Source of the DNA: Limosilactobacillus oris | GTDB lineage: Bacteria > Bacillota > Bacilli > Lactobacillales > Lactobacillaceae | Direction of reading: 5' to 3' | DNA: 64,000 nt | Assembly (NCBI RefSeq): GCF_025311495.1 | Contig: NZ_CP104398.1 | Location: 682,001 to 746,000 of the forward strand | Part shown: piece by piece, positions 1 through 64,000 of the stretch | Numbering within the stretch: position 1 is the first letter of the stretch | Layout: each line of letters begins with the position of its first letter | Program-made: the position numbers and the translations under genes | The notes under the pieces: model-generated | The model's input: only the letters and a program-made list of their open reading frames with translations | What the model was told of the DNA's origin: nothing | Database searches by the model: none

Positions 1-1
1 T

Positions 2-532
2 TGGACTTACGCCACCGGCACCCTCGCGAAAAACGTCTGGCACACGACTGACCCGACCAGCGCCGGCTTTCAAGCGGCCGGCAACTGGTACGGAGTCCTC
101 ACCGCCATTCTTAGTATCGCCGGAATCTGCTGGGGCTTCCTCTACTCCCATGCCAAGACGACGACGCGGAAAAAGTGGTACGCCACCGGCCTCGTGCTCG
201 GCGGAATTGGCCTGGTAATGGTCTCCCTGGTCCACAGCCAGTGGCTGACTGTACTGGCCTTCATTCTCTTTGGAATCTGCTACTTTACGATCCACACCCT
301 GCCGTTTACCCTCCTGACCTCTTCGCTCAACGGTGAAAACGAAGGTGCCTACATCGGTCTTTTTAACATCGGCATTTGCCTCCCGCAAATCGTGGCGTCC
401 CTGCTCAGTTTCGTCATCTTCCCGTTAGTTGGTCACAGCCAGCCGATGATGATGCTGATTGCCGGCCTCTCGCTCTTTTGTGCCGCCATCGCGGTCCGGG
501 GAGTTCACGAGGGGGTCGCTGTCAAAGGTTAA
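2..532 (+). CDS. MFS sugar porter, C-terminal part (cut by window edge)
   Basis: The reading frame is open from base 2, so this is the C-terminal part (about 176 residues) of a longer membrane protein. Several hydrophobic segments are visible, among them the stretch around QIVASLLSFVIFPLVG and the last helix before the basic tail. The pattern, with a late 'NIGICLPQIVASLLSF' helix, fits the SLC45-like MFS disaccharide/H+ symporters common in lactobacilli (sucrose or maltose type). That assignment is from family resemblance; the substrate is unknown. The gene converges on the GH3 gene and shares a two-way terminator with it. Confidence 0.75.
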   Translation, partial: WTYATGTLAKNVWHTTDPTSAGFQAAGNWYGVLTAILSIAGICWGFLYSHAKTTTRKKWYATGLVLGGIGLVMVSLVHSQWLTVLAFILFGICYFTIHTLPFTLLTSSLNGENEGAYIGLFNIGICLPQIVASLLSFVIFPLVGHSQPMMMLIAGLSLFCAAIAVRGVHEGVAVKG

Positions 533-552
533 ATCGAAAAGATTGAAATAAC

Positions 553-593
553 AAAATCGCCTACTGCGGTCAAAAACCACAGCAGACGATTTT
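553..593. terminator. Two-way intrinsic terminator between MFS porter and GH3 gene
   Basis: A 17-bp stem (aaaatcgcctactgcgg against ccacagcagacgatttt) with a short loop. Two positions pair only as G-U and only on the minus strand, so it is stronger for the GH3 transcript. T-rich sequence follows on the plus side. Confidence 0.8.
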
Positions 594-672
594 AATTTTT
601 AAAGTCGGAAAGTCAATATTCGGAAGACAGCCCGGCTGCTATTAATCGTGCTGTCCTGCTACCGAGCCGTTT

Positions 673-2889
673 TTACCGCAATGCCTGGAAAAACTTTTCG
701 CGGACCTCTTCGGAAATCCCCGTCGCGGCTAACGACCGCAATGGCATATTCGCGGAAATCGCGACCCAATCCTTATCCGCCATCATCGGCTTCAAGACCT
801 CATACAAGCCAGAAGACTTCAGCGCCGCCTGTACCTTTGGATCCGTGTCATTCCAGAGGTCACCGAGGTAGGTATCTTCCGTCACCGTCCCCAGCGGGTT
901 AACACCAATCGTCAGCTTAAACTGGGCGGTGAGGCGGATGTCCCGGGAAGAGCTGCCGACCATAATCTCGTACTCGCCATTGTCGGCTTCCCACTGCTCT
1001 TGAGCAACGTTGTAGTAGCTAAAGGCCCGGCGCGGCAAGGTCAACGTAACCGTCTGGCTCTCGCCCGGCGCCAGTGCTAGCTTCGTGAAGTCCCGCAGCT
1101 CCTTGACCGGCATTTCAACCCGGCTGACGTGGTTGGCAACATAGACCTGGGCGACCTCCTTGCCGGCTACTTGGCCGCTATTGGTAACCGTAAACCGGAC
1201 CTTCACATCATTGCTCTCTTCACTCACCGTCAGGTCACTGTAAGTAAAGTCCGTATAGCTTAGACCGTGCCCAAACGGGAAGCGGACCGGCATCTCGTGC
1301 AGGTCGTAGTAACGGTAGCCGACAAAGATACCCTCATGGTAGTCCTCTTCATCATGATCCTTGGCAAAGGTGCCATAGGTCGGGTTATCCTGCAAGCGGA
1401 GCGGAAAGCTCTCGGAAAGTTTTCCGGACGGGTTGACCTTCCCCGTCAGGATGTCCCAGGTGGCCTCTCCGACCGCTTCTCCGGCCAGGTAGGTTTCCAC
1501 GATTGCTGGTACCCGGTCCGCCCACGGCATTTCCACTACAGACCCGTTTTGCAAAACTACGGTGACATTGGGGTTGGCCTCAATGATTTGCGTCAGCAGC
1601 TCATTTTGGTTGGCTGGCAGGGCGATGGAATCCTTGTCAAAGCCCTCCGTTTCCATGCTCTCTGGGAAGCCGGCAAAGAAGATGACCCGGTTACTCTGCT
1701 TCGCCAGTTGGACGGCCTCCGTAGTCAGTTCCTGGTCCGGCGCCGTCTCGGCAAGGCGGTAGCCAGCAGCATACTTCGCACCAGCAGGAGCCGCAGCCAG
1801 CGGAGTAACTACGTGGTGAGCGTTAACGTGGGAACTCCCGCCACCTTCAAAGCGGGGTTTAGCGGCTAGTTCACCAATAATCGCCAGTGACTTATCCGTG
1901 GTCAGTGGCAGCTGATGGTCGGTATTCTTCAACAGGATGATACTGTCGTCGGCCACCTGCCGGGCAAACTCGTGCTGTTCTTCCTTATCGTACTCAGCTG
2001 GATGGGCAACATCCTTGCCCCAGTGTTCAACCATCTTGAGGACCCGGAGAACGGACCGATTCAGCGTTGATTCCTGCAAGCGGCCCTCCTTGACTGCTTG
2101 CACGATCTCGTCGACCGAGGCTTGACCCTTGCCCGGCATTTCCAGGTCCAGGCCGGCCTTGATTGCCGCCACGTGGTCCGCCACGGCTCCCCAGTCAGAC
2201 ATGACTAGGCCCTGGAAGCCCCACTCGTTCCGGAGAATTTCCGTCAGGAGCCGCTGGTTCTGTGAATTGAGAGTCCCGTTGAGCCGGTTGTAAGAACACA
2301 TCAAAGTTGCCGGCTGGGCCTCCTTGACGATCCGCTCAAACTGGGCAAGGTAGATTTCCCGCAACGCCCGTTCATCAATGTTGGACGAGGAGGTAAAGCG
2401 CTGGTTTTCCCGGTTATTCGCCGCAAAGTGCTTGACGCTGACACCGACGCCCTCCTCTTGAACGCCCTTGACGTAAGCAACGCCCATCCGCCCCGCCAGC
2501 AGCGGGTCTTCAGAGAAGTATTCGAAGTTGCGACCTGCCAGTGGACTCCGCTTGATATTAACACCGGGGCCCAACAAAACTCCTAAACGTTCTGCATTGG
2601 CTGCAATTCCCAACTGGTGACCTAGGCGGTAAAGCAGCTGGTCATCGAAGGAACTCGCCGTCAGGGCTGACGACGGGAAACAGACCGCGTCAACGGAGTT
2701 ATTAACGTCCGTCGGGGCTACGTCAATGTCCTGTTTCCGTAAGCCAGACGGCCCGTCCGACATCATCATTCGGTTAATCCCCGGCACCTTGGCGGTAAAC
2801 CAGAAGTCCTTACCGGAAACCAGGGCCGCCCGTTCCTCTAAAGTCAGTCCCTGGACAAACTGCAAATCAACTTTTACCATTCCTGTCAC
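673..2889 (-). CDS. Glycoside hydrolase family 3 beta-glucosidase
   Basis: A 738-residue GH3 enzyme that removes terminal glucose (or xylose) from beta-linked oligosaccharides. The TIM-barrel domain shows SDGPSGLR near 45, GPGVNIKRSPLAGRNFEYFSEDP around 107-129, KHFAANN near 153-159 and the nucleophile motif MSDWGA with Asp232. A second alpha/beta domain follows, then a fibronectin-III-like domain near 560-640. There is no signal peptide, so it acts in the cytoplasm on imported sugars. It is the last gene of the operon GH42-MFS-GH5-GH3. The start is unclear: GTG at 2889 lies very close to the AAAGGA site, while ATG at 2880 has longer spacing. Exact linkage preference cannot be told from sequence. 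Confidence 0.92.
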   Translation of the reverse strand: MTGMVKVDLQFVQGLTLEERAALVSGKDFWFTAKVPGINRMMMSDGPSGLRKQDIDVAPTDVNNSVDAVCFPSSALTASSFDDQLLYRLGHQLGIAANAERLGVLLGPGVNIKRSPLAGRNFEYFSEDPLLAGRMGVAYVKGVQEEGVGVSVKHFAANNRENQRFTSSSNIDERALREIYLAQFERIVKEAQPATLMCSYNRLNGTLNSQNQRLLTEILRNEWGFQGLVMSDWGAVADHVAAIKAGLDLEMPGKGQASVDEIVQAVKEGRLQESTLNRSVLRVLKMVEHWGKDVAHPAEYDKEEQHEFARQVADDSIILLKNTDHQLPLTTDKSLAIIGELAAKPRFEGGGSSHVNAHHVVTPLAAAPAGAKYAAGYRLAETAPDQELTTEAVQLAKQSNRVIFFAGFPESMETEGFDKDSIALPANQNELLTQIIEANPNVTVVLQNGSVVEMPWADRVPAIVETYLAGEAVGEATWDILTGKVNPSGKLSESFPLRLQDNPTYGTFAKDHDEEDYHEGIFVGYRYYDLHEMPVRFPFGHGLSYTDFTYSDLTVSEESNDVKVRFTVTNSGQVAGKEVAQVYVANHVSRVEMPVKELRDFTKLALAPGESQTVTLTLPRRAFSYYNVAQEQWEADNGEYEIMVGSSSRDIRLTAQFKLTIGVNPLGTVTEDTYLGDLWNDTDPKVQAALKSSGLYEVLKPMMADKDWVAISANMPLRSLAATGISEEVREKFFQALR

Positions 2890-2911
2890 CGATCCTTTCT
2901 GTTTCCTCTAC

Positions 2912-4078
2912 CTAAATATCTTGCGGAGCTAACCACTTCTTGTCAACTACCCGCTGGAGAGCCCAGCAGTCCCACCCGTACCAGGCTGGTTCGTTGATGG
3001 TGTCGATATTTAGCTTATAGGTCCAGTAGATGTAGCCAATCCCCTGGTTCCAGGCGTCTACCTGGGTCTTCCAAAGGGTTTGGTAGGCATGTTGCAATTC
3101 TTCCTTGCTCAAGTGCGTAGCCCCGGCAAATTCCTGTTGGGTTGGGTTAATCCCGCCGTTCGTATCGACCCCAGCGGTATAGGAATTAAACAGTGACCAT
3201 TCACCGGTCACAACTGGCACAACCTTATTCACCGCGGCAATCTTCTTGCCAAAGTCCGTCATCGTTTTTTCGTAAGCCGTCAGCGAAAGATCGTGGTTTT
3301 TCATTTCCGCCATCATCAGGTACTGGTGGGTGTCCAAAACGACGTTCTCAAAATCATTTTGCTTGAAAAAGTCTTCCCACTTGTCAATGTCAAAGCCGTC
3401 GTGGAACATAATCACCTTGTCAGCCGGCAGGAGTGGCCGCAATAAGTCATAGCAATCCTGGTAGTACTGGTACAGGAAGTCAAAGGTAATTGGTGCACTG
3501 CCAGCTGCCTTTGCCGGGTCCCGCGGTGGAAAGCGCCGTTGCATATCACTAAACATCGCCGCCGTTGCGGGCTCATTGAGGACTTCAATTCCATAAAGGC
3601 CCAGCCGCTTGCCGTAGCGTTCCGCAAGCCGCTTGACAACGCTTTTTTCAAACTCAACCTCGGCCGGCTCACTCGCCCACTTGCAGACCCCGGAAATTCC
3701 ACCGTTGTCAAAGCCATTTTGGCTATCTGGCGCGGTGTGCAAATCCAGCAGAATCTTAATTCCGTATGCTTCTGCCCAGTTAAAGGCGCGGTCGACCTCG
3801 GCAATTGCCCCGATAAACGGTGCCCGGTCGCCAAAAACAAAGTACGGAACCGGTAGGCGGACCAGGTTAAAGCCAAGACTGGCAATCCGTAAAAAGTCTT
3901 CTTCTGTAATGAAGTTCGCCCGGTGCTGGCTGATTCGGGCCTGGTAAACGTCCGCGGGCAGGTCCTGGGCCAGGTAATACTCGTCATCGGCTGCCGTTCC
4001 ATCAAATAGGTGCGGTGACATCCACTTTTCCAGGACGAGCCACCCGCCTAAGTTAACTCCTTTAATCTTTTCGTCCAT
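2912..4078 (-). CDS. Glycoside hydrolase family 5 (exo-1,3-beta-glucanase-like)
   Basis: A 388-residue cytoplasmic GH5 glycosidase. The N-terminus KGVNLGGWLVLEKWM is typical of the exo-1,3-beta-glucanase-like GH5 branch. The acid/base is Glu169 in EVLNEP and the nucleophile is Glu293 in VVTGEWS; DLHTAPDSQNG near 112-122 is the usual substrate-binding loop. No secretion signal is visible, so it should act on short imported beta-glucosides. ATG at 4078 is preceded by GGGGTGA at good spacing. It lies 16 bases after the MFS porter and 22 before GH3 in the same operon. The subfamily call is inference. Confidence 0.88.
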   Translation of the reverse strand: MDEKIKGVNLGGWLVLEKWMSPHLFDGTAADDEYYLAQDLPADVYQARISQHRANFITEEDFLRIASLGFNLVRLPVPYFVFGDRAPFIGAIAEVDRAFNWAEAYGIKILLDLHTAPDSQNGFDNGGISGVCKWASEPAEVEFEKSVVKRLAERYGKRLGLYGIEVLNEPATAAMFSDMQRRFPPRDPAKAAGSAPITFDFLYQYYQDCYDLLRPLLPADKVIMFHDGFDIDKWEDFFKQNDFENVVLDTHQYLMMAEMKNHDLSLTAYEKTMTDFGKKIAAVNKVVPVVTGEWSLFNSYTAGVDTNGGINPTQQEFAGATHLSKEELQHAYQTLWKTQVDAWNQGIGYIYWTYKLNIDTINEPAWYGWDCWALQRVVDKKWLAPQDI

Positions 4079-4094
4079 TTTCTGTTCACCCCGA

Positions 4095-5348
4095 TTACTT
4101 AGTGCAACGAATCATCTGAATAAATACACAGGCAATAATGGCAAAGGCAATCGCTACTGGGAAGACCAGTTGGTAACCGGCTGCAGCCACCAGCGCGCTG
4201 GTTACGATTGGTCCAGCTGTCTGGCCCAAAGTCGTCGCCACGTTAATAATCCCGAGGTCTTTTCCGGCTTCCTTCTTTGATGGCAGGACGTCCACGTTGA
4301 GCGCCTGGTCGACGGCACCGTAAACGGCGTAGCCTAACCCGGCAAATCCGGCGAACAGCATCATCGAACTTGGTGACTTCATGACCCATGGCAAGAAGTA
4401 ACCAAGGGCCAGCAGGAAGGACGCAACGATTACCGGCACTTTCCGCCGACCAATCTTATCGGAAATGGCACCGGAAGCCAATGAACCAACCAGGCCCACA
4501 ATCATTGTAATCACTGACATTACCGAAATTGTTGCCGCAGCGGCTTTCTTTCCTTGGCCAATGTACATTTCCAAAATATAGAGCTGGTAGTTCAAAATCA
4601 TGTAGTAGCTAAAGATCAACAGGGTCCGGCCAACGAAAGCTAGCCAGAAGTCCCGGGCACCCTTCATCGGCGGCCGGAACGAGAGCATGAATTCCTTCAA
4701 ACCGCCCTTGACCGGCGCCATGTCCTTAGATGACTGTTCACTCGGCCAAACGATTACCGTGGCAAGGCCGGCAATTCCCATCAAGACTCCCGCAGAAATA
4801 AAGCCGGGGATCTGAATAGTGATAAAGTAGGCACCGACCAGCGTACCGATGGACGTCCCCACGGTCGTTCCCGCGGAGTAAAAGGCCGACATCGTTGCCC
4901 GCAGGTCATCTGGAACCCGGTCAGACAGGGTTGCAATCACCGGTGCGATAATCGCGTTCAGGCCGAACATACAAATGCAATACATCAGCCCCATCAGCCA
5001 AACATTGTCAAATACCCCCGTCAAAAACAGGGTTACACCACCAACGATTCCCCCGCCAACAATCCAGGGTGTCCGGCGACCATACCGGGACCGGGTCCGG
5101 TCGGAAAGGTTACCAAAAAGCAGGTTTGAAACCAGCGACGCAATCGCAGTAACCGCATTGATAATTCCAAAGATCGTCGTAGCCTGAGCACCACCGACAA
5201 CATCCTTCAGGTGCTGTGGCAGCAGGACTGCCGAAACAATCCCCAAACCACTCATCCACAGTAATGAACAAACAAAGAATGATAGTGAGAAGCGGACGCG
5301 ATCAGCTTTAGAAATGTCCGCTTGTGCTTTTTGATGTGCGTTTTGCAT
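4095..5348 (-). CDS. MFS oligosaccharide transporter
   Basis: A 417-residue, 12-helix major facilitator. The loop 2-3 motif GNLSDRTRSRYGRR and the similar loop in the second half (GAISDKIGRR) mark the MFS fold, and the overall pattern resembles SLC45/GPH-like sugar porters. ATG at 5348 is chosen because AGGAGG lies 7 bases upstream; a longer open frame to 5381 would run through a cre-like sequence. It sits between the GH42 and GH5 genes, so it probably imports the beta-linked oligosaccharide that these enzymes cut. The substrate is inferred only from context. Confidence 0.82.
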   Translation of the reverse strand: MQNAHQKAQADISKADRVRFSLSFFVCSLLWMSGLGIVSAVLLPQHLKDVVGGAQATTIFGIINAVTAIASLVSNLLFGNLSDRTRSRYGRRTPWIVGGGIVGGVTLFLTGVFDNVWLMGLMYCICMFGLNAIIAPVIATLSDRVPDDLRATMSAFYSAGTTVGTSIGTLVGAYFITIQIPGFISAGVLMGIAGLATVIVWPSEQSSKDMAPVKGGLKEFMLSFRPPMKGARDFWLAFVGRTLLIFSYYMILNYQLYILEMYIGQGKKAAAATISVMSVITMIVGLVGSLASGAISDKIGRRKVPVIVASFLLALGYFLPWVMKSPSSMMLFAGFAGLGYAVYGAVDQALNVDVLPSKKEAGKDLGIINVATTLGQTAGPIVTSALVAAAGYQLVFPVAIAFAIIACVFIQMIRCTK

Positions 5349-5360
5349 AATCTTCCTCCT

Positions 5361-5374
5361 ATTAAGCGCTTTCA
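5361..5374 (-). promoter_or_regulatory. cre-like site in the GH42-MFS gap
   Basis: The minus strand reads tgaaagcgcttaat, close to the CcpA site TGWAANCGNTNWCA but poor at the last three positions. It lies just upstream of the MFS gene's Shine-Dalgarno site, where CcpA could act as a roadblock. Confidence 0.5.
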
Positions 5375-5391
5375 ATTTCATTCAAAAAAAT

Positions 5392-7395
5392 TTATTGTTC
5401 TTCAATGATTTTGACCGCCCACGGCTGGAGCGTCATTTGTTCACCCGCTGCCACGGTCTTCCCGCCGAGCAGTTCCGTGCCCTTTACTGGTACGGTCACC
5501 TGCTCCTCAGCAGCGGAATAGTTAAAGATAAAGTCAATTTGCCGTTGTTCTTCGTTGATGCCAGATTTAACAATTACCGGGAAATGAGCATCGTAGTTCG
5601 GTACGAGTCCTACCTGTTGGCAAACGTGTTCGACCAGTTTAGCAATGACAGCCGGGTTGGCCCAGCAGCCGAGGTACCAGGTCATCCCCTGACCATACTG
5701 GTTTTCCGTAATGGCGGCATATTCCTTCCAATGGTTGTCATAGCCAGCAAGGACCTTCGCCCCATCAGAAATCAGCAGTTCAGCCCACTGGTCAATCGTC
5801 GGGTCAACGTCTTGAAAGATTCCAGAACGGTCCGCAAGCTGCTCGCCATTCGGGTCAACAAACATTTCGTAGTGGGCACCGATGGCCTCGCTGATAATCC
5901 CCGGCTGCTGGCAGGTGCGGACCTTGACGTGCTCATCCGTCACCCCGTCCTTGAAGGTGTACAGCACGTGTCCCCCCTGGCGAACGTAATCGTTCAGCCG
6001 CTCTAAGAACTGGTCATCGGTGACGTACAACATTGGCACGACGACCAGGTCGTACTTAGGCAGGTCGATAGTCGCCGGATTCAGGATATCCGTCCGAATG
6101 TTTTGCCGGTAAAAGGCGTCGTACAATCGCCGGAAGACGTCATTGTACTTATCCTTGCCAATCCCAAACTCCATCCAGTTGCCGCTCGTTGCTGTCAGAC
6201 TCTCGTTGTCGACCACAAAGGCTACCCGGGAGTTGATTTTGAGGTTCACCAGCTTGGGTGACAGGCGTTGGAAGTCGCGACCGACCTTCTTGGCCTCGTT
6301 GTAGACCGGATTTGGTGCAAAGTCATGACTCAGCAAGCCCTTCCAGTAAGTTTCAAAGGAATTATGAATGGAGTGCCAGTGCCAATATTCAACCATGTTA
6401 GCTCCGCTCGCCACGTGACTAAAGGCGAGTTGGTAGAGCTGGCCCGGGTAGGGCGTCCAGGTCTTAAAAGCCTGGGCCTGGGTTTCCAGTACTAGGTAGT
6501 TTTGCATTTTAATGCTCCGGGCTTCATCCCCAGCAAACGATAATTCTGCCCCCGTCAGCTGCCGTTGGGACGGGTGGTAAACATCAATCCCAATCACGTC
6601 TAAGCAGTTTGCTGCCGCGAAGTGGTTGACGTCCGGCTGGATACCAAAGGAGTAGCCCCGCCATTCAAAGTCAAAGTTATGGGTAATGAATTGTCCCTCA
6701 TGCTTATACTCATTGACGATCCGGGCCTGCCAGGCAAGGTAGTCGGTCACCAGCTGCCGTTGGTACTTAGCAAACTCACCGGCCAGACTGCCATTGATTG
6801 TCCCGTTCACCGACGGAAAGTCCTCCCAGGCGTTAATCCGGTTCGACCAGTAGTCAAGACCAAAGTCGTGGTTAAACTGCTCTAAGTCGCCATCATACTT
6901 TTTCTTGATGGCCTCCACAAAGCCCCGTTGAACATTCTTGCTAGAAGTTCCGTAATGCTTCGTTTCGTTATCGATCTGGTATCCAATCACGTTGTCATAC
7001 TTGGCCGTCACCGCCAGCATGTGCCGAATCACCCGCTCAGCATAGTAGCGGTACACCGGACTGGTGATGTCCATGATCTGGCGGGCGCCGTAGGGCTTTC
7101 GCTGGCCATTATTTTCCACCAGGACCTCGGGGTACTTTTTAGCTAGCCAGGTTGGAAAGGCATAGGTGGGGGTTCCCACAATCACGTTCATCCCTGCCGC
7201 CTTCATTTTGTCCAAAACATAGGTGAGCTTAGTAAAGTCAAACAAGCCGTCCTGGGGTTCATAGGTACTCCAGGTACTTTCACCGATTCGGACGACATTG
7301 ATTCCCGCATCCTGCATCATTGAAATATCCTTGTCGATCCGGTCATAGGGCAGGTACTCAAAGTAGTAAGCCACCCCATACAAAAGCTGTTTCAT
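5392..7395 (-). CDS. Glycoside hydrolase family 42 beta-galactosidase-like
   Basis: A 667-residue GH42 enzyme, the usual length. The N-terminal barrel begins GVAYYFEYLP and contains the acid/base Glu144 in YQIDNETKHYG. The nucleophile is probably Glu304 in LVLETQAQ. A trimerisation (glutaminase-like) domain near 390-590 and a C-terminal beta domain follow. The family hydrolyses beta-galactosides, and some members act on alpha-L-arabinopyranosides. It is first in the GH42-MFS-GH5-GH3 operon, with a perfect cre 30 bases upstream of its start and a divergent AraC gene beyond. No signal peptide. ATG follows GAAAGGA. Confidence 0.92.
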   Translation of the reverse strand: MKQLLYGVAYYFEYLPYDRIDKDISMMQDAGINVVRIGESTWSTYEPQDGLFDFTKLTYVLDKMKAAGMNVIVGTPTYAFPTWLAKKYPEVLVENNGQRKPYGARQIMDITSPVYRYYAERVIRHMLAVTAKYDNVIGYQIDNETKHYGTSSKNVQRGFVEAIKKKYDGDLEQFNHDFGLDYWSNRINAWEDFPSVNGTINGSLAGEFAKYQRQLVTDYLAWQARIVNEYKHEGQFITHNFDFEWRGYSFGIQPDVNHFAAANCLDVIGIDVYHPSQRQLTGAELSFAGDEARSIKMQNYLVLETQAQAFKTWTPYPGQLYQLAFSHVASGANMVEYWHWHSIHNSFETYWKGLLSHDFAPNPVYNEAKKVGRDFQRLSPKLVNLKINSRVAFVVDNESLTATSGNWMEFGIGKDKYNDVFRRLYDAFYRQNIRTDILNPATIDLPKYDLVVVPMLYVTDDQFLERLNDYVRQGGHVLYTFKDGVTDEHVKVRTCQQPGIISEAIGAHYEMFVDPNGEQLADRSGIFQDVDPTIDQWAELLISDGAKVLAGYDNHWKEYAAITENQYGQGMTWYLGCWANPAVIAKLVEHVCQQVGLVPNYDAHFPVIVKSGINEEQRQIDFIFNYSAAEEQVTVPVKGTELLGGKTVAAGEQMTLQPWAVKIIEEQ

Positions 7396-7424
7396 CTTAA
7401 GTAGTCCTTTCTGTCTGTCCGTTT

Positions 7425-7438
7425 TGAAATCGATTTCA
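7425..7438. promoter_or_regulatory. cre site (CcpA) upstream of GH42 operon
   Basis: tgaaatcgatttca is a perfect palindrome and matches every fixed position of TGWAANCGNTNWCA. It lies between the divergent GH42 and AraC genes, so glucose repression of the operon is expected. Confidence 0.85.
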
Positions 7439-7525
7439 TTTGCGACGCTTTTATTATCATGTTAATGTAAGCATATTCACAGCGTCTTATTTAGGCAAAA
7501 TTGTCCCTTTTCGAGGTAATGATTA

Positions 7526-8416
7526 ATGGAACCGTATCATTCGCAAACACTGAAAAACGCCCTGCGCCTCCCCGCTCTCAGCTGGCGGCTAACCTTCTTT
7601 GGCGGCCACTCCCAGCAGGTAAAGGCGGGTTGGCATATCGGAACCGAGCGTCACCTGGCCTTTGAACTGATTCAGATTCTCGCCGGGTCCGAACGGGTTC
7701 ACCTGGCCCAGGACGCCTTTGTCCTAACTACCGGGGATATCCTCATCATTCCCCCAAACCTTGACCATGATATCACCTGTCTCCAAGATATGTCTTACTT
7801 CAATTTTCACTTTGGCCTCGACGACCAGGAACTCAGCACCCGGTTGATTGAACGCGGGTTGATTTACTATCCCCGCTCCACCCAGCAAAATAAGGAGCTG
7901 GTGCCCAGCTTGACGGAACTCTGGCGGCTGATCCGCCCCGATATGCAGTACGACTTTGACACGAAGCTCAAGGTGCAAAAGTTCTTCACCGACTTTTTAA
8001 TCACCCTCAACCAGCAAACCACGATTCGGGAACAGGCAACGAGTCTGACCAAGCTCAAATACGCCGGAATGATTGCCAGTGGTCTCCAGCAACAGCTGAA
8101 AAAGCAAATCTTTGACTTCAACCACCACGGTATTGACCCCCGGCTGACTGCCGCTTTAACCGTTAAAAAGGTTATTTCAGAAGCGCAGATCAGCCTCAGT
8201 TATGGTTCGGAGGTTTTCAAAGACGTTTACGGCGTCTCACCCCGTGCCTACCTTTCCGAACTAAAGCTCGTGGAAGCTAAGCACCTCCTACTGATTCCTG
8301 ATTACAGCATTTTGGCAATCAGTACTGCGCTCGGCTACAACGAACAGTCGCACTTTGCCAGGCAGTTTAAGCGCTGGACTGGGATGACGCCCAACCAGTA
8401 CCGCAATAATCGTTAA
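7526..8416 (+). CDS. AraC-family transcriptional regulator
   Basis: A 296-residue regulator with an N-terminal cupin sugar-sensing domain (GGHSQQVKAGWHIGTERH near 26-43) and two helix-turn-helix motifs at the C-terminus ending KRWTGMTPNQYRNN, the AraC signature. ATG has GAGGTAA upstream. It is divergent from the GH42 operon, which it probably activates, and overlaps the convergent GH43 gene by 4 bases, a tail-to-tail arrangement that leaves no room for a terminator. Its N-terminal domain resembles that of the AraC gene at 32.6 kb. Confidence 0.9.
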   Translation: MEPYHSQTLKNALRLPALSWRLTFFGGHSQQVKAGWHIGTERHLAFELIQILAGSERVHLAQDAFVLTTGDILIIPPNLDHDITCLQDMSYFNFHFGLDDQELSTRLIERGLIYYPRSTQQNKELVPSLTELWRLIRPDMQYDFDTKLKVQKFFTDFLITLNQQTTIREQATSLTKLKYAGMIASGLQQQLKKQIFDFNHHGIDPRLTAALTVKKVISEAQISLSYGSEVFKDVYGVSPRAYLSELKLVEAKHLLLIPDYSILAISTALGYNEQSHFARQFKRWTGMTPNQYRNNR

Positions 8417-10062
8417 TCCCGGTTGTGAACGCTGTAATAGGCGAATTTCCCGGCAGACTGGTGCTGGTAAGCGTCGACCGCGCCGATAAAGTTAAACAGC
8501 CCCGTAAAGCCGCCAATTTCTCCGGGCTCGCCATTGACCCCCTCATCGGAAAGGTAGGCCAAATCGTAGCGACCGCCTAACTGCTGCCATTCATCCTGGG
8601 AAGTAAAGCGGTAAGCGACTACCACTTGGCCCTCGTCATAACGGAGCCGCACCTCCACGCTCTCGTCAGGGACCGGAACCTCGTCAAGGTAATCGTCAAT
8701 CCGCTGGCCCTGCTTAGCCTGGAGGACACGCAAGACCGTTTCCCGTTCATTATCTGCTTGCACTAGGCGGACATAGAACCAGTTATTAGCGTCATAGTAC
8801 AAGCCAACGCCCGCTGTTTCTGAGTAATGATCGGGATGAAAGGTCACCTTTGTCTGCAGGTCATAGTGCAATGAGGTTGCCCGGGTTCCCATAATCGAAG
8901 GCGCCACCTGGGAAAAGAGGGAATTCCGACCGCTGATCAGCAGGTGCCCGTCTTGAACCGTCACCCAGTCACTGCTTTGCCCGTGGTAAGGGGTCATAAA
9001 GCGGTGGTCATAGTGGTCGGCAGCAAAGTGGTCCTCGACGTCAACGGCTTGCCGGTCCTGCTTGACTGTTCCCGGAACCGTCACCGTTTCTTTCGCCAGG
9101 TTGCTGCCATCGGCCAGTTCCAGCCAGCCCTCCTGGGTCCAACGCATCTCTTGCAAGGCGGTTTCCCGTCCCAGCGGGTTAAGTTTTTGGCCTGGTAACG
9201 GTCGCGAGGTTAAGTGTGCCATGTACCACCGACCATCAGGAGTTTCCACCAGCGAACCGTGACCGGATTTTTGTAGCTTAGAGTGCGGGTTATACATCTC
9301 AAAATGCCCCGCATCTGGATCCCCCAGCGAGAAAAGGTGGTGGGGTGACGAAGTGATGATCGGTTCACCGGTCGGATTGGGTTCGTATGGTCCAAAGATC
9401 TCCTTTGACCGGCCGATTTCCACACCGTGCGCATAGCCGGTCCCGCCTGACGCTAAGAGCAGGTAGTAGTAACCACCATGCTGATAAATCTGCGGGGCTT
9501 CGACACAGCCCCGGGTCGTAAAGCCCGTGGTTACCCGGTGCCATTCATGAACCCGGCCGCTTGGCAGATCAACTTCCGCGATCACGATGTGGCCTGGAGC
9601 CTGGTAGCCTTCCCGCGTTTCCCATTCCAACACGGCTGCGTAGTGCTTGCCATCTTCGTCATGGAAGAGCGAGGGGTCAAAGCCAATCGAGGTCAGGTAT
9701 GCCGGCTTGGTCCAGGGTCCCGTGACCTGGTCCGCGGACATGATATAGCTCTCGGCATTAAACTCGCGGCCAGCCATGTTTTGAATGTGGCAGAAAGCCA
9801 GCCAGTATTTTCCGGTCTGCTTGTCGTATGACAGGTGCGGCGCCCAGATTCCCGCCGGGGTATTAGTCCCTTGGAGGTCGACCTCCTCATCGTCTAAGGC
9901 GTAGGTAAGCAGCTGCCAGTTGGCGAGGTCGCGCGAATGAAAAATTTGAATCGCTGGCTTCCAGTGAAAGGTCGAAGTAGCGATGTAATAATCTTCACCT
10001 ACTCTTAAAATTGACGGATCCGGAGCCATCCCGGGAATAATTGGATTTTTAATTACGCTCAT
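8413..10062 (-). CDS. GH43 beta-xylosidase
   Basis: A 549-residue five-bladed propeller glycosidase that releases xylose from xylo-oligosaccharides. The three catalytic acids are in place: Asp15 in GMAPDPSI (base), Asp129 in IGFDPSLF (pKa modulator) and Glu188 in CVEAPQIY (acid). A C-terminal beta-sandwich (about 350-549) is typical of the GH43_11-type intracellular beta-xylosidases. No signal peptide. ATG follows GAAAGGAAG. Its promoter has cre and XylR-like sites, so it belongs to the xylose regulon. Arabinofuranosidase side activity is possible in this family. Confidence 0.93.
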   Translation of the reverse strand: MSVIKNPIIPGMAPDPSILRVGEDYYIATSTFHWKPAIQIFHSRDLANWQLLTYALDDEEVDLQGTNTPAGIWAPHLSYDKQTGKYWLAFCHIQNMAGREFNAESYIMSADQVTGPWTKPAYLTSIGFDPSLFHDEDGKHYAAVLEWETREGYQAPGHIVIAEVDLPSGRVHEWHRVTTGFTTRGCVEAPQIYQHGGYYYLLLASGGTGYAHGVEIGRSKEIFGPYEPNPTGEPIITSSPHHLFSLGDPDAGHFEMYNPHSKLQKSGHGSLVETPDGRWYMAHLTSRPLPGQKLNPLGRETALQEMRWTQEGWLELADGSNLAKETVTVPGTVKQDRQAVDVEDHFAADHYDHRFMTPYHGQSSDWVTVQDGHLLISGRNSLFSQVAPSIMGTRATSLHYDLQTKVTFHPDHYSETAGVGLYYDANNWFYVRLVQADNERETVLRVLQAKQGQRIDDYLDEVPVPDESVEVRLRYDEGQVVVAYRFTSQDEWQQLGGRYDLAYLSDEGVNGEPGEIGGFTGLFNFIGAVDAYQHQSAGKFAYYSVHNRD

Positions 10063-10173
10063 TATTTACTTCCTTTCTTTCAGCAAACAAACACTGCTAT
10101 AATAGTCTTTGTAAGTTAGTGTGCTTAATAAATCAACTGTAATGATAGTATATTGTATCCGCTTTCAGGTCAA
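10045..10173 (-). promoter_or_regulatory. Promoter of the GH43 gene with cre and XylR-like operator
   Basis: On the minus strand: -35 TTGACC at 10068+100 (10168-10173) and -10 TACTAT at 10145-10150 with a 17-base spacer. The spacer holds a cre, tgaaagcggataca (10154-10167), that matches the CcpA consensus at 13 of 14 positions. An imperfect XylR-like operator lies at 10115-10138, just downstream of the -10. The same order is seen at xylA and xylP. Confidence 0.7.
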
Positions 10174-10237
10174 CGTAATTAGACGCTTTGGTTCACTTGT
10201 GAATCCTCTTAGGTAAGAATTGTAAGGTTGGTGATTG

Positions 10238-11074
10238 ATGATGGATAACCTGCACCACGAAAACGTGGTCGTTAATACCAGTATTGGAATCCGTTTTTGG
10301 CGGTCGGAAGTCAGTACCCGGGGGTACGTCCCCTTCCACTGGCACAGCAGCATTGAGCTTGTCTGCGTACTCCAAGGACGCCTTGACTTCACAATTAATG
10401 GGCAAACCTTCGCCATCCAAAAGGACCAGTTTATTGCAATTCCCTCAGGAGTAGTTCATGCCGTGACTAACCAGCCCAACACTGCCTATGTTTTGCAAAT
10501 TCCGCTAAGGGTCATTGAGCCCTACATTGACCACCCCGAGCGGGTTAGCTTCATCAATAACCAGGTTGCCAGTCCGGCCTATGCAACGGCCTTAACACTC
10601 ATCAAACGTCTCGGCACCCTATTGATTAAGCAGCCGCCCGCCTTTCGTTTCGACAGCCAGGTCGCCTTCGTATCGCTTTTAAAGGTGCTTTTTACCGAGC
10701 TTCGTGATCCAGAGCGGCAGGTCGCCAATAGCGACAGCGTTAAGCAACTGCTGATTTTCATCAATGATCACAGCACCGAACTGCTTTCCGTCGCCGCACT
10801 TGCCCGTGAATTCGGTTATAATCCGAACTACCTCTCCCGCCGCTTTAAGCAGCAAGTCGGCATTTCCCTGATCCACTATATTTACCTGGTCAAGCTCAAC
10901 CACCTTTACAACGACCTCGTCAACACGGACACTGACATCAGACAATTATTCCAAAAGAACGGCCTGACCAATCCCCGGACCGCCCGCAAATTTTTCCGGG
11001 AAATGTTTGGCAAGCTCCCCAGTGAAGTTCGCCAGCAAAAAAGCGGCACGCGACCGACCGAAAAGCAACCCTAG
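10238..11074 (+). CDS. AraC-family transcriptional regulator
   Basis: A 278-residue AraC regulator. The N-terminal cupin contains FHWHSSIELVCVLQGRLDF, the classic sugar-binding barrel with paired His, and the C-terminal double HTH includes AREFGYNPNYLSRRFKQQVG. Starts at TTG 10235, ATG 10238 or ATG 10241 are all possible; ATG 10238 is taken, with AAGG about 10 bases upstream. It is divergent from the GH43 gene and shares its promoter region, so GH43 is its likely target. The C-terminus departs from the usual AraC signature and is Lys/Thr-rich. Confidence 0.86.
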   Translation: MMDNLHHENVVVNTSIGIRFWRSEVSTRGYVPFHWHSSIELVCVLQGRLDFTINGQTFAIQKDQFIAIPSGVVHAVTNQPNTAYVLQIPLRVIEPYIDHPERVSFINNQVASPAYATALTLIKRLGTLLIKQPPAFRFDSQVAFVSLLKVLFTELRDPERQVANSDSVKQLLIFINDHSTELLSVAALAREFGYNPNYLSRRFKQQVGISLIHYIYLVKLNHLYNDLVNTDTDIRQLFQKNGLTNPRTARKFFREMFGKLPSEVRQQKSGTRPTEKQP

Positions 11075-11142
11075 TACCGACTGCCGGGGTTGACACTTCC
11101 ACCGTCTTCCCCTGTAATTTACGACCTTATCCAGAATAAATA

Positions 11143-11189
11143 AGCGCCCTCCTAAGCTCGGTTCTACCGTACTCGGGAGGGCGCTCCTT
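11143..11189 (+). terminator. Terminator after the AraC gene
   Basis: A GC-rich stem, gcgccctcc against ggagggcgc, with a 22-base loop, followed by a weak T-rich tail (tccttgatttt). Confidence 0.7.
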
Positions 11190-11258
11190 GATTTTGATTT
11201 CAATAATAGGACTTATAGCACAACCCCTGCTATAATTAACCTTAAAGGATGTGATCTA

Positions 11259-11756
11259 ATGGTAAAGTTGAATTATAAACACGTTTTACTCGCAGGCGTG
11301 AGCGCGGGGGTCATTTCCGGCCTAGTCAAGTTGGGCTGGGAAAATATTCTCCCGCCCCGGACACCAGAGCGCAATAAGGTTAACCCGCCGCAAAAGCTCT
11401 TGCAGCAGCTCGGCGTTCCCGCGGCGCTTACCCAGGCAACTTACCGCTATTCAGGTGAAGACCTACCATGGGTCAGCTACCTGGTGCACTTTGGCTTTTC
11501 AATCAGTTTTGCGACTGCCTACGCCGCCCTGCTGGATGAAAAGGTGCGGAGTTTAACCCTTGGGGAGGGAATTCCCTTTGGCCTCGCGGTTTGGGTCGCC
11601 TTCCACCTGGTGATTATGCCCGCCATGAAGACTGTTCCTAGTGTCCACGACCAGCCGTGGGAAGAACACCTTTCCGAAGCGCTGGGCCATGCCGTTTGGA
11701 TGTGGACCAACCATGAGATTGCCGACGAAGTTCTTCGCCAGTTAAAGCAAAAGTAA
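11259..11756 (+). CDS. YagU-like membrane protein (DUF1440)
   Basis: A 165-residue protein with about four membrane segments, at residues 8-25, 70-88, 100-118 and a weaker one near the end. HLVIMPAMKTVPSVHDQPWEEHLSEALGHAVWMW resembles the DUF1440/YagU family, small inner-membrane proteins linked to acid tolerance in enterobacteria. That link is family knowledge; the role here is unproven. ATG follows AAAGGATG. It is alone between the second AraC gene and the convergent xylB, with its own promoter (TATAAT near 11230). Confidence 0.75.
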   Translation: MVKLNYKHVLLAGVSAGVISGLVKLGWENILPPRTPERNKVNPPQKLLQQLGVPAALTQATYRYSGEDLPWVSYLVHFGFSISFATAYAALLDEKVRSLTLGEGIPFGLAVWVAFHLVIMPAMKTVPSVHDQPWEEHLSEALGHAVWMWTNHEIADEVLRQLKQK

Positions 11757-11777
11757 GCAAAATTTCCACAAAACAGC

Positions 11778-11829
11778 AACAGGCCGCCAACGCCCGGTTT
11801 AACCGAGCATTGACAGCCTGTTTATTTTT
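11778..11829. terminator. Two-way terminator between yagU-like gene and xylB
   Basis: A long stem: aacaggc / gcctgtt outside and caatgctcggtt / aaccgggcgttg (minus strand) inside, with T-rich sequence on the plus exit side. Confidence 0.75.
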
Positions 11830-11832
11830 ATC

Positions 11833-13341
11833 CTAATCCCAGCTATTCCGCAGGGTCATCAACTGGTGGCTGAGGCCCTTCGTCTGGTCATATACCTGAT
11901 GGTAAACCTTGTACAGGTCGTTGTACTTGGCGACCTGGTCGGCTTGTGGCTGGTAGGTCTTGCCGAAGTGAACGAACTTCTTCGCGCAATCCCGCAAGGA
12001 ATCATACCAGCCAAGCCCTACGGCAGCCAGCATGGCAGCACCCAAACCAGGACCCTGTTCGTTGGTCAGGGCCACGACCTTCTTGTTGAAGATGTTCGCC
12101 TGAAGCTGGAGCCAGAAGTCACTCTTGGCGCCCCCACCGATGGCGACCACGGTATCAAAGTCCTGGCCGTGCTGGTCGTAGATGTTCAAAATATCCCGGA
12201 AACTGAAGGTAATGCCCTCAATTACGGCCCGGACAAAGTCGTACTTATTCTGCATACTGTCCACGCCGATGAAACTCCCCCGGATATCAGCATCGGCGTA
12301 CGGGGTCCGCTCACCGACTACGTACGGGGTAAAGAGCAATCCGTTGGCCCCCAATGGTCGTTGGGAAGCCCGGTTGACCATTTCCGTGAAGTCCTCGTCT
12401 GCGGCAAAAGTGTGCTTAAACCAGTTCAGCGAGTGACCAGCCGCCAGGGTAACCCCCATTGAGTAGTAAGTGTCGGGAATAGCGTGACACTCGTACTGGA
12501 GGGCCCCGTGGTAGTTGACGTTAGCGTCCGGCTCGTACTTGAGGACCACCCCGGAAGTTCCGATACTGGACATCACCATGTTGGGCTGGAGGATGCCGGC
12601 ACCAACCGCCCCGCAGGCGTTGTCACCGCCACCGCCAAAGACCTTGGTTGACGTTTTCAGGCCGGAGAACATGGAATAGTTGTCCGTTACTGTTCCCGCC
12701 TCGTCAATCGACCGGATCAATGGTGGGCAGATCGACATTGGAATATCAAAGGCGTCGCAAATCTCCTTGCTCCAGGTCCCCTCCTTGATGTCGTAGAGAA
12801 CCGTCCCCGTGGCATCAGAGTAATCAATGGCCTGCTTGCCGGTCATCACGAAGCGAACGTAGTCTTTTGGCAAGAGGAAGCTCTTTGCCTTCGCCCAGAT
12901 GTCGGGCTGGTTTTCCTTGACCCACAACAGCTTTGGTAGGGTAAAGCCTTCCAAGGCCCGGTTACCGGTAATGTCGATAAACTTGTCGCCGAGTTTTTCC
13001 CGGATCTCTTCACACTGTTTCGTCGTCCGGGTATCGTTCCAGAGCATTGCTGGCCGCAGAACCTGGCCGTTTTCGTCAAGCAGGACGAGGCCGTGCATCT
13101 GACCGGAGAAGGAAATCCCCTTAATTTCCTCCGCCTTGAGGCCGTCCCGGAGGATGAGCCGGTCAATGGCGATGGTAGTTCCGTATAGCCAGTCGCGGGG
13201 GTCCTGCTCACTGTATCCCGGGTGGGGCTGGTGGAGGTCATAGCCGTAGCTTTGCTGGGCAGCAATCTGGCCTTCCCTGTCCATAGCGGAAACCTTGACG
13301 GCACTGGTCCCGAGGTCAACGCCGATTACGTATTCATTCAT
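11833..13341 (-). CDS. xylB: Xylulokinase
   Basis: A 502-residue FGGY-family kinase that phosphorylates D-xylulose with ATP. The N-terminal phosphate loop [15 protein letters not shown] and the second-domain motif [17 protein letters not shown] are both present. [24 protein letters not shown] is the typical xylulokinase active-site stretch. The start is set at ATG 13341 (MNEYVIG) with GAAAGGA 9 bases upstream, rather than the longer frame. It follows xylA in the same direction, but a terminator-like hairpin ends only a few bases before its ribosome site. Confidence 0.96.
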
Positions 13342-13360
13342 CACATTCATTCCTTTCTGC

Positions 13361-13397
13361 AAAAAGGGCCGGGGCAAAGTTGATTGCCTCGGCCCTT
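13361..13397 (-). terminator. Hairpin with T-run between xylA and xylB
   Basis: A 12-bp stem (gggccgaggcaa / ttgccccggccc on the minus strand, one mismatch) is followed directly by TTTTT and then by the xylB Shine-Dalgarno site. It looks like a partial terminator that sets the xylA:xylB ratio. It could also end xylA transcripts fully if xylB has its own promoter. Confidence 0.75.
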
Positions 13398-13500
13398 ATA
13401 TTAGCTGACACTACTCATGCTGTTAATATTTTTAGTGAACATTTCTTGGATTGATAGTTAGTAATTGTTATTACATGTAATTTCGCGGTTTTGAGGTGAA

Positions 13501-14850
13501 TTACTTAGCAAGAGTTTCAATCATGTAGTGGTTGATCGTGTCCTTGATTTCTTCCAGGTGGTCAGACTGAGTTGCGGCCCGCAGTTGTGCTTGTGGAGTA
13601 TCAATAACCTTAGCTTCAAGGCTCTTGAAGTCTTCCTTGCCGTCTTCGATTTCCTTACCCAGACCTTCGTCCCAGCTAGCGTAACGGGTCTTGAGAACGT
13701 CGTCGATGAAGCCGTCTTCCTTCATGGCGGCGGCTACCCGCAGACCTGCGGCAAAGCTGTCCATGCCGACAATGTGACCGTAGAAGAGGTCTTCTGGCTT
13801 GAAGGAAGTCCGCCGTGGCTTAGCATCAAAGTTCAGACCACCACGAGGGCCGATGCTGCCGTTTTCGATAACTTCCCACATAGCAGCAGTAGTTTCGTAC
13901 AGGTTGGATGGGTATTCATCAATGTCCCAGCCAATCAGCTTGTCACCCTGGTTAGCATCCAGAGAACCAAGCAGGCCAGCCTCACGGGCAACCCGGATTT
14001 CGTGCTGGTAAGTGTGGCCGGCCAGGTTAGCGTGGTTACCTTCAAGGTTGAGCTTAAAGTCCTTGTCCAGACCATATTCACGCATGAAGTTGATAGTTGT
14101 TGCGGCATCAAAGTCGTATTGGTGCGTGGTTGGTTCCTTTGGCTTTGGTTCCAGCAGCATTTGAGCATCGAAACCAATTTCGTTAGCGTAGTCCTTTGCC
14201 ATGTGGAACATCTTGGCAATGTGTGATTGTTCACGCTTCATTTCGGTATTCCAAAGTGATTCGTAACCTTCACGGCCGCCCCAGAAGACGTAGTTCTCTG
14301 AGCCAACCCGCTTACCAATTTCCAGACTGTGTTTCAATTGGGCACAAGCGTAAGCGTAGATTTCGGATGATGGTGCAGTACCAGCACCGGACAGGAAGCG
14401 AGGGTTCGTGAACAGGTTGGAAGTGTTCCACAGAACCTTCATGCCAGTGTCCTTTTGGTATTCCACAATCTTGTCAACAACCTTGTCCAGGTTCTTGTTG
14501 GTTTCACGCAGAGTGTCACCTTCTGGAGCCAAGTCCCGGTCGTGGAAGCAAAGGAAGTCAACGCCTAACTTCTTGTAAAATTCAAATGCGTAATCCACCT
14601 TGGCAAGTGCTTGGTCCATTGGGTCACTGTACTTGTCATATGGACGAGTAGCAGTTCCGTCACCGAATGGGTCAACCAACCGTTGGTCAAAGGTGTGCCA
14701 GTAAGCAACTGAGAACCGTAACCAGTCCTTCATCTTCTTACCTAAGATTACTTCGTCTGGGTTGTAGTATTGATAGAACAAGCCGGACTTCAGGCTCTTG
14801 TGTGGGCCTTCATATTTAATGTCACCAATGTTTTCCCATAAATCAGCCAT
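13501..14850 (-). CDS. xylA: Xylose isomerase
   Basis: A 449-residue group II xylose isomerase converting D-xylose to D-xylulose in the cytoplasm. Signatures include [12 protein letters not shown] (catalytic His), [20 protein letters not shown] and [13 protein letters not shown], which supply the metal and substrate ligands. ATG 14850 follows CAGGAGG. The promoter carries a cre over the -35 and a XylR operator after the -10, and xylB follows. Codon use is strongly biased, as expected for a highly expressed sugar gene. Confidence 0.98.
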
Positions 14851-14873
14851 AATTAATAGCCTCCTGAAATGAT

Positions 14874-14943
14874 TTAGTTTGTATAAACAACTAACTTACA
14901 AGTCTTAATATACTCCCCTATTTTTGTTTTGTAAACCCTTTCT
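14874..14943 (-). promoter_or_regulatory. xylA promoter with cre and XylR operator
   Basis: Minus strand: -35 TTTACA (14930-14935), 17-base spacer, -10 TATATT (14907-14912). A cre-like sequence tgtaaaccctttct (14930-14943) overlaps the -35. A palindrome with half-sites ttagttt and aactaa (14874-14895) lies between the -10 and the ribosome site and resembles the XylR operator AGTTTGTTTAAACAAACT. Confidence 0.85.
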
Positions 14944-15045
14944 TGATAAAATTTCTAAATTTGTTGTTGATTTCACAAGTGTAAAATGGGCTTCCGATTG
15001 GCTGACGTGGTCTTGGTGCACCCGCGGATTGGTTAGTGAGCAATA

Positions 15046-15075
15046 AAAAAACTGAGAAATTGCTTTCCCAGTTTT
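15046..15075 (-). terminator. Terminator after alpha/beta hydrolase gene
   Basis: On the minus strand the stem aaaactgggaaa / ttctcagtttt is followed by TTTTTTT. It lies 55 bases after the stop codon. Confidence 0.8.
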
Positions 15076-15129
15076 CTTTCTTAAGATAACGTGTTCGCTA
15101 GCACAAGGTGGCAACTCGCACTTCTTTCA

Positions 15130-15963
15130 TTAGTACCGCCGCTGATTAATCCAGCGGAGGATTTCGTCGTAGATTTCCCACTTCCGACTCGTTTCATTGA
15201 GGATTTCGTGCATCAGGAACGGGTAGACGTGGAGTTCTTTATCCTTAGAGCTGATCTGGGCGTAGGCAGTCAGCGAGTCCTTGTAGCTGATCAGGCCGTC
15301 CTCGAGCCCCTGGAGGTAAAGTATGGGGTCGGTAATCTTTTGGATGTGGTCGCGAAGGAAGAGCGAGCCCTGCCAGAGGACATTGTTCATGATGCCAATC
15401 GTCAGTGTGTGGAGGACCTGGTCGTTATTGATGTACTTGTCGACCACCCGCTGGTCGCAGTCGAGCCCGCCGCTGATGGCGTTCGGGATTTCAGTTTCCG
15501 CCCCGCCCTCCAGTGGAAAGCTCAGGTTGGAGGTATTTTCTGATAAGGAGACCGGGTCGGTGACGATGAGGCCGTCCACCGTTTGCGGGTATTCGACACC
15601 GTAGAGGAGGACGGTCTCCCCGCCCATGCTGTGACCAATGACGAAGGTCGGTAGGTTCGGGTAGTTAGCCTTGACGCGGTCAACCACCTGTTTGAGGTTT
15701 TCGGAGAGGTCGTCAGGCGCCTTCATGAAGCCCCGCTTACCCCCACTCTTGCCGTGGCCGAGCTGGTCGTAACGGAAGACGTTGCAGTCATGCTGGACCA
15801 GGTAGCTGGCGATGGGGTCAAAGCGGCCGGCGTATTCTGCTAGCCCGTGGACGATAATTACGTTGGCCTGCGGGGTGGCTGCCAGGTTGGTAAGCGTGTG
15901 GAGTTGTGCGCCCGGGGTGTTGGAGTCAATCATCGCTTCTTGTTGTTCACTATAAAAACTCAT
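15130..15963 (-). CDS. Alpha/beta hydrolase (monoacylglycerol lipase / lysophospholipase-like)
   Basis: A 277-residue serine hydrolase. VIIVHGLAEYAGRFD forms the oxyanion region, YDQLGHGKSGGKRG follows, the nucleophile is Ser in VIGHSMGGE, and a late Asp and His (YLQGLEDGLI, PFLMHEILNE) complete the triad. The pattern matches the PldB/monoacylglycerol lipase group (Hydrolase_4). No signal peptide. ATG 15963 is preferred because GGAG lies about 8 bases before it; the frame upstream runs through the promoter. It has its own promoter and cre, so it is a single-gene unit. The substrate is unknown. Confidence 0.88.
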   Translation of the reverse strand: MSFYSEQQEAMIDSNTPGAQLHTLTNLAATPQANVIIVHGLAEYAGRFDPIASYLVQHDCNVFRYDQLGHGKSGGKRGFMKAPDDLSENLKQVVDRVKANYPNLPTFVIGHSMGGETVLLYGVEYPQTVDGLIVTDPVSLSENTSNLSFPLEGGAETEIPNAISGGLDCDQRVVDKYINNDQVLHTLTIGIMNNVLWQGSLFLRDHIQKITDPILYLQGLEDGLISYKDSLTAYAQISSKDKELHVYPFLMHEILNETSRKWEIYDEILRWINQRRY

Positions 15964-15993
15964 TCCAAAGTCTCCATTTCTATGATTGAATTT

Positions 15994-16041
15994 CGAAAAC
16001 GCTTTCATAAAAATTATAATGCTTTCGAGTTGAGTTCACAA
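15994..16041 (-). promoter_or_regulatory. Promoter and cre of the alpha/beta hydrolase
   Basis: Minus strand: -35 TTGTGA (16036-16041), 17-base spacer, -10 TATAAT (16013-16018). A cre-like site tgaaagcgttttcg (15994-16007) sits just downstream, over the expected start of transcription. Confidence 0.75.
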
Positions 16042-16051
16042 GCTTTTATTG

Positions 16052-16093
16052 AAATAAAAGGCCTGTGCTCTGCTTTTCACAAAGTACAGGCCT
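16052..16093 (-). terminator. Terminator after the 136-residue gene
   Basis: The minus strand shows an 8-bp stem, aggcctgt / acaggcct, with inner pairing, then TTTTATTTC. Confidence 0.8.
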
Positions 16094-16117
16094 GGAAATT
16101 TGTCTGATAAATTGGTG

Positions 16118-16528
16118 CTAGTAAAGCTGAATCCCATCGAATACCCAGAGGTCAGGGATTGCTGTAACCTTGCGGATAGTGTCAGAAACATCGCTCAATC
16201 GTGGGTTTGGAAATACGGAACCGGTAAATTTGGCATTCCTATCTGGATAGGAAATTGTTAATTGCCAAGTTCCGACGTCAGTAGCAAAGTCCATCTGGTC
16301 ATCTGGCTGTTGAAATTTTTCGGCGACCATCCCCAACACAGTTTCCGCCGTGCTAGCATCAACCTGCTTTTCAATATGACGAACCTCTTCGGTGCTCGTT
16401 CCTGCTGAAAAATCAACCCGACCATCAGCAAAAATCGTCAGTACTTGGCCAACCTCCTCGCCCCGCTTTGGTGGCGAAAAGAAAGAAAAATTTTCTGAAT
16501 CGAGTTGGATTTTGGTGATGTCTTGCAT
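16118..16528 (-). CDS. Unknown 136-residue protein
   Basis: I do not recognise this family. It is a soluble, acidic protein with no signal peptide or membrane segment. It reads like an alpha+beta fold: strands near VLTIFADGRVDF (28-39) and GTWQLTISYP (86-95), and a C-terminal LWVFDGIQLY. ATG 16528 follows TGAGGAGG, a strong ribosome site, so it is probably a real gene. It lies 18 bases after the 504-residue CxxC protein and is likely co-transcribed with it, ending at a clear terminator. Its place beside a restriction-modification locus suggests accessory cargo, but no function can be assigned. Confidence 0.7.
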   Translation of the reverse strand: MQDITKIQLDSENFSFFSPPKRGEEVGQVLTIFADGRVDFSAGTSTEEVRHIEKQVDASTAETVLGMVAEKFQQPDDQMDFATDVGTWQLTISYPDRNAKFTGSVFPNPRLSDVSDTIRKVTAIPDLWVFDGIQLY

Positions 16529-16546
16529 AGGGGCTACCTCCTCAAA

Positions 16547-18061
16547 TCACTTCAGGTAATCTTTTAATTGTTGTAGGTCTTTCTCTGACACCCGTTGCAA
16601 ATCGTCCTCAATAAATAGGTCAATTACCCCCTTAACACCCTGGTCAATTTTATCGCTGAGATAATCCTCAACAGCACGGTAAAAGGTGTAAAGAAGAATC
16701 TTGTAGTAAAGCAGTTGACTTTGCTTTTCCTCGTAAGGTAAATCCAACACCCTGTTTTCATCTGCCGCTGGTAAAGAAATTTTTGCCTTATATGACGCAT
16801 ATTCTGAAATCGCCTTGGCAACATCAATCACTTTTTTCCGGTCTGGCATGAAGCTTTCAACAGTACCTTCCAGCATTTGATAGCAATTAATCACCGCCTT
16901 AATTGGGGCATTCAGTGAGTCATTGTACTTCTCAGAAAACTCCCTGAGCGGTTCATAGTACCTCGGTGGGAGTGGTAGGTTGACATCTTCTAGAAGCTCG
17001 CAGTAGTCAAGAAACTCGGCCCGCTTGTCTGCATTGAAAAAGCCATGGCTTAGCGCAATTTGAAATTCCTTTTCTGGGAAATCCAGGTTCTTTTCGGCAC
17101 CCTTAACAACCGCCGTCCAGTCATCATCAACCTGGACCATCAACTTAATTAGCTCCTCCCCAGATTTCTGATCGAGTACAGAATGACGGAGCACGTGGTA
17201 AGGATTCAAGAAAAGTACACTTTCATTATACTTATTCTTCAACTCCAACAAGTGCTGAGCGTCCTGACCACAAACACACTTTCCAGCCACTGGTACAGAA
17301 CCATTAAAAGTACCATGGAGATCTTCGATAAATTCCCAGCCACTACTACTAAAAAGTCGTTCCATATCATTTTGCAAGTATTGAAAGCGGTAAACGATAA
17401 AAGAATTTAATGCATTTAACTTAGCTGAAGATATGGATTGCTTCCGTTCAATATTCACTGTTTTCTTAACACCTTTCTTTTCCACACTGAGTGCATATCT
17501 ACGTAGCTGCGCTTCATCCCTTGAATATAAGGGCAAATCTACCCGACGAAATTCTTCAATCCGTCGTGCAAAGTTGCTGCTTGCAATCTGAGGATAATCC
17601 GGCGATTTTCTGGCTTGCTGGTATCGTTCCTCAGGAAAACGCTGCCCCACAGCATATAGCCGAATAATTGAATCTCGATAGATATCAACTTCATTTTTCC
17701 GGTCCATAATTTCTTTTTTGACCTTACCGGAAAGCCTAATCTCATCTTCAAAGCACTTTTTGCCTAAGCTGATGGACTTATTCTTACTCAGTGAAGACAG
17801 CACATAGCTATCCTTAATCGGGTGGTAGCCACAAATATCACACTTCAGCGAGTAGCCTTCATGTATCCGTCCTCGTTGGTAATGTGGGTCCGTTTCAATT
17901 CCCTCAAAAATCCAATCATCAGCCTGCATAAACTGTAAAGTGATATTAAATGAAACCCATAATAGCCGACCAAATTGACGCAAAACCTTTACTTGCTCCG
18001 GACTCATCGTTTGCACAATTCTGCTCCGCTCTTCGTCCGTATAGAAATTAATCCCTGTCAT
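16547..18061 (-). CDS. Unknown 504-residue protein with CxxC motifs
   Basis: I do not recognise this protein. Near residues 60-100 it has KCDICGYHP followed by LGKKCF, and near 275 it has GKCVCGQDAQH. These look like two small zinc-binding sites. The rest is mainly helical, rich in Lys, Glu and Tyr, with no membrane segment. Coding sequence is visibly more AT-rich than the flanking xyl genes. ATG 18061 (MTGINFY) is chosen because AGGGG lies about 9 bases upstream; the longer frame starts at a GTG with no site. It is followed by the 136-residue gene, and the restriction locus lies upstream. A nucleic-acid-binding role is only a guess from the Cys motifs. Confidence 0.7.
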   Translation of the reverse strand: MTGINFYTDEERSRIVQTMSPEQVKVLRQFGRLLWVSFNITLQFMQADDWIFEGIETDPHYQRGRIHEGYSLKCDICGYHPIKDSYVLSSLSKNKSISLGKKCFEDEIRLSGKVKKEIMDRKNEVDIYRDSIIRLYAVGQRFPEERYQQARKSPDYPQIASSNFARRIEEFRRVDLPLYSRDEAQLRRYALSVEKKGVKKTVNIERKQSISSAKLNALNSFIVYRFQYLQNDMERLFSSSGWEFIEDLHGTFNGSVPVAGKCVCGQDAQHLLELKNKYNESVLFLNPYHVLRHSVLDQKSGEELIKLMVQVDDDWTAVVKGAEKNLDFPEKEFQIALSHGFFNADKRAEFLDYCELLEDVNLPLPPRYYEPLREFSEKYNDSLNAPIKAVINCYQMLEGTVESFMPDRKKVIDVAKAISEYASYKAKISLPAADENRVLDLPYEEKQSQLLYYKILLYTFYRAVEDYLSDKIDQGVKGVIDLFIEDDLQRVSEKDLQQLKDYLK

Positions 18062-18241
18062 TACATAAACCCCTATCTCGTTTTTTGAAATCCCTTTCAC
18101 AATTATATGGTTTCTATCACTACACTGGCAAGATATTTCTCACGATTCCGGCATTCCACACACGATAAAACTATAAATTTCTGCAAGCTTGCGTGAATTT
18201 GCAGATTTGTCGTGTGTCATTTGCCGAAATGGAGCAAAGCA

Positions 18242-18277
18242 AAAAGCAGTGCCTGGCATCTTGCCAAACACTGCTTT
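18242..18277 (-). terminator. Terminator after the restriction-modification operon
   Basis: Stem aaagcagtg / cactgcttt with inner tggca / tgcca, followed on the minus strand by TTTTTGCTTT. Confidence 0.85.
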
Positions 18278-18281
18278 CGTC

Positions 18282-18992
18282 CTATTCAAGTTCCTGCTTA
18301 TAAATATCTGTCCACTTACAAATTGCGTACCGTGCCGACGGAAGATCATCTTCTTGCTTTGCATCGTCAAAGTCTTCTGTGCTATCAAACAGATCTAACT
18401 GCTGACTAGAATGTTGGACTGTTCCCGTGGGACCACTCTGGTTAAGAATTGACTCAAAGGTATATTCCGTCCGCCGTACCTTGCTGGGCTGACCAGCCAC
18501 TGTCTGCCATTCACTAAACACAATTGGCGCTCCCGTGTCAGTAATTCCCTCGAGGGTGTCACCCTGGGCCATGTTCGCCCGAATAATCACTTGCGCACTC
18601 TTCAGGACATGGTCGTTAACCCGTCCCTTAAAGTCATCGACAATGATTCGTGAATAGGTCTGACTAAACGTCATCATCATATTCATCACAAGCATTTCAA
18701 CGTTATCCTCAAGATATTCAATTCCGTATAACGTTGATAATGCAACCAATACATTGGTATTAAAGGCACTAGCAGTATTGCTTTGCTTGGCGGCAATCTT
18801 GAGTTTCCGCTTCAAAAGTTCGGTTAAGAAGGCACCTTCACCAGCAGACGGTTCCAAAAAGGTAGCGTGCAGGTTATTAATCTTGGCCGTTATTTCTGGT
18901 TGGTCGAGCATGAAGTCTACCACTCGTTTAGGCGTAAAGACCTCACCATGGTTCTTGACCCGATCGGCAGATTTGATTATTTTTTCAGTCAT
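18282..18992 (-). CDS. N6-adenine methyltransferase SAM-binding module without NPPY
   Basis: A 236-residue protein with the N-terminal half of a gamma-type DNA methyltransferase. It has motif X-like GEVFTPKRVVDFML (17-30), motif I FLEPSAGEGAF (46-56), YGIEYLEDNVE (motif II region) and NMAQGDTLEG (motif III region). It ends without the catalytic D/NPPY motif IV or any target-recognition domain. The C-terminal quarter is acidic and low in complexity. It starts 17 bases after the 1490-residue helicase-methyltransferase and is surely co-transcribed. Proposed role: partner subunit that supplies or regulates SAM binding for the modification activity. The motifs are seen; the partnership is inference. 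Confidence 0.8.
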   Translation of the reverse strand: MTEKIIKSADRVKNHGEVFTPKRVVDFMLDQPEITAKINNLHATFLEPSAGEGAFLTELLKRKLKIAAKQSNTASAFNTNVLVALSTLYGIEYLEDNVEMLVMNMMMTFSQTYSRIIVDDFKGRVNDHVLKSAQVIIRANMAQGDTLEGITDTGAPIVFSEWQTVAGQPSKVRRTEYTFESILNQSGPTGTVQHSSQQLDLFDSTEDFDDAKQEDDLPSARYAICKWTDIYKQELE

Positions 18993-19009
18993 AGTTCACC
19001 GTCAACCAC

Positions 19010-22000
19010 TTAATCCATCGCCTGAACTTTGGTTTCAATGAAGTTGATTTCATCATCCGTCAAGCCATACTTCTTGTAGAGCTGCTGGTCAATCTCTGGG
19101 ATTGGTTTTGACCAGTCAATATCGGAGTTTTGAGTAAAGTCTTGCATAGGAACAAGTTTCCAAGTCTTTGAGGTATTGTCCTGTGTAATTTTAAGAATTC
19201 CTAACATTACACGGGCAAATTTTGTTTTGACGTACTTCATTGCAGAAGTTGCTTCAAATTCCGTGTTAAATTGTCCAATACTGATAAACGTTTGCGTGTT
19301 CCCAACCAGAGGTTTCCCAACCAGAGGTTTCCCAACCAGAGGAGTACTTAAAGTTTCACCTAAAGAGCCACTACCATTGGCCTTGGGCACAAATACTTTC
19401 CAGGTCTCCAAATTCGTATTGTTAGAAATATATTCCTGTCTTATATATCTGAAAACTCTCTTTTTCTTTGATAGTCCTAGAATTTTGATATATTTATGAT
19501 TATCTTTAGGGACCTCTTTATGGAATATATCTGGAAGTTTATCAAAAACATTTGATTTCAAATCAAATTTATGTCCTTTACTTAAACGAGAAGCTGCGGA
19601 AGGATTATCGATATGCATCTTATTAGTGAACTTATAAGTCTCGGGTGCAAAAACTATCTTACTTAATCCGTTTATTTTCTCTTTGTTAGTAACATGACCT
19701 AAGATACCTACTAAAACTTTAAACGGAATATAAATCCCGGCTGGCGCGTACAATTCTTTAATTGATCCAAATTGTTGATTCTCGTCTAGAAGGGTGATCA
19801 CTACCCCCCCCTTAATATCTGTACGAGGGAACACGTCACTACTATTCGCATTGTATTGGATTACTTTTAAATGCGAATTATTTAGCATTTTTCTATTCCA
19901 ATCTTTTGGTGTACTCCCCGCATTAAATAAAAATCTAGCGGGTGTAATCAATGTTACTAGACTACTGAGCTTCTCAGACAAATCATAGAATTCATTATAG
20001 ATAGGTGCTCTATAGTTGTCATTATCTCCATGCGATTCGTCTTGATACGGTGGGTTCCCAATTACAACATCAAACTTCATACCACCAAATACCCCTTTAA
20101 TTTTCTTTGCTTCTGCGCTTACATCTTCTTTAGCATCTTTAACGATGTTTGGCACATACTCAACGTTCATATCAAAGTCCTGGTAGCCAGCAAGGGTCCG
20201 TTGCGCAATTGTCTTGGCCATCGGTGTCTTAGCAATTAAAAATAAGTTTTCACGCAAAATCCGCTGCCAAATAAATAACTGGTCGTCCAAGCCAAATTTT
20301 CCAGCGGTCTTTTCATTTAGCTTCTGGAATGCTTGCCAGTACAAGGACATCCCCGCATAAAGTGGGTATAACCCCGTCTTGGAGTTAATTTCTAAGATGT
20401 GCGTGTCGTCCTTAAAGACTTGGTCCGTATATTCGGTCTGAACCCAGTGGTTAGCACTGACGCCATCTTTAGTCGAATATTGGTAGGAATCATCAAAGAA
20501 GGACAGGCCACCAATAGTTTTCCCGAGGTGCATATTGACAACCCGCCACGGTGTCAGAACCGTTTCCTTGTCTGGGTTCCTAAACGTGCCAAAAATCCCA
20601 GCAAGTTCTTCAGCCCGTTCAATCGGGTCTAGTTTATCCAATGCTTTGACCTTCCGACGAATAATGCGCCCCGCCTCAATGAAGACATCCTGGTCATAGT
20701 ACTTGCTAAATTTACGGAAGAGGTCCTTAGTGACGCCCTTCGGCATGAATTCTTTCCAAGACTCATCATCGACGTTTTCAATGAACTTATTAATGTTCAC
20801 GTCATCGGACAGCTCGATATCCATCCCATAAATCATCATTGGAATCCGGATCGAAATGGACCGCAGAATTGAAATCATCGTCTTCCGTTGCTTCTTCAGT
20901 TCCTTCATCTTCTCGATGGCGGCTTCTTCCTCTGGCGTCCGGTCTTTCTTCCGCTTCTTTTTCTTACCGTTCAGTGCATCATTGTATTCTTCATCAGTGA
21001 GCCCCTGGTGGTTAATATCGACTTTCACTGGCTTCTTCTCAGATGGAGTTGTCCCGACAATTGCCTTAAGATCATTAAATTCTTTCAGATCAACATCTTT
21101 CAGCATCAGCAACTCATCACTGTACAGGGAGTCATCATCAAAACCAGTCCGGACTGCTTTTTCGGCGTAAACTCGCTTAATTTGTGCCAGCATAGTGTCA
21201 ACACTGTAACGTTTCATTCCGTTCCCGTTCATTCCAATGATTGGGAGGAAGTTCATCAGCTCTTTCATCTGGTCCTTCTGAGCACTACTGGTTCGCTTAC
21301 CAACCCCAGTTCGCAGTTGGGTTGATTCGGCCATAACCGTCAAAGCCCGGTCAGGAGCAAAGTCGAAGATATAGCAATTGGTCTTCTTCCCGAAAGTTGG
21401 CGACGAGTACGGCGTCTGCGCACGGAAAGCCGCTTGCAGGTATTGCATGGCACTGTTGGTGTTAGACAGGAATACAACACCCGTCCACGGCTTGACCGTT
21501 ACACCGGTTGTGAGCTTACGAACCGTCAAAGTAATCGTCTTGGTAGCAGCCGGGTCATCCCCGATTGCCTCATTAACCCGGTCCACATCACTTTCTGAAG
21601 TTATCCCGGTATCGTCCCCGGCAACATTCTTCACCACGTTGACAATCTGGTAGCCACTTGCCTCGCCCAGAACCGGATCCTTCTTAAGGAGCGCCTCCAT
21701 CGCGCCAGCTTCCTTTACACCGGGCATAATCCAGAGTGTGTGGCGGAGATTATCCCGGAACTCTTTCTTTGAGAATGGGTAATTGGTCCGGCTATCCGGC
21801 GAAGTAATGTTTGCGAGGAATTGTTTTACCTTATCCTCATACACAAATTTCCCCTGGCTATTGACACGGAAGAATTCCTTGAAGTTAAAGGAGTGCGTAC
21901 CATCCCCTATAAACTGTGGCTCATCAAAGTTCTTGTTCATTTCAAAGGTGAACATATTAACCTTAGGCAGGCTTGCATACGGGTTTGGTTCACTCGGATG

Positions 22001-23482
22001 GTCAATTCCCCATTGAAGTTTTGCCTGTTGCTCCTGAGTGTAATCCCAGGTGTAAACTTGGTCTTCATCGTACTGGTCAAGAATATTAAATGGCGTTCCT
22101 GAGAGTTCGAGTACTTTCGTATCATCACTAGAGACAAGCTGCGTAACGTTCTGGGCTAACTCCGTCTGGGTCCCTTCATGAGCCTCATCAATAATTACCA
22201 GGTCCCAGTGAGTATCAAATAGTTCCCGGTTCTTGTCGCCAGCCTTCCCACCGGCCTCTTCAGAGCCACGTAAGTCCTGAAGAGAAGCAAAGTAAACGAA
22301 TGGCTGGTCAGAGTCTTCAAGTTCATTGAAGGTGGCACCCTGTTTTTTAGAACCGTACAGGTAACCAACTTCAGGCATCCCAATCTTCTTAAAATCTTCA
22401 AACCAACCTTCATCTACGACCGGCCGGTGAGTCATGATTAGCACATGTTCAAATTTTTCATCCTTGACCAGTTGCAAGGCTGAGAGCGTTTTACCAAAGC
22501 GCATTTTGGCATTCCACAACATCTTGTTATGCTTCTTAAATGCCTTCTTTGCTTTTTCGACAGCCTCTTTTTGCTCCGGCCGGAGAACAATTTTGACTTT
22601 CGGCTGACCCTGCCGTTTCAAATCAATGGTCGACTGTTGGTTTTTAACGGCCTTGATGGCTGCTTTTGCTGTCGGAAGGTCGGTGTGGAACCACTCCTGT
22701 CCCTGTAAAATATCACTGTGCTTAACACCAGAACGTTCAAGAACCCGGTGAACGTCAGTATCCGTGAACCACATGTCGTCTGATTTCCGGTATGCCAGCT
22801 CGACCCACTCAAGATTTAGCGGAAGCCCGGATGTGGTCATATACTGCTTAATCCGTTTTTCGGCGTCCTCACGCATCTCAGGGCTGTTATCACTATTATC
22901 ACGGGCCAAGTCACCAGCCTGAGCTTTCCCAATCTTGAGGTTGCCCACGTATTCTGCAAAGTGCCCATTCGAGGTATCAGCACTTTGAACGTAGATGATA
23001 TTACGGTCTGATGCCGGCGGACGCACCGTCGTTGAGTACAAGAAGTCATCCAGTTTTGGCTCCTTAAAAGCCGTCACATCTACCTTCTCATCATAAAAAG
23101 TATTGACGAACCAGACCAATAAGATATAAAGATGCTTAATTGTGTCAAGCGCCTCTTCCTGACTAATCAGGGTTGCAGTTGCCAGTTCATGAGCAGCTCT
23201 GTTTCCAGGCTTCTTGATTGCGTAAAAGAGGTCAATTGCATAGGAATCAATAATATTTTTCTGCTTCAAGTCATGCAAAACATTACTAAAGGTACTGTGC
23301 ACCCCAACCTTTACAAACTTCTGGTCAGCAATATCGCGTGCCAGGTTTTCGGCGACGGTCCGCGTCAGCGTCAATACCGGATTATAAAACCCTTGCGTGT
23401 AGATAGCTTCAGCTTGCATTGCACTTTCAAAGTACTGCGCCGTTAACGGTTCATCCATTAAAAATGAGAAGTTACTTTTCAT
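19010..23482 (-). CDS. Restriction-modification fusion: nuclease, SF2 helicase and adenine methyltransferase
   Basis: A 1490-residue multi-domain protein. In order: a DUF4145/HEPN-like helical domain (about 30-130, GNRAAHEL); a GIY-YIG domain of T5orf172 type (about 161-278: IIYVQS, LKIGKA, DTDVHRVL, EWF); an SF2 helicase (motif I NAKMRFGKT 324-332, II IIDEAHEG, III SGTPF, VI QAAFRAQT); a Lys-rich linker (839-867); a methyltransferase module (TPWRVVNMHL 977-986, ILEINSKTGLYPLY 1029-1042, motif IV IGNPPY 1141-1146); and a C-terminal recognition region with a pentapeptide repeat. The combination suggests ATP-dependent cutting and methylation by one polypeptide, as in Type ISP enzymes, but with a different nuclease. 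The gene has its own promoter and the partner module follows. Domain names rest on motif reading. Confidence 0.85.
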   Translation of the reverse strand: MKSNFSFLMDEPLTAQYFESAMQAEAIYTQGFYNPVLTLTRTVAENLARDIADQKFVKVGVHSTFSNVLHDLKQKNIIDSYAIDLFYAIKKPGNRAAHELATATLISQEEALDTIKHLYILLVWFVNTFYDEKVDVTAFKEPKLDDFLYSTTVRPPASDRNIIYVQSADTSNGHFAEYVGNLKIGKAQAGDLARDNSDNSPEMREDAEKRIKQYMTTSGLPLNLEWVELAYRKSDDMWFTDTDVHRVLERSGVKHSDILQGQEWFHTDLPTAKAAIKAVKNQQSTIDLKRQGQPKVKIVLRPEQKEAVEKAKKAFKKHNKMLWNAKMRFGKTLSALQLVKDEKFEHVLIMTHRPVVDEGWFEDFKKIGMPEVGYLYGSKKQGATFNELEDSDQPFVYFASLQDLRGSEEAGGKAGDKNRELFDTHWDLVIIDEAHEGTQTELAQNVTQLVSSDDTKVLELSGTPFNILDQYDEDQVYTWDYTQEQQAKLQWGIDHPSEPNPYASLPKVNMFTFEMNKNFDEPQFIGDGTHSFNFKEFFRVNSQGKFVYEDKVKQFLANITSPDSRTNYPFSKKEFRDNLRHTLWIMPGVKEAGAMEALLKKDPVLGEASGYQIVNVVKNVAGDDTGITSESDVDRVNEAIGDDPAATKTITLTVRKLTTGVTVKPWTGVVFLSNTNSAMQYLQAAFRAQTPYSSPTFGKKTNCYIFDFAPDRALTVMAESTQLRTGVGKRTSSAQKDQMKELMNFLPIIGMNGNGMKRYSVDTMLAQIKRVYAEKAVRTGFDDDSLYSDELLMLKDVDLKEFNDLKAIVGTTPSEKKPVKVDINHQGLTDEEYNDALNGKKKKRKKDRTPEEEAAIEKMKELKKQRKTMISILRSISIRIPMMIYGMDIELSDDVNINKFIENVDDESWKEFMPKGVTKDLFRKFSKYYDQDVFIEAGRIIRRKVKALDKLDPIERAEELAGIFGTFRNPDKETVLTPWRVVNMHLGKTIGGLSFFDDSYQYSTKDGVSANHWVQTEYTDQVFKDDTHILEINSKTGLYPLYAGMSLYWQAFQKLNEKTAGKFGLDDQLFIWQRILRENLFLIAKTPMAKTIAQRTLAGYQDFDMNVEYVPNIVKDAKEDVSAEAKKIKGVFGGMKFDVVIGNPPYQDESHGDNDNYRAPIYNEFYDLSEKLSSLVTLITPARFLFNAGSTPKDWNRKMLNNSHLKVIQYNANSSDVFPRTDIKGGVVITLLDENQQFGSIKELYAPAGIYIPFKVLVGILGHVTNKEKINGLSKIVFAPETYKFTNKMHIDNPSAASRLSKGHKFDLKSNVFDKLPDIFHKEVPKDNHKYIKILGLSKKKRVFRYIRQEYISNNTNLETWKVFVPKANGSGSLGETLSTPLVGKPLVGKPLVGNTQTFISIGQFNTEFEATSAMKYVKTKFARVMLGILKITQDNTSKTWKLVPMQDFTQNSDIDWSKPIPEIDQQLYKKYGLTDDEINFIETKVQAMD
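19301..19342. repeat. 15-bp in-frame tandem repeat in the recognition region
   Basis: Two perfect copies of cccaaccagaggttt and a third copy of 12 bases lie head to tail. On the coding (minus) strand they encode the pentapeptide LVGKP, so copy change would add or remove five residues without a frameshift (about residues 1380-1394). Confidence 0.9.
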
Positions 23483-23545
23483 ATCGTCTAATCCCCAAGT
23501 AATTTAAATAATTCTTCCGTATGTAAACGGTTAGCTACGGTATTT

Positions 23546-23575
23546 ATTATAATCTTGCAGGCCATTAATTAACAA
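23546..23575 (-). promoter_or_regulatory. Promoter of the restriction-modification operon
   Basis: Minus strand: -35 TTGTTA (23570-23575), 18-base spacer, perfect -10 TATAAT (23546-23551), about 60 bases before the start codon. No regulator gene or inverted-repeat control box was seen. Confidence 0.65.
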
Positions 23576-23643
23576 CTGGCAAATTGGCGAGCTAATTTTG
23601 CCGTACAGGGAAGCCAGCGGTTTTATCATCTGTCATTGATGCC

Positions 23644-23675
23644 AAAAAAGGCATCCCCCATTTGGAAGATGCCTT
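23644..23675 (-). terminator. Terminator after GH31 alpha-xylosidase
   Basis: Stem aaggcatc / gatgcctt, followed on the minus strand by TTTTTT. Confidence 0.85.
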
Positions 23676-23689
23676 CGTTTATATTAATT

Positions 23690-25981
23690 TTAGAGTGTGA
23701 AATCACTTACACCGTTAGTCAGCTGTTCGTCTTGAGCCCGTCCATTTTCGTGAACCGTAACGGTCAAGTCACCGCTCAGGCCGGTCGTCTTAACCGTGAA
23801 CTGGTTCCCCTGCCGAGTAACGATAACTTCAGCCGCATCCTCACCGTGCTTATCAACCACTTGAACCTTGGTCGTCCCCTCGTGCATATCAAAGAGCTGG
23901 ATATTAACGTCCTTGGTGTAGTCATAATCAGCGTGCTCAGGGTGGTCGCGCGTAACCAAAATTGTGTTGTCACGGACTAGCACTGGCAAGTGGAGCTCAT
24001 CATAGTGCTTCGTCAGCCACTGGCCGCCCGCAGGCACTTCATAGTGTTCGCCGTCCTGGACGATACTGGTCCATTTCCCTGCTGGCAGGTAGAAATGCAC
24101 GTTTCCTTCTGGGTTGAAGACTGGGGCAACCAGAATCTGGCTACCAAACATGTACTGGTTGGCAATGGTGCGGGTATTGTAGTCATCACCAAATTCGAAC
24201 CACATTGGCCGCATCAGTGGGTTCCCGTAGTGGGCACTGTGGGCCGCCTGGGTATACAGGTATGGCATCAGTGAAAGCTTCAGATTAACGTACTTCCGGC
24301 TGTTTTCAACCGCTTCGTCGTCGAAGTTCCATGGAACCCGGTAGACGTCACTACCGTGGTACCGACTATGCGAGGATAGCAGACCAAACTGAGTCCAACG
24401 CTTGTAAAGATCAGCAGTTGGGGTGTCCGGCCCGTCTTCAAACCCGCCAATGTCGTGACTCCAGAAGCCAAAGCCGGAGCTCAGGAATGACAGCCCACCG
24501 TGAAGGGTGTCAGACATGGACTTGAAGGTGGACAGGCAGTCACCGCCCCAGTGAACCGGGAACTTCTGTGAGCCGACCGTTGCGGACCGGGCAAAGACAA
24601 CCGCTTCGTCGCGGCCCTTAACTTCAGCAATCACATCAAACGTGGCCTTGTTGTACTGGTAAGTGTAGTAGTTGTGTTCACGCTTCGGGTCAGAGCCGTC
24701 GAAGTAAACAGCGTCGTCCATTGGGATCCGCTCACCAAAGTCGGTCTTGAAGCAGTCAACCCCCATGTCGAGCAGCTTCTTCAGCTTGCCCTGGTACCAC
24801 TTAACGGCATCCGGGTTGGTAAAGTCAATGAAGCCGTTCCCTGCTTGCCAGAGGTCCCACTGCCAAACATTGCCATCGGTCCGCTTAACCAGGTAGCCGT
24901 GTTCCTTACCTTCCTTGAACATCTGGCTCTTCTGGGCAATGTATGGGTTGATCCATACACAGACCTTAATGCCCTTGTTGTGGATTTCCTTAATCAGCTT
25001 TTCAGGGTCCGGGAATTCGTCATTGTTCCAAGTCAGGTTACTCCACTCGAAGTCGCGTTGCCAGAAGCAGTCGAAGTGGAAGACGTCCAACGGAATATGA
25101 CGTTCTTCCATCCCGTTGATAAACTTCATCACAGTCTGTTCACTGTAATCGGTCAAAAAGGAAGTGGTCAGCCACAAACCGAAGGACCAGGAAGGCGGCA
25201 GTTGAACTTTACCAGTTAATTCGGTGTACTTGTGTAAAATTTCCTGTGGCGTTGGCCCGTAGATGACGAAGTATTCGAGTGATTGGCCTTCAATACTGAA
25301 TTGAACCCGATCAACATTTTCGGAAGCAATTTCGAAATCCACCGGTTCCGGCTGGTTGACAAAGACACCGTAGCCATCATCAGTGATATAGAACGGAACG
25401 TTCTTGTAGGCCTGGTCAGAGCCAGTTCCCCCATCCTTGTTAATCGTCCGGACTTCCTGACCGTTCTTTACAAAGTTGCCGAAGCGTTCACCCAAGCCGT
25501 AAACGTGGGTGTCGACGCCGAGGGACAATTGTTCGCGCATGTAGTGCTTGCCGTTGTCCCGGTTCGTAATTTCACCCTGGGCGCGGTGACGGGAGGCCGT
25601 AATTTCCTTCCCATCGGCGTTGAAGGTCATCGCAAATTCTTGCCGCAGTGGCACGTTAACTTGAAGGCGCCCACTCTGCAATGAGGCTGCCTGGTCGTCA
25701 ACGTGGATATCAACATCCGGGTGCTGGTCGGTCAGCTCAAAGGATGGTTCCTTCTGGTTCTGGTCAAAGTGCGTTAGCTTGACCCCGATTACATCCTCGG
25801 CGGGTGAGCTGAGCTTAATCGTGGTCATCCCGATGTTTAATTCATCCCCCCGGCCGTTAATCCGCTTGTAGGGAGCAAAAACATTCAGTTCCTTGTCTTC
25901 CTGTTCTGCCGTAAAGGCTTCTTCGGGATGATTAATTTGATATTCCTTCTTGTCTAACCAATAACCATTTGTAAACTTCAT
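23690..25981 (-). CDS. xylQ: GH31 alpha-xylosidase
   Basis: A 763-residue GH31 enzyme close in length and motifs to YicI-type alpha-xylosidases, which split isoprimeverose (alpha-xylosyl-1,6-glucose). The nucleophile is Asp414 in DCFKTDFGERIP, the Phe/Gly context typical of xylosidase rather than glucosidase. The acid/base is Asp481 in HWGGDCLST. An N-terminal beta-sandwich and C-terminal beta domains flank the barrel. No signal peptide. It is 15 bases after the XylP-like symporter, the same pairing as xylPQ of Lactobacillus pentosus, so the two likely import and cleave isoprimeverose from xyloglucan. Confidence 0.93.
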   Translation of the reverse strand: MKFTNGYWLDKKEYQINHPEEAFTAEQEDKELNVFAPYKRINGRGDELNIGMTTIKLSSPAEDVIGVKLTHFDQNQKEPSFELTDQHPDVDIHVDDQAASLQSGRLQVNVPLRQEFAMTFNADGKEITASRHRAQGEITNRDNGKHYMREQLSLGVDTHVYGLGERFGNFVKNGQEVRTINKDGGTGSDQAYKNVPFYITDDGYGVFVNQPEPVDFEIASENVDRVQFSIEGQSLEYFVIYGPTPQEILHKYTELTGKVQLPPSWSFGLWLTTSFLTDYSEQTVMKFINGMEERHIPLDVFHFDCFWQRDFEWSNLTWNNDEFPDPEKLIKEIHNKGIKVCVWINPYIAQKSQMFKEGKEHGYLVKRTDGNVWQWDLWQAGNGFIDFTNPDAVKWYQGKLKKLLDMGVDCFKTDFGERIPMDDAVYFDGSDPKREHNYYTYQYNKATFDVIAEVKGRDEAVVFARSATVGSQKFPVHWGGDCLSTFKSMSDTLHGGLSFLSSGFGFWSHDIGGFEDGPDTPTADLYKRWTQFGLLSSHSRYHGSDVYRVPWNFDDEAVENSRKYVNLKLSLMPYLYTQAAHSAHYGNPLMRPMWFEFGDDYNTRTIANQYMFGSQILVAPVFNPEGNVHFYLPAGKWTSIVQDGEHYEVPAGGQWLTKHYDELHLPVLVRDNTILVTRDHPEHADYDYTKDVNIQLFDMHEGTTKVQVVDKHGEDAAEVIVTRQGNQFTVKTTGLSGDLTVTVHENGRAQDEQLTNGVSDFTL

Positions 25982-25996
25982 GGTAAACTTCCTTTC

Positions 25997-27388
25997 CTAG
26001 TCTTTGGCTGCTGAGCGTTGGCTGATTTCCTTGTTCATCTGTTCAATCTTTTCATCAGTCAAGCGGTAGAATGCAAAGACAATCATGGCCAAAATCGTAA
26101 CAATAATTGGAATGATTGTCGTGGTCATCCGGATTCCAAACAAGCTGTGTGCCGTTTGCTGGTGGTTAGCAACGAAGCCGTAAGCGGCTAATACATAACC
26201 CGGAATAACCCCACCGAGGGCCATCCCAAACTTGAAGAAGAAACCAACGATTGCATTGACGATCCCGTTCTCCCGCTTACCGGTCTTCCATTCACCGTAA
26301 GTAATAACTTGTGGAACCAGGGCCCACTGGAAACCAGTCGACAAGGTTACACCAGCAGCTTCAATCGCCCGACCGATAAAGGTCCAGGTAATGTTAGTAG
26401 CAGGAACCATGAACATAATCAGGAAACCAATGACAATTACTAAGAGGCTCCCCTGCATCAATACTTGGGTCCCCAGCTTCCGGTTCAGCCATGGGGTAAT
26501 CGGAACAGTCAAGAAAGCTGGCAGTGTCCCGAGCAGGTTGTACCACTGCATCAAGCCAGCATTGTGGGCATTGTAAGTCATGTAGTAAGCCCCGACAGAG
26601 TTAACAACAGACATCAGACCAAATGTAATAATGAAGAAGATTGCTAATACCCGGAGTGGCTGGTTAATCTTAAGCTGGTGGAAAAGGTCCTTCACTGAGA
26701 CCGACGCTTCAGTATCGGCTGGCATGTGAATCCGTTCAGTCGACTGGCTGAAACAGAAGACCAGCACTAATGCCCCGGCAATTCCGTAAACGACCATCGT
26801 CAGGAACCAGCCCATCTTGGATGCTGCACCGGAGTAGTAACCACCAGAGAAGAGCTTAACGCAAACTGGAACACCGAAACTGACGGTCAGCGATCCCATG
26901 TTGGCAAGGAACATCCGAATTGATGACATGGAAACCAATTCCTTGTTGTTCCGGGTCATCGCCGCGTTCAATGAACCATACGGAATGTTGACAGTGGTAT
27001 AAATCACCGAAAGGCCGACGTAGGTAACGTAAGCATAAACCAGTTTCCCCATTTGGCTAAAGTCCGGCACATAGAAGCAGAGCATTGCCAACACCGCGAG
27101 TGGCAAGCCCATGTAGAGCAAGTAGCCACGGTACTTACCAAACCGGGTCGTATGCTTATCGATAAAGGTACCAACAATTGGATCGTTGATTGCATCGATC
27201 AAACGAACAATTAAGAACATCGTTGCTGCATCAGCTGCCGGCAAACCATACACGTTTGTATAGAAGAACAACAAATACGTTGAAATAGTAGTGTAGATAA
27301 GGTTTTGGGCGAAATCACCAGTGGCCCAGCCAAATTTTTGCCGCCAGGGCAGTTTAATATCCGTGGCGTTAAGTGCTTGGTTTTGCAC
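25997..27388 (-). CDS. xylP: GPH-family xyloside/cation symporter (XylP-like)
   Basis: A 463-residue, 12-helix glycoside-pentoside-hexuronide symporter. NDPIVGTFIDKHTTRFGKYRGYL (near 55-77) and GYGEWK-like YGEWKTGKRENG are family hallmarks. GTG 27388 is chosen as the start, with TGAGGA 10 bases upstream. The longer frame to 27463 would run through the XylR operator and cannot be translated from this promoter. It is co-transcribed with the GH31 alpha-xylosidase and divergent from a ROK regulator. Isoprimeverose is the expected substrate by analogy with L. pentosus XylP. Confidence 0.9.
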   Translation of the reverse strand: MQNQALNATDIKLPWRQKFGWATGDFAQNLIYTTISTYLLFFYTNVYGLPAADAATMFLIVRLIDAINDPIVGTFIDKHTTRFGKYRGYLLYMGLPLAVLAMLCFYVPDFSQMGKLVYAYVTYVGLSVIYTTVNIPYGSLNAAMTRNNKELVSMSSIRMFLANMGSLTVSFGVPVCVKLFSGGYYSGAASKMGWFLTMVVYGIAGALVLVFCFSQSTERIHMPADTEASVSVKDLFHQLKINQPLRVLAIFFIITFGLMSVVNSVGAYYMTYNAHNAGLMQWYNLLGTLPAFLTVPITPWLNRKLGTQVLMQGSLLVIVIGFLIMFMVPATNITWTFIGRAIEAAGVTLSTGFQWALVPQVITYGEWKTGKRENGIVNAIVGFFFKFGMALGGVIPGYVLAAYGFVANHQQTAHSLFGIRMTTTIIPIIVTILAMIVFAFYRLTDEKIEQMNKEISQRSAAKD

Positions 27389-27425
27389 AATAATCACATC
27401 CTCAAATGATATAAGTATTTCGTAA

Positions 27426-27487
27426 GTTAGTTTTGTTTCACAACAAACTAAAAATACCACCATTTTCGTCGTTTGTAAACGCTTTAT
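27426..27487 (-). promoter_or_regulatory. xylP promoter with cre and XylR operator
   Basis: Minus strand: -35 TTTACA (27474-27479), 17-base spacer, -10 TATTTT (27451-27456). The cre-like tgtaaacgctttat (27474-27487) covers the -35. A near-perfect XylR-like palindrome with arms gttagttttgt and acaacaaactaa (27426-27451) begins at the -10 and runs downstream. Confidence 0.85.
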
Positions 27488-27605
27488 TTTAAATAATTTA
27501 CAACCAGGGTCCGGTTTCTCCCGCCTGATTGTAGTACAATCAAATTATTACCCAGCACTTCGCCGTCCTGGCGAGTTGCTATGATGGATACTGGAGGAAC
27601 ATACA

Positions 27606-28769
27606 TTGTCATCTACTAACCGTGACCTCAACCGGCTCACCAACCTGAAGCTCGTCAAACAACAACTTTTTAACCATCCCGCAATTTCCCGGGCGGCCGT
27701 TGCCCGGAATACGGGATTAACTCGGTCAACAACCTCCTCGTTGTTCGCCGAACTCGATCGGCAAGGATTCGTTCGTCACCTCGGGCGCGGGCAAGCGACG
27801 GAAAACGGCGGCCGCAAACCGGAACTCTACACTATCAACACCCATTACGGCTACATTGCCTGCTTTAACCTGACTTACGATAGTCTTTACGTTATGTTTC
27901 TCTATGCTGACGGCCAGGAAATTAGTTTTCAGCAGATTGCTTTAACTAACCACGAGCTCTTGCAGGTAATGGAAATCATTAATCAGCAGTTAGCCACAAC
28001 CGCAGCGCACAACGATACCGAGCACGGTTTGCTAGGCATCAGCTTCTCCATTCATGCCGTGGTCGAAGACGATCAAATTGTTCATTCTCCTTACTACCCC
28101 CTCCACGGAATCAACCTCCAGAAGTATTATCAGGATCGTTATCACGTCCCAGTTAAAATTGGCAACGAAGCAAACCTGGCCGCAATATACGAACGGGACT
28201 ACGGGAAGCAGAATAGTGCTGACAACTTTCTGGTCCTCAGTATTCACCGGGGACCAGGGATCGGCGTCATTGCCAACCGTGAACTCTTCACTGGCTACCG
28301 GGGCATGGTGGGAGAGCTCGGCAGCGTTAAGATTCCAAACCGGCAGGGGCGGGTCACAGAGCTTGGTGACGTCTTCTCCAGCGACCACTTTCTCGCCCGC
28401 CTAGGCCAAGCTACTGGCACCACCATTAACAATTTCACCGCTGCTCAGCAGGCAGTTCGACAGCATGGTGACGCTACTAAAGCGGTCCTGACTGATTTTG
28501 CGACCGTTACTGGCCAGTTGATTTTCAACCTTCAAATGCTGTATGGACCAGAAAAAATCTTAATCAATTCCCCCCTCGTTGAAAATATTCCAGAGCTAGG
28601 CGCCTTAATTCAGGCGGCGACTATCCAATGTGGCTGTCAGGTGCCCGTAATTATCATCAAGGGTGCACAATATGTGTCGCTACTCGGCGCCGGTGCCCTC
28701 TTAATTCGCCAGGTTCTTGGCTTAGAAGACGTTGCCCTCCAGTTCCAATGGTTCCGTAAAATCGGCTAG
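27606..28769 (+). CDS. xylR: ROK-family repressor (XylR paralogue 1)
   Basis: A 387-residue regulator: an N-terminal winged helix (ISRAAVARNTGLTRSTTSSLFAELDRQGFV, 27-56) joined to a ROK sugar-kinase-like domain (SIHRGPGIGVIANRELFTGYRGMVGELG). XylR binds the operators upstream of xyl genes and lets go when xylose is present. The start is TTG 27606, with CTGGAGGAA 7 bases upstream and no better ATG. It is divergent from xylPQ, whose operator lies 150 bases away. A second ROK regulator at 35.2 kb is similar over its full length, so which one controls xylA is not clear. Confidence 0.9.
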   Translation: MSSTNRDLNRLTNLKLVKQQLFNHPAISRAAVARNTGLTRSTTSSLFAELDRQGFVRHLGRGQATENGGRKPELYTINTHYGYIACFNLTYDSLYVMFLYADGQEISFQQIALTNHELLQVMEIINQQLATTAAHNDTEHGLLGISFSIHAVVEDDQIVHSPYYPLHGINLQKYYQDRYHVPVKIGNEANLAAIYERDYGKQNSADNFLVLSIHRGPGIGVIANRELFTGYRGMVGELGSVKIPNRQGRVTELGDVFSSDHFLARLGQATGTTINNFTAAQQAVRQHGDATKAVLTDFATVTGQLIFNLQMLYGPEKILINSPLVENIPELGALIQAATIQCGCQVPVIIIKGAQYVSLLGAGALLIRQVLGLEDVALQFQWFRKIG

Positions 28770-28814
28770 GAAAAGCGCAGTTTACGCATCATTTTCCATA
28801 GCACAATCCGTAAA

Positions 28815-28859
28815 AATGGCCTTCAAAGATCGGTAAAACCCGAATCTCTGAAGGCCATT
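28815..28859. terminator. Two-way terminator between ROK repressor and GH120
   Basis: An 11-bp stem, aatggccttca / tgaaggccatt, with inner agat / atct and cggt / cccg pairing, T- and A-rich on both sides. Confidence 0.85.
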
Positions 28860-28883
28860 ATGTTCTCTTTCTTATATTATTAA

Positions 28884-30926
28884 CTAGAAAAGTTTTTGTT
28901 CCGTTTCCACCGCACTGCTGAATGGTCCTGCAGTGACCTTCACCCCGTCACGGTGGTTGCCAAAGTAGTCACTATCGAAGGTGATTGGGGTTCCATCAGG
29001 ATTTTCGTACTTTTCTTCTGGTTCAAAGGCCATTGGAATCGTCGCTGTAGAAATCACGCCATCAGCCTTTTCAGGAACAAAATCGTACAGGTTGGTCTTT
29101 AGGTAGAGGCCATCCTCCCGCTTCTCAAGTGCTAGTTTGACCTGGTCAGCGGTGTCGACAAACGGATTCTCCTCCTTCGCCGTAGCTTGGGCGCCATTCA
29201 AGTAGACATTCCCCGCTGACCAAACTGGCAAATGGCTGTAATAGTGGTCGCTGTTTGGCGCGTAAATCCCACAGTAGCCGTCAAACTGCTTATCCCATTC
29301 CGCAAAGGTCGGGTAGTCACTAAATGGTTTGGTGCCGACTTCGAAGTTGTAGTCATCCCAGTCATCTGGCTCGTCCTTCTTCATCTCCGCCAGCTTCTGC
29401 ATTTCTGGACGCAGTTGCTGTTGAACGAAGATGTTGTTGTAGAACTTATTATCACCATGCTGGATGGTCATGAAGCCCATGACCTTGGTACCATGAATTT
29501 CGTGGTAAGGCGTAAAACGGTTCGATGGCAGGTTAACTGAGTTATTGTCGGTCCCCCGACCAGTAGCGGTAAAGCTCCCGGCAATCAGGTTATGCACCAT
29601 GGCAACCCCTTGTGCAGCAAAGCGGATTGAGCGCTCAGACAGGAAGAGGTTGTTGTCAATCAGGGTTGGCCCAAAGGAGACTTCAATCCAAATGTCTTCG
29701 CCCAAGCCGCTCAGGACGTCATCGATGTTGTCCTGGTCAACTTTAAAGTCATTTGGCAGGCTGTTGTGGTCAAAAAGGTTTTGGGTGACCCGAGTTCCCT
29801 GCGCCTGCCAGTCCAGCCACAGGCCCCGTGTACAGTGGTGAATGTGGTTGTGCCGGTAAGTAACGTCGATGGCGGCGTGCATCTTGATGCCACCAATTTC
29901 GGCCCCAGCCAGGTTTTGGCGGACATTAATATCGTGGATATCGTTATCTTCAATCAAGGAGCAGATACCACCGAGGTGCCCAACGATTCCAGTCTGCCCA
30001 CAATCATGAATGTGGTTATGCCGGATAATATGGGAGCCCACATGCTCCTTATCCCAGCCCTCGTAGGAAGCCTGGCAAATAGCGTCCCGCTCAGTCTGGG
30101 TACCGTCCTTGTACTTCCACTTGAGCCACTTATTATCATTGTTCGGTTGGAGGTACTTGCCAAGGGAAATACCAGAACACTTGGAGTGCGAAACATCACA
30201 GTCTTCTACAATCCAACCCTTAGACCAGTGCGGGCCGATCATCCCCTCCTGGTAAGCTGTCGGCGGTGCCCATTGGGTTGCCGCCTTAGTAACGCCGAAG
30301 CCAGACAGCGTAATGTAGCCAATTCCCTCTTGCTGAGGGTAGAAGCAATTCTCACGAACATTGATTTCCACGTTCTCTTTATTCGGGTCCGCCCCCTGGA
30401 AGTTGGCGTAAATCACCGTTTCATTTTGTTCCTCGTCCTGTTCCGTGAACCAGGTCAACAGCGTGTCTTCAGGGTACCAGGACTTCATATTCTTGACTGG
30501 TGACTTAACCTCGTCCAAGCTATTAACTTCGTAAAGGGCCTTATCGTTCAGGTACACTTCCCCCGTGTGGGCAACGATCCGGGCATCAAACCAATCTCCT
30601 AGGACCCGGGTAGTATACGGATTATAGTTACCAAAAATGCTATTTGGAATCCGCACTTGCCAAACATCGCCAGCCAGTGCCTCCCAAGTGGCAACCCGTT
30701 CGGCACCGGTAATTACTGCGCCCAGTGGTTCAGTTGACCGGTAAATAATCCGCTGTTCCGCGGTCCCAGCGTGCTTGGGATCAACGTTTTCCCGATAGGT
30801 TCCTGGCGCAACTAGGACCTCATCCCCCGGCATGGCAAGATTGGCTGCTGACTGGATGGCCTTGAAAGGGCGCTCCTGGGAACCGTCCCCGTTGATAGGC
30901 GCATTAATATCTACATAAATTTTCAT
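28884..30926 (-). CDS. GH120 beta-xylosidase (right-handed beta-helix)
   Basis: A 680-residue parallel beta-helix enzyme. The N-terminus GDGSQERPFKAIQSAANLA and the centre match GH120 beta-xylosidases such as XylC of Thermoanaerobacterium and the Lactobacillus brevis enzyme. Catalytic residues by alignment in mind: Asp372 in LWLDWQAQGTRV and Glu415 in WIEVSFGP. A ~22-residue insert (about 389-410) separates them more than in XylC. No signal peptide, so it works on imported xylo-oligosaccharides. It is 19 bases after the second GPH symporter and co-transcribed. Family assignment is from memory of the XylC sequence. Confidence 0.9.
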   Translation of the reverse strand: MKIYVDINAPINGDGSQERPFKAIQSAANLAMPGDEVLVAPGTYRENVDPKHAGTAEQRIIYRSTEPLGAVITGAERVATWEALAGDVWQVRIPNSIFGNYNPYTTRVLGDWFDARIVAHTGEVYLNDKALYEVNSLDEVKSPVKNMKSWYPEDTLLTWFTEQDEEQNETVIYANFQGADPNKENVEINVRENCFYPQQEGIGYITLSGFGVTKAATQWAPPTAYQEGMIGPHWSKGWIVEDCDVSHSKCSGISLGKYLQPNNDNKWLKWKYKDGTQTERDAICQASYEGWDKEHVGSHIIRHNHIHDCGQTGIVGHLGGICSLIEDNDIHDINVRQNLAGAEIGGIKMHAAIDVTYRHNHIHHCTRGLWLDWQAQGTRVTQNLFDHNSLPNDFKVDQDNIDDVLSGLGEDIWIEVSFGPTLIDNNLFLSERSIRFAAQGVAMVHNLIAGSFTATGRGTDNNSVNLPSNRFTPYHEIHGTKVMGFMTIQHGDNKFYNNIFVQQQLRPEMQKLAEMKKDEPDDWDDYNFEVGTKPFSDYPTFAEWDKQFDGYCGIYAPNSDHYYSHLPVWSAGNVYLNGAQATAKEENPFVDTADQVKLALEKREDGLYLKTNLYDFVPEKADGVISTATIPMAFEPEEKYENPDGTPITFDSDYFGNHRDGVKVTAGPFSSAVETEQKLF

Positions 30927-30945
30927 CCTAATAACCTTCTTTCAT

Positions 30946-32412
30946 TTACTTACTAACAGCTGTATTTCGCTGGTCCTCAATTTCGTGGTTAATCTTATCT
31001 ACCTCCGGATCTGACAGTGGGTATTTGCTCATGATCCACATTGCAATCAAGGCGAGAACGATTGGTACCCAGATCATCGAAATCGAAATTCCTGTTAGGG
31101 CTGAGGCAGGCTGACTAGCCTTATTACCGTCAAAGTGACAAAAGGCGTTGATGTATCCCGGAATGATTCCACCGAGCGCCAAACCAATCTTGAAGAATAG
31201 TCCCATGATGGAGTTGATGATTCCGGCGACCCGTTTCTTAGAATGCCATTCACCATAGGAGATAACTTCTGGCACCAGTGACCACATGTAACCAGTTGCC
31301 GCCGTAATTCCCCACTGCATGATAAACCGGCCAATATATCCCAAAGCAATGCTGTTCTTGAAGGCTGGGAATGACCAGACCCACAAAATCAATTGACCAA
31401 TGATAAAGAGAATCAGGAAGAGGTAGAAGAAGCCCTTCTTGCCAATCTTACGCCGGACAATCGGCCAGAGAAAGACGAGGAAAATCCCCGGAATTGACCC
31501 AATCAGGTTAATTGAAGCCATCCATTCAGAATGACCAATATTATACTGAACGAAGAATGGCCAAACGGTATTTCCAAAGAACATGAAAGTAAAGCCGATG
31601 AGGAAGAACCACCCCAGAATCTGTAATGGCTTGTTTTGAATCAGTTCATTCCACAGGTCGGAAAACTTAACCGAAGCCGTTTCTTCCTGGGTCGGCAGGA
31701 CCCGTTCTTTAATTCCGAAGTAGGTACAGAGGAGCATGATGAACCCGATGATCATGTAGACCGAAATCACCTTAAAGTAAGCTCCAGCTGCCTGCGGTGA
31801 AGCATAGTTACCCAAATTTAGTTTAATGCCAAAAAAGCCAATGTCTTTAAGCTGCTTGGCAGGCGATGCCAACTGCACAAACAGCGGCAAGAAGGTGTAA
31901 ACCAAGAGGTTCCCGATGTTGGCTTCCGTCATCCGGACGGTCGTTAAGGTCGATACTTCGTCATTATCACGGGTCAACGAAGCATTCAGCGACCCGTATG
32001 GGATATTAACAAAGGAGTAGATTAACGCCGTTGCAAGGTAGGAGAAGAAAGCATACAGGACGTTTCCCCGTACCGCAGGAATCGGCAGGAAGAGCAGAGC
32101 ACAGCAAATCGTCAGCGGGATCCCAAAGTAAATTAGGAACGGACGGTACTTGCCGCCATGCTTAAAGTGGCTCTTATCGACAACCGTTCCAACCCAGGGG
32201 TCCCAAAAAACGTTGACCCACCGAACAATCAAGAAGATTGTCGCCCCGGCTGCGGCCGAAATTCCAAAAACCGTCGTCAGGTAGAAGAGCAGCATGGAAC
32301 CAATTGTTCCGAAAATTAAGTTTTGTGCTAAATCACCGGCACCATAACAAATTCGCTCACGCCACGAAAGTTTAGCAAACTCATTTACTGCTTGCTTAGA
32401 AGTATTGTCCAT
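30946..32412 (-). CDS. GPH-family xylo-oligosaccharide symporter
   Basis: A 488-residue, 12-helix GPH transporter, similar in layout to the XylP-like protein but clearly different in sequence: WDPWVGTVVDKSHFKHGGKYRPFL near 70-93 and ISYGEWHSKKRVAGIINS near 390-407. ATG 32412 follows GAAAGGA. It is the first gene of a pair with GH120, so it probably imports xylobiose or longer xylo-oligosaccharides. An AraC gene lies directly upstream in the same direction, separated by a terminator, and a strong cre precedes it. Confidence 0.88.
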   Translation of the reverse strand: MDNTSKQAVNEFAKLSWRERICYGAGDLAQNLIFGTIGSMLLFYLTTVFGISAAAGATIFLIVRWVNVFWDPWVGTVVDKSHFKHGGKYRPFLIYFGIPLTICCALLFLPIPAVRGNVLYAFFSYLATALIYSFVNIPYGSLNASLTRDNDEVSTLTTVRMTEANIGNLLVYTFLPLFVQLASPAKQLKDIGFFGIKLNLGNYASPQAAGAYFKVISVYMIIGFIMLLCTYFGIKERVLPTQEETASVKFSDLWNELIQNKPLQILGWFFLIGFTFMFFGNTVWPFFVQYNIGHSEWMASINLIGSIPGIFLVFLWPIVRRKIGKKGFFYLFLILFIIGQLILWVWSFPAFKNSIALGYIGRFIMQWGITAATGYMWSLVPEVISYGEWHSKKRVAGIINSIMGLFFKIGLALGGIIPGYINAFCHFDGNKASQPASALTGISISMIWVPIVLALIAMWIMSKYPLSDPEVDKINHEIEDQRNTAVSK

Positions 32413-32501
32413 TGAAGATTCGTCCTTTCAAATCAAAACTAAAAAAAGCAATTAAAGTAAGTTAGCTGAATAAGAGCGGATAATTTTCAATCCACGATCA
32501 T

Positions 32502-32515
32502 TGTATTCGCTTTCA
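32502..32515 (-). promoter_or_regulatory. cre upstream of GPH symporter-GH120 pair
   Basis: Minus strand tgaaagcgaataca matches the CcpA consensus at 13 of 14 positions, and is nearly identical to the cre of the GH43 gene. I could not place the -35 and -10 with confidence. Confidence 0.75.
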
Positions 32516-32527
32516 AGGATGAAAAAT

Positions 32528-32565
32528 AGGTCATAAACTGACAGCTATTTGTCAATTTATGACCT
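32528..32565 (-). terminator. Terminator after the third AraC gene
   Basis: A 16-bp stem, aggtcataaattgaca / tgtcagtttatgacct on the minus strand, followed by ATTTTTC. Confidence 0.8.
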
Positions 32566-32577
32566 TTTATTAATTAA

Positions 32578-33489
32578 CTATTCGAAATAACCTGTCCGGT
32601 TTTTAGAAGTAACAGACCGCTTCCGCCGGGTCTGCTTACGGTATTCGCTCGGTGTAGCGCCCGACCACTTCTTAAACTGTTTGCTGAAAATTGAAATATT
32701 GCCCGCCCCAACTAAGCTGGCGATTTCATCGATTGAATTGTGGGAGTTTTCCAGAAGGCGTTGCGCTTTTTGATAACGCTCCCGATTAATGTAATACAAG
32801 GGCGTAATCCCATAAACCTTCTTAAAGACCCGGTGACCGTAGCCGCTGCTAATTCCCAAGTGATAACAAATTTCCTCAAAGTTGAATGATGGATTTTCGT
32901 CGTCATTATTGACCCGGTTTTCAATACTGACAACCAGGTCCCGGGCCACTTTGGCTTCTTTGTCTGAGTATGGCAGCCGGTGGTGGTCCTTAACCCGGTC
33001 AATCTCCTGGTCAACGTCCCGAAGGAAGTTAAGGAGTGTAATTTCAATTGCAACCCGGTTGGCAAAATTATTAACCTGTTCCCGGTTACTGCTGAGCTGG
33101 GCAATTGCTGCCAAAGTATCGGTACAGATTCGTGCCAGTACTGATCCGGCGGGAATCCGCTGATTGGCAACCAGCCCAATCAACCGGGACCGCACGAGCA
33201 TATCCTCAAAGTCAAAATGCAGGCAGCTATACGTCATCGGCGTTTGAGTACTCTGGTTGCTATTTGTATGGTAGGTTTCTGGTGCAATAATAATCGCGTC
33301 ACCCGGACCTAGTTCGATGGTGGGGCCACCTTTAATTTCCGTCAATTGACACCCCTTGCTAATGGTCATCAGTTCAAATACCTGGTGTCGTTGCTCAAAA
33401 AAATGCCAGCCCCCAGCAACCGTATGACGGTGTCCGCCAAACATATATAAGCCCGATTCAATTGTCGGAAAAGAAATAAACTGTTGCAC
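32578..33489 (-). CDS. AraC-family transcriptional regulator
   Basis: A 303-residue AraC regulator. The cupin domain begins GGHRHTVAGGWHFFEQRHQVFEL, much like that of the regulator at 7.5 kb. The C-terminal HTH pair ends KKWSGATPSEYRKQTRRKR, followed by a basic tail. The start GTG 33489 has AGGGG 8 bases upstream; GTG 33498 lies too close to the same site. It sits just before the GPH-GH120 pair and is the likely activator of that pair. XylT is divergent on the other side. Confidence 0.87.
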   Translation of the reverse strand: MQQFISFPTIESGLYMFGGHRHTVAGGWHFFEQRHQVFELMTISKGCQLTEIKGGPTIELGPGDAIIIAPETYHTNSNQSTQTPMTYSCLHFDFEDMLVRSRLIGLVANQRIPAGSVLARICTDTLAAIAQLSSNREQVNNFANRVAIEITLLNFLRDVDQEIDRVKDHHRLPYSDKEAKVARDLVVSIENRVNNDDENPSFNFEEICYHLGISSGYGHRVFKKVYGITPLYYINRERYQKAQRLLENSHNSIDEIASLVGAGNISIFSKQFKKWSGATPSEYRKQTRRKRSVTSKNRTGYFE

Positions 33490-33582
33490 CCTTGTCACCC
33501 CTCAATTAACAACTAATCCTAATTAGTCTTTTTATTACCAAAATTTGTCTATTTATAACTATCTCTTGAACAAAAACATTTG

Positions 33583-33651
33583 TAAAAACGCTTCCAATTT
33601 CGTCTTTTTATGTTATTATAATAGACGTTAGTTGGTTAATCAAACCAACGC
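33583..33651 (+). promoter_or_regulatory. xylT promoter with cre-like site and XylR operator
   Basis: A -10 TATAAT (33617-33622) is preceded by a possible -35 TTCCAA (33592-33597, long 19-base spacer). A weak cre, taaaaacgcttcca (33583-33596), overlaps that -35. A clean palindrome cgttagttggtt / aaaccaacg (33626-33651) follows the -10 and resembles the XylR operator. Confidence 0.75.
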
Positions 33652-33719
33652 AATTATAAACAACTAACTCACTCTGTTAACTTACATTTATTCTTGTTTT
33701 TATATAAGGGGTTAAAATC

Positions 33720-35090
33720 ATGAAACATAAACTATCTGCAGGGTGGATTTATTTCTTTGCCGCTTTGGGTGGCTTACTTTTCGGTTACGATACGGGATCC
33801 ATTTCTGGTGCCATCCTATTTATTGAAAAGCAATTATCCTTGAATTCTTGGCAACAAGGTTCCGTCGTTTCCGCTGTATTGCTGGGTGCCATTCTGGGTG
33901 CCGTTACCATTGGACCTTTCTCAGACCACTTTGGTCGGCGGAAACTCCTGATGGTTACTTCAATTATCTTCTTCGTTGGGGCCTTAGGTTCCGGAGTTGC
34001 TCCTGAATTCTGGACCCTGATTATTTCCCGGGTAATTCTGGGGCTCGGTGTTGGTTCTGCTTCAGCACTGATTCCGACCTACCTGGCCGAATTAGCACCA
34101 GTTGCTAAACGGGGAATGATGTCCGGGCTCTTCCAGCTAATGGTTATGACCGGGTTACTGTTCGCCTACCTGTTCAACTACTGGTTGCAAGGCATTTACA
34201 CCGGTTGGCGGTGGATGCTTGGCGTGGCTGCCGTACCAGCTGCCGTTCTCTTTGTCGGGGCAATTATTCTGCCTGAATCGCCACGTTACCTGGTACGGAA
34301 CGACAAGGAAAATGTTGCCCGTGAAGTTCTGATGGCAATGAACCAAAACGACGCCAACGTAGTTAATGATGATATTGCCAAGATTCAAAAGCAGGCCGCC
34401 ATTAAGTCTGGTGGTTGGAGCGAACTGTTTGGTTTGATGGTTCGGCCAGCCCTGCTTGCCGCTGTCGGCCTGGCAATTTTCCAACAGGTCATGGGTTGTA
34501 ACACGGTGCTCTACTACGCCCCAACCATCTTTACTGATGCAGGCTTCGGTGTGCACTTCGCACTGCTCTCCCACATTTGGATTGGGATTTTCAACGTCAT
34601 CATTACTGTGATTGGGATCTGGCTGATGAACCGGGTTAGCCGGCGGAAGATGTTAATCGTCGGTGGTTGGCTGATGGCTATTACCCTATTCATCATGTGC
34701 TGGGGACTGATGCACTCCAGCGATTCCAAGTTTGCCGCTGACGTTGCCGTAATTTCCATGGTAATCTACATCGCTTCGTTCTCTGGTACCTGGGGCCCAA
34801 TCATGTGGACAATGATTGGTGAAATGTTCCCACTGAACATCCGTGGTTTAGGAAACTCCTTCTCCGCTGGTGTCAACTGGACTGCGAACATGATTGTTTC
34901 CCTGACCTTCCCACCTCTTCTGAGCTTCTTTGGTAAGGGTACTCTGTTCATCGGTTACGGTGTCTTCTGTCTGCTCGCCATCTGGTTTGTCCACACCAAG
35001 GTCTTCGAAACCCAAGGCAAGTCCCTGGAAAGTATCGAACAATGGCTGCGTGACCAGGCTGCCAAGAAAAAAGCTGCTAAGAACGATTAA
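33720..35090 (+). CDS. xylT: D-xylose/H+ symporter, sugar porter family
   Basis: A 456-residue, 12-helix MFS sugar porter. It has LLFGYDTGSISGAI in helix 1, the GRRK loop, PESPRYL after helix 6, FQQVMGCNTVLYYAP in helix 7 and GWLMAI plus GEMFPLNIRG later, all family signatures. It closely follows the pattern of XylT of Lactobacillus brevis. ATG follows AAGGGG. It is alone in its transcript, with a XylR operator at the promoter and a terminator after the stop. It supplies free xylose to XylA and XylB. Confidence 0.94.
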   Translation: MKHKLSAGWIYFFAALGGLLFGYDTGSISGAILFIEKQLSLNSWQQGSVVSAVLLGAILGAVTIGPFSDHFGRRKLLMVTSIIFFVGALGSGVAPEFWTLIISRVILGLGVGSASALIPTYLAELAPVAKRGMMSGLFQLMVMTGLLFAYLFNYWLQGIYTGWRWMLGVAAVPAAVLFVGAIILPESPRYLVRNDKENVAREVLMAMNQNDANVVNDDIAKIQKQAAIKSGGWSELFGLMVRPALLAAVGLAIFQQVMGCNTVLYYAPTIFTDAGFGVHFALLSHIWIGIFNVIITVIGIWLMNRVSRRKMLIVGGWLMAITLFIMCWGLMHSSDSKFAADVAVISMVIYIASFSGTWGPIMWTMIGEMFPLNIRGLGNSFSAGVNWTANMIVSLTFPPLLSFFGKGTLFIGYGVFCLLAIWFVHTKVFETQGKSLESIEQWLRDQAAKKKAAKND

Positions 35091-35100
35091 TAATTAAATT

Positions 35101-35132
35101 AAGCGTTGACGATAACTTTCGCCAACGCTTTT
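35101..35132 (+). terminator. xylT terminator
   Basis: Stem aagcgttg / caacgctt with inner pairing, followed by TTTTG. Confidence 0.85.
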
Positions 35133-35141
35133 GTATACATT

Positions 35142-35170
35142 AAAACGTCCCGCACAATGCGAGACGTTTT
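35142..35170 (-). terminator. Terminator of second ROK gene
   Basis: Stem aaaacgtc / gacgtttt with inner cgca / tgcg, starting 3 bases after the stop. It also serves as a backup for xylT. Confidence 0.8.
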
Positions 35171-35173
35171 GCG

Positions 35174-36355
35174 TTACTCTACATTTTTTACTTCGTTCGG
35201 CCAGCGCAGGCGAAGCTGATAATGGTCAAGCTGGAGTGCCCGATGAATTGCTAGTGAGCTGGCTCCCAACAGCGAAGTCATCCGGGAGCCCACAATCTTT
35301 TTAATCGGTGAGAAGGCTCCCATCTCCACTAATTTAGTCCGAATCTGTTCATACAGCTCTGGAATATCCTCAAAGAGGGTCGAGTTAAAGTAGACCTCCT
35401 GCGGGCCAAAGGAAACAATCGCATTATACGATGCTTCCGCGATTAATTCCGCCGCGTGGTCAAAGATCTGCAGGACCTGGCTATCATAGTGGTAGAGGCG
35501 GACCAGCTCAGCGCTGCTAATCTTGTCTATCCCCTTGACTGCTTTTACTTGACCAATAATTGCGTCCTCGGAACACAGTGATTCCATCTTTACCAGCTTT
35601 TTACTCCCGGTAGCAAAACGGTCAATCATCAGGGTCCGGCCGATTTCCCCAGCCATCCCGCGATTTCCCCGGTAAAGCTGGCCGTTGGCAATTACACCAA
35701 CCCCGATTCCCCGGTGAATACTGATAGTAATGAGGTCGCGAATATTATCAGCTACACAAAAGTCATTCTCAAACACCGCTGATAGGTTCGCCTCGTTCTC
35801 TAGGACGACCGGTACGCCAAACTCCTTCTCGAAGTACCCCTGCAGGTCAATTCCGTCGAGGTCTAAGAACGGGGAATCCAGCACCTTGTTATGGTACACA
35901 ATCCCATGAATTGAAAAGGCGATTGCTAGCAGGCCGCGGTTGGTCTGGTCAAACTCCTGCATCTGTTGAATTTCTTTTTTAATCATCTGCATAATCGTCA
36001 GAATATCGAAACGCTCGATTGGCTGTCGATTATAGCGGATAATTTCCCCATTAATGTAGTTAAACATCGAGGCCATATAGGCAGTCCCGATGTTGAAACT
36101 CGCCACGAAACCATAGTTAGGGTTCAAGCGAACCAGGTTAGGCTTCCGTCCCCCACTACTCGTTGACTCGCCCTGACGCACTTCCTGAATCAAGCCAGCA
36201 TCATCTAACTCGGTATAGATTGAGGAAACGGTCGACTTGTTCAGCTTTAGTTGACGGGCGATTTCCGCCCGCGAAGTTTCTTGGTTGTTAAATAGTTGTT
36301 GTAATACTAATTTTCGATTGTTTATTCGCGATAAATTGCGATGGTCAATTGTCAT
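35174..36355 (-). CDS. xylR: ROK-family repressor (XylR paralogue 2)
   Basis: A 393-residue regulator with an N-terminal winged helix (SRAEIARQLKLNKSTVSSIYTELDDAGLI, 28-56) and a ROK domain (ISIHRGIGVGVIANGQLYRGNRGMAGEIG). It shares its layout with the ROK regulator at 27.6 kb. It converges on xylT and lies 52 bases after a small ORF downstream of pgi; a TATAAT at 36393-36398 suggests its own promoter. Either paralogue could be the true xylose repressor. Confidence 0.9.
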   Translation of the reverse strand: MTIDHRNLSRINNRKLVLQQLFNNQETSRAEIARQLKLNKSTVSSIYTELDDAGLIQEVRQGESTSSGGRKPNLVRLNPNYGFVASFNIGTAYMASMFNYINGEIIRYNRQPIERFDILTIMQMIKKEIQQMQEFDQTNRGLLAIAFSIHGIVYHNKVLDSPFLDLDGIDLQGYFEKEFGVPVVLENEANLSAVFENDFCVADNIRDLITISIHRGIGVGVIANGQLYRGNRGMAGEIGRTLMIDRFATGSKKLVKMESLCSEDAIIGQVKAVKGIDKISSAELVRLYHYDSQVLQIFDHAAELIAEASYNAIVSFGPQEVYFNSTLFEDIPELYEQIRTKLVEMGAFSPIKKIVGSRMTSLLGASSLAIHRALQLDHYQLRLRWPNEVKNVE

Positions 36356-36407
36356 GTTATCCCTACTTCATCCATTAATATCCAATGCCCTTATTATAAC
36401 ACGTTTG

Positions 36408-36617
36408 CTAGTCATGCTTACGCAACAGCCATAATTCTAAATAGCACCATAAGATAATTAATAGGACACAGTAGGCTGTAGCAAGCCACGCAATTGCTTT
36501 TACTAGGAGCCAACCAGTCAGCGCCGTAATAATTTGAAAACAGATGGTCAAAACAATCCAGGCGACTAAACGGTGCTGGACTCGCTGCTGTTGTTGATAA
36601 ATTTTTTCTTTATCCAT
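36408..36617 (-). CDS. Small two-helix membrane protein, unknown
   Basis: A 69-residue product from ATG 36617, with two clear membrane segments (AWIVLTICFQIITALTGWLL and LATAYCVLLIILWCYLELW) after a polar Gln-rich start. I do not recognise the family. The nearest good Shine-Dalgarno (AAGGAGG) lies about 27 bases upstream, and the pgi terminator hairpin and its T-run fall between it and the ATG. The open frame extends upstream into pgi without a better start. It may be translated from read-through mRNA, or be a decayed gene. Confidence 0.5.
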   Translation of the reverse strand: MDKEKIYQQQQRVQHRLVAWIVLTICFQIITALTGWLLVKAIAWLATAYCVLLIILWCYLELWLLRKHD

Positions 36618-36646
36618 AAAAAAGAACTGGGGATTACTCTCCAGTT
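36618..36646 (-). terminator. pgi terminator
   Basis: On the minus strand a short stem, aactgg / ccagtt, with a 10-base loop is followed by CTTTTTT. Confidence 0.65.
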
Positions 36647-36657
36647 CCTCCTTAATC

Positions 36658-38016
36658 CTAGTTGTTCTTTTCCATTTCAGCGCGGAGCTGCTTGCCGACT
36701 TCTTCGTAACCCGGCTTGCCCAGCAGGCCAAACATGTTGGTCTTGTAGGCTTCCACCCCTGGTTGGTTGAATGGGTTGATCCCGTTCAGGTAACCGGAAA
36801 TCCCCATGGCCACCTCAAAGAAGTAGATCAGGTAGCCCAGCGTGTATTCATTTTCTTCTGGGATGTGAACGGTCATTACTGGTACGCCACCAGCCGTGTG
36901 GGCAGCCACTACAGCTTCGTAGGCCTTGGTGTTGGCGAAGTCCATCGTCTTCCCTTCCAGGTAGCCGAGGCCGTCAAGGTTATCTTCTTCGCTTGGGATC
37001 TCCACGTCGAAGTTTGGCTTGTCGAGCTTCACAACGGTTTCCATCAGGAAGCGGCGTCCTTCTTGGATGTATTGACCAAGTGAGTGGAGGTCAGTCGTGA
37101 AGTTAGCACTGGATGGGTAAATGCCCTTCTGGTCCTTCCCTTCGGATTCACCGGCCAGCTGCTTCCACCATTCGGCGAACATCCGCATGTTGGGCTCGTA
37201 GTTTTCCAGGAGTTCAGTCTCGTAGCCCTTCCGGTAGAGGATGTTCCGGTAGGCGGCGTACTGGTAAGCCTCGTTCTTGGACAGGTCTGGGTTAACGTAG
37301 TCCTGTTCCGCCTGGGCCGCACCAGCCATCAGTTGGTCAATGTCGGCACCAGAAGCGGCGATTGGCAGGAGGCCAACCGGGCAGAGGACGGAGTAACGGC
37401 CACCGACCCCATCAGGAATGACGAAGGATTCGTAACCGTTGGCGTCGGCCTCGGTCTTCAACGCCCCCTTGGCCTTGTCGGTCGTGGCGTAAATCCGCTT
37501 GTTAGCTTCTTCCAGACCGTACTTTTCAATCAGCTTCTTCTTGAAAATCCGGAAGGCAATGGACGGTTCGGTCGTCGTCCCGGACTTGGAAACGACATTG
37601 ACGGAGAAGTCCTTGTCACCAATCAGTTCCAGCAGGTCGTGAACGTAGGTCGAGCTGAGGGAGTTCCCGGCAAAGATGACCAGTGGGTACTTCCGGTCTT
37701 TGGCGTCCTGCGCCTGATAAAAAGTGTTGTGGAGGAAGTCGATTGCCATCTGAGCACCGAGGTAGGAGCCCCCGATTCCGATGACAACTAAGATGTCGGA
37801 GTCGGACTGGATCTTCTTGGCGGCTTGCTTGATCCGCTCAAATTCATCCTTATCGTACTCGCTTGGAAGGTGGAGCCAGTCGCGGTAGGCGGCCCCGGCA
37901 CCGGTCCCGTTGCGGAGTTCATCATCTGCGGCCTTGACCATTGCCTGCATCTCGCCGAGTTCGTTGTCATGAACAAATTGTTTCAAAGCACTGCTATCGA
38001 ATTTTACCTGTGTCAT
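36658..38016 (-). CDS. pgi: Glucose-6-phosphate isomerase
   Basis: A 452-residue enzyme interconverting glucose 6-phosphate and fructose 6-phosphate. [16 protein letters not shown] and [17 protein letters not shown] (phosphate-binding SIS motifs), and a late catalytic Lys/His region ([12 protein letters not shown]), are intact. The length is normal for Firmicutes Pgi. ATG 38016 follows GAAAGAAG. It has its own promoter and terminator. Confidence 0.98.
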
Positions 38017-38171
38017 TATAAGCGCTTCTTTCTAAAATAAATTATTTTACTTAATCATAATAGCGGATAATGTAGTCGGTTTCAATCGGAAAGGACAAAT
38101 CTGTTTAGTGCTCGTAGAAGCCCCTAAACACTGCCATAATAGTATTTAGAACAGTAAAGGAGTGAATTAAG

Positions 38172-38786
38172 ATGGAAGAAAATACCAAGAGAATGCTGGC
38201 GGGCAAGCCCTATTGCCCAGCCACTGCGGAGTTAGACGCGTTCGCCCAGTTCGCTCACCGCCTGTGCCGTGACTACACATTGACTACGGATGAAGATACC
38301 GTCGAACGAACAGCCATTATCGAAAAACTATTCCCCAACCATGGTGCTAGCACCTATATTCAGGGTCCCATGTTTGTCGACTATGGTCGGTTTACAACCC
38401 TTGGTGATAATTTCTACGCCAATGCCAATTTAACGCTTCTCGACACCTGTCCCGTCACCATTGGCGATAACGTCATGTGCGGCCCGAACGTCTCCATTAT
38501 TACCGCCATGCACCCGCTCCGTTACCAGCAGCGTAACCCACGCCAGCTTCCAGACGGCCGCTTTGCTGACTACGAGTACGGCAAACCCGTTACGATTGGC
38601 AGCAATTGCTGGCTAGCCGCCAACGTCACAATCTGCCCAGGGGTCACGATTGGCGACGGCTGTGTCATCGGCGCAGGCGCCGTCGTTACACAAGATATGC
38701 CGGCCAACTCGCTGGCACTCGGTGTTCCTGCCAAGGCAGTCCGTCAAATCACTGAAGACGATAACCTAGACAGTCTCCCATATTAG
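38172..38786 (+). CDS. Maltose/galactoside O-acetyltransferase-like
   Basis: A 204-residue left-handed beta-helix acetyltransferase. The N-terminus MLAGKPYCPATAEL is the maltose acetyltransferase cap. Hexapeptide repeats follow, with the catalytic His in ITAMHPLR and the usual GKPVTIGSNCWLAANVTICPG and GAGAVVTQDMPANSLALGVPAK ending. It uses acetyl-CoA to acetylate sugars, perhaps for detoxification. ATG follows AAAGGAG. It stands alone with its own terminator. The true substrate is unknown. Confidence 0.9.
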   Translation: MEENTKRMLAGKPYCPATAELDAFAQFAHRLCRDYTLTTDEDTVERTAIIEKLFPNHGASTYIQGPMFVDYGRFTTLGDNFYANANLTLLDTCPVTIGDNVMCGPNVSIITAMHPLRYQQRNPRQLPDGRFADYEYGKPVTIGSNCWLAANVTICPGVTIGDGCVIGAGAVVTQDMPANSLALGVPAKAVRQITEDDNLDSLPY

Positions 38787-38850
38787 AGCGTCTCACCGCC
38801 ACTGATGTGCACAGCTAGCGCGTTCTAGTATTATCACCTTTAAAACAGCT

Positions 38851-38884
38851 AAGAGGCTAAGTTAATGCTCAGCCTCGTTTTTTA
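38851..38884 (+). terminator. Terminator after acetyltransferase
   Basis: Stem gaggct / agcctc with a 12-base loop, followed by GTTTTTTATTT. It can also pair for the convergent transporter. Confidence 0.75.
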
Positions 38885-38910
38885 TTTCTATTTATTTCCC
38901 GGGAAATTAT

Positions 38911-39801
38911 TTAGTGGGCAAATGCCGTCAAGATACTCCCAGCGACAATTAAGATAATTCCGGCAATTGTAAAGGCCATTTCACGGCTGGTCTTGTGTTC
39001 ATGTAATACTAATACTCCCCCTATAGTGGCGATTACCACGTTCATTTGGGTAAAGACAAAGGCCACGTTGACCCCGAGCGCCCGGCCAGCAAAGATATAG
39101 GCTAGGGCAGCGATACCCCAGGAAAGGCCCCCGAAGATATTCAAGTACTGTTCCTTTTGCTTGAAGGCCTTCGCATTGCCAGAAACAAAGGTGTAAATCA
39201 CAGCACCAATCAAAATCCCAATCATTTCTGGCAGAAAGATTCCCAACGACTTTTCGTCTTTAAGCCACGGAATCTTTGGAAAGGCGGAGTAAACCCAGTA
39301 ACCAAAGGTTGTGCACAGCAGGAAGAAGAAGTTCTTAACCGTTACCCGCTTACCAGAGCTTTCGTCGGTCACGGAGGTCATCAGGGCACCAATGATTACG
39401 ACAAGCAAAGCACCAAAACCAATCAGGCGGGCCATCGTAGAATGCCACTCACCAAAGATGATGACCCCAATCAGGGAATTCCCAATCAGTTGGAACACAG
39501 TCGATAGCGGGATAGTATTAGAAACGCCCATCCGTTTGAAGGACACGAACTGACCAATCTGACCAGTCGACCAGAGCGCCCCACAAATAACGGAAATCCA
39601 GAAGCCGCGGGCACTAACAACTACGGCACCAGGGTTACCCGATAGCTGTGCAGTCAGAAAAGCAATTAAACCAATGATTGTGGCCCCGGCACCAATTCCA
39701 AAGGTCTGGTTAATCGTCGAGCCACCAACTTTACCGGTAATCAGGGGCATAATCCCCCAACCGACAGCCGGCACCAATGCAAGTAGATAAGTTAACACCA
39801 T
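38911..39801 (-). CDS. GRP-family sugar uptake protein (GlcU/RbsU-like)
   Basis: A 296-residue, ten-helix drug/metabolite-superfamily transporter. PAVGWGIMPLITGKVGG at the start, ALWSTGQIGQFVSFKRMGVSNTIPLSTVFQL in the middle and the VLHEHKTSREM loop are typical of glucose/ribose uptake proteins GlcU and RbsU. Proton-coupled glucose uptake is likely, ribose possible. ATG follows ATAGGAG. A cre-like site tggaaacgcttgca lies upstream. No ribose genes are nearby. Confidence 0.88.
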   Translation of the reverse strand: MVLTYLLALVPAVGWGIMPLITGKVGGSTINQTFGIGAGATIIGLIAFLTAQLSGNPGAVVVSARGFWISVICGALWSTGQIGQFVSFKRMGVSNTIPLSTVFQLIGNSLIGVIIFGEWHSTMARLIGFGALLVVIIGALMTSVTDESSGKRVTVKNFFFLLCTTFGYWVYSAFPKIPWLKDEKSLGIFLPEMIGILIGAVIYTFVSGNAKAFKQKEQYLNIFGGLSWGIAALAYIFAGRALGVNVAFVFTQMNVVIATIGGVLVLHEHKTSREMAFTIAGIILIVAGSILTAFAH

Positions 39802-39849
39802 AACAATTCTCTCCTATCAATCAATCTACAAGATGATAATCTATCACAC

Positions 39850-39863
39850 TGGAAACGCTTGCA
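39850..39863. promoter_or_regulatory. cre-like site upstream of GRP sugar transporter
   Basis: tggaaacgcttgca differs from the CcpA consensus at two positions and lies 50 bases before the start codon. Confidence 0.6.
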
Positions 39864-39955
39864 CAAGTCCGGAAATTTCGGTCTACCGGTTAAAGTGCTG
39901 GTACTAATAGCAAGTAAAGCCTTTTATAAAAAATTGGTCTTATTGGAGCACACCT

Positions 39956-41455
39956 TTAATTTTCATCTTTCGCCTGCTGATTGCGCAGGGCGGTTTGACT
40001 ATCGGGGAAGAAAACTGTAAAGGTGCTCCCCTTGCCCAATTCACTCTTTACCGTGATTTTACCGCTATGGAGCTGGACCAACTGGTGAACGATTGCCAGG
40101 CCCAGCCCGGACTCCCCGTATTTGGTATTCATCCGTGACTTGTCGGCCTTATAGTAGCGTTCCCAGATGTTGTCCTGCTGGTCAGCCGTCATCCCGATAC
40201 CGTTATCCTGAACGACAAACTGCGTCCCGTGTCCTCGCTGTTGACCGCTAATCTTAATCACACCATTTTCCGTGAACTGAATTGCGTTTTGGATAATATT
40301 AAACATAATTTGCACGAAGCGGTCGTAATCGGCATACACCAAGAGACCGTCTGGCACTGACAATTCCAGTTGGTCGCCTTGCGCACGGGCCTTCTTTCCT
40401 AACTGCTCCTTGAGGTTTTGGAGAACCGCAGATGCGTCAAACAGCTTTCGTTCCATCGAAATTTGGTTTGTCCGAATCTTTTCGTAATTCAAATTGTCGT
40501 TGACCAGGCGGATCAACCGCTTGGTCTCATTCTGCATCAATTCGATGCTATGCTGCTTATCTTCTTCTGGAATCACGTCATATTGAAGCCCCTCGAGGAT
40601 TCCGTTAATCGTCGTCAACGGAGTCCGCATTTCATGAGCGGCATTGGCCATAAACTGACGCCGCCGCTCCTCCTGGGAGTGGATTTCTTCGTGCGAACTC
40701 TGCAGCGAGGCCGTCATCTGGTTAAAGCTCCGCCCCAAGTCCCCAATTTCATCATTACCCAAAATCCGCAGACGGACATCGTAATTGCCTTTAGCAACCT
40801 GGTGGGTCAGCTCACGCAGCCGTTTGATCCGAACGGTAATTGACCGGGAAAAGAAGTAGCTGACCAGCAACGTCATCAAGCCGGCGAAGAGGAGCGCCAC
40901 TAACAAGTTCAGCTTGATCTGGTGCATATTCCGTTCAATCGGTGACACAAAGGTCGCAATCGCTACTACGGCTACTAGCTTGTTCTTGTTACGGTAAGGG
41001 CGGATAATTTCGGTCATCCGGGGCATATTAGTCGCCGCAACCTGCTTGGAAAGCCGGGGAGTAGTCATCTTAACGTAGATAGTCTCCCCCTTTTCCAGCT
41101 TTGCCCACTTAGCAGCCGTAATGGTTGGGGTAAAGCCGTTGCTGGCAAAGAGTTGTTCCTGGTCCCGTCCATAGATGGCAAAATGAACGTCCTGATGGCT
41201 CAGCAAGCGAGCATCCGAATGCAGGGCAGGAGTTACAAAACCGGCAAAGGAGTGGTCAACCGGGTCGTAACGAATTGAATCCTCGACCAAACTATCGGCA
41301 TCCTGCCGGAGCTGCCGCCAGGTATCCTGGTACATCGACTGGTTAGTCACCTTAATAAAGGAAATACTTAAAATCACCATCAAAATCACGATGATGGTGA
41401 AAAAGCTGAGCATCAGCCGGTACATTAACTTCATTTTAGTCAGCTTCGTCATCAA
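39956..41455 (-). CDS. Sensor histidine kinase
   Basis: A 499-residue membrane kinase. Helix 1 is at about 12-34, an extracellular sensing domain runs to about 180, helix 2 to about 203, then HAMP (SITVRIKRLRELTHQVAKGNYD), the H-box AAHEMRTPLTT, N-box NIIQNAIQFTENG and G-boxes DNGIGMT and GESGLGLAI. It phosphorylates the response regulator encoded just before it; the genes overlap by 20 bases, so translation is coupled and no Shine-Dalgarno is needed. The signal is unknown. Confidence 0.93.
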   Translation of the reverse strand: MMTKLTKMKLMYRLMLSFFTIIVILMVILSISFIKVTNQSMYQDTWRQLRQDADSLVEDSIRYDPVDHSFAGFVTPALHSDARLLSHQDVHFAIYGRDQEQLFASNGFTPTITAAKWAKLEKGETIYVKMTTPRLSKQVAATNMPRMTEIIRPYRNKNKLVAVVAIATFVSPIERNMHQIKLNLLVALLFAGLMTLLVSYFFSRSITVRIKRLRELTHQVAKGNYDVRLRILGNDEIGDLGRSFNQMTASLQSSHEEIHSQEERRRQFMANAAHEMRTPLTTINGILEGLQYDVIPEEDKQHSIELMQNETKRLIRLVNDNLNYEKIRTNQISMERKLFDASAVLQNLKEQLGKKARAQGDQLELSVPDGLLVYADYDRFVQIMFNIIQNAIQFTENGVIKISGQQRGHGTQFVVQDNGIGMTADQQDNIWERYYKADKSRMNTKYGESGLGLAIVHQLVQLHSGKITVKSELGKGSTFTVFFPDSQTALRNQQAKDEN

Positions 41456-42152
41456 ACTTATAGCCTACTCCCCATACCGTCTTAATTACCTGTGGTCCCA
41501 AGTCTTCCAGCTTCTGCCGGAGCTTCTTGATATGGGCATCGACAGTCCGTTCATCCCCATAGTATTCATAGTCCCAGACAAGCTGGAGGAGCTGCTCCCG
41601 GGTAAACACCTGCCGTGGCTTGGAAGCCAGCGTCTTGAGAAGGTCGAATTCCTTTGGTGTCAGGTCATCGATTTGCTGGTCGTAGAGAAAGACTTCCCGG
41701 GTCTTAGTGTTCATCCGGAAGTTCTTGGTTTTAACATCAAAATCACGGTCAGCAGCCCCCGGCTGTTCTGCCGGCTGCTTGGCAAGCTGGCTCCGGCGAT
41801 AGAGTGCCTTAATGCGGGCAATCAGTGTAATCGCGCTAAAGGGCTTGGTAACGTAGTCATCAGCGCCGATTTCCAGGCCAAGCACCTGGTCACTCTCGGT
41901 ATCCCGGGCGGTCAGCATGATCAGCGGTACCGTCGGCGAAACCCGCCGAATATCCGCAGCCACCTGCATCCCATCCTTCTTGGGTAAATTAAGGTCCAGC
42001 AAGATGACATCCCACTTGTCCGGGGCAGCGTTAAACTTTTCCTCCGCTTCCACCCCGTCATAGGCAAACTCATACTGCCAATTTTGCTTTTTTAAGAACA
42101 TTGCCATCATTTCACAGACGGAATGGTTGTCTTCAATCATCAGGATATTCAC
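41436..42152 (-). CDS. OmpR-family response regulator
   Basis: A 238-residue regulator with a receiver domain (acidic pocket near IEDN, phospho-Asp in VILLDLNLPKKDG, Lys in YVTKPFSAI) and a C-terminal winged helix (LTPKEFDLLKTLASKPRQVFTREQLL, WDYEYYGDERTVDAHIKKLR). Start GTG 42152 has AAAGGAGG 6 bases upstream. It lies 18 bases after the ECF S component, so it could be read in one transcript with the vitamin genes. Confidence 0.95.
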   Translation of the reverse strand: MNILMIEDNHSVCEMMAMFLKKQNWQYEFAYDGVEAEEKFNAAPDKWDVILLDLNLPKKDGMQVAADIRRVSPTVPLIMLTARDTESDQVLGLEIGADDYVTKPFSAITLIARIKALYRRSQLAKQPAEQPGAADRDFDVKTKNFRMNTKTREVFLYDQQIDDLTPKEFDLLKTLASKPRQVFTREQLLQLVWDYEYYGDERTVDAHIKKLRQKLEDLGPQVIKTVWGVGYKFDDEAD

Positions 42153-42170
42153 AATGATCCTCCTTTAACT

Positions 42171-42674
42171 CTATTTAAGTGAAATATTCAGGCGCCGCCG
42201 CAGGGGTTTAGCAAACAGGAGCGCAATCAATGCCCCAATCAGCCCCTGGATGGTATTAGGGATAACCCCCAGTGTCCCGGTCGCCCAATTGTACAGGAAC
42301 GAGTCGGCAAAGAAGTAGCAGACCACCATCACAATAATTCCAACTGCAAGGCCCAGGAAGCGGCCCCAACACCCTGGCAGCCAACGCATTATCAGGCCGG
42401 TCAGCAAGCCCTCTAGTCCGTGGGCAATAAACGAAAACGGAGCATACTGGGCAAAGCCGGAAATCAGGTCTAAGAAGAGGCCGGCAAAGCCCCCAATCGT
42501 ACCTCCATACCAGGGACCGAGCAGCATGGCCCCAATAAAAATGGCGGCATCACAAAGGTTCACGTTCCCCCGCGTCCACGGTAACGGAATTAAAAAGAGG
42601 CGGCCGAAGACGATTGCCAGCGCCAAGAGCATTGCTGCCAAAGTCATTTTTTTAGTTTGTACTTGTTTTTGCAT
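42171..42674 (-). CDS. ECF transporter S component, probably for vitamin B6
   Basis: A 167-residue membrane protein with six helices. LAAMLLALAIVFGRLFLIPLPWTRGNVNLCDAAIFIGAMLLGPWYGGTIGGFAG is the ECF S-component pattern (substrate-binding partner of the EcfAAT module). ATG follows GAGGGAG. It starts 2 bases after the pyridoxine-kinase-like gene, and that pairing suggests uptake of pyridoxine or pyridoxal (PdxU-like). The substrate is inferred from the neighbour alone. Confidence 0.85.
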   Translation of the reverse strand: MQKQVQTKKMTLAAMLLALAIVFGRLFLIPLPWTRGNVNLCDAAIFIGAMLLGPWYGGTIGGFAGLFLDLISGFAQYAPFSFIAHGLEGLLTGLIMRWLPGCWGRFLGLAVGIIVMVVCYFFADSFLYNWATGTLGVIPNTIQGLIGALIALLFAKPLRRRLNISLK

Positions 42675-42676
42675 TG

Positions 42677-43441
42677 CTATTTCTCCCTCGTTAAATAAGT
42701 CACTAACTTCTTGAGCTGCATTCCCAGCAGACGCTCTCCCATGGGTACGGCCGCGGTCTCCTTGACTGCGACGGCGAGGGCCTGGGTAGCCTGGTCAACG
42801 GCAGTGTGCAACCTACTGCCCCGCGTTAAGTAGCCGTAAAGGAGTGCCGCAAAGCAGTCACCGGTTCCGTAAAAATGTCCCGGGAAATAATCGGCCCCAC
42901 TAAAAAGCAGCTGGTCACCGTGGACCAGCCAGGAGCCGATTTGGCCATCCTGGTGGATCCCGGTAACGACCAGCTGACCGGTAATGCCGGCCTGGTGGAG
43001 CAGTTTCGCCATGTGCAGGCATTCTTCCGGGTTGGGCTCACTGATACTTTGCCCGGTCATCAAGCACAGTTCGGTCCAATTAGGGGTCAGCACGGTCGCA
43101 TCCCGGCACAGGTCACAGAGGGCCGCGGGGTACGTAGCCGGCAAGCCCGGATAAAGGCGGCCTTGGTCCGCCATCACCGGGTCGACCACAAGCTGGTTGG
43201 GGACCAAATCGTGGATGATCTGGCGGACAGTGTGAACTTCCTGGGCGCTACCGAGGTAACCAACCAGGGCCCCCTGGAAGGGTAACTGAAGCTGGGACCA
43301 ATGCTGGGCAGTCGCCTGTTGCCAGTTGGTCGTGTCCAAGGCGACTGGGGTGGCAAAGCCCTCAGTCTGGGTGGACAGGACCGTAGCGGGCAGGAGAGCG
43401 GTCGTAATCCCCATTGCTTGAAGAATTGTCGTTGCGGCCAC
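42677..43441 (-). CDS. Pyridoxine/pyridoxal kinase-like, with no normal start codon
   Basis: A ribokinase-family kinase that phosphorylates vitamin B6. VLTPNWTELCLMTG and the anion-hole motif FYGTGDCFAALLYG (catalytic Asp) are intact. The coordinates use GTG 43441, the only common start in frame. Homologues extend further, and the frame stays open to 43517 with a good N-terminus (ASIIIEDFSALGQISLVAATT), but contains no ATG, GTG or TTG there. AAGGGGG lies correctly spaced before a GTC GTC pair (43499-43504). The start codon may therefore be lost or non-standard. A transposase remnant lies just upstream. Confidence 0.8.
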   Translation of the reverse strand: MAATTILQAMGITTALLPATVLSTQTEGFATPVALDTTNWQQATAQHWSQLQLPFQGALVGYLGSAQEVHTVRQIIHDLVPNQLVVDPVMADQGRLYPGLPATYPAALCDLCRDATVLTPNWTELCLMTGQSISEPNPEECLHMAKLLHQAGITGQLVVTGIHQDGQIGSWLVHGDQLLFSGADYFPGHFYGTGDCFAALLYGYLTRGSRLHTAVDQATQALAVAVKETAAVPMGERLLGMQLKKLVTYLTREK

Positions 43442-43745
43442 TAGTGAAATCTGACCGAGCGCTGAAAAATCCTCAATGATAATACTTGCTTTAGTTTCGA
43501 CGACGTCCCGCCCCCTTAGTTAATCTTCCATCATTATATACTTCTCCCGTGAAAATTTGAAAGGAGATTAGACAATTTGCCCCTTGAACAGCGGTAGCAA
43601 AAAACAAGCCAGCCGTACCGCCACTAGCAGGAAAGGAAAATTGCCCGTGGATTGGTCCCAAGGGCTTCGCAACCAACTTCGGGAGAAAAATAAAAAGCTG
43701 ATTGTCAACGTTTAACACCATTGACAATCAGCAAAATCCTTAAAA

Positions 43746-43758
43746 ATGGAGATGACGG
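43746..43758 (+). other. Short direct repeat of the ssrA 3' end (possible att remnant)
   Basis: atggagatgacgg is repeated in the same direction at 47569-47581, where it is the tmRNA acceptor end. It is followed by aaccc in both places, with 6 more bases between at ssrA. It lies at the left edge of the transposase remnant. This may be chance. Confidence 0.35.
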
Positions 43759-43762
43759 AACC

Positions 43763-44539
43763 CAAAGTAAGATGAGTATGATCTTAATGAATCCACAGAA
43801 CCACCGCACTATTGATATCATTCAGTCTCGTAATTCGCGTTTTATGCGTAATTATTTTCTTTCTCACTACTCTAAAAAGACGCAGCGGTCGGTTAAGATT
43901 GTCGTTGTTGATCTGTTTGAACCTTATCGTAACTTAATTCATGACTTATTTCCCAAGGCAATAATCATCGCTGATCATTTTCACGTCGTTGCACAAGCTT
44001 ACCGGGCCCTTCAAAGTGTCCGGATCAAAGTAATGAAAGCATATGGTCCCAGTACTCATGAATGCCGAGTCCTGAAACATTACTGGAAGCTATTAATGGT
44101 TAAGAGAGACCAACTTGATTACCTACACTACTATTCACGACGTAACTTTCACTATTCCTGGTTATCCAATCAAGAAGTCGTCGAACGACTGCTTGCTTTT
44201 TCCCCAGACCTGGAAGCTGCTTACGAATACTATCAAGACCTAATAGCCTCAATTAGTCACCATAGTTAGGCCTTATTAGATCAGTTAATTAAGCAAACTA
44301 ATTTACCAAGGGCTATGAAACGAGTTAAGCGAACCCTCGCTAAGCACCGACAAGAGATTATTACCAGCTTTCACACCCGACTAACCAACGGGCCAATCGA
44401 AGGCACCAATAATAAAATTAAAGTAATCAAACAGACCGCATATGGCTATCGCAACTTCTTCCATTTCCGGATTAGGATTCTCGTTTCGTTGAAGACTTCT
44501 AATCTCATGATTCGGGAATTATCAAAAAAAGAAAACTAG
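43763..44539 (+). pseudogene. ISL3-type transposase remnant, 5'-truncated with in-frame stop
   Basis: The C-terminal half of an ISL3-family DDE transposase: SKMSMILMN, VVVDLFEPYRNLIHDLFPKA, IADHFHVVAQAYR and, after the stop, NGPIEGTNNKIKVIKQTAYGYRNF. The N-terminal zinc-finger, HTH and first Asp region are missing. A TAG at 44267-44269 breaks the frame; the reading frame is the same on both sides, so it is a single nonsense change. Left and right inverted repeats were not found with confidence. It is not functional. Confidence 0.88.
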
Positions 44540-44619
44540 ACCAATAGCTAAAGTTGCTTAGTCTAGTTCTCTATATTCTCTTCATCCTTACCGATTAACA
44601 AAGAGTCTAATTTACCAAC

Positions 44620-44660
44620 AAAAAAAGGACTGCTTACAATAAATACTAAGTAGTCCTTTT
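44620..44660 (-). terminator. Adhesin terminator
   Basis: Stem aaaggactgctta / taagtagtccttt, one G-U pair, followed on the minus strand by TTTTTTT. Confidence 0.85.
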
Positions 44661-44717
44661 CATAGTTTAGACGAATCGAATACAGCACTTAAATATTGGG
44701 AAAGAAAATTATGTTAT

Positions 44718-47114
44718 CTAGTTGCGTTTCTTCTTCAATCCGCCTAAACCAAGCATTGCCAGTAAGCCAGCTAAACCTAATCCAGCTACAGCCGCATCAT
44801 TCTTAGTATTACCTGTTTGTGGTAATGCTTGCTTGTTGTTTTGACTGTTGTCACCATTACCGTTGTTAGTAACATTAGTGTTTACGGTCTTGTTGCCATT
44901 ACCGTTTTGGGTACCATTATTGATACCGTTGTTATTACCTGGGTTAGTATTGTGGTTACCATTATCACCAGGGTTAGTGTTATGGTTGCGGTCATCGCCA
45001 GGAGTGGTATTGTTCCTATCGTAACCAACGTAAACAGTAGTACCGTCAACTGGGTTGCCATCCTTATCTAATGCAGAAGTAGATGGAACAGCAGAAGCAT
45101 TTACCTTTTGACCGTCATTGCCAATCTTGTAGTAAGAAGTGTAACCATCAACTGGTGTAATGTTTTTAGAAGCAAATTTGTCCGCACTCAAAGCTTCCCA
45201 CTTACCATATGTAGCAGGATCGCCATTACCGTAGATAGTCATTGTCCGACCAAAGTCTAGACTCTGAGCCTCAGTTGTTTGTTGACCAGATACTGAAGTA
45301 GTCACAATATCACGGGTAACCGTCTTGAACATTTCCTTATATTCAGGGTTCGTTGGATCAACCTTGGTTGGATCAAGTGACTTATTAACGAAGACTTTAG
45401 CAGTTGCCGTGTTGCTTGAACCATCTTTATAGGTTACTGTTACTGGAATATCATATTCAGTAGCATCATCTGGAGCAGTAAATGTAATAGCACCAGAGGT
45501 ATTATCGATAGTTACAGTTACTGGGTTCTTACTATTCTTATCATTAATGGTCATATTAGTTGTGCCATCTTTAAATGCGTAAGTATGACCAGGAACATCT
45601 GTAACTGCTTCACTATCCTTAGTGAAGCTAGGAGAACCAGTATTTACAGAACTATTAGCCGCAACAGTTGTGTCTGTGTAAGCTGGAATGTATTGATCAG
45701 CGTTACTCTTATCGTAACCAACGTAAACAGTAGTACCGGCAACTGGGTTGCCATCCTTATCTAATGCAGAAGCAGATGGAACAGCAGAAGCATATACCTT
45801 TTGACCGTCATTGCCAATCTTGTAGTAAGAAGTGTAACCATCAACTGGTGTAATGTTTTTAGAAGCAAATTTGTCCGCACTCAAAGCTTCCCACTTACCA
45901 TATGTAGCAGGATCGCCATTACCGTAGATAGTCATTGTCCGACCAAAGTCTAGACTCTGAGTCTTAGTTGTTTGTTGACCAGATACTGAAGTAGTCACAA
46001 TATCACGGGTAACCGTCTTGAACATTTCCTTATATTCAGGGTTCGTTGGATCAACCTTGGTTGGATCAAGTGACTTATTAACGAAGACTTTAGCAGTTGC
46101 CGTGTTGCTTGAACCATCTTTATAGGTTACTGTTACTGGAATATCATATTCAGTAGCATCATCTGGAGCAGTAAATGTAATAGCACCAGAGGTATTATCG
46201 ATAGTTACAGTTACTGGGTTCTTACTATTCTTATCATTAATGGTCATATTAGTTGTGCCATCTTTAAATGCGTAAGTATGACCAGGAACATCTGTAACTG
46301 CTTCACTATCCTTAGTGAAGCTAGGAGAACCAGTATTTACAGAACTATTAGCCGCAACAGTTGTGTCTGTGTAAGCTGGAATGTATTGATTAGCGTAATT
46401 CTTGATGTGGACCGGAACATACCAGAACGTACCACTGCCGTCTTGATAGTCAATATCTACCATAATAGTGAAGTCATCAGTAGTGACATCCTTTGCTACA
46501 GTTACGGTTACTTTACCAGTCTTTGAATCAACAGAGGCAGTGAGACCCTTTGGAGGATTAAAAGGAGCTCCGTGTGTGTCACCAGTAAGTTTGTAACCAG
46601 TAATTGTCCCATCTGGCATCATATAAGGCATCATTGGCGTTTGGGTCTTAGTAACTGGGGTATCAGTTGTTGGACGCTCAAAATACATCGGAAGGTAGGT
46701 TACTTGGTACTTGTCACTATCAGTACTATCATCACTATCACCAATAGCATAAAGACTTAGTGCATTGTTATAATAACTCGTTGCACCGCTCTGAGCTGTC
46801 TGAGCTGATGGGTTATTATTGCTTTGTACTTTCGTAGGTGTAACTGCTGGATCACTAGTAGTTGGTGTGGTTTGATCGTCGGCTGAAGCACTCATTCCCA
46901 TAGATGGGTTATTATTGCTTTGTACTTTCGTAGGTGTAACTGCTGGATCACTAGTAGTTGGTGTGGTTTGATCGTCGGCTGAAGCACTCATTCCCATAAA
47001 TGTGAAACCAATCAAAACCGAAGCAACTCCAATGGTTAATTTCTTAATCGTAAACCGTTGTTTCTTCGGTTCTTGTTGCCGAACTTGTTCTTTCCAATTA
47101 TTCCTCGATAACAT
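44718..47114 (-). CDS. LPQTG cell-wall adhesin with large repeats
   Basis: A 798-residue surface protein. The YSIRK-like signal peptide (RFTIKKLTIGVASVLIGFTFMG) is followed by a 32-residue segment duplicated in tandem, then a non-repeated domain and two almost identical 231-residue units. Each unit has a Rib-like domain (PVTVTYKDGSSNTATAKVFV) and a Mub B2-like domain (KTVTRDIVTTSV... LDFGRTMTIYG). An Asn/Gly-rich linker leads to the LPQTG sortase signal, a hydrophobic helix and a KKKRN tail. It should be anchored to peptidoglycan by sortase A and bind mucus or host surfaces. ATG follows TAGGAGG. Codons are more AT-rich than its neighbours. Confidence 0.92.
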   Translation of the reverse strand: MLSRNNWKEQVRQQEPKKQRFTIKKLTIGVASVLIGFTFMGMSASADDQTTPTTSDPAVTPTKVQSNNNPSMGMSASADDQTTPTTSDPAVTPTKVQSNNNPSAQTAQSGATSYYNNALSLYAIGDSDDSTDSDKYQVTYLPMYFERPTTDTPVTKTQTPMMPYMMPDGTITGYKLTGDTHGAPFNPPKGLTASVDSKTGKVTVTVAKDVTTDDFTIMVDIDYQDGSGTFWYVPVHIKNYANQYIPAYTDTTVAANSSVNTGSPSFTKDSEAVTDVPGHTYAFKDGTTNMTINDKNSKNPVTVTIDNTSGAITFTAPDDATEYDIPVTVTYKDGSSNTATAKVFVNKSLDPTKVDPTNPEYKEMFKTVTRDIVTTSVSGQQTTKTQSLDFGRTMTIYGNGDPATYGKWEALSADKFASKNITPVDGYTSYYKIGNDGQKVYASAVPSASALDKDGNPVAGTTVYVGYDKSNADQYIPAYTDTTVAANSSVNTGSPSFTKDSEAVTDVPGHTYAFKDGTTNMTINDKNSKNPVTVTIDNTSGAITFTAPDDATEYDIPVTVTYKDGSSNTATAKVFVNKSLDPTKVDPTNPEYKEMFKTVTRDIVTTSVSGQQTTEAQSLDFGRTMTIYGNGDPATYGKWEALSADKFASKNITPVDGYTSYYKIGNDGQKVNASAVPSTSALDKDGNPVDGTTVYVGYDRNNTTPGDDRNHNTNPGDNGNHNTNPGNNNGINNGTQNGNGNKTVNTNVTNNGNGDNSQNNKQALPQTGNTKNDAAVAGLGLAGLLAMLGLGGLKKKRN
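45018..46393. repeat. Two tandem 693-bp repeats in the adhesin gene
   Basis: The sequence from 45018 recurs 693 bases on, from 45711 to about 46393, with very few differences (for example at the TEA/KTQ codons near 45270 and 45963). 693 is a multiple of three (231 codons). Confidence 0.92.
46807..46998. repeat. 96-bp tandem duplication at the adhesin signal-peptide end
   Basis: 46807-46902 and 46903-46998 are essentially identical. The unit encodes MGMSASADD through SNNNPS, so the end of the signal peptide with its cleavage region is present twice in frame. Confidence 0.92.
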
Positions 47115-47394
47115 AATACACCCTCCTAATATTATTTATTCTACGCCCTCAATATAATACAACTCCTTGAAACTTTCAAACTTATTTTATTTCTTAAGCT
47201 AATTCACCAAGAAATTATAGAATAAAGTAAACATATCAATAATTTCTAATTTCACATTCTAATAATATATGAGACAATTCTGCTCAAAGAATGGCGACTT
47301 TGTTACAACACATAATCTAATATGTAAAATGGTCCGCAAGTTCATCGAACTTTTTCAAAGCACTTTTAAAAGATGATTTTAATTATTAATCTAT
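47115..47394. other. AT-rich gap upstream of the adhesin
   Basis: About 280 bases with no credible gene. It is strongly AT-rich and must hold the adhesin promoter, but several TATAAT-like hexamers compete and I cannot choose one. It fits the idea that this stretch is foreign. Confidence 0.5.
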
Positions 47395-47424
47395 TAAAAA
47401 AAGCCATCACAAATAGTGATGACT
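47395..47424 (-). terminator. ssrA terminator
   Basis: A 9-bp stem, agtcatcac / gtgatggct on the minus strand, followed by TTTTTTTAATAG, about 145 bases after the tmRNA 3' end. Confidence 0.8.
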
Positions 47425-47569
47425 AACTGTATTTCGAAAACAATAATTTTATACAACAATTCATACAACATTTAAATATAACTTAACGAGTTTATTTGAA
47501 TCTCGGAAAATTACAAATGCTGATATATCAACGATTTGTAGCTAATTGAGTTTCAACATACCCCTACTA

Positions 47570-47942
47570 TGGAGATGACGGGAGTCGAACCCGTGTCCAA
47601 GCATATCGCCATTTCAACCTCTACGTTCGTATCTCAACTATTTAAGATTCACTAGCCAAAACGCCGTTGATCAGGGCCACCATGACTAGCCAGCTTGATT
47701 AATCTCTTCTCACTGCTTCAAACGGGAACAGGGAGCGTAGTCCACTAAGATATGAAACCTACATTCGCATCATGGACGAACCCGAAGTAGATTTACGCGT
47801 GCTACTTGTTAGGCAGCAACTGCGTAAGAGTTTGAATTATTGTTTGCAGTTATAATTTAAAACTGAGCGTTTTTACGAAGACGCAACCTTCGAAACGCAG
47901 TTGAAACTCGACCTATACCTGTCGAATCCAAAAAACATCCCC
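47570..47942 (-). ncRNA. ssrA: tmRNA
   Basis: Transfer-messenger RNA, which rescues stalled ribosomes. The 5' end GGGGATG pairs with the 3' end CATCTCC, then a discriminator A; CCA is not encoded. GGATTCGACAGG and the T-arm GGTTCGACTCCC are the tRNA-like parts. The tag frame resumes at GCA and encodes ANNNSNSYAVAA followed by TAA, a lactobacillus-type degradation tag ending in AVAA. Pseudoknot-rich sequence follows. A possible -10 TATGAT lies just upstream at about 47955. Confidence 0.95.
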
Positions 47943-48007
47943 AGCACGTTATGTATCATAACATACTCGGCCACCCCGTGCATCAATTTTGCCCTGAATA
48001 TCACTAA

Positions 48008-48222
48008 AGAGGCTGGAAAATAACTCAATCTCTTTAATATTTTAAAGTTAGTAATGCCTCAGCCCAGTAGCTGGCTGGCAGTTCAAGCGCTGATAAATCA
48101 GCGTTTGACCAACCCCAAATAGGCTAGTTTCGCACCGTAGCCATCCTTGCGGAGGTTCGAAGACAAACGCTCCAAATCAGCTTGCTAGCCGATTTGGGGC
48201 GTTTTTTCTCACTCTCTTATCA
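48008..48222 (+). repeat. Dispersed intergenic repeat, copy 1, ending in a terminator hairpin
   Basis: A non-coding stretch homologous to 61321-61506. Shared blocks include tggctggcagttca, tttgaccaacc, aataggctag and atcagcttgctagccgat. It holds a hairpin around cgctgataaatcagcg and ends in a 13-bp stem (aacgctccaaatc / gatttggggcgtt) and TTTTTT on the plus strand. The neighbouring genes (apf-like, ssrA) are both on the minus strand, so this terminator does not serve them. Confidence 0.75.
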
Positions 48223-48254
48223 CTTCAAAATTTACCGAAATGCTCGTCGGCCGT

Positions 48255-48830
48255 TTACCACCAACCGTTAGCCATCCAGTGAGCCTGGGCGGCCTGCCAG
48301 GAGCCGTAACGGTTTTGCATATACTGTTGGGCGACTTCTTCTTGGTGCTGCGGCGAGAGATCGCCACCGAGGTAAGCCAGGTCTAATTGGTAACGACCAT
48401 AGTGAACCCCGTTTTGCGCGGTATAGCTGCCACCAGATTCCCGCTGGGCGATCCATTCCTTGGCAGCCTGTTCACTGCTGCTGAGGTTAGCGGACTGGCT
48501 CGTCTTCTGTGCCTTGTCCTTGTCTTCATTGCTGTTTTGGCTAGTAGCATTCTGATCGTTATCATTCAACGGCGCAATCTCACCGTTGCCCTTAATCAGG
48601 AGCTTTTGGCCGACGTGCAGCTGGTTAATATCGCTAAGGTTGTTGTCCTTAGCAATCTCATTAATTAAGCTGTTGTCCTTGGCGAATTTGTAAGAAATAC
48701 TTGAAAGGGTATCACCACTTTGAACGGTGTAAACCATGTCGGCGTTAGCGACCACAGCAGTCGTGCTAACTCCTAATGCAACCACCCCAAGAGTAGTAAA
48801 GACTTTAACTAAGTTTTTCTTAGTATTCAT
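48255..48830 (-). CDS. LysM protein, aggregation-promoting-factor (Apf) type
   Basis: A 191-residue secreted protein. It has a signal peptide to about residue 31 (VVANAD), a LysM domain (MVYTVQSGDTLSSISYKFA ... LHVGQKLLI, 32-80), a low-complexity Asn/Asp/Ser linker, and a C-terminal Apf domain (EWIAQRESGGSYTAQNG ... GSWQAAQAHW) related to lysozyme-like resuscitation factors. It binds peptidoglycan outside the cell and affects cell shape, division or aggregation in lactobacilli. ATG 48830 (MNTKKN) is preferred over the earlier in-frame ATG, with AAAGGATGG upstream. Confidence 0.92.
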   Translation of the reverse strand: MNTKKNLVKVFTTLGVVALGVSTTAVVANADMVYTVQSGDTLSSISYKFAKDNSLINEIAKDNNLSDINQLHVGQKLLIKGNGEIAPLNDNDQNATSQNSNEDKDKAQKTSQSANLSSSEQAAKEWIAQRESGGSYTAQNGVHYGRYQLDLAYLGGDLSPQHQEEVAQQYMQNRYGSWQAAQAHWMANGWW

Positions 48831-48842
48831 AATGTAAAACAA

Positions 48843-49062
48843 CCATCCTTTATTAATCTGATTATTCGTTCAACGCTCTCTATACTACACGGCGAACTTT
48901 ACCATCTTGTAACAGCTTCTTTTCTCTTTCCCCTTTTTCGGCATGAACTTGTTAATCTACTGTAATCTTATGTTCGACCCGCTTATCGGCAGCCAGCACC
49001 CCTTACTGCCCGTTAGGATTGCGTCCTTTGCAAGTGTGCTAACTACTGAACAAAGCCCCATA
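48843..49062. other. Gap between Apf-like gene and HAD hydrolase gene
   Basis: About 220 bases with no credible ORF or RNA gene. It must carry the promoter of the Apf-like gene; nothing else was recognised. Confidence 0.5.
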
Positions 49063-49112
49063 AAAAAAGCGAATTTACAAGGAATTCTTAATAAATTCCC
49101 GTAAATTCGTTT
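49063..49112 (-). terminator. Terminator after HAD hydrolase
   Basis: Stem cgaatttac / gtaaattcg with inner ggaatt / aattcc, followed on the minus strand by TTTTTTT. Confidence 0.85.
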
Positions 49113-49140
49113 CTTTTACGCCTGCTAAACTGGCTTTTTA

Positions 49141-49947
49141 TTACAATTGTGTTGCAAAATACCGCTCACAATACTTGGCAACTCCGTCATTATTGTTGCT
49201 ATCGGTAATTGCCGTTGCGGCCTCTTTTACCTGGGGCAGGCCGTTTTCCATGACGATTCCCTGGGCCGCCGCCCGAATCATTTCCAGATCATTGTCCGCG
49301 TCCCCGAAGCTCATCAGGTTGCTGAAGTCCTCACCAAAGTGACTCAGCAGGGCCTTGAGCCCCACCGCCTTATTAACGCCCAGTGGCAGGAACTCCATAA
49401 TCATCGGCTGCGATTGCACCGCATGGTATTTCTGCTTCAGGCTGGCCGGCAGGTGCTTGATGATTGGTGCCAACTCCTCTGGCGTGATTGCCATTACGGC
49501 CTTGCTGTATACCTTTTCCGGCAGGTGACGGCTGGCGATACTTTCAAACTTGATGTTCTTTAGGACCGTCCGGTAAATCGAACCGGGAAAATCATTCAGC
49601 TCATATACCCGGTCGAAATCCAAAACATTCAGCGGGATTTCGTTTGTTTCCACGAAGCCCAGCAACGGCTGGAGATCCTGCTTCGCCATTCCCCGCTCAA
49701 ACAGGTGCTCCTTTGTAAGGTTGTTGATTACCAGGCCACCATTAAAGGTAATCGTATAATCCTCTGCCGCAGTCAGCCCGAGCTGCTCAATATAGGGCCA
49801 GATGGCGTTAATCGGCCGCCCGGTACACAATACAACGCGGATCCCCTGTTCATGCAGCTTCTTGAGCACTGCCTCATTTCGTGCTGAAATCTCCTTCCGG
49901 CTGTTCAGAAGGGTGTTATCCAAGTCCAAGGCAATCATCTTAATCAT
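49141..49947 (-). CDS. Cof-type HAD phosphatase
   Basis: A 268-residue HAD hydrolase with motif I ALDLDNTLLNS, motif II near VVLCTGRP, the C2 cap typical of Cof proteins, the late Lys (GVNKAVGLKALL) and motif IV SFGDADNDLEM. It removes phosphate from sugar phosphates, FMN or similar. ATG 49947 (MIKMIALDLD) has AAGGAG 10 bases upstream and overlaps the end of the MarR gene by 8 bases, so the two are co-translated. The substrate is unknown. Confidence 0.92.
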   Translation of the reverse strand: MIKMIALDLDNTLLNSRKEISARNEAVLKKLHEQGIRVVLCTGRPINAIWPYIEQLGLTAAEDYTITFNGGLVINNLTKEHLFERGMAKQDLQPLLGFVETNEIPLNVLDFDRVYELNDFPGSIYRTVLKNIKFESIASRHLPEKVYSKAVMAITPEELAPIIKHLPASLKQKYHAVQSQPMIMEFLPLGVNKAVGLKALLSHFGEDFSNLMSFGDADNDLEMIRAAAQGIVMENGLPQVKEAATAITDSNNNDGVAKYCERYFATQL

Positions 49948-50413
49948 TTGCTCGTTGCTCCTTACCTTCATCCAATTCCCCTTGTACGATCTGCTTGTTA
50001 AATTCAGCTAGAAGGTCCAACAGTTGCTTGCCGCGGTCACTGCCAAACACACTGACCCACCTGCTGAACCGTTGCTGGACCTTTGTGCTGATTCTCTCTT
50101 CAACCTGTTTACCCAGCGGCGTGGCCGTCAAAGACTGCCGCCGCCGGTCACGCGGGTCGGGCTTTTGGCGCACATACTCATTCGCCATCAAAACCCGTAG
50201 TTGGCGCGAAACTGCGCTCCTGGTCACCTGGCGCTGTTCGGCAATCTCCATCAGCTTAATCCCCGGCTGTTTGCTAATCGTCCGTAAAATCATGTACTGC
50301 TCAAACGACAATGAGTACTCAGCAGACGGTTGAGAAATAAAGTTGCCGAGGCCCTTCAACCCGGTCAGGTAAACATCTACCGCCTGGTCCAATAACTGGT
50401 CGTCATCTACCAA
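49940..50413 (-). CDS. MarR-family transcriptional regulator
   Basis: A 157-residue winged-helix regulator: QYMILRTISKQPGIKLMEIAEQRQVTRSAVSRQLRVLMANEYVRQKPDPRDRRRQSLTATPLG is the MarR core with the DPRDRR wing. The start is TTG 50413, with GGGGTGG upstream. It lies 11 bases after oatA and overlaps the HAD gene, so the three form one unit. Its ligand and targets are unknown. Confidence 0.92.
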   Translation of the reverse strand: MVDDDQLLDQAVDVYLTGLKGLGNFISQPSAEYSLSFEQYMILRTISKQPGIKLMEIAEQRQVTRSAVSRQLRVLMANEYVRQKPDPRDRRRQSLTATPLGKQVEERISTKVQQRFSRWVSVFGSDRGKQLLDLLAEFNKQIVQGELDEGKEQRAND

Positions 50414-50424
50414 TTAAGCCACCC

Positions 50425-52257
50425 CTATTTATTATTCAAAATCGCTTTGGCAATCATCCGGGTATAGTGGACGTTCCCCTGTTCATCCATGTGAACATTG
50501 TCGGCGGCAAACCAGTCAGCGTGGTTATTGCTCTCCTGGTACCAATCGATGACGTGAACGTTCTTATGCTGCTTAGCGGCCGCTTTAATCTGCCGGTTAA
50601 CGGTTTGCTGCCACGGCCGTGTTGGGACATGGGCAGTAATCCAGAAGACCTGGTGGTCAGAACCAATCCCCGACAGGATTTGGTTAACTGTCTCCTTGGT
50701 CATCGCGCCGTTAGTTCCCAGGTTGAGAACCACGATTTTGTTAAGGTGGCCCTGGGCTTTGAGCTGGTCAATCACAGCTGGCGTATCAGCTCCCTGCCGG
50801 CCGACCTGGGCGTCAACGTATGCTTGCGGCATCAGCTTCTGAATGCTGCTAGCGGCATCCGCCATCACCGAGTCTCCAACTGCCGTAATCTTAACGTTCT
50901 GCAGTTTTTTGACCTGGTCACTGGTCAGGTTATATTCCTTCTCCAGCTTCGTTGGTTGGGCCGTGGAGGCCTTCTTGCCCTCCGCAATCTGCTTGTTGTT
51001 TTGCGCCGCCAGCTGGTGGTTGCGTTCAATCCGCTCTTGAACCACGTTCTTTGCTGGCTGGTGATCCGGCTGACTAAAGCCGAACAGCGCAATTCCGAGT
51101 GTCAAAATACTAAATGCCAATTTGATTCCTCCTTGCCAAGTGACGGACCGTAAATTCCGCAAATCCTGGCGGACATTTGTCCAATCATAGTGGGCTAACG
51201 GCCGTTCCAGCAGCTGGTAAGACAGCTCGCTGATAATGGCAATAATCAGCAGTTCGATCACCGCGTTAATCAGCGGGTGCAAACCCACGTGGACCCACCG
51301 CTCATAGAAAATCATTACCGGGTACTGGTAGACGTAAATCCCATAGGACCGTTTGCCGACCCAGGAAAAGAACCGGTTCGTCAGCCAGCCATTCAGTGAA
51401 GCGCCCGGATGTAAAATCATTGCCACGAGAACCATCCCAACGATACTGTAAAAGAACATCCCTCCGCGGTAGGTGGCCGGGTTCTGGCCGTTCAGCGTGA
51501 AGAAGCCAATCACCGTAAGGACAATTGCGGCAATCCCGATTCCATTGAGTTTTTCCACATCCGAGCGGATCAGGTTGCGCGGCAGCTTATCCAGCGGCCA
51601 CGTCAAGCCGAGCCAGGCCCCCAACAATAGGGAAAAGGCCCGCGTATCCGTCCCGTAGTACACCCGGTTAATGTTTTGCGGGTCATAGAGGATCGCCATT
51701 TCGACCGCTGATAAAATTGCCAAGAGCAGGACCAGCCACTTGACTGTCCGCCGCTTGAGCAGGTGCAGCATCCACACGAGAATAATTGGCCACAGCAGGT
51801 AAAACTGGGCCTCCACGCCGAGGGTCCAGAGGTGGGTAAATGGTGACGCGCCCCCAAACTGGTCAAAGTAGGACTGACCATTCTTAATTTCCCACCAGTT
51901 ATAAACCCAAAGCAAGTTGGTAATGACCGTCGCCTTGATATGGTGCAGCAGGGGACGGGCAAACAAAGTGATATACGCCGTGGTCAGTACCAGCATCGCA
52001 ATCATTACCGGATACAGGCGCTTAAACCGCCGCTTGTAAAAACTTCGAATATCGAAGGACCCGTCACGATCAAAGTGCTTCGTGACTTGATATGTAACAA
52101 AATAACCCGAAACCAATAGAAAAAGAGGAACCCCCAGATAGCCCCCCTGAAGTACATTCGGTAATAGGTGGTAGATAATTACCCCTAGTACCGCTAAAGT
52201 ACGCAGGCCATCAATACCTGTAATATATTGACTGCGCCTCCGCATCGCTGCTCTCAT
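50425..52257 (-). CDS. oatA: Peptidoglycan O-acetyltransferase (OatA-like)
   Basis: A 610-residue two-domain enzyme. The N-terminal acyltransferase-3 domain has about ten helices (GIDGLRTLAVLGVIIYH, with the conserved His; FTHLWTLGVEAQFYLLWPI). A linker leads to an extracellular SGNH domain (about 440-610) with the nucleophile in AVGDSVMAD, an Asn in NLGTNGAM and the Asp/His pair in DNVHMD. It O-acetylates MurNAc and gives lysozyme resistance. ATG 52257 has GGAGG 10 bases upstream. Confidence 0.92.
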   Translation of the reverse strand: MRAAMRRRSQYITGIDGLRTLAVLGVIIYHLLPNVLQGGYLGVPLFLLVSGYFVTYQVTKHFDRDGSFDIRSFYKRRFKRLYPVMIAMLVLTTAYITLFARPLLHHIKATVITNLLWVYNWWEIKNGQSYFDQFGGASPFTHLWTLGVEAQFYLLWPIILVWMLHLLKRRTVKWLVLLLAILSAVEMAILYDPQNINRVYYGTDTRAFSLLLGAWLGLTWPLDKLPRNLIRSDVEKLNGIGIAAIVLTVIGFFTLNGQNPATYRGGMFFYSIVGMVLVAMILHPGASLNGWLTNRFFSWVGKRSYGIYVYQYPVMIFYERWVHVGLHPLINAVIELLIIAIISELSYQLLERPLAHYDWTNVRQDLRNLRSVTWQGGIKLAFSILTLGIALFGFSQPDHQPAKNVVQERIERNHQLAAQNNKQIAEGKKASTAQPTKLEKEYNLTSDQVKKLQNVKITAVGDSVMADAASSIQKLMPQAYVDAQVGRQGADTPAVIDQLKAQGHLNKIVVLNLGTNGAMTKETVNQILSGIGSDHQVFWITAHVPTRPWQQTVNRQIKAAAKQHKNVHVIDWYQESNNHADWFAADNVHMDEQGNVHYTRMIAKAILNNK

Positions 52258-52426
52258 CTTCCACAAACCTCCACTTTTCTCTTACTCCTCATAAAATTAT
52301 ACTGGCTTACCCAGCGACTGTATAGCCTTTTTTCCGATTAAAAACGGCGAATGAAGTAGAATGAGCTAACCCGGTTCATTGTTTCCCCGCTAGCTATCTC
52401 CTGCGCTGCTGTATTTTTTTAAAAAC

Positions 52427-52660
52427 AGTAAGGGGCTGTGACATAAGTCCTATTACTTTAATAAAAAATGAACAGCGCAGTACACAAATGGGCTCCAGTG
52501 CTCGGCAAAGCCGAACTCTGAAACCCTCTTTGTGCTTTCTAAAGACTAGCTGCGCGTCGACGGGGGCATGAAGACGAAGTCATAAATGACTTCTGTCACG
52601 CTCCCCACCACTTCATCTCCGTTGAGCCTGTAAACCTAACCGCAGGCTGAACACAAGTAC
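52427..52660 (+). repeat. Structured intergenic repeat, copy 3 type
   Basis: The gap between oatA and the 103-residue gene holds no credible gene. It contains a long hairpin, cacaaatggg...tcggc-aaa-gccga...ccctctttgtg (about 52481-52532), and the motif ctagctgcgcgtc, also found in the repeat at 61.3 kb. A second palindrome, gacgaagtcataaatgacttc, lies at about 52573. Confidence 0.55.
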
Positions 52661-52702
52661 TGAAAGCCATCAGCGGTTCTCTGGTCGCTGGTTAATGATT
52701 TC

Positions 52703-53014
52703 CTAGCCGACGTGGTTTTCCTTGAGAATATCTTCCACGACCTGGTCCATTTCTGGAGTTCGCTTCCACTCCTCCCAGTGGTCCATCGACTCATCCTGCA
52801 TCTGGTAGTGGCTATTGACATAGTCCTCATACTTAATCACGTTCCGGGAATGGGGAATATTAAGCTGGAGGATTCGAACCTGCTTAATAAAGCCCCGTTC
52901 GGCCGCCAGTTCGGCCCGGCCATTATGAACCATGTTGCCGATCTCATAGTAGCTCGTCCCATCATTGCGAGTAATTTCTTCAATCAGTGTTAATACTTGC
53001 TGTTGTTTTTCCAA
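52703..53014 (-). CDS. Conserved-looking 103-residue protein, unknown
   Basis: I do not recognise this family. The product is soluble, acidic at its C-terminus, with an N-terminal helix (MEKQQQVLTLIEEI) and an Arg/Tyr-rich centre (HSRNVIKYEDYVNSHY) before WEEWKRTPEM. TTG 53014 is chosen as the start because GGGAGAAGG lies 5-6 bases upstream; the ATG at 53041 has no Shine-Dalgarno. It could be a small regulator with a winged-helix-like start (YYEIGNMVHNGRAELAAERGFIKQVR), but that is only a shape guess. Confidence 0.65.
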   Translation of the reverse strand: MEKQQQVLTLIEEITRNDGTSYYEIGNMVHNGRAELAAERGFIKQVRILQLNIPHSRNVIKYEDYVNSHYQMQDESMDHWEEWKRTPEMDQVVEDILKENHVG

Positions 53015-53060
53015 GACGTCCTTCTCCCTTCTCTTAACCATTATAGGGACTTTAAAACGA

Positions 53061-53088
53061 AAAATCACCGTCAAAATGACGGTGATTG
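53061..53088. terminator. Perfect hairpin upstream of the 103-residue gene
   Basis: An 11-bp perfect stem, aatcaccgtca / tgacggtgatt, with a 3-base loop, followed on the minus strand by TTTTTCG. It may stop read-through from glmS, or act as a 5' leader element. Confidence 0.7.
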
Positions 53089-53216
53089 GCATAAGAGAGA
53101 AAGAGAATTGATTAGAAGGTAAATACTTAATACCTTGCAACTATTATGATAGCGGTTACACGGTAATAAGTCAACAGTAAATCCTAAAAATGTCAATTTA
53201 AGAACCGTTTTTAAAC

Positions 53217-53266
53217 CAATAAAGAGCCGGAGAGCGCTGTCAAACAGCACCTTCACCGACTCTCTT
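53217..53266 (-). terminator. glmS terminator
   Basis: Stem aagagagtcggtg... / ...ctctccggctctt with inner gtgctg / cagcgc, followed by TATTGG; the T-run is short. Confidence 0.7.
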
Positions 53267-53272
53267 AAGTTT

Positions 53273-55093
53273 TTATTGAACAGTAACGGACTTGGCAAGG
53301 TTCCGGGGCTTATCTACGTCCAGTCCCTTCCCCAGGCTAGTGTAGTAAGCCAGCAACTGCGCCGGGATGACGCTCAGCAACGGCGTCAGCACCTCATCAA
53401 CATCCGGCAGGACGATGGTGTCATCTTCCTGGGCCAGGTGGCGAACAACGATCGTAATCGTGCTTGCACCCCGCGCCTTGGTTTCATCCAGGTTGCTCCG
53501 GGTCAAGCCCGCGGTCCGGTCCTGGGTAATAATCCCGATTACCGGAGTCTGGTCTTCAATCAAGGCAATCGTCCCGTGCTTGAGCTCACCGGAAGCAAAA
53601 CCTTCTGCCTGAACGTAGGAAATTTCCTTGAGCTTGAGGGCAGCTTCCAGGGAAACGGTCCAGTCAATTCCCCGGCCAATGTAGAAGGCATTCCGTGGCT
53701 TTGACAGGTAGCGGGCCGCCACCTCTTCCAGCGTCTTCTTGCTATCGGTAATGGATTGCATCCCGTTAGCAACTAAGCCCAGCTGGTGCTTAACATCAAA
53801 GTCCTTCGCCGCCTGCTTAGCAAGGTATTCACCAAGGGCCTTGGCGAGGATGGCTTCCACGGCGATTTGTGCCGTGTAGGCCTTAGTAGAAGCCACCGCA
53901 ATCTCAGGACCAGCGTAGAGCAGTTCCGTAAAGGTCGCCTCCCGGGAGAGGGTTGACTTATCCACATTCGTAATGGTCAGGCTCGGCCAGTTATTCTTAT
54001 TGACGTTTACCAAGACCTGACGGCTATCCGCGGTTTCCCCACTTTGGCTGAGGAAGATGAAGAACGGCTTCTTTGACAGCAGCGGCTGTTCGTAGGCAAA
54101 TTCAGATGAGATATGAACGGTCGTTGGGACCCCGCAGAGACGTTCAAAAATCCGGGCGCCAACTAAACCAGCGTGGTAGCTGGTTCCAGCACCAATGATG
54201 TAGAGGTGGTCCGCCTCCGCCATTGCCTTCAGCAACTCCGTGTCGATGTGAGGCTGGTCATCATCGCCAAAGTATTCCTGAACCAGCTTCCGCATTACGG
54301 CAGGCTGTTCATCAATTTCCTTCAGCATGTAGTATGGGTAAGTCCCCTTATCAGCCGCGTTTTCATCCATGTCCACGGTGAAGGTATCCCGCTGCTTTTC
54401 GTTCCCGGAGAAGTCCTTGATGGTAACATGATCCGGCTTAACAATCACTAGCTCGTGGTCTTCAATTTCCATGAACCGGTTGGTCTGCTTGATCATCGAC
54501 ATCGCGTCAGAGCCGACCATGTTGTAGCCATCAGCCAGGCCAACCAGCAACGGGCTCTTGTTCTTAGCCACGTACAGGGTATCCGGCTGTTCCCGGTCCA
54601 TCAGGACAAAGGCATAGGAAGAATCATCACTGATCAGGCGCAGCACCTTCAACAGGGCCGCTTCCGTCGTCATCTGATCCTGCACGACAAACTTGTCAAC
54701 CAGTTGAACCACCACTTCGGTATCAGTCTGACTGGCAAAGTGGACGTCCGCCAAATACTCCTTCTTTAGTTGAGCATAGTTTTCAATCACCCCGTTGTGG
54801 ACGAGGTAGAAACGGTCATCTTGAGAGTATTGCGGGTGCGCGTTAGCCTCGTTTGGCTCCCCGTGGGTTGCCCAGCGGGTGTGACCAATCCCGGCCAAGC
54901 CATGGACGTCATCCGTCAGTGCTGCCTCCAGATTGCTAATCCGTCCCGGGCGCTTGACCAAGTAGTCATGGCCATTTTGGTCGTTGACGTAGACCCCAGC
55001 GGAATCGTAACCACGATATTCCAGCCGTTTCAACCCTTCGATCAAGATTGATAAACTGTTGTCAGTACCTGTAACTCCAACAATTCCACACAT
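53273..55093 (-). CDS. glmS: Glutamine-fructose-6-phosphate aminotransferase
   Basis: A 606-residue enzyme making glucosamine 6-phosphate, the first step to UDP-GlcNAc. The N-terminal glutaminase starts MCGIVGVTG with nucleophile Cys2. Two SIS domains follow (AGTSYHAGLVGA, SQSGETADSRQ) and the C-terminus ends LAKSVTVQ as usual. ATG follows AAAGGATGG. glmM lies 250 bases upstream in the same direction, separated by a terminator. I saw no glmS ribozyme in the leader. Confidence 0.98.
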   Translation of the reverse strand: MCGIVGVTGTDNSLSILIEGLKRLEYRGYDSAGVYVNDQNGHDYLVKRPGRISNLEAALTDDVHGLAGIGHTRWATHGEPNEANAHPQYSQDDRFYLVHNGVIENYAQLKKEYLADVHFASQTDTEVVVQLVDKFVVQDQMTTEAALLKVLRLISDDSSYAFVLMDREQPDTLYVAKNKSPLLVGLADGYNMVGSDAMSMIKQTNRFMEIEDHELVIVKPDHVTIKDFSGNEKQRDTFTVDMDENAADKGTYPYYMLKEIDEQPAVMRKLVQEYFGDDDQPHIDTELLKAMAEADHLYIIGAGTSYHAGLVGARIFERLCGVPTTVHISSEFAYEQPLLSKKPFFIFLSQSGETADSRQVLVNVNKNNWPSLTITNVDKSTLSREATFTELLYAGPEIAVASTKAYTAQIAVEAILAKALGEYLAKQAAKDFDVKHQLGLVANGMQSITDSKKTLEEVAARYLSKPRNAFYIGRGIDWTVSLEAALKLKEISYVQAEGFASGELKHGTIALIEDQTPVIGIITQDRTAGLTRSNLDETKARGASTITIVVRHLAQEDDTIVLPDVDEVLTPLLSVIPAQLLAYYTSLGKGLDVDKPRNLAKSVTVQ

Positions 55094-55283
55094 ATTAATT
55101 CCATCCTTTTTTAGTTAGCATTTAATTCGTTGAATTGGTATAGATATCTCCGAAATAGCTACCTTTCGCGTAACTGTATTGTATAGTACAAGTTTTAAAA
55201 ATATTTGTCAATCGGTTGCACTTAATTGGTCTAGCTCCGCTGAAATTCCCTAATCCGCCCCATACCGGGACACAATGAGCTTT
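55094..55283. other. glmS leader gap
   Basis: About 190 bases with no credible gene. The promoter probably lies at 55140-55200, where the minus strand is AT-rich (a TATACA-like hexamer); I saw no riboswitch or glmS ribozyme core. Confidence 0.5.
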
Positions 55284-55334
55284 AAAATAGCAAAGAGGCT
55301 GGAAGAAATTTCTTACCAGTCTCTTGCTAGTTTT
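55284..55334 (-). terminator. glmM terminator
   Basis: Long imperfect stem, aaaactagcaagagactgg / ccagcctctttgctatttt, on the minus strand directly after the stop. Confidence 0.8.
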
Positions 55335-55339
55335 AACTA

Positions 55340-56698
55340 TTATTCAACTTCCAGTTCTGCTCGGGCAACGTCGCCGATCTTTTCCACGTACTGGTGAACC
55401 AGTTCTTTAGTCGGCGCTTCCGCCATAATCCGCAGCAGCGGCTCAGTTCCGCTTGGCCGGACCAGGACCCGCCCGTTGCCAGCCATCGCCGTCTCAACTT
55501 CATCAATGACTGCCCGCAGCTTGTCATTTTGCATGGCAGCGCCCTTGTCGGCCACCTTGATGTTCAACAGTTCCTGTGGATAAGTGGTAACGTCACTCGC
55601 CAATTCAGCCAGGGTCTTCCCGCTTTCCTTCACTACCGAGAGGAGCTGAAGGGCGGTCAGCATCCCATCACCAGTTGTGTTGTGATCAAGGAAGATAATG
55701 TGGCCCGACTGCTCGCCACCGAGGTTGTAGCCGCTCTTTAACATTTCTTCAACGACGTAGCGGTCGCCAACCTTAGTCTTAACGCTCTTCATCCCGTGCG
55801 CTTCCAACGCCTTGTACATTCCCAGATTGCTCATTACGGTAGTTACGACCGTATCCTTCTTCAACAGCCCTTTGCTATCCATGTATTTCCCACAAATGTA
55901 CATAATTTTGTCGCCATCAACGATGTTACCAGCAGCATCAACGGCGATGCAACGGTCCCCATCACCATCAAAGGCAATTCCGAGGTCCGCCTGGTTTTCC
56001 ACCACAGATTCTTGCAGGCCCTCAGGATGGGTCGACCCGCAGTGCAGGTTGGTGTTCAGGCCATCCGGCTGGGCATTGATGGGAACGAAGTCAACGTTCA
56101 TGTCCGCAAAGAGGTTCGGCACAAACCCGCTCGTGGCCCCGTTAGCAGCGTCCACGACCACTTTGAGGCCGCTCAAATCGGTCGAAACGGTCTGTTCCAG
56201 GAAGGAAGTGTACTTCAATGCCCCCTCATGGTAGTCGGCCACCATCCCCAAGCCTTCATCAGACGGCCGTGGCAGGGTGTCTTCCGGGGCGTCAAGCAGC
56301 TGTTCAATCTCGTATTCCAGTTCATCAGACAGCTTAAAGCCGTCCCCACCAAAATACTTAATCCCGTTGTACTTAATCGGGTTGTGGCTAGCGGTGATCA
56401 TGACTCCCGCGTCCGCGTCCTGAGCCCGGACCAGGTATGCTACTCCCGGAGTCGTGACCACACCGAGCCGGAGGACTTCAATTCCAACGGATAGCAGGCC
56501 GGCGACCAGGGCATTTTCCAGCATTTGACCAGAAATCCGGGTGTCCCGTGCCACTAGGACTTGGGGCTGCTTCCGGTCTGAATGACGGGTCAAGACGTAA
56601 CCTCCCGCCCGGCCAACCCGAAAGGCCAGTTCGGGGCTCAAGTCTTTATTTGCCACCCCACGAACACCATCTGTACCAAAATATTTAAGTTTCATCAT
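55340..56698 (-). CDS. glmM: Phosphoglucosamine mutase
   Basis: A 452-residue enzyme converting glucosamine 6-phosphate to glucosamine 1-phosphate. It begins [13 protein letters not shown], has the phosphoserine loop [12 protein letters not shown], the Mg loop DGDGDR and the sugar loop GGEQSGHI, and the phosphate-binding [10 protein letters not shown] at the end. It lies 9 bases after cdaR in the conserved cdaA-cdaR-glmM block. Confidence 0.98.
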
Positions 56699-56707
56699 TT
56701 TTCTCCT

Positions 56708-57553
56708 TTAATCGTTTGTTGAATACGAACTGCTGTCGGCATCGCTGTCAGCAGTCTGATTATTCCCCCGGCTAGTCGAAGCTGAATTGCTCGACCGGGA
56801 GTCGCTTGTGCTATCGCTGCTCGATGCTGAATCATTGCCCCGGCTAACCGGAATCGTGACGCCAGTTACCTTCGGCATGATGACCACGTTCAGCGTCTGG
56901 CCGTTCTTATCAACCGCCTGCAGGGTCACCTGCCGTTGGAAGGTTCCCTTAGCGTCATTTGGAACTGCCACGAAAGCAATTACCCGGCTGACCCGGTTGA
57001 CCTCTTCCCGCGAGCCAGTTACCTGGACCACGTCAGTATCAATCCGTGGGCGGCCAACCGTATAGCCATTTTCGAGGTCGTGGTTGCTCAACCGGACGTC
57101 CACTCGCATATTGATTGTCTTGCGGGGCTGGATATTAACCTTAATATACCGTGGCTCGGTCACCGCGTGCAAGTCTGAATTAAGGCCGCTGGTCTTCACC
57201 GCCACCCGGTGCTCTCCTGGTGCAAGGTCATTCAAGTCAGCATACACCCGAAAATTCTGGGTATTGCTCGTCGTCGTGACTAAGGCGGACGGCCCGCTGA
57301 CCTTAACCTTCACGTACTGGGGGTAGCCGGTCACAACGTAGCGGTCGTTATCAACCGTAATGTTGAGCGGCATTCGAATGCTAGCTGTCCGGTCGGACAT
57401 CAAGGCACTGTTTTCATTGCTATCCCGGGTGTTTTGCCGGAGGAAACCGTTTTTGCTCCCGTTCACGTAAATAAACAGGAAAATCGCCAGAATCAGCGAG
57501 AGCAAACGCAGCACCCACCGTCGGCTAAAGATTCCATCATTATTTCTGTTCAT
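56708..57553 (-). CDS. cdaR: CdaR, regulator of diadenylate cyclase (YbbR domains)
   Basis: A 281-residue membrane-anchored protein with one N-terminal helix (WVLRLLSLILAIFLFIYVNG) and extracellular YbbR repeats (for example VTVDNDRYVVTGYPQYVKVKVSG and NGYTVGRPRIDTDVVQVTG). The C-terminus is a Ser/Asp-rich tail. It binds CdaA in the membrane and modulates c-di-AMP synthesis. ATG 57553 follows GGGAGGTGG and overlaps cdaA by 14 bases. Confidence 0.93.
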   Translation of the reverse strand: MNRNNDGIFSRRWVLRLLSLILAIFLFIYVNGSKNGFLRQNTRDSNENSALMSDRTASIRMPLNITVDNDRYVVTGYPQYVKVKVSGPSALVTTTSNTQNFRVYADLNDLAPGEHRVAVKTSGLNSDLHAVTEPRYIKVNIQPRKTINMRVDVRLSNHDLENGYTVGRPRIDTDVVQVTGSREEVNRVSRVIAFVAVPNDAKGTFQRQVTLQAVDKNGQTLNVVIMPKVTGVTIPVSRGNDSASSSDSTSDSRSSNSASTSRGNNQTADSDADSSSYSTND

Positions 57554-58391
57554 GACGGCCACCTCCCCGACGTCCAAACTTAGCATAGAGCTTAGTCAGC
57601 AAATTATCCCTGTGCTGGGGCTCGTGCTTGTAGAGCTGGGCCCGCAGGAACTTCAGGTAGTCACTCTGCGACATATTGCGAATCAATTCATTATCCTTGG
57701 TGATGGAAATTTCACCCGTTTCCTCAGAAATTACAATCGTGAGGGCGTCCGTCACCTCGCTGATTCCGACCGCGGCCCGGTGCCGGGTTCCCAGTTCCTT
57801 GGGAATCAGCTTGCTGTCCGAGAGGGGAAGGTAGGCGGCCGCGACGGCAATCCGGTTATCCTTGATGATGACCGCCCCGTCGTGCAGCGGTGTATTAGGG
57901 ATAAAGGTGTTGATCAGCAAGGCCCCAGAAATATCGGCGTCCAGCGGAATCCCGGTTTCAATATATTCTTCCAGACCGGTATTCATCTGGATACTGATCA
58001 GCGCTCCAATCCGCCGCTTTGACATATACTGGATTGCCTGGTCCAGCTGCTTGATCAACTCTTCTTCCGTTTCGTTAGTCGTCTGGTGAGCGGTAAAGAA
58101 CGACCCGCGTCCTAAGTGCTCAAGTCCCCGCCGAATTTCTGGCTGGAAGATAATCACAATCGCAATTACCCCCCAGTTAATGACCTGATCCATCAGCCAG
58201 GAAACGGTACTCAGCCCGACATACCAGCTGACTACCTTTACCAGGATAATTATCAGAATCCCGCGGAAGAGCTGGACCGCCCGGGTCCCCCGAATTAAGA
58301 TCAGCAATTCATAAATCAAAAACCAGATTACGAGGATATCAATCAGGCGAATTAAGTTTTGCCACGTCAGAAGTGAAACAATAAACTGCAT
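57540..58391 (-). CDS. cdaA: Diadenylate cyclase CdaA
   Basis: A 283-residue enzyme that makes cyclic di-AMP from two ATP. Three N-terminal helices (LIRLIDILVIWFLIYELLILI, ILIIILVKVVSWYVG, VIAIVIIFQPEIRRGLEHLG) are followed by the DisA_N domain with the catalytic DGA (LHDGAVII) and RHR (GTRHRAAVG) motifs. ATG 58391 (MQFIVS) is chosen, with GAGGATGG upstream. It is the first gene of cdaA-cdaR-glmM, which links c-di-AMP with cell-wall precursor supply. Confidence 0.97.
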   Translation of the reverse strand: MQFIVSLLTWQNLIRLIDILVIWFLIYELLILIRGTRAVQLFRGILIIILVKVVSWYVGLSTVSWLMDQVINWGVIAIVIIFQPEIRRGLEHLGRGSFFTAHQTTNETEEELIKQLDQAIQYMSKRRIGALISIQMNTGLEEYIETGIPLDADISGALLINTFIPNTPLHDGAVIIKDNRIAVAAAYLPLSDSKLIPKELGTRHRAAVGISEVTDALTIVISEETGEISITKDNELIRNMSQSDYLKFLRAQLYKHEPQHRDNLLTKLYAKFGRRGGGRHEQK

Positions 58392-58492
58392 AGCATCTTC
58401 ACCATCCTCTAAATTCACGTTCATATTATATCATTTTAAGGGATAAAAATCTGTTATCCTGGAAGTATCAACTTAGCAAAGGGAGCATCCTT

Positions 58493-59152
58493 ATGAAACA
58501 GTCCACTTTCTGCTGGCTTATCCGGCTTTATTTCTGGTCCTTGATTATCTTATTAGCAGTCTTCGTCAAACCACCCTATGATTTCATGGCTTTCAACACC
58601 TTTCTGGGCTACCTGCCAATTGAAATCGGGATGCTGCTGCGCCGGTTCAATGACTGCCGCGCGTTGGCCTTCTGGGTGCTTTTAGTCATCTGGCTCCTCT
58701 TTTATCCTAACGCACCCTATGTTTCGACGGATCTTTTCCACCTCTCCTGGCTCCATCCCCACACTAACGTCACCGGGATTCTCAAAACCGACCCGGTCAT
58801 GTGGCTGATTTTTGCCATGATGCTGGTCTGCGCGCTTTCCTGTCTGATTCTCGGCACCATCAGCCTCGACCATACCACCCGCCAGCTCACCCAATTGACC
58901 AGCCCGCACCATCCCCGTCTCCAATACTGCTGGCTCGTCCTCTTCATGCTGACCGCCAGCACAGGCATTTACATCGGCCGCTTTTTGCGGCTCCACTCCA
59001 TCTACCTTCTGTTTACCCCCTCCTGGTTTTTCAAGCAACTCTGGGGGATCTGGTCCTGGCCGACGGTGGAATTTATTTTAATCCTGACGGGAATGCAGCT
59101 GATTGTCTACTGGCTCCTCAAACTTACCCAGCAGGCCAGCAAAATGATCTAA
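58493..59152 (+). CDS. DUF1361 membrane protein
   Basis: A 219-residue protein with about six membrane helices. AFNTFLGYLPIEIGMLL and LLFYPNAPYVSTDLFHL are hallmarks of the DUF1361 family. No function is known for it. ATG follows AAAGGGAG. It is divergent from cdaA and ends at a strong two-way terminator shared with murB. Confidence 0.88.
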   Translation: MKQSTFCWLIRLYFWSLIILLAVFVKPPYDFMAFNTFLGYLPIEIGMLLRRFNDCRALAFWVLLVIWLLFYPNAPYVSTDLFHLSWLHPHTNVTGILKTDPVMWLIFAMMLVCALSCLILGTISLDHTTRQLTQLTSPHHPRLQYCWLVLFMLTASTGIYIGRFLRLHSIYLLFTPSWFFKQLWGIWSWPTVEFILILTGMQLIVYWLLKLTQQASKMI

Positions 59153-59172
59153 CCCCCGACATATTTTAAGCT

Positions 59173-59220
59173 AAATGACCCCCAGAACCGGGCAAAAGCC
59201 AGGTCCTGGGGGTCATTTTT
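59173..59220. terminator. Two-way terminator between DUF1361 gene and murB
   Basis: A 13-bp stem, aaatgacccccag / ctgggggtcattt, then TTTGC on the plus strand and TTTAG on the minus strand. Confidence 0.88.
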
Positions 59221-59268
59221 GCTAGCGACCGGTTGCCATAACGGTTAGCCAGCGCACTTGATTGTTAT

Positions 59269-60162
59269 CTAATTGCGGCCAATAATCCGGACTTCAGTCT
59301 GCAGGCTCACGCCGAATTTTTCCTTGACCGTTTGCTGGACGTGGTGGATCACCGCCACGTAATCACTCGCAGTTCCGTGGTCAATATTAACAATAAAGCC
59401 AGCGTGCTTGGTCGATACCTGAGCACCACCTGCCGTATACCCTTGCAGGCCCGCGTCGTGAATCAGCTTACCGGCAAAGTAGCCCGTGGGCCGTTTGAAA
59501 ACACTCCCGCAGGATGGCAGGTCCAGGGGCTGTTTAGCAGCGCGCCGGGCGTTCAATTCATCCATCTTTGCGGCGATTTCATCGTGGTCACCGGGTTGGA
59601 GACTAAAGGTGGCGTCGAGCACGACCCCATGGTTATCCTGCACACTGCTGTGCCGGTAGCCAAAGTCTAATTCTTCATTAGTCAGCCGTTTAATCGTGCC
59701 GTCGGGCAGCAGCACGGTGGCACTCTCTACAACTTCCTTGGTTTCACCACCGTAGGCCCCAGCATTCATAAAGATGGCTCCACCGATGCTGCCAGGAATC
59801 CCTGCCGCAAATTCTAGCCCAGTCAGGCTGTGGTCCCGGGCCGCAATTGTGGTCTCGATGTAGGCGGCGCCGGCCTCGGCAGTGACCCGGTTGCCCGTCA
59901 CACTGATCTTATTCATCCGCGTCAAAATCAGTGTCAGGCCCTCGATTCCGCCATCACGAACAATTAAATTACTGGCGTTGCCAAGCACGGTCAGCGGCAG
60001 CTGGTGGTCATTAGCGTAAGCCACCAGTGTCTGGACCTCTTCCACATTTTTAGGGAAGGCCAGCCAATCAGCCGGACCACCAGTGTGGGTATACGTGTAG
60101 TGCATTAACGGTTCGTCCTGCTTGATTTCAATCTCCGGGAACTCTGTCATCATATTAGCCAT
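59269..60162 (-). CDS. murB: UDP-N-acetylenolpyruvoylglucosamine reductase
   Basis: A 297-residue FAD enzyme that makes UDP-MurNAc. The FAD domain contains [14 protein letters not shown] and [14 protein letters not shown], the middle has the [20 protein letters not shown] motif, and the C-terminal domain has SCGSVFKRP with the catalytic Ser, and a late Glu. The length fits type IIa/b MurB. ATG follows a GAGGAAT site. Confidence 0.97.
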
Positions 60163-60282
60163 TATTATTCCTCATCCTAGTTCATAAATTTGCTTACCCT
60201 GATATTGTATCATTTAATTGCAAAAGCAGGCGGCCATTTGTACAATTAAGCTATTAACGGTCTACTAAGGAGGCAGAATTGA

Positions 60283-60819
60283 ATGAATTTTATTGCAATG
60301 GACTTTGAGACGGCCAGCGCGAAACGGTACAGTGCCTGTTCACTTGCCCTGACCATTGTCCGTGACAATCAAATTGCCGATGAGTTCTACACCCTCATCA
60401 ACCCCCAAACCCCATTCTTCTGGCGTAACGTCCAAATTCACGGCATCCACGAACGCGATGTCGCTGACGCTCCCACCTTCCCTGAGGTTTGGGAACACAT
60501 CAAGGGCTTCTACACCCCCGAAAAGCTGGTAATTGCCCATAACAACCGCTTTGATAACGGGGTCCTCAAGAGTACCCTCGAGCACTACGGAATTGAGCCG
60601 CCAGCCTACCAAACATTGGACACAGTTGTCAGCAGCCGGCGGCTTTTACCAGGTTTGAGCAACTATAAGCTCAACACAGTCTGCGATGCCCTCAACATTG
60701 ACTTGCATCACCACCATAACGCACTCGATGACGCGCAGGCCTGTGCCAATATCCTGCTGTACCAGGGACAGCACTTTGGCAGCCAGCGCCTGCGGCCGTT
60801 CATCAAGATGGTTGGCTAG
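60283..60819 (+). CDS. DnaQ-like 3'-5' exonuclease
   Basis: A 178-residue DEDDh exonuclease with FIAMDFETAS (first Asp/Glu), VIAHNNRFDNGVL (middle Asp) and HHNALDDAQACA (His and last Asp). It lacks polymerase, BRCT or UvrC parts, so it is a stand-alone proofreading or trimming nuclease of the PolC-epsilon type. ATG follows TAAGGAGG. A PAS-domain gene follows after 23 bases and is co-transcribed. Confidence 0.92.
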   Translation: MNFIAMDFETASAKRYSACSLALTIVRDNQIADEFYTLINPQTPFFWRNVQIHGIHERDVADAPTFPEVWEHIKGFYTPEKLVIAHNNRFDNGVLKSTLEHYGIEPPAYQTLDTVVSSRRLLPGLSNYKLNTVCDALNIDLHHHHNALDDAQACANILLYQGQHFGSQRLRPFIKMVG

Positions 60820-60842
60820 AATAATAAAGGAGAATGATTACG

Positions 60843-61265
60843 ATGGCAGAAATTCCATTACATGGCGGGGCCTTAACGATTACCCAGCTCAACGCCATTT
60901 TTACTACGATTCCGGTCGAATTCGACTTCATTGACGAAAACGACATTGTCCGTTGGTCATCGGCAAACCGGCACCGGTTATTCAAACGAACCGATGATGA
61001 CCTCGGCAAGCACGTCTTGGAGGTTCACCCCGGCCACAGCCAGGGACGGGTGAAGCAGGTTTTGCATGAAATGCACAGTGGTGACCGTGATTCCATCAAG
61101 GTCCTGATCCACTACCACAAGCGTCCCATTAGCATCGCCTTCTACGCCCTGCACGACGACCAGGGCAAGTACATCGGCTGCGTTGAAGTCACCCAGCCGG
61201 TCGACGACATGCAGGAACGGGGTTCCCTCTTGCGGAACATCAAGCAGATGTTTAACCGCCACTAG
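60843..61265 (+). CDS. Stand-alone PAS-domain protein
   Basis: A 140-residue protein that is almost only one PAS domain: FTTIPVEFDFIDENDIVRWSSAN at the start and GKYIGCVEVTQPVDD near the end. It resembles the C-terminal PAS domain found in DUF438/hemerythrin-like proteins of Firmicutes, but without the partner domain. ATG 60843 has AAAGGAG 9 bases upstream; an earlier in-frame ATG at 60834 is less well placed. The ligand (haem, flavin or none) cannot be told. Confidence 0.85.
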   Translation: MAEIPLHGGALTITQLNAIFTTIPVEFDFIDENDIVRWSSANRHRLFKRTDDDLGKHVLEVHPGHSQGRVKQVLHEMHSGDRDSIKVLIHYHKRPISIAFYALHDDQGKYIGCVEVTQPVDDMQERGSLLRNIKQMFNRH

Positions 61266-61320
61266 CCCCTCAGCCTCCAGGGCGGTCACGTGATGTTGTT
61301 AAACCATTCGTACCTACCAC

Positions 61321-61506
61321 GAGGGCCTGAGAATTAACTCAGTCTCTTTCCTGTTCTAAAGATAAAAATGCAACAACGCAGTGGCTGGCAGTTCACACGC
61401 TGATCAATCAGCATTTGACCAACCTAAATAGGCTAGCTGCGCGTCCAAAGACAAACACCCAAAATCAGCTTGCTAGCCGATCCTGGGTGTTTTTTCTCAC
61501 TCTCTC
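61321..61506 (+). repeat. Dispersed intergenic repeat, copy 2, ending in a terminator hairpin
   Basis: Homologous to 48008-48222 (shared blocks listed there). The end hairpin is aacaccc...gggtgtt with the same loop agcttgctagcc, so stem bases differ from copy 1 in a paired way while the loop is kept. TTTTTT follows. It could serve as the terminator of the exonuclease-PAS transcript. Confidence 0.75.
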
Positions 61507-61512
61507 GTTTTC

Positions 61513-61998
61513 CTAATTTTGGTATTCCATTTCTAAGACTTTCCGCTGGCCGTCCCGGTGTTGCCCGGTTTGCCGGAAGCCGAGTTTTTGGTAGAGGCGG
61601 ATTGCCGGAACGTTTTCAGCAAATACTGTCAGCACCAGCCGCTGGAGGCTGCTGTAATTCTGGAACCAGTATTCGGCCTCCCCCACTAATAGTTGGCCAA
61701 TACCATTGCGCCAGTATGGTTTAGCAACCACTACGCCGAGTTCGCCTGCATTCGGCTGCTTTTCCAAGACCATGACCGTCACAATCCCAATTGGCTGGTT
61801 TCCTAACATTGCCAGCATGATCACACAGTCGTCAAAACTGTTAATCATTTCAATATTGCGGCGTTCCTGCTCTGCCGTTACATCGGCCAGGTGCGGAATT
61901 AATACGGCATCGCTCTCCGTAGCTGCTTGGCGGAGGAAGTCGAGAACCTTTGCCGCATCGTCGGCCGTCGCCAGTTTGATGTGCACTTCATCAGCCAT
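61513..61998 (-). CDS. GNAT acetyltransferase
   Basis: A 161-residue GNAT-fold enzyme: GELGVVVAKPYWRNGIGQLLVGEAEYW is the acetyl-CoA site (motif A), and NVPAIRLYQKLGFRQTGQ is motif B. The substrate is unknown; it is not the short RimI type. ATG lies directly after the tsaE stop codon, so the genes are translationally coupled, a pairing often seen in lactobacilli (pta-tsaE-GNAT). Confidence 0.92.
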   Translation of the reverse strand: MADEVHIKLATADDAAKVLDFLRQAATESDAVLIPHLADVTAEQERRNIEMINSFDDCVIMLAMLGNQPIGIVTVMVLEKQPNAGELGVVVAKPYWRNGIGQLLVGEAEYWFQNYSSLQRLVLTVFAENVPAIRLYQKLGFRQTGQHRDGQRKVLEMEYQN

Positions 61999-62457
61999 TT
62001 AAGCCACCACATCGGCTAGCAGCTTTTGGAAGTGGGCCCCATGGGGTTCAAATTCCAGGACCCGCTTATTTTCGTCAGCCGTCCGCTTAAAATGAATCGC
62101 TAAAAAGTCGTCTGGCAATTCATTCTCAACAAATTCAGCCCATTCAACAACACTGACCCCATCGCTGTCAAAGTATTCTTCCAAACCCAGGTCTTCGCCA
62201 CCACCGTTTTCCAGGCGGTAGGCATCCATGTGGTAAAGGGGCAGGCGCCCATCGTGGTATTCGTGGATGATCGTAAAAGTCGGGCTCTTGATGATATCCG
62301 GAATCGCCAATCCCTGGGCCAGGCCCTTGGTAAAAGTGGTCTTGCCAGCGCCCAGGTCACCATCGAGCACCAGGACATCACCAGCGGCCAGCCGTGCGCC
62401 AATCGCTTTGCCCAGCGTAATCGTGGCCTCCCGGCTGTCCATTTCAACTGTCTGCAT
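61999..62457 (-). CDS. tsaE: tRNA threonylcarbamoyladenosine biosynthesis ATPase TsaE
   Basis: A 152-residue ATPase required for the t6A tRNA modification with TsaB and TsaD. The Walker A is GDLGAGKTTFTKG, with SPTFTIIHEYHD and HMDAYRLE following. ATG 62457 (MQTVEMD) has GAGGTGA about 5 bases upstream, better than GTG 62466. It lies between pta and the GNAT gene. Confidence 0.95.
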   Translation of the reverse strand: MQTVEMDSREATITLGKAIGARLAAGDVLVLDGDLGAGKTTFTKGLAQGLAIPDIIKSPTFTIIHEYHDGRLPLYHMDAYRLENGGGEDLGLEEYFDSDGVSVVEWAEFVENELPDDFLAIHFKRTADENKRVLEFEPHGAHFQKLLADVVA

Positions 62458-62517
62458 TGTACTCACCTCAGTAAAGTTATTGCTTGTCCCTATTGTAGCT
62501 TATCGGCAATGGGAACA

Positions 62518-62558
62518 CAAAAAATCCGGAATTGGCCTTCACCAGTTCCGGATTTTTT
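62518..62558. terminator. Terminator between pta and tsaE
   Basis: Stem aaatccggaa / ttccggattt with flanking A and T runs; it works on both strands. Confidence 0.85.
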
Positions 62559-62579
62559 AGTGCGTAACTTAATTATTAT

Positions 62580-63551
62580 TTATGCCCGAGCCGCCGTAAT
62601 CAGGGCAACCTTGTAAACGTCATCCTCGTTGCAGCCCCGCGACAAATCGGCAATTGGGGCGTTCAGTCCTTGCAGGATTGGACCCACCGCGGTAAAGCCA
62701 CCGAAACGCTGGGCAATCTTGTAGCCAATGTTCCCAGCTTCCAGGCTTGGGAAGATAAAGACGTTGGCGTGACCGGCAACCTTGGAATCAGGTGCCTTTA
62801 ATTCACCGACCTCTGGAACAAAGGCCGCGTCGAATTGCAATTCACCGTCGGCAGCAAGGTCTGGTGCCAGTTCATGAACCTTCTCCGTGGCTTCGGCAAC
62901 CTTGGTAACCATGTCGCCCTTGGCCGAACCCTTGGTAGAGAAGCTCAGAAGAGCCACCTTAGGGTCAATCCCAAAGAGCTTAGCCGTTTCGGCACTCTGG
63001 ACGGCCACTTCAGCCATCGTTGGCGCATCTAATTCAATGTTGATCGCACAGTCTGCAAAGATGTACCGTTGGCCGCCCTTGAGCATCAGGAAAGCCCCGC
63101 TAATCCGGTGAGAACCGGGCTTCGTCTTTACAATTTGCAGAGCTGGACGAACGGTCGAACCAGTGGAGTGGACCGCCCCGGAAACCATCCCGTCGGCCTT
63201 GCCCATGTAAACCAGCATGGTTCCAAAGTAGCTAACGTCCTTGAGCATTTCTTCTACCTGCTCAGGAGTGTTCTTGCCCTTGCGCCGTTCCAACAAAGCA
63301 TCAAACATTGCTTGCTTGTCCGCTGCCGGGTACTCAGCAGGGTCTAAAATCGTCAGGGCAGAAATATCCCAACCATTTTCCTTGGCAGTTGCTTCAATTT
63401 CACTCCGCTTGCCGAGTAAAATTGGCTTGAGCAGACCATCTTGTTGCAGACGAACAGCAGCACCAAGGACCCGTTTGTCTTCCCCCTCCGGGAAAACGAT
63501 CGTCTTGTTTTGTCCCTTTACCTTGGCAGCAATCTCTTCAAATAATTCCAT
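62580..63551 (-). CDS. pta: Phosphate acetyltransferase
   Basis: A 323-residue enzyme interconverting acetyl-CoA and acetyl phosphate. MVSGAVHSTGSTVRPALQIVKT and ALLSFSTKGSAKGDMV are signature stretches, and GPILQGLNAPIADLSRGC is near the end. The length is that of the short Firmicutes form. ATG follows TGAGGAGG. It lies 25 bases after ung, in the usual ung-pta order. Confidence 0.97.
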   Translation of the reverse strand: MELFEEIAAKVKGQNKTIVFPEGEDKRVLGAAVRLQQDGLLKPILLGKRSEIEATAKENGWDISALTILDPAEYPAADKQAMFDALLERRKGKNTPEQVEEMLKDVSYFGTMLVYMGKADGMVSGAVHSTGSTVRPALQIVKTKPGSHRISGAFLMLKGGQRYIFADCAINIELDAPTMAEVAVQSAETAKLFGIDPKVALLSFSTKGSAKGDMVTKVAEATEKVHELAPDLAADGELQFDAAFVPEVGELKAPDSKVAGHANVFIFPSLEAGNIGYKIAQRFGGFTAVGPILQGLNAPIADLSRGCNEDDVYKVALITAARA

Positions 63552-63576
63552 TATGCAAGTACCTCCTCAATTGATT

Positions 63577-63999
63577 CTAAGCATTTTTCGGCAGCTGATC
63601 CGCTGGGCCTTCATCAACTTCCGGGTTTGCCGGCAGTTGCCAATCAATCGGCTTTTCTCCCATCGCCTGAAGTGCTTCATTGGTCTTGGAAAACGGTCGT
63701 GACCCAAAGAATCCGCGGTTAGCCGACAGCGGGCTCGGGTGGGGCGACTCCAGAATAATGTTGGTGTTCGTATTAATCAGCTTCTTCTTGTCCCGTGCGG
63801 CCCGGCCCCACAGGATGAAGACAACCGGCTGGGGCCGTTCGGACAGGGCGTAAATTGCCGCGTCCGTCAGCTGCTCCCAGCCGTGTCCCCGGTGAGAGTA
63901 TGCCTGCCCCGCCCGAACCGTTAAGACGGAGTTGAGCAATAGCACGCCCTGGTCAGCCCAGTGCTTGAGGTAACCATGGTTCACCGGCTGAAAGCCAAC
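63577..63999 (-). CDS. ung: Uracil-DNA glycosylase, C-terminal part (cut by window edge)
   Basis: The last ~140 residues of Ung, running off the window edge. [24 protein letters not shown] and the DNA-binding loop [24 protein letters not shown] are family signatures; the catalytic Asp part is beyond the window. It removes uracil from DNA. An ATG-like GTG at 63984 is internal, because the frame stays open to the edge. Confidence 0.93.
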
Positions 64000-64000
64000 G

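What the first reader, a model, noticed from the sequence alone, without database searches (positions are those of the whole stretch)
18282..23482. Two-gene restriction-modification system with GIY-YIG-helicase-methyltransferase fusion and a split SAM module
The 1490-residue protein appears to carry, in one chain, a GIY-YIG (T5orf172-like) nuclease with IIYVQS, LKIGKA and a far EWF, an SF2 helicase and an adenine methyltransferase with NPPY. Type ISP enzymes (LlaGI, LlaBIII) use a Mrr-type nuclease in this place. Here a different nuclease and a separate 236-residue SAM-binding partner are used. The motifs are seen; the joint mechanism is inference.
Basis: partly seen in the sequence, partly recalled or inferred. 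Interest (0 to 1): 0.75.

Follow-up and report, generated by a model that had tools for sequence, protein, structure and literature searches.

The report
Split-methylase restriction system of DrdVI type
This is a two-gene bacterial DNA restriction-modification system of a known but little-studied kind (DrdVI type), in which the enzyme that marks the cell's own DNA appears to be split over two proteins; it is a fused form of a known kind rather than a new class.

Summary
19010-23482(-) encodes 1490 aa: DUF4145, GIY-YIG nuclease (T5orf172/MUG113), SF2 motor, Eco57I-type adenine methyltransferase with NPPY, variable C-terminal region. 18282-18992(-) encodes 236 aa with methyltransferase motifs X, I, II, III and no NPPY. 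It is a DrdVI-type system: the three genes of plasmid pDrdVI (M1, M2, R) match its parts one to one, and M1-2.DrdVI is published as methylating GCAGCC. Here R and M2 are fused, as in 22 of 31 loci examined from the window's order. It is not a Type ISP enzyme, although LlaBIII is the best fold match of the large protein.

What is added concerns the split. In the sets compared, M1 keeps the SAM signature (GxG 243/243, motif II acid 243/243) without NPPY (0/243); M2 keeps NPPY (219/219) but has Lys for a motif-I Gly (219/219) and no motif II acid (0/219). In seven loci the NPPY half is a separate gene; seven single chains join an M1-like half to an NPPY half. So M1 probably supplies SAM in trans. 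This is inferred, and a model of M2 alone as a complete fold speaks against it.

The parts
23033..23482 (-). Large protein residues 1-150: DUF4145 domain, also similar to the N terminus of a Type I HsdR family (PRK11448)
   Evidence: Pfam PF13643 4.1e-6 at residues 38-117; NCBIfam NF008521 best stretch residues 1-149 (68.6 bits, cut-off 729)
22613..23020 (-). Large protein residues 155-290: GIY-YIG nuclease (T5orf172/MUG113 type)
   Evidence: Gathering scores passed by the cut-out piece; 30 of 37 N-termini match T5orf172. Y164, K183, G185, R210, D241, E263 identical in 37 of 37. AF2 topology
21083..22612 (-). Large protein residues 291-800: SF2 ATPase/translocase motor
   Evidence: ResIII 2.4e-16; motifs RFGKT, DEAH, SGTPF, QAAFRAQ; LlaBIII, RadD and SNF2 fold matches
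20603..21082 (-). Large protein residues 801-960: mostly helical linker between motor and methyltransferase
   Evidence: AF2 model
20078..20602 (-). M2N, large residues 961-1135: degenerate SAM half (TPWRVV; ILEINSKTG with Lys1035; no motif II acid)
   Evidence: Lys in 219 of 219 and an acid at the motif II position in 0 of 219 of the M2 set; AF2 fold
19763..20077 (-). M2cat, large residues 1136-1240: catalytic half, NPPYQ 1143-1147
   Evidence: NPPYQ 219/219; the NPPY half is a separate gene in 7 relatives
19013..19762 (-). Large residues 1241-1490: presumed target recognition region; last 40 residues conserved
   Evidence: Residues 1151-1450 are 26-68% identical per 50-residue block to G020 and P0001 while 1-1150 are 90-100% identical
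19299..19343 (-). Three in-frame 15-bp repeats (PLVGK units, residues about 1380-1394) inside the variable region
   Evidence: 67 of 120 relatives have 2 or more such units by regex, 11 of them 3
18282..18992 (-). M1, 236 aa: SAM-binding half (X HGEVFTP 15-21, I FLEPSAGEGAF 45-55, II YGIE 89-92, III QGDTL 143-147, conserved EW 161-162), no NPPY. Starts 17 nt after the large gene's stop
23546..23575 (-). Promoter-like site upstream of the large gene (TTGTTA-18-TATAAT)
   Evidence: 13 such sites in the region against a mean of 10.9 (sd 3.2) in shuffles, so weak

Best explanation
A DrdVI-type, ATP-dependent, Type IIG-like restriction-modification system in which R (GIY-YIG nuclease plus SF2 translocase) and M2 (catalytic NPPY half plus target recognition) are fused in one 1490-aa chain and M1 (SAM-binding half) is separate. 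M1 and M2 together methylate one adenine of a short asymmetric site (m6A). Most likely M1 provides the SAM pocket in trans to the NPPY half of M2, while M2's own N-terminal half (M2N) has lost the SAM signature and couples the methyltransferase to the motor. On DNA whose site lacks the mark, the motor translocates and the GIY-YIG domain cuts, probably when two complexes meet, as described for Type ISP. Shown here: domain content, homology of all parts to DrdVI, motif complementarity, gene splits and fusions, replacement of the region after NPPY. Published for relatives: methylation by cloned M1 and M2. Inferred: trans active site, translocation, cleavage, defence in this strain, target sequence.
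Confidence: 0.78

Rival explanations
1. M2 of the large protein is a complete, self-sufficient methyltransferase that binds SAM in its own altered pocket; M1 is a pseudo-methyltransferase partner that stabilises it or senses SAM (METTL3/METTL14-like logic, recalled).
For: AF2 gives M2 alone a complete fold at high confidence, with CamA matched over both halves. The Lys of M2 motif I is invariant in the set (219/219), so M2N is under constraint and not simply decaying.
Against: In the M2 set the motif II position is never acidic (0/219) and the first motif I glycine is never kept. In 7 loci the NPPY half is encoded apart from M2N. Seven single chains use an M1-like half without the KSG pattern. 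M1 and M2 of MaeIV were expressed from one clone, apparently also those of DrdVI.
Confidence: 0.3
2. It is a Type ISP enzyme (LlaGI/LlaBIII kind) with an exchanged nuclease and an incidental neighbour gene.
Against: The nuclease is GIY-YIG, not Mrr-type. Intact M2 and R parts lie beside M1 in 28 of 31 loci. Homology by sequence leads to DrdVI; by phmmer no PDB sequence matched the large protein at E<=1, and LlaBIII/LlaGI are not among the 7 weak hits of the profile search.
Confidence: 0.1
3. The locus is a defective or orphan remnant without restriction activity.
For: No phenotype is known for this strain; a related system in Bibersteinia is described as fragmented and inactive (PMC4996451, passage), and L233 is broken.
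Against: Both ORFs intact, the motifs looked for are present; low dN/dS in motor and nuclease and a replaced region after NPPY.
Confidence: 0.1

Closest known systems
DrdVI (M1, M2 and R on pDrdVI, Deinococcus wulumuqiensis 479; GCAGCC)
   Same: All three parts homologous: M1 SAM half, M2 with NPPY, R with GIY-YIG-type N terminus and SF2 motor
   Different: Three genes in the order M1-M2-R; no DUF4145 match in its R; here R and M2 are fused R-first and M1 comes last; target here unknown
MaeIV (M1-M2, Methanococcus aeolicus; GCACY)
   Same: Called a 'split methylase' similar to DrdVI, m6A on one strand (passages)
   Different: Archaeal; its sequences were not compared here
Type ISP enzymes LlaGI and LlaBIII
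   Same: Motor, methyltransferase and recognition region in one chain; best fold match
   Different: Mrr-like nuclease and a single protein; no M1 (definition read in PMC3874165, passage)
OspHL35III-type Type IIG-like systems (PMC4752239, S4 Fig legend)
   Same: Methyltransferase with translocase and GIY-YIG nuclease
   Different: MmeI-like methyltransferase, three separate proteins; passage only, sequences not compared

Membership tests
DrdVI-type split-methylase R-M | M1: small separate protein with motifs X/I/II/III homologous to M1.DrdVI | tested here: met
   32% identity over 195 aa, E 8e-28; motifs
DrdVI-type split-methylase R-M | M2: Eco57I-type methyltransferase with NPPY homologous to M2.DrdVI | tested here: met
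   27% over 382 aa, E 2e-36; PF07669 in both
DrdVI-type split-methylase R-M | R: GIY-YIG nuclease plus SF2 motor homologous to R.DrdVI | tested here: met
   28% over 765 aa, E 1e-71; R.DrdVI (L012) is in the GIY-YIG alignment
DrdVI-type split-methylase R-M | m6A methylation of an asymmetric site by M1+M2 | not testable with these tools
   Needs SMRT data of the strain or a clone
Type ISP | Mrr-like PD-(D/E)XK nuclease at the N terminus | tested here: not met
   Pfam shows DUF4145 and no Mrr family; the nuclease piece passes T5orf172/MUG113 gathering scores
Type ISP | Single polypeptide carries the whole system | tested here: inconclusive
   By context a second gene belongs to it: M1 17 nt downstream, M2 and R parts beside M1 in 28 of 31 loci. 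That M1 is needed was not tested
Type ISP | SF2 translocase followed by gamma-type methyltransferase and C-terminal recognition region | tested here: met
Type I R-M | Separate HsdS specificity subunit | tested here: not met
   No HsdS family in the two proteins or in the two downstream neighbours scanned; the rest of the genome was not searched for one
GIY-YIG superfamily (T5orf172/MUG113) | Conserved Tyr, KxG, Arg and Glu in the right order | tested here: met
   Y164, K183, G185, R210, E263 in 37 of 37
GIY-YIG superfamily (T5orf172/MUG113) | Fold match to a solved GIY-YIG nuclease | tested here: inconclusive
   Motor and methyltransferase fill the rows shown for the long model

The most novel reading that the evidence does not exclude
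One catalytic NPPY half has two alternative N-terminal partners: M1 (SAM-binding) and M2N (pseudo-SAM half carrying an invariant Lys, tied to the motor). Methylation and restriction would then be two mutually exclusive pairings of the same catalytic/recognition half: M1 docks and the site is methylated; M2N stays docked and the motor is licensed to run and cut. This would be an R-M switch by exchange of half-domains. It would explain why M2N is kept though it lacks the SAM signature, why it stays with the motor when M2 is split, and why its KSG part is missing when an M1-like half and the NPPY half become one chain.
Probability: 0.2. Interest if true: 0.75.

Novelty: new member of a known kind. 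Interest (0 to 1): 0.45.

Why it matters
It places a large group of proteins, many named only 'Eco57I restriction-modification methylase domain-containing protein' where a source names them, in a known R-M kind. It predicts that the small 'N-6 DNA methylase' next to them is required for modification, and gives a sequence-based reason for the name 'split methylase': two chains with complementary motif loss. That is testable with two genes and SMRT sequencing, and it warns that annotation that treats the two genes separately will miss the system. It also matters in practice for transforming lactobacilli.

Tried and rejected
Rejected: Type ISP membership (GIY-YIG instead of Mrr-type nuclease). 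Rejected: the 517-aa gene 16547-18100 as a third component. It has no convincing family match (the best chance-level hit is E 0.027). No match to it turned up in the 31 loci (phmmer, E<=1e-5), and in the 20-kb stretch of the close relative G020, which has the R-M genes at the same xyl position, other small ORFs lie there. Tried without result: phmmer of both proteins against PDB sequences (none, and one chance-level hit at E 0.83); profile searches gave, at E under 0.01, only a Type I methyltransferase for M1 (3ufb, 0.002) and nothing for the large protein; a search for an empty orthologous site (G430 and G429 have the alpha-xylosidase in another context), so insertion into the xyl locus is not claimed; a full-length natural M1-M2 fusion with which to model the complex (none noticed among the 120 listed hits, nor in the loci classified). 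Papers: the listings and the passages I opened do not state the complementary motif loss; most listed papers were not opened, and subscription papers and REBASE itself were not searchable. The E. faecium Type IIG system of PMC12323599 (GGAGG; passages) could not be tied to this family.

Limits of the counts. The M1 set (243) is window + 120 listed relatives + 122 complete loci ORFs of at least 150 bits; the M2 set (219) is window + 115 of 120 listed relatives (5 under 1400 aa dropped) + 103 complete loci ORFs of at least 400 bits with an N half; L113 was dropped from it. Both are biased to closer relatives. The 31 loci are the M1 matches except the window's own and four under 30 bits. One of the 22 fused ORFs (L218, 1337 aa) has only a weak M2 match (94 bits). 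Viral contigs, 79 loci: of L100-L143 (44), 34 have three genes in that order, 5 M1 only, 3 M1+M2, 1 single chain, 1 fused; all 35 of L144-L178 were scored 'M1 only' by the rule used.

Full report
What is there. The window lies at 682001-746000 of a single-contig genome of 2,007,883 bases. A genus mate (G026) has a 909,365-base contig, the same length as the contig of a listed relative whose source names it Limosilactobacillus caccae, so the host is probably a Limosilactobacillus, and its order Lactobacillales (inference). Two genes on the minus strand, 19010-23482 (1490 aa) and 18282-18992 (236 aa), are 17 nt apart, both intact. They lie between what I recognise by sequence (recalled, no family search) as an alpha-xylosidase gene (23690-25981) and a xylose isomerase gene (13501-14850).

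What it is related to. The clue came from the plasmid collection: pDrdVI of Deinococcus wulumuqiensis NEB 479 carries three adjacent genes that match this system part by part. [quoted passage not shown] coli ER2796 (PMC6430315, whole text read). [quoted passage not shown] The finding is therefore a member of a known kind.

How common, in what forms. In 395 genomes of the order, 31 have an M1 match at E<=0.001, the window's own included; four of them, under 30 bits in frames of 463-1095 aa, are probably ordinary methyltransferases. I fetched 31 loci of the order (20 + 11): all other M1 matches except the window's own. Of these 31, 22 have a fused R-M2 ORF of 1337-1491 aa next to M1; 6 have R with the N half of M2 in one ORF of 1061-1150 aa and the NPPY half as a separate 339-352 aa gene; 3 are other (L233 broken, L235 M1 only, L237 only a partial M1 seen). 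Among more distant relatives the three-gene order M1-M2-R rules: 56 of 80 genome-contig loci and 34 of 44 viral loci L100-L143. Plasmids of Lactococcus, Enterococcus, Levilactobacillus, Paenisporosarcina and Arthrobacter carry relatives too.

The split methyltransferase. M1 is similar to the N-terminal part of M2 (M1.DrdVI vs M2.DrdVI, 54 residues, 27.7 bits, E 2e-4). In 243 M1 sequences motif I keeps both glycines (243 and 243) and motif II an acid (E 222, D 21); none has [NDS]PP[YFW]. In 219 M2 sequences NPPYQ is invariant, the first motif I glycine is Lys in all, and the motif II acid position is A 155, G 61, S 2, P 1. The motif equivalences follow from alignment and from the strands in the two models; they are not from a superposition. 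The losses are complementary. More divergent members outside these sets show exceptions: L019 M1 (GEA), Arthrobacter M2N (STAG).

Where nature cuts and joins. In seven loci (six of the order and Arthrobacter L011) the gene border lies just before NPPY, which sits at residue 9-16 of the separate gene; in six of the seven the R gene ends with the KSG-type half. In the opposite direction, 7 of the 120 listed hits of the L113 search (P0241-P0244, P0270, P0283, P0296; P0241 is L113's own product) are single chains in which an M1-like half (62-80% identical to M1.DrdVI over 103-204 residues) leads into the NPPY half, with different junctions; 109 have an M2-like N half and 4 are short. All 7 have motif I GxG, motif II acid and NPPY, and the KSG pattern was found in none; P0243 lacks the motif III pattern. 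Some viral contigs have a small M1-like gene beside an NPP gene: L166 (138 aa, then 279 aa with NPPY at residue 9) and L164 similarly; L173, L175 and L176 have the NPP gene first. In 24 of the 35 loci L144-L178 no ORF over 150 aa with such a motif was seen on that strand within 5 kb. Together these favour M1 + NPPY half as the functional methyltransferase.

Signs of function. Window vs G020: residues 1-1150 are 90-100% identical per 50-residue block and 1151-1450 are 26-68%; P0001 shows the same step. M1 is 94% identical to that of G020 in its first 200 residues. So the stretch after NPPY is exchanged while M1, the motor and M2N stay, as expected for change of target. dN/dS (NG86) is about 0.06 for residues 1-150, 0.14 for 155-300 (few changes), 0.05 for 300-900 and 0.08 for M1.

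Verdict. Observation confirmed; classification as DrdVI-type secure; trans-SAM mechanism likely but inferred; restriction by translocation inferred from Type ISP (definition from PMC3874165, passage).

Noticed in passing
window 16547-18100 (-) and 16118-16528 (-): 517-aa protein without a convincing family match, with a CDICG zinc-finger-like stretch, and a 136-aa protein (weak DUF6438). In relative G020 the 136-aa gene is kept but no match to the 517-aa gene was found in the 20-kb stretch, and several other small unknown ORFs lie there: variable cargo beside the R-M genes.
   Followed up: partly
window 19299-19343: Three in-frame 15-bp repeats (PLVGK) in the variable region; 67 of 120 relatives have 2 or more units by regex and 11 have 3. 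Possibly a spacer whose length tunes specificity, as the repeats in HsdS do (recalled).
   Followed up: partly
L113 5653-7221 and P0242-P0244, P0270, P0283, P0296: Single-chain methyltransferases made of an M1-like half and an M2 catalytic half, with different junctions; L113 lies on a viral contig and no R match was found in its stretch.
   Followed up: partly
L164 2199-3576, L166 1999-3251, L173, L175, L176: Viral contigs with a 138-181 aa M1-like gene beside a separate NPP gene and no R match in the stretch: possible minimal two-gene split adenine methyltransferases.
   Followed up: partly
L144-L178 (viral contigs): Many 131-197 aa M1-like SAM halves; in 24 of these 35 loci no NPP gene was seen on the same strand within 5 kb, so their partner, if any, is unknown.
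   Followed up: no
L014 5120-5968, L019 1784-2704: M1 counterparts of a divergent subgroup with an N-terminal extension and altered motif I; one is annotated 'restriction endonuclease'.
   Followed up: no
L010 5183-10100 (Mycolicibacterium plasmid): DrdVI-type M1-M2-R genes near two tyrosine-recombinase genes, a DUF6262 gene, a TIR-domain gene and a second helicase/DUF1156 pair: looks like a defence island.
   Followed up: no
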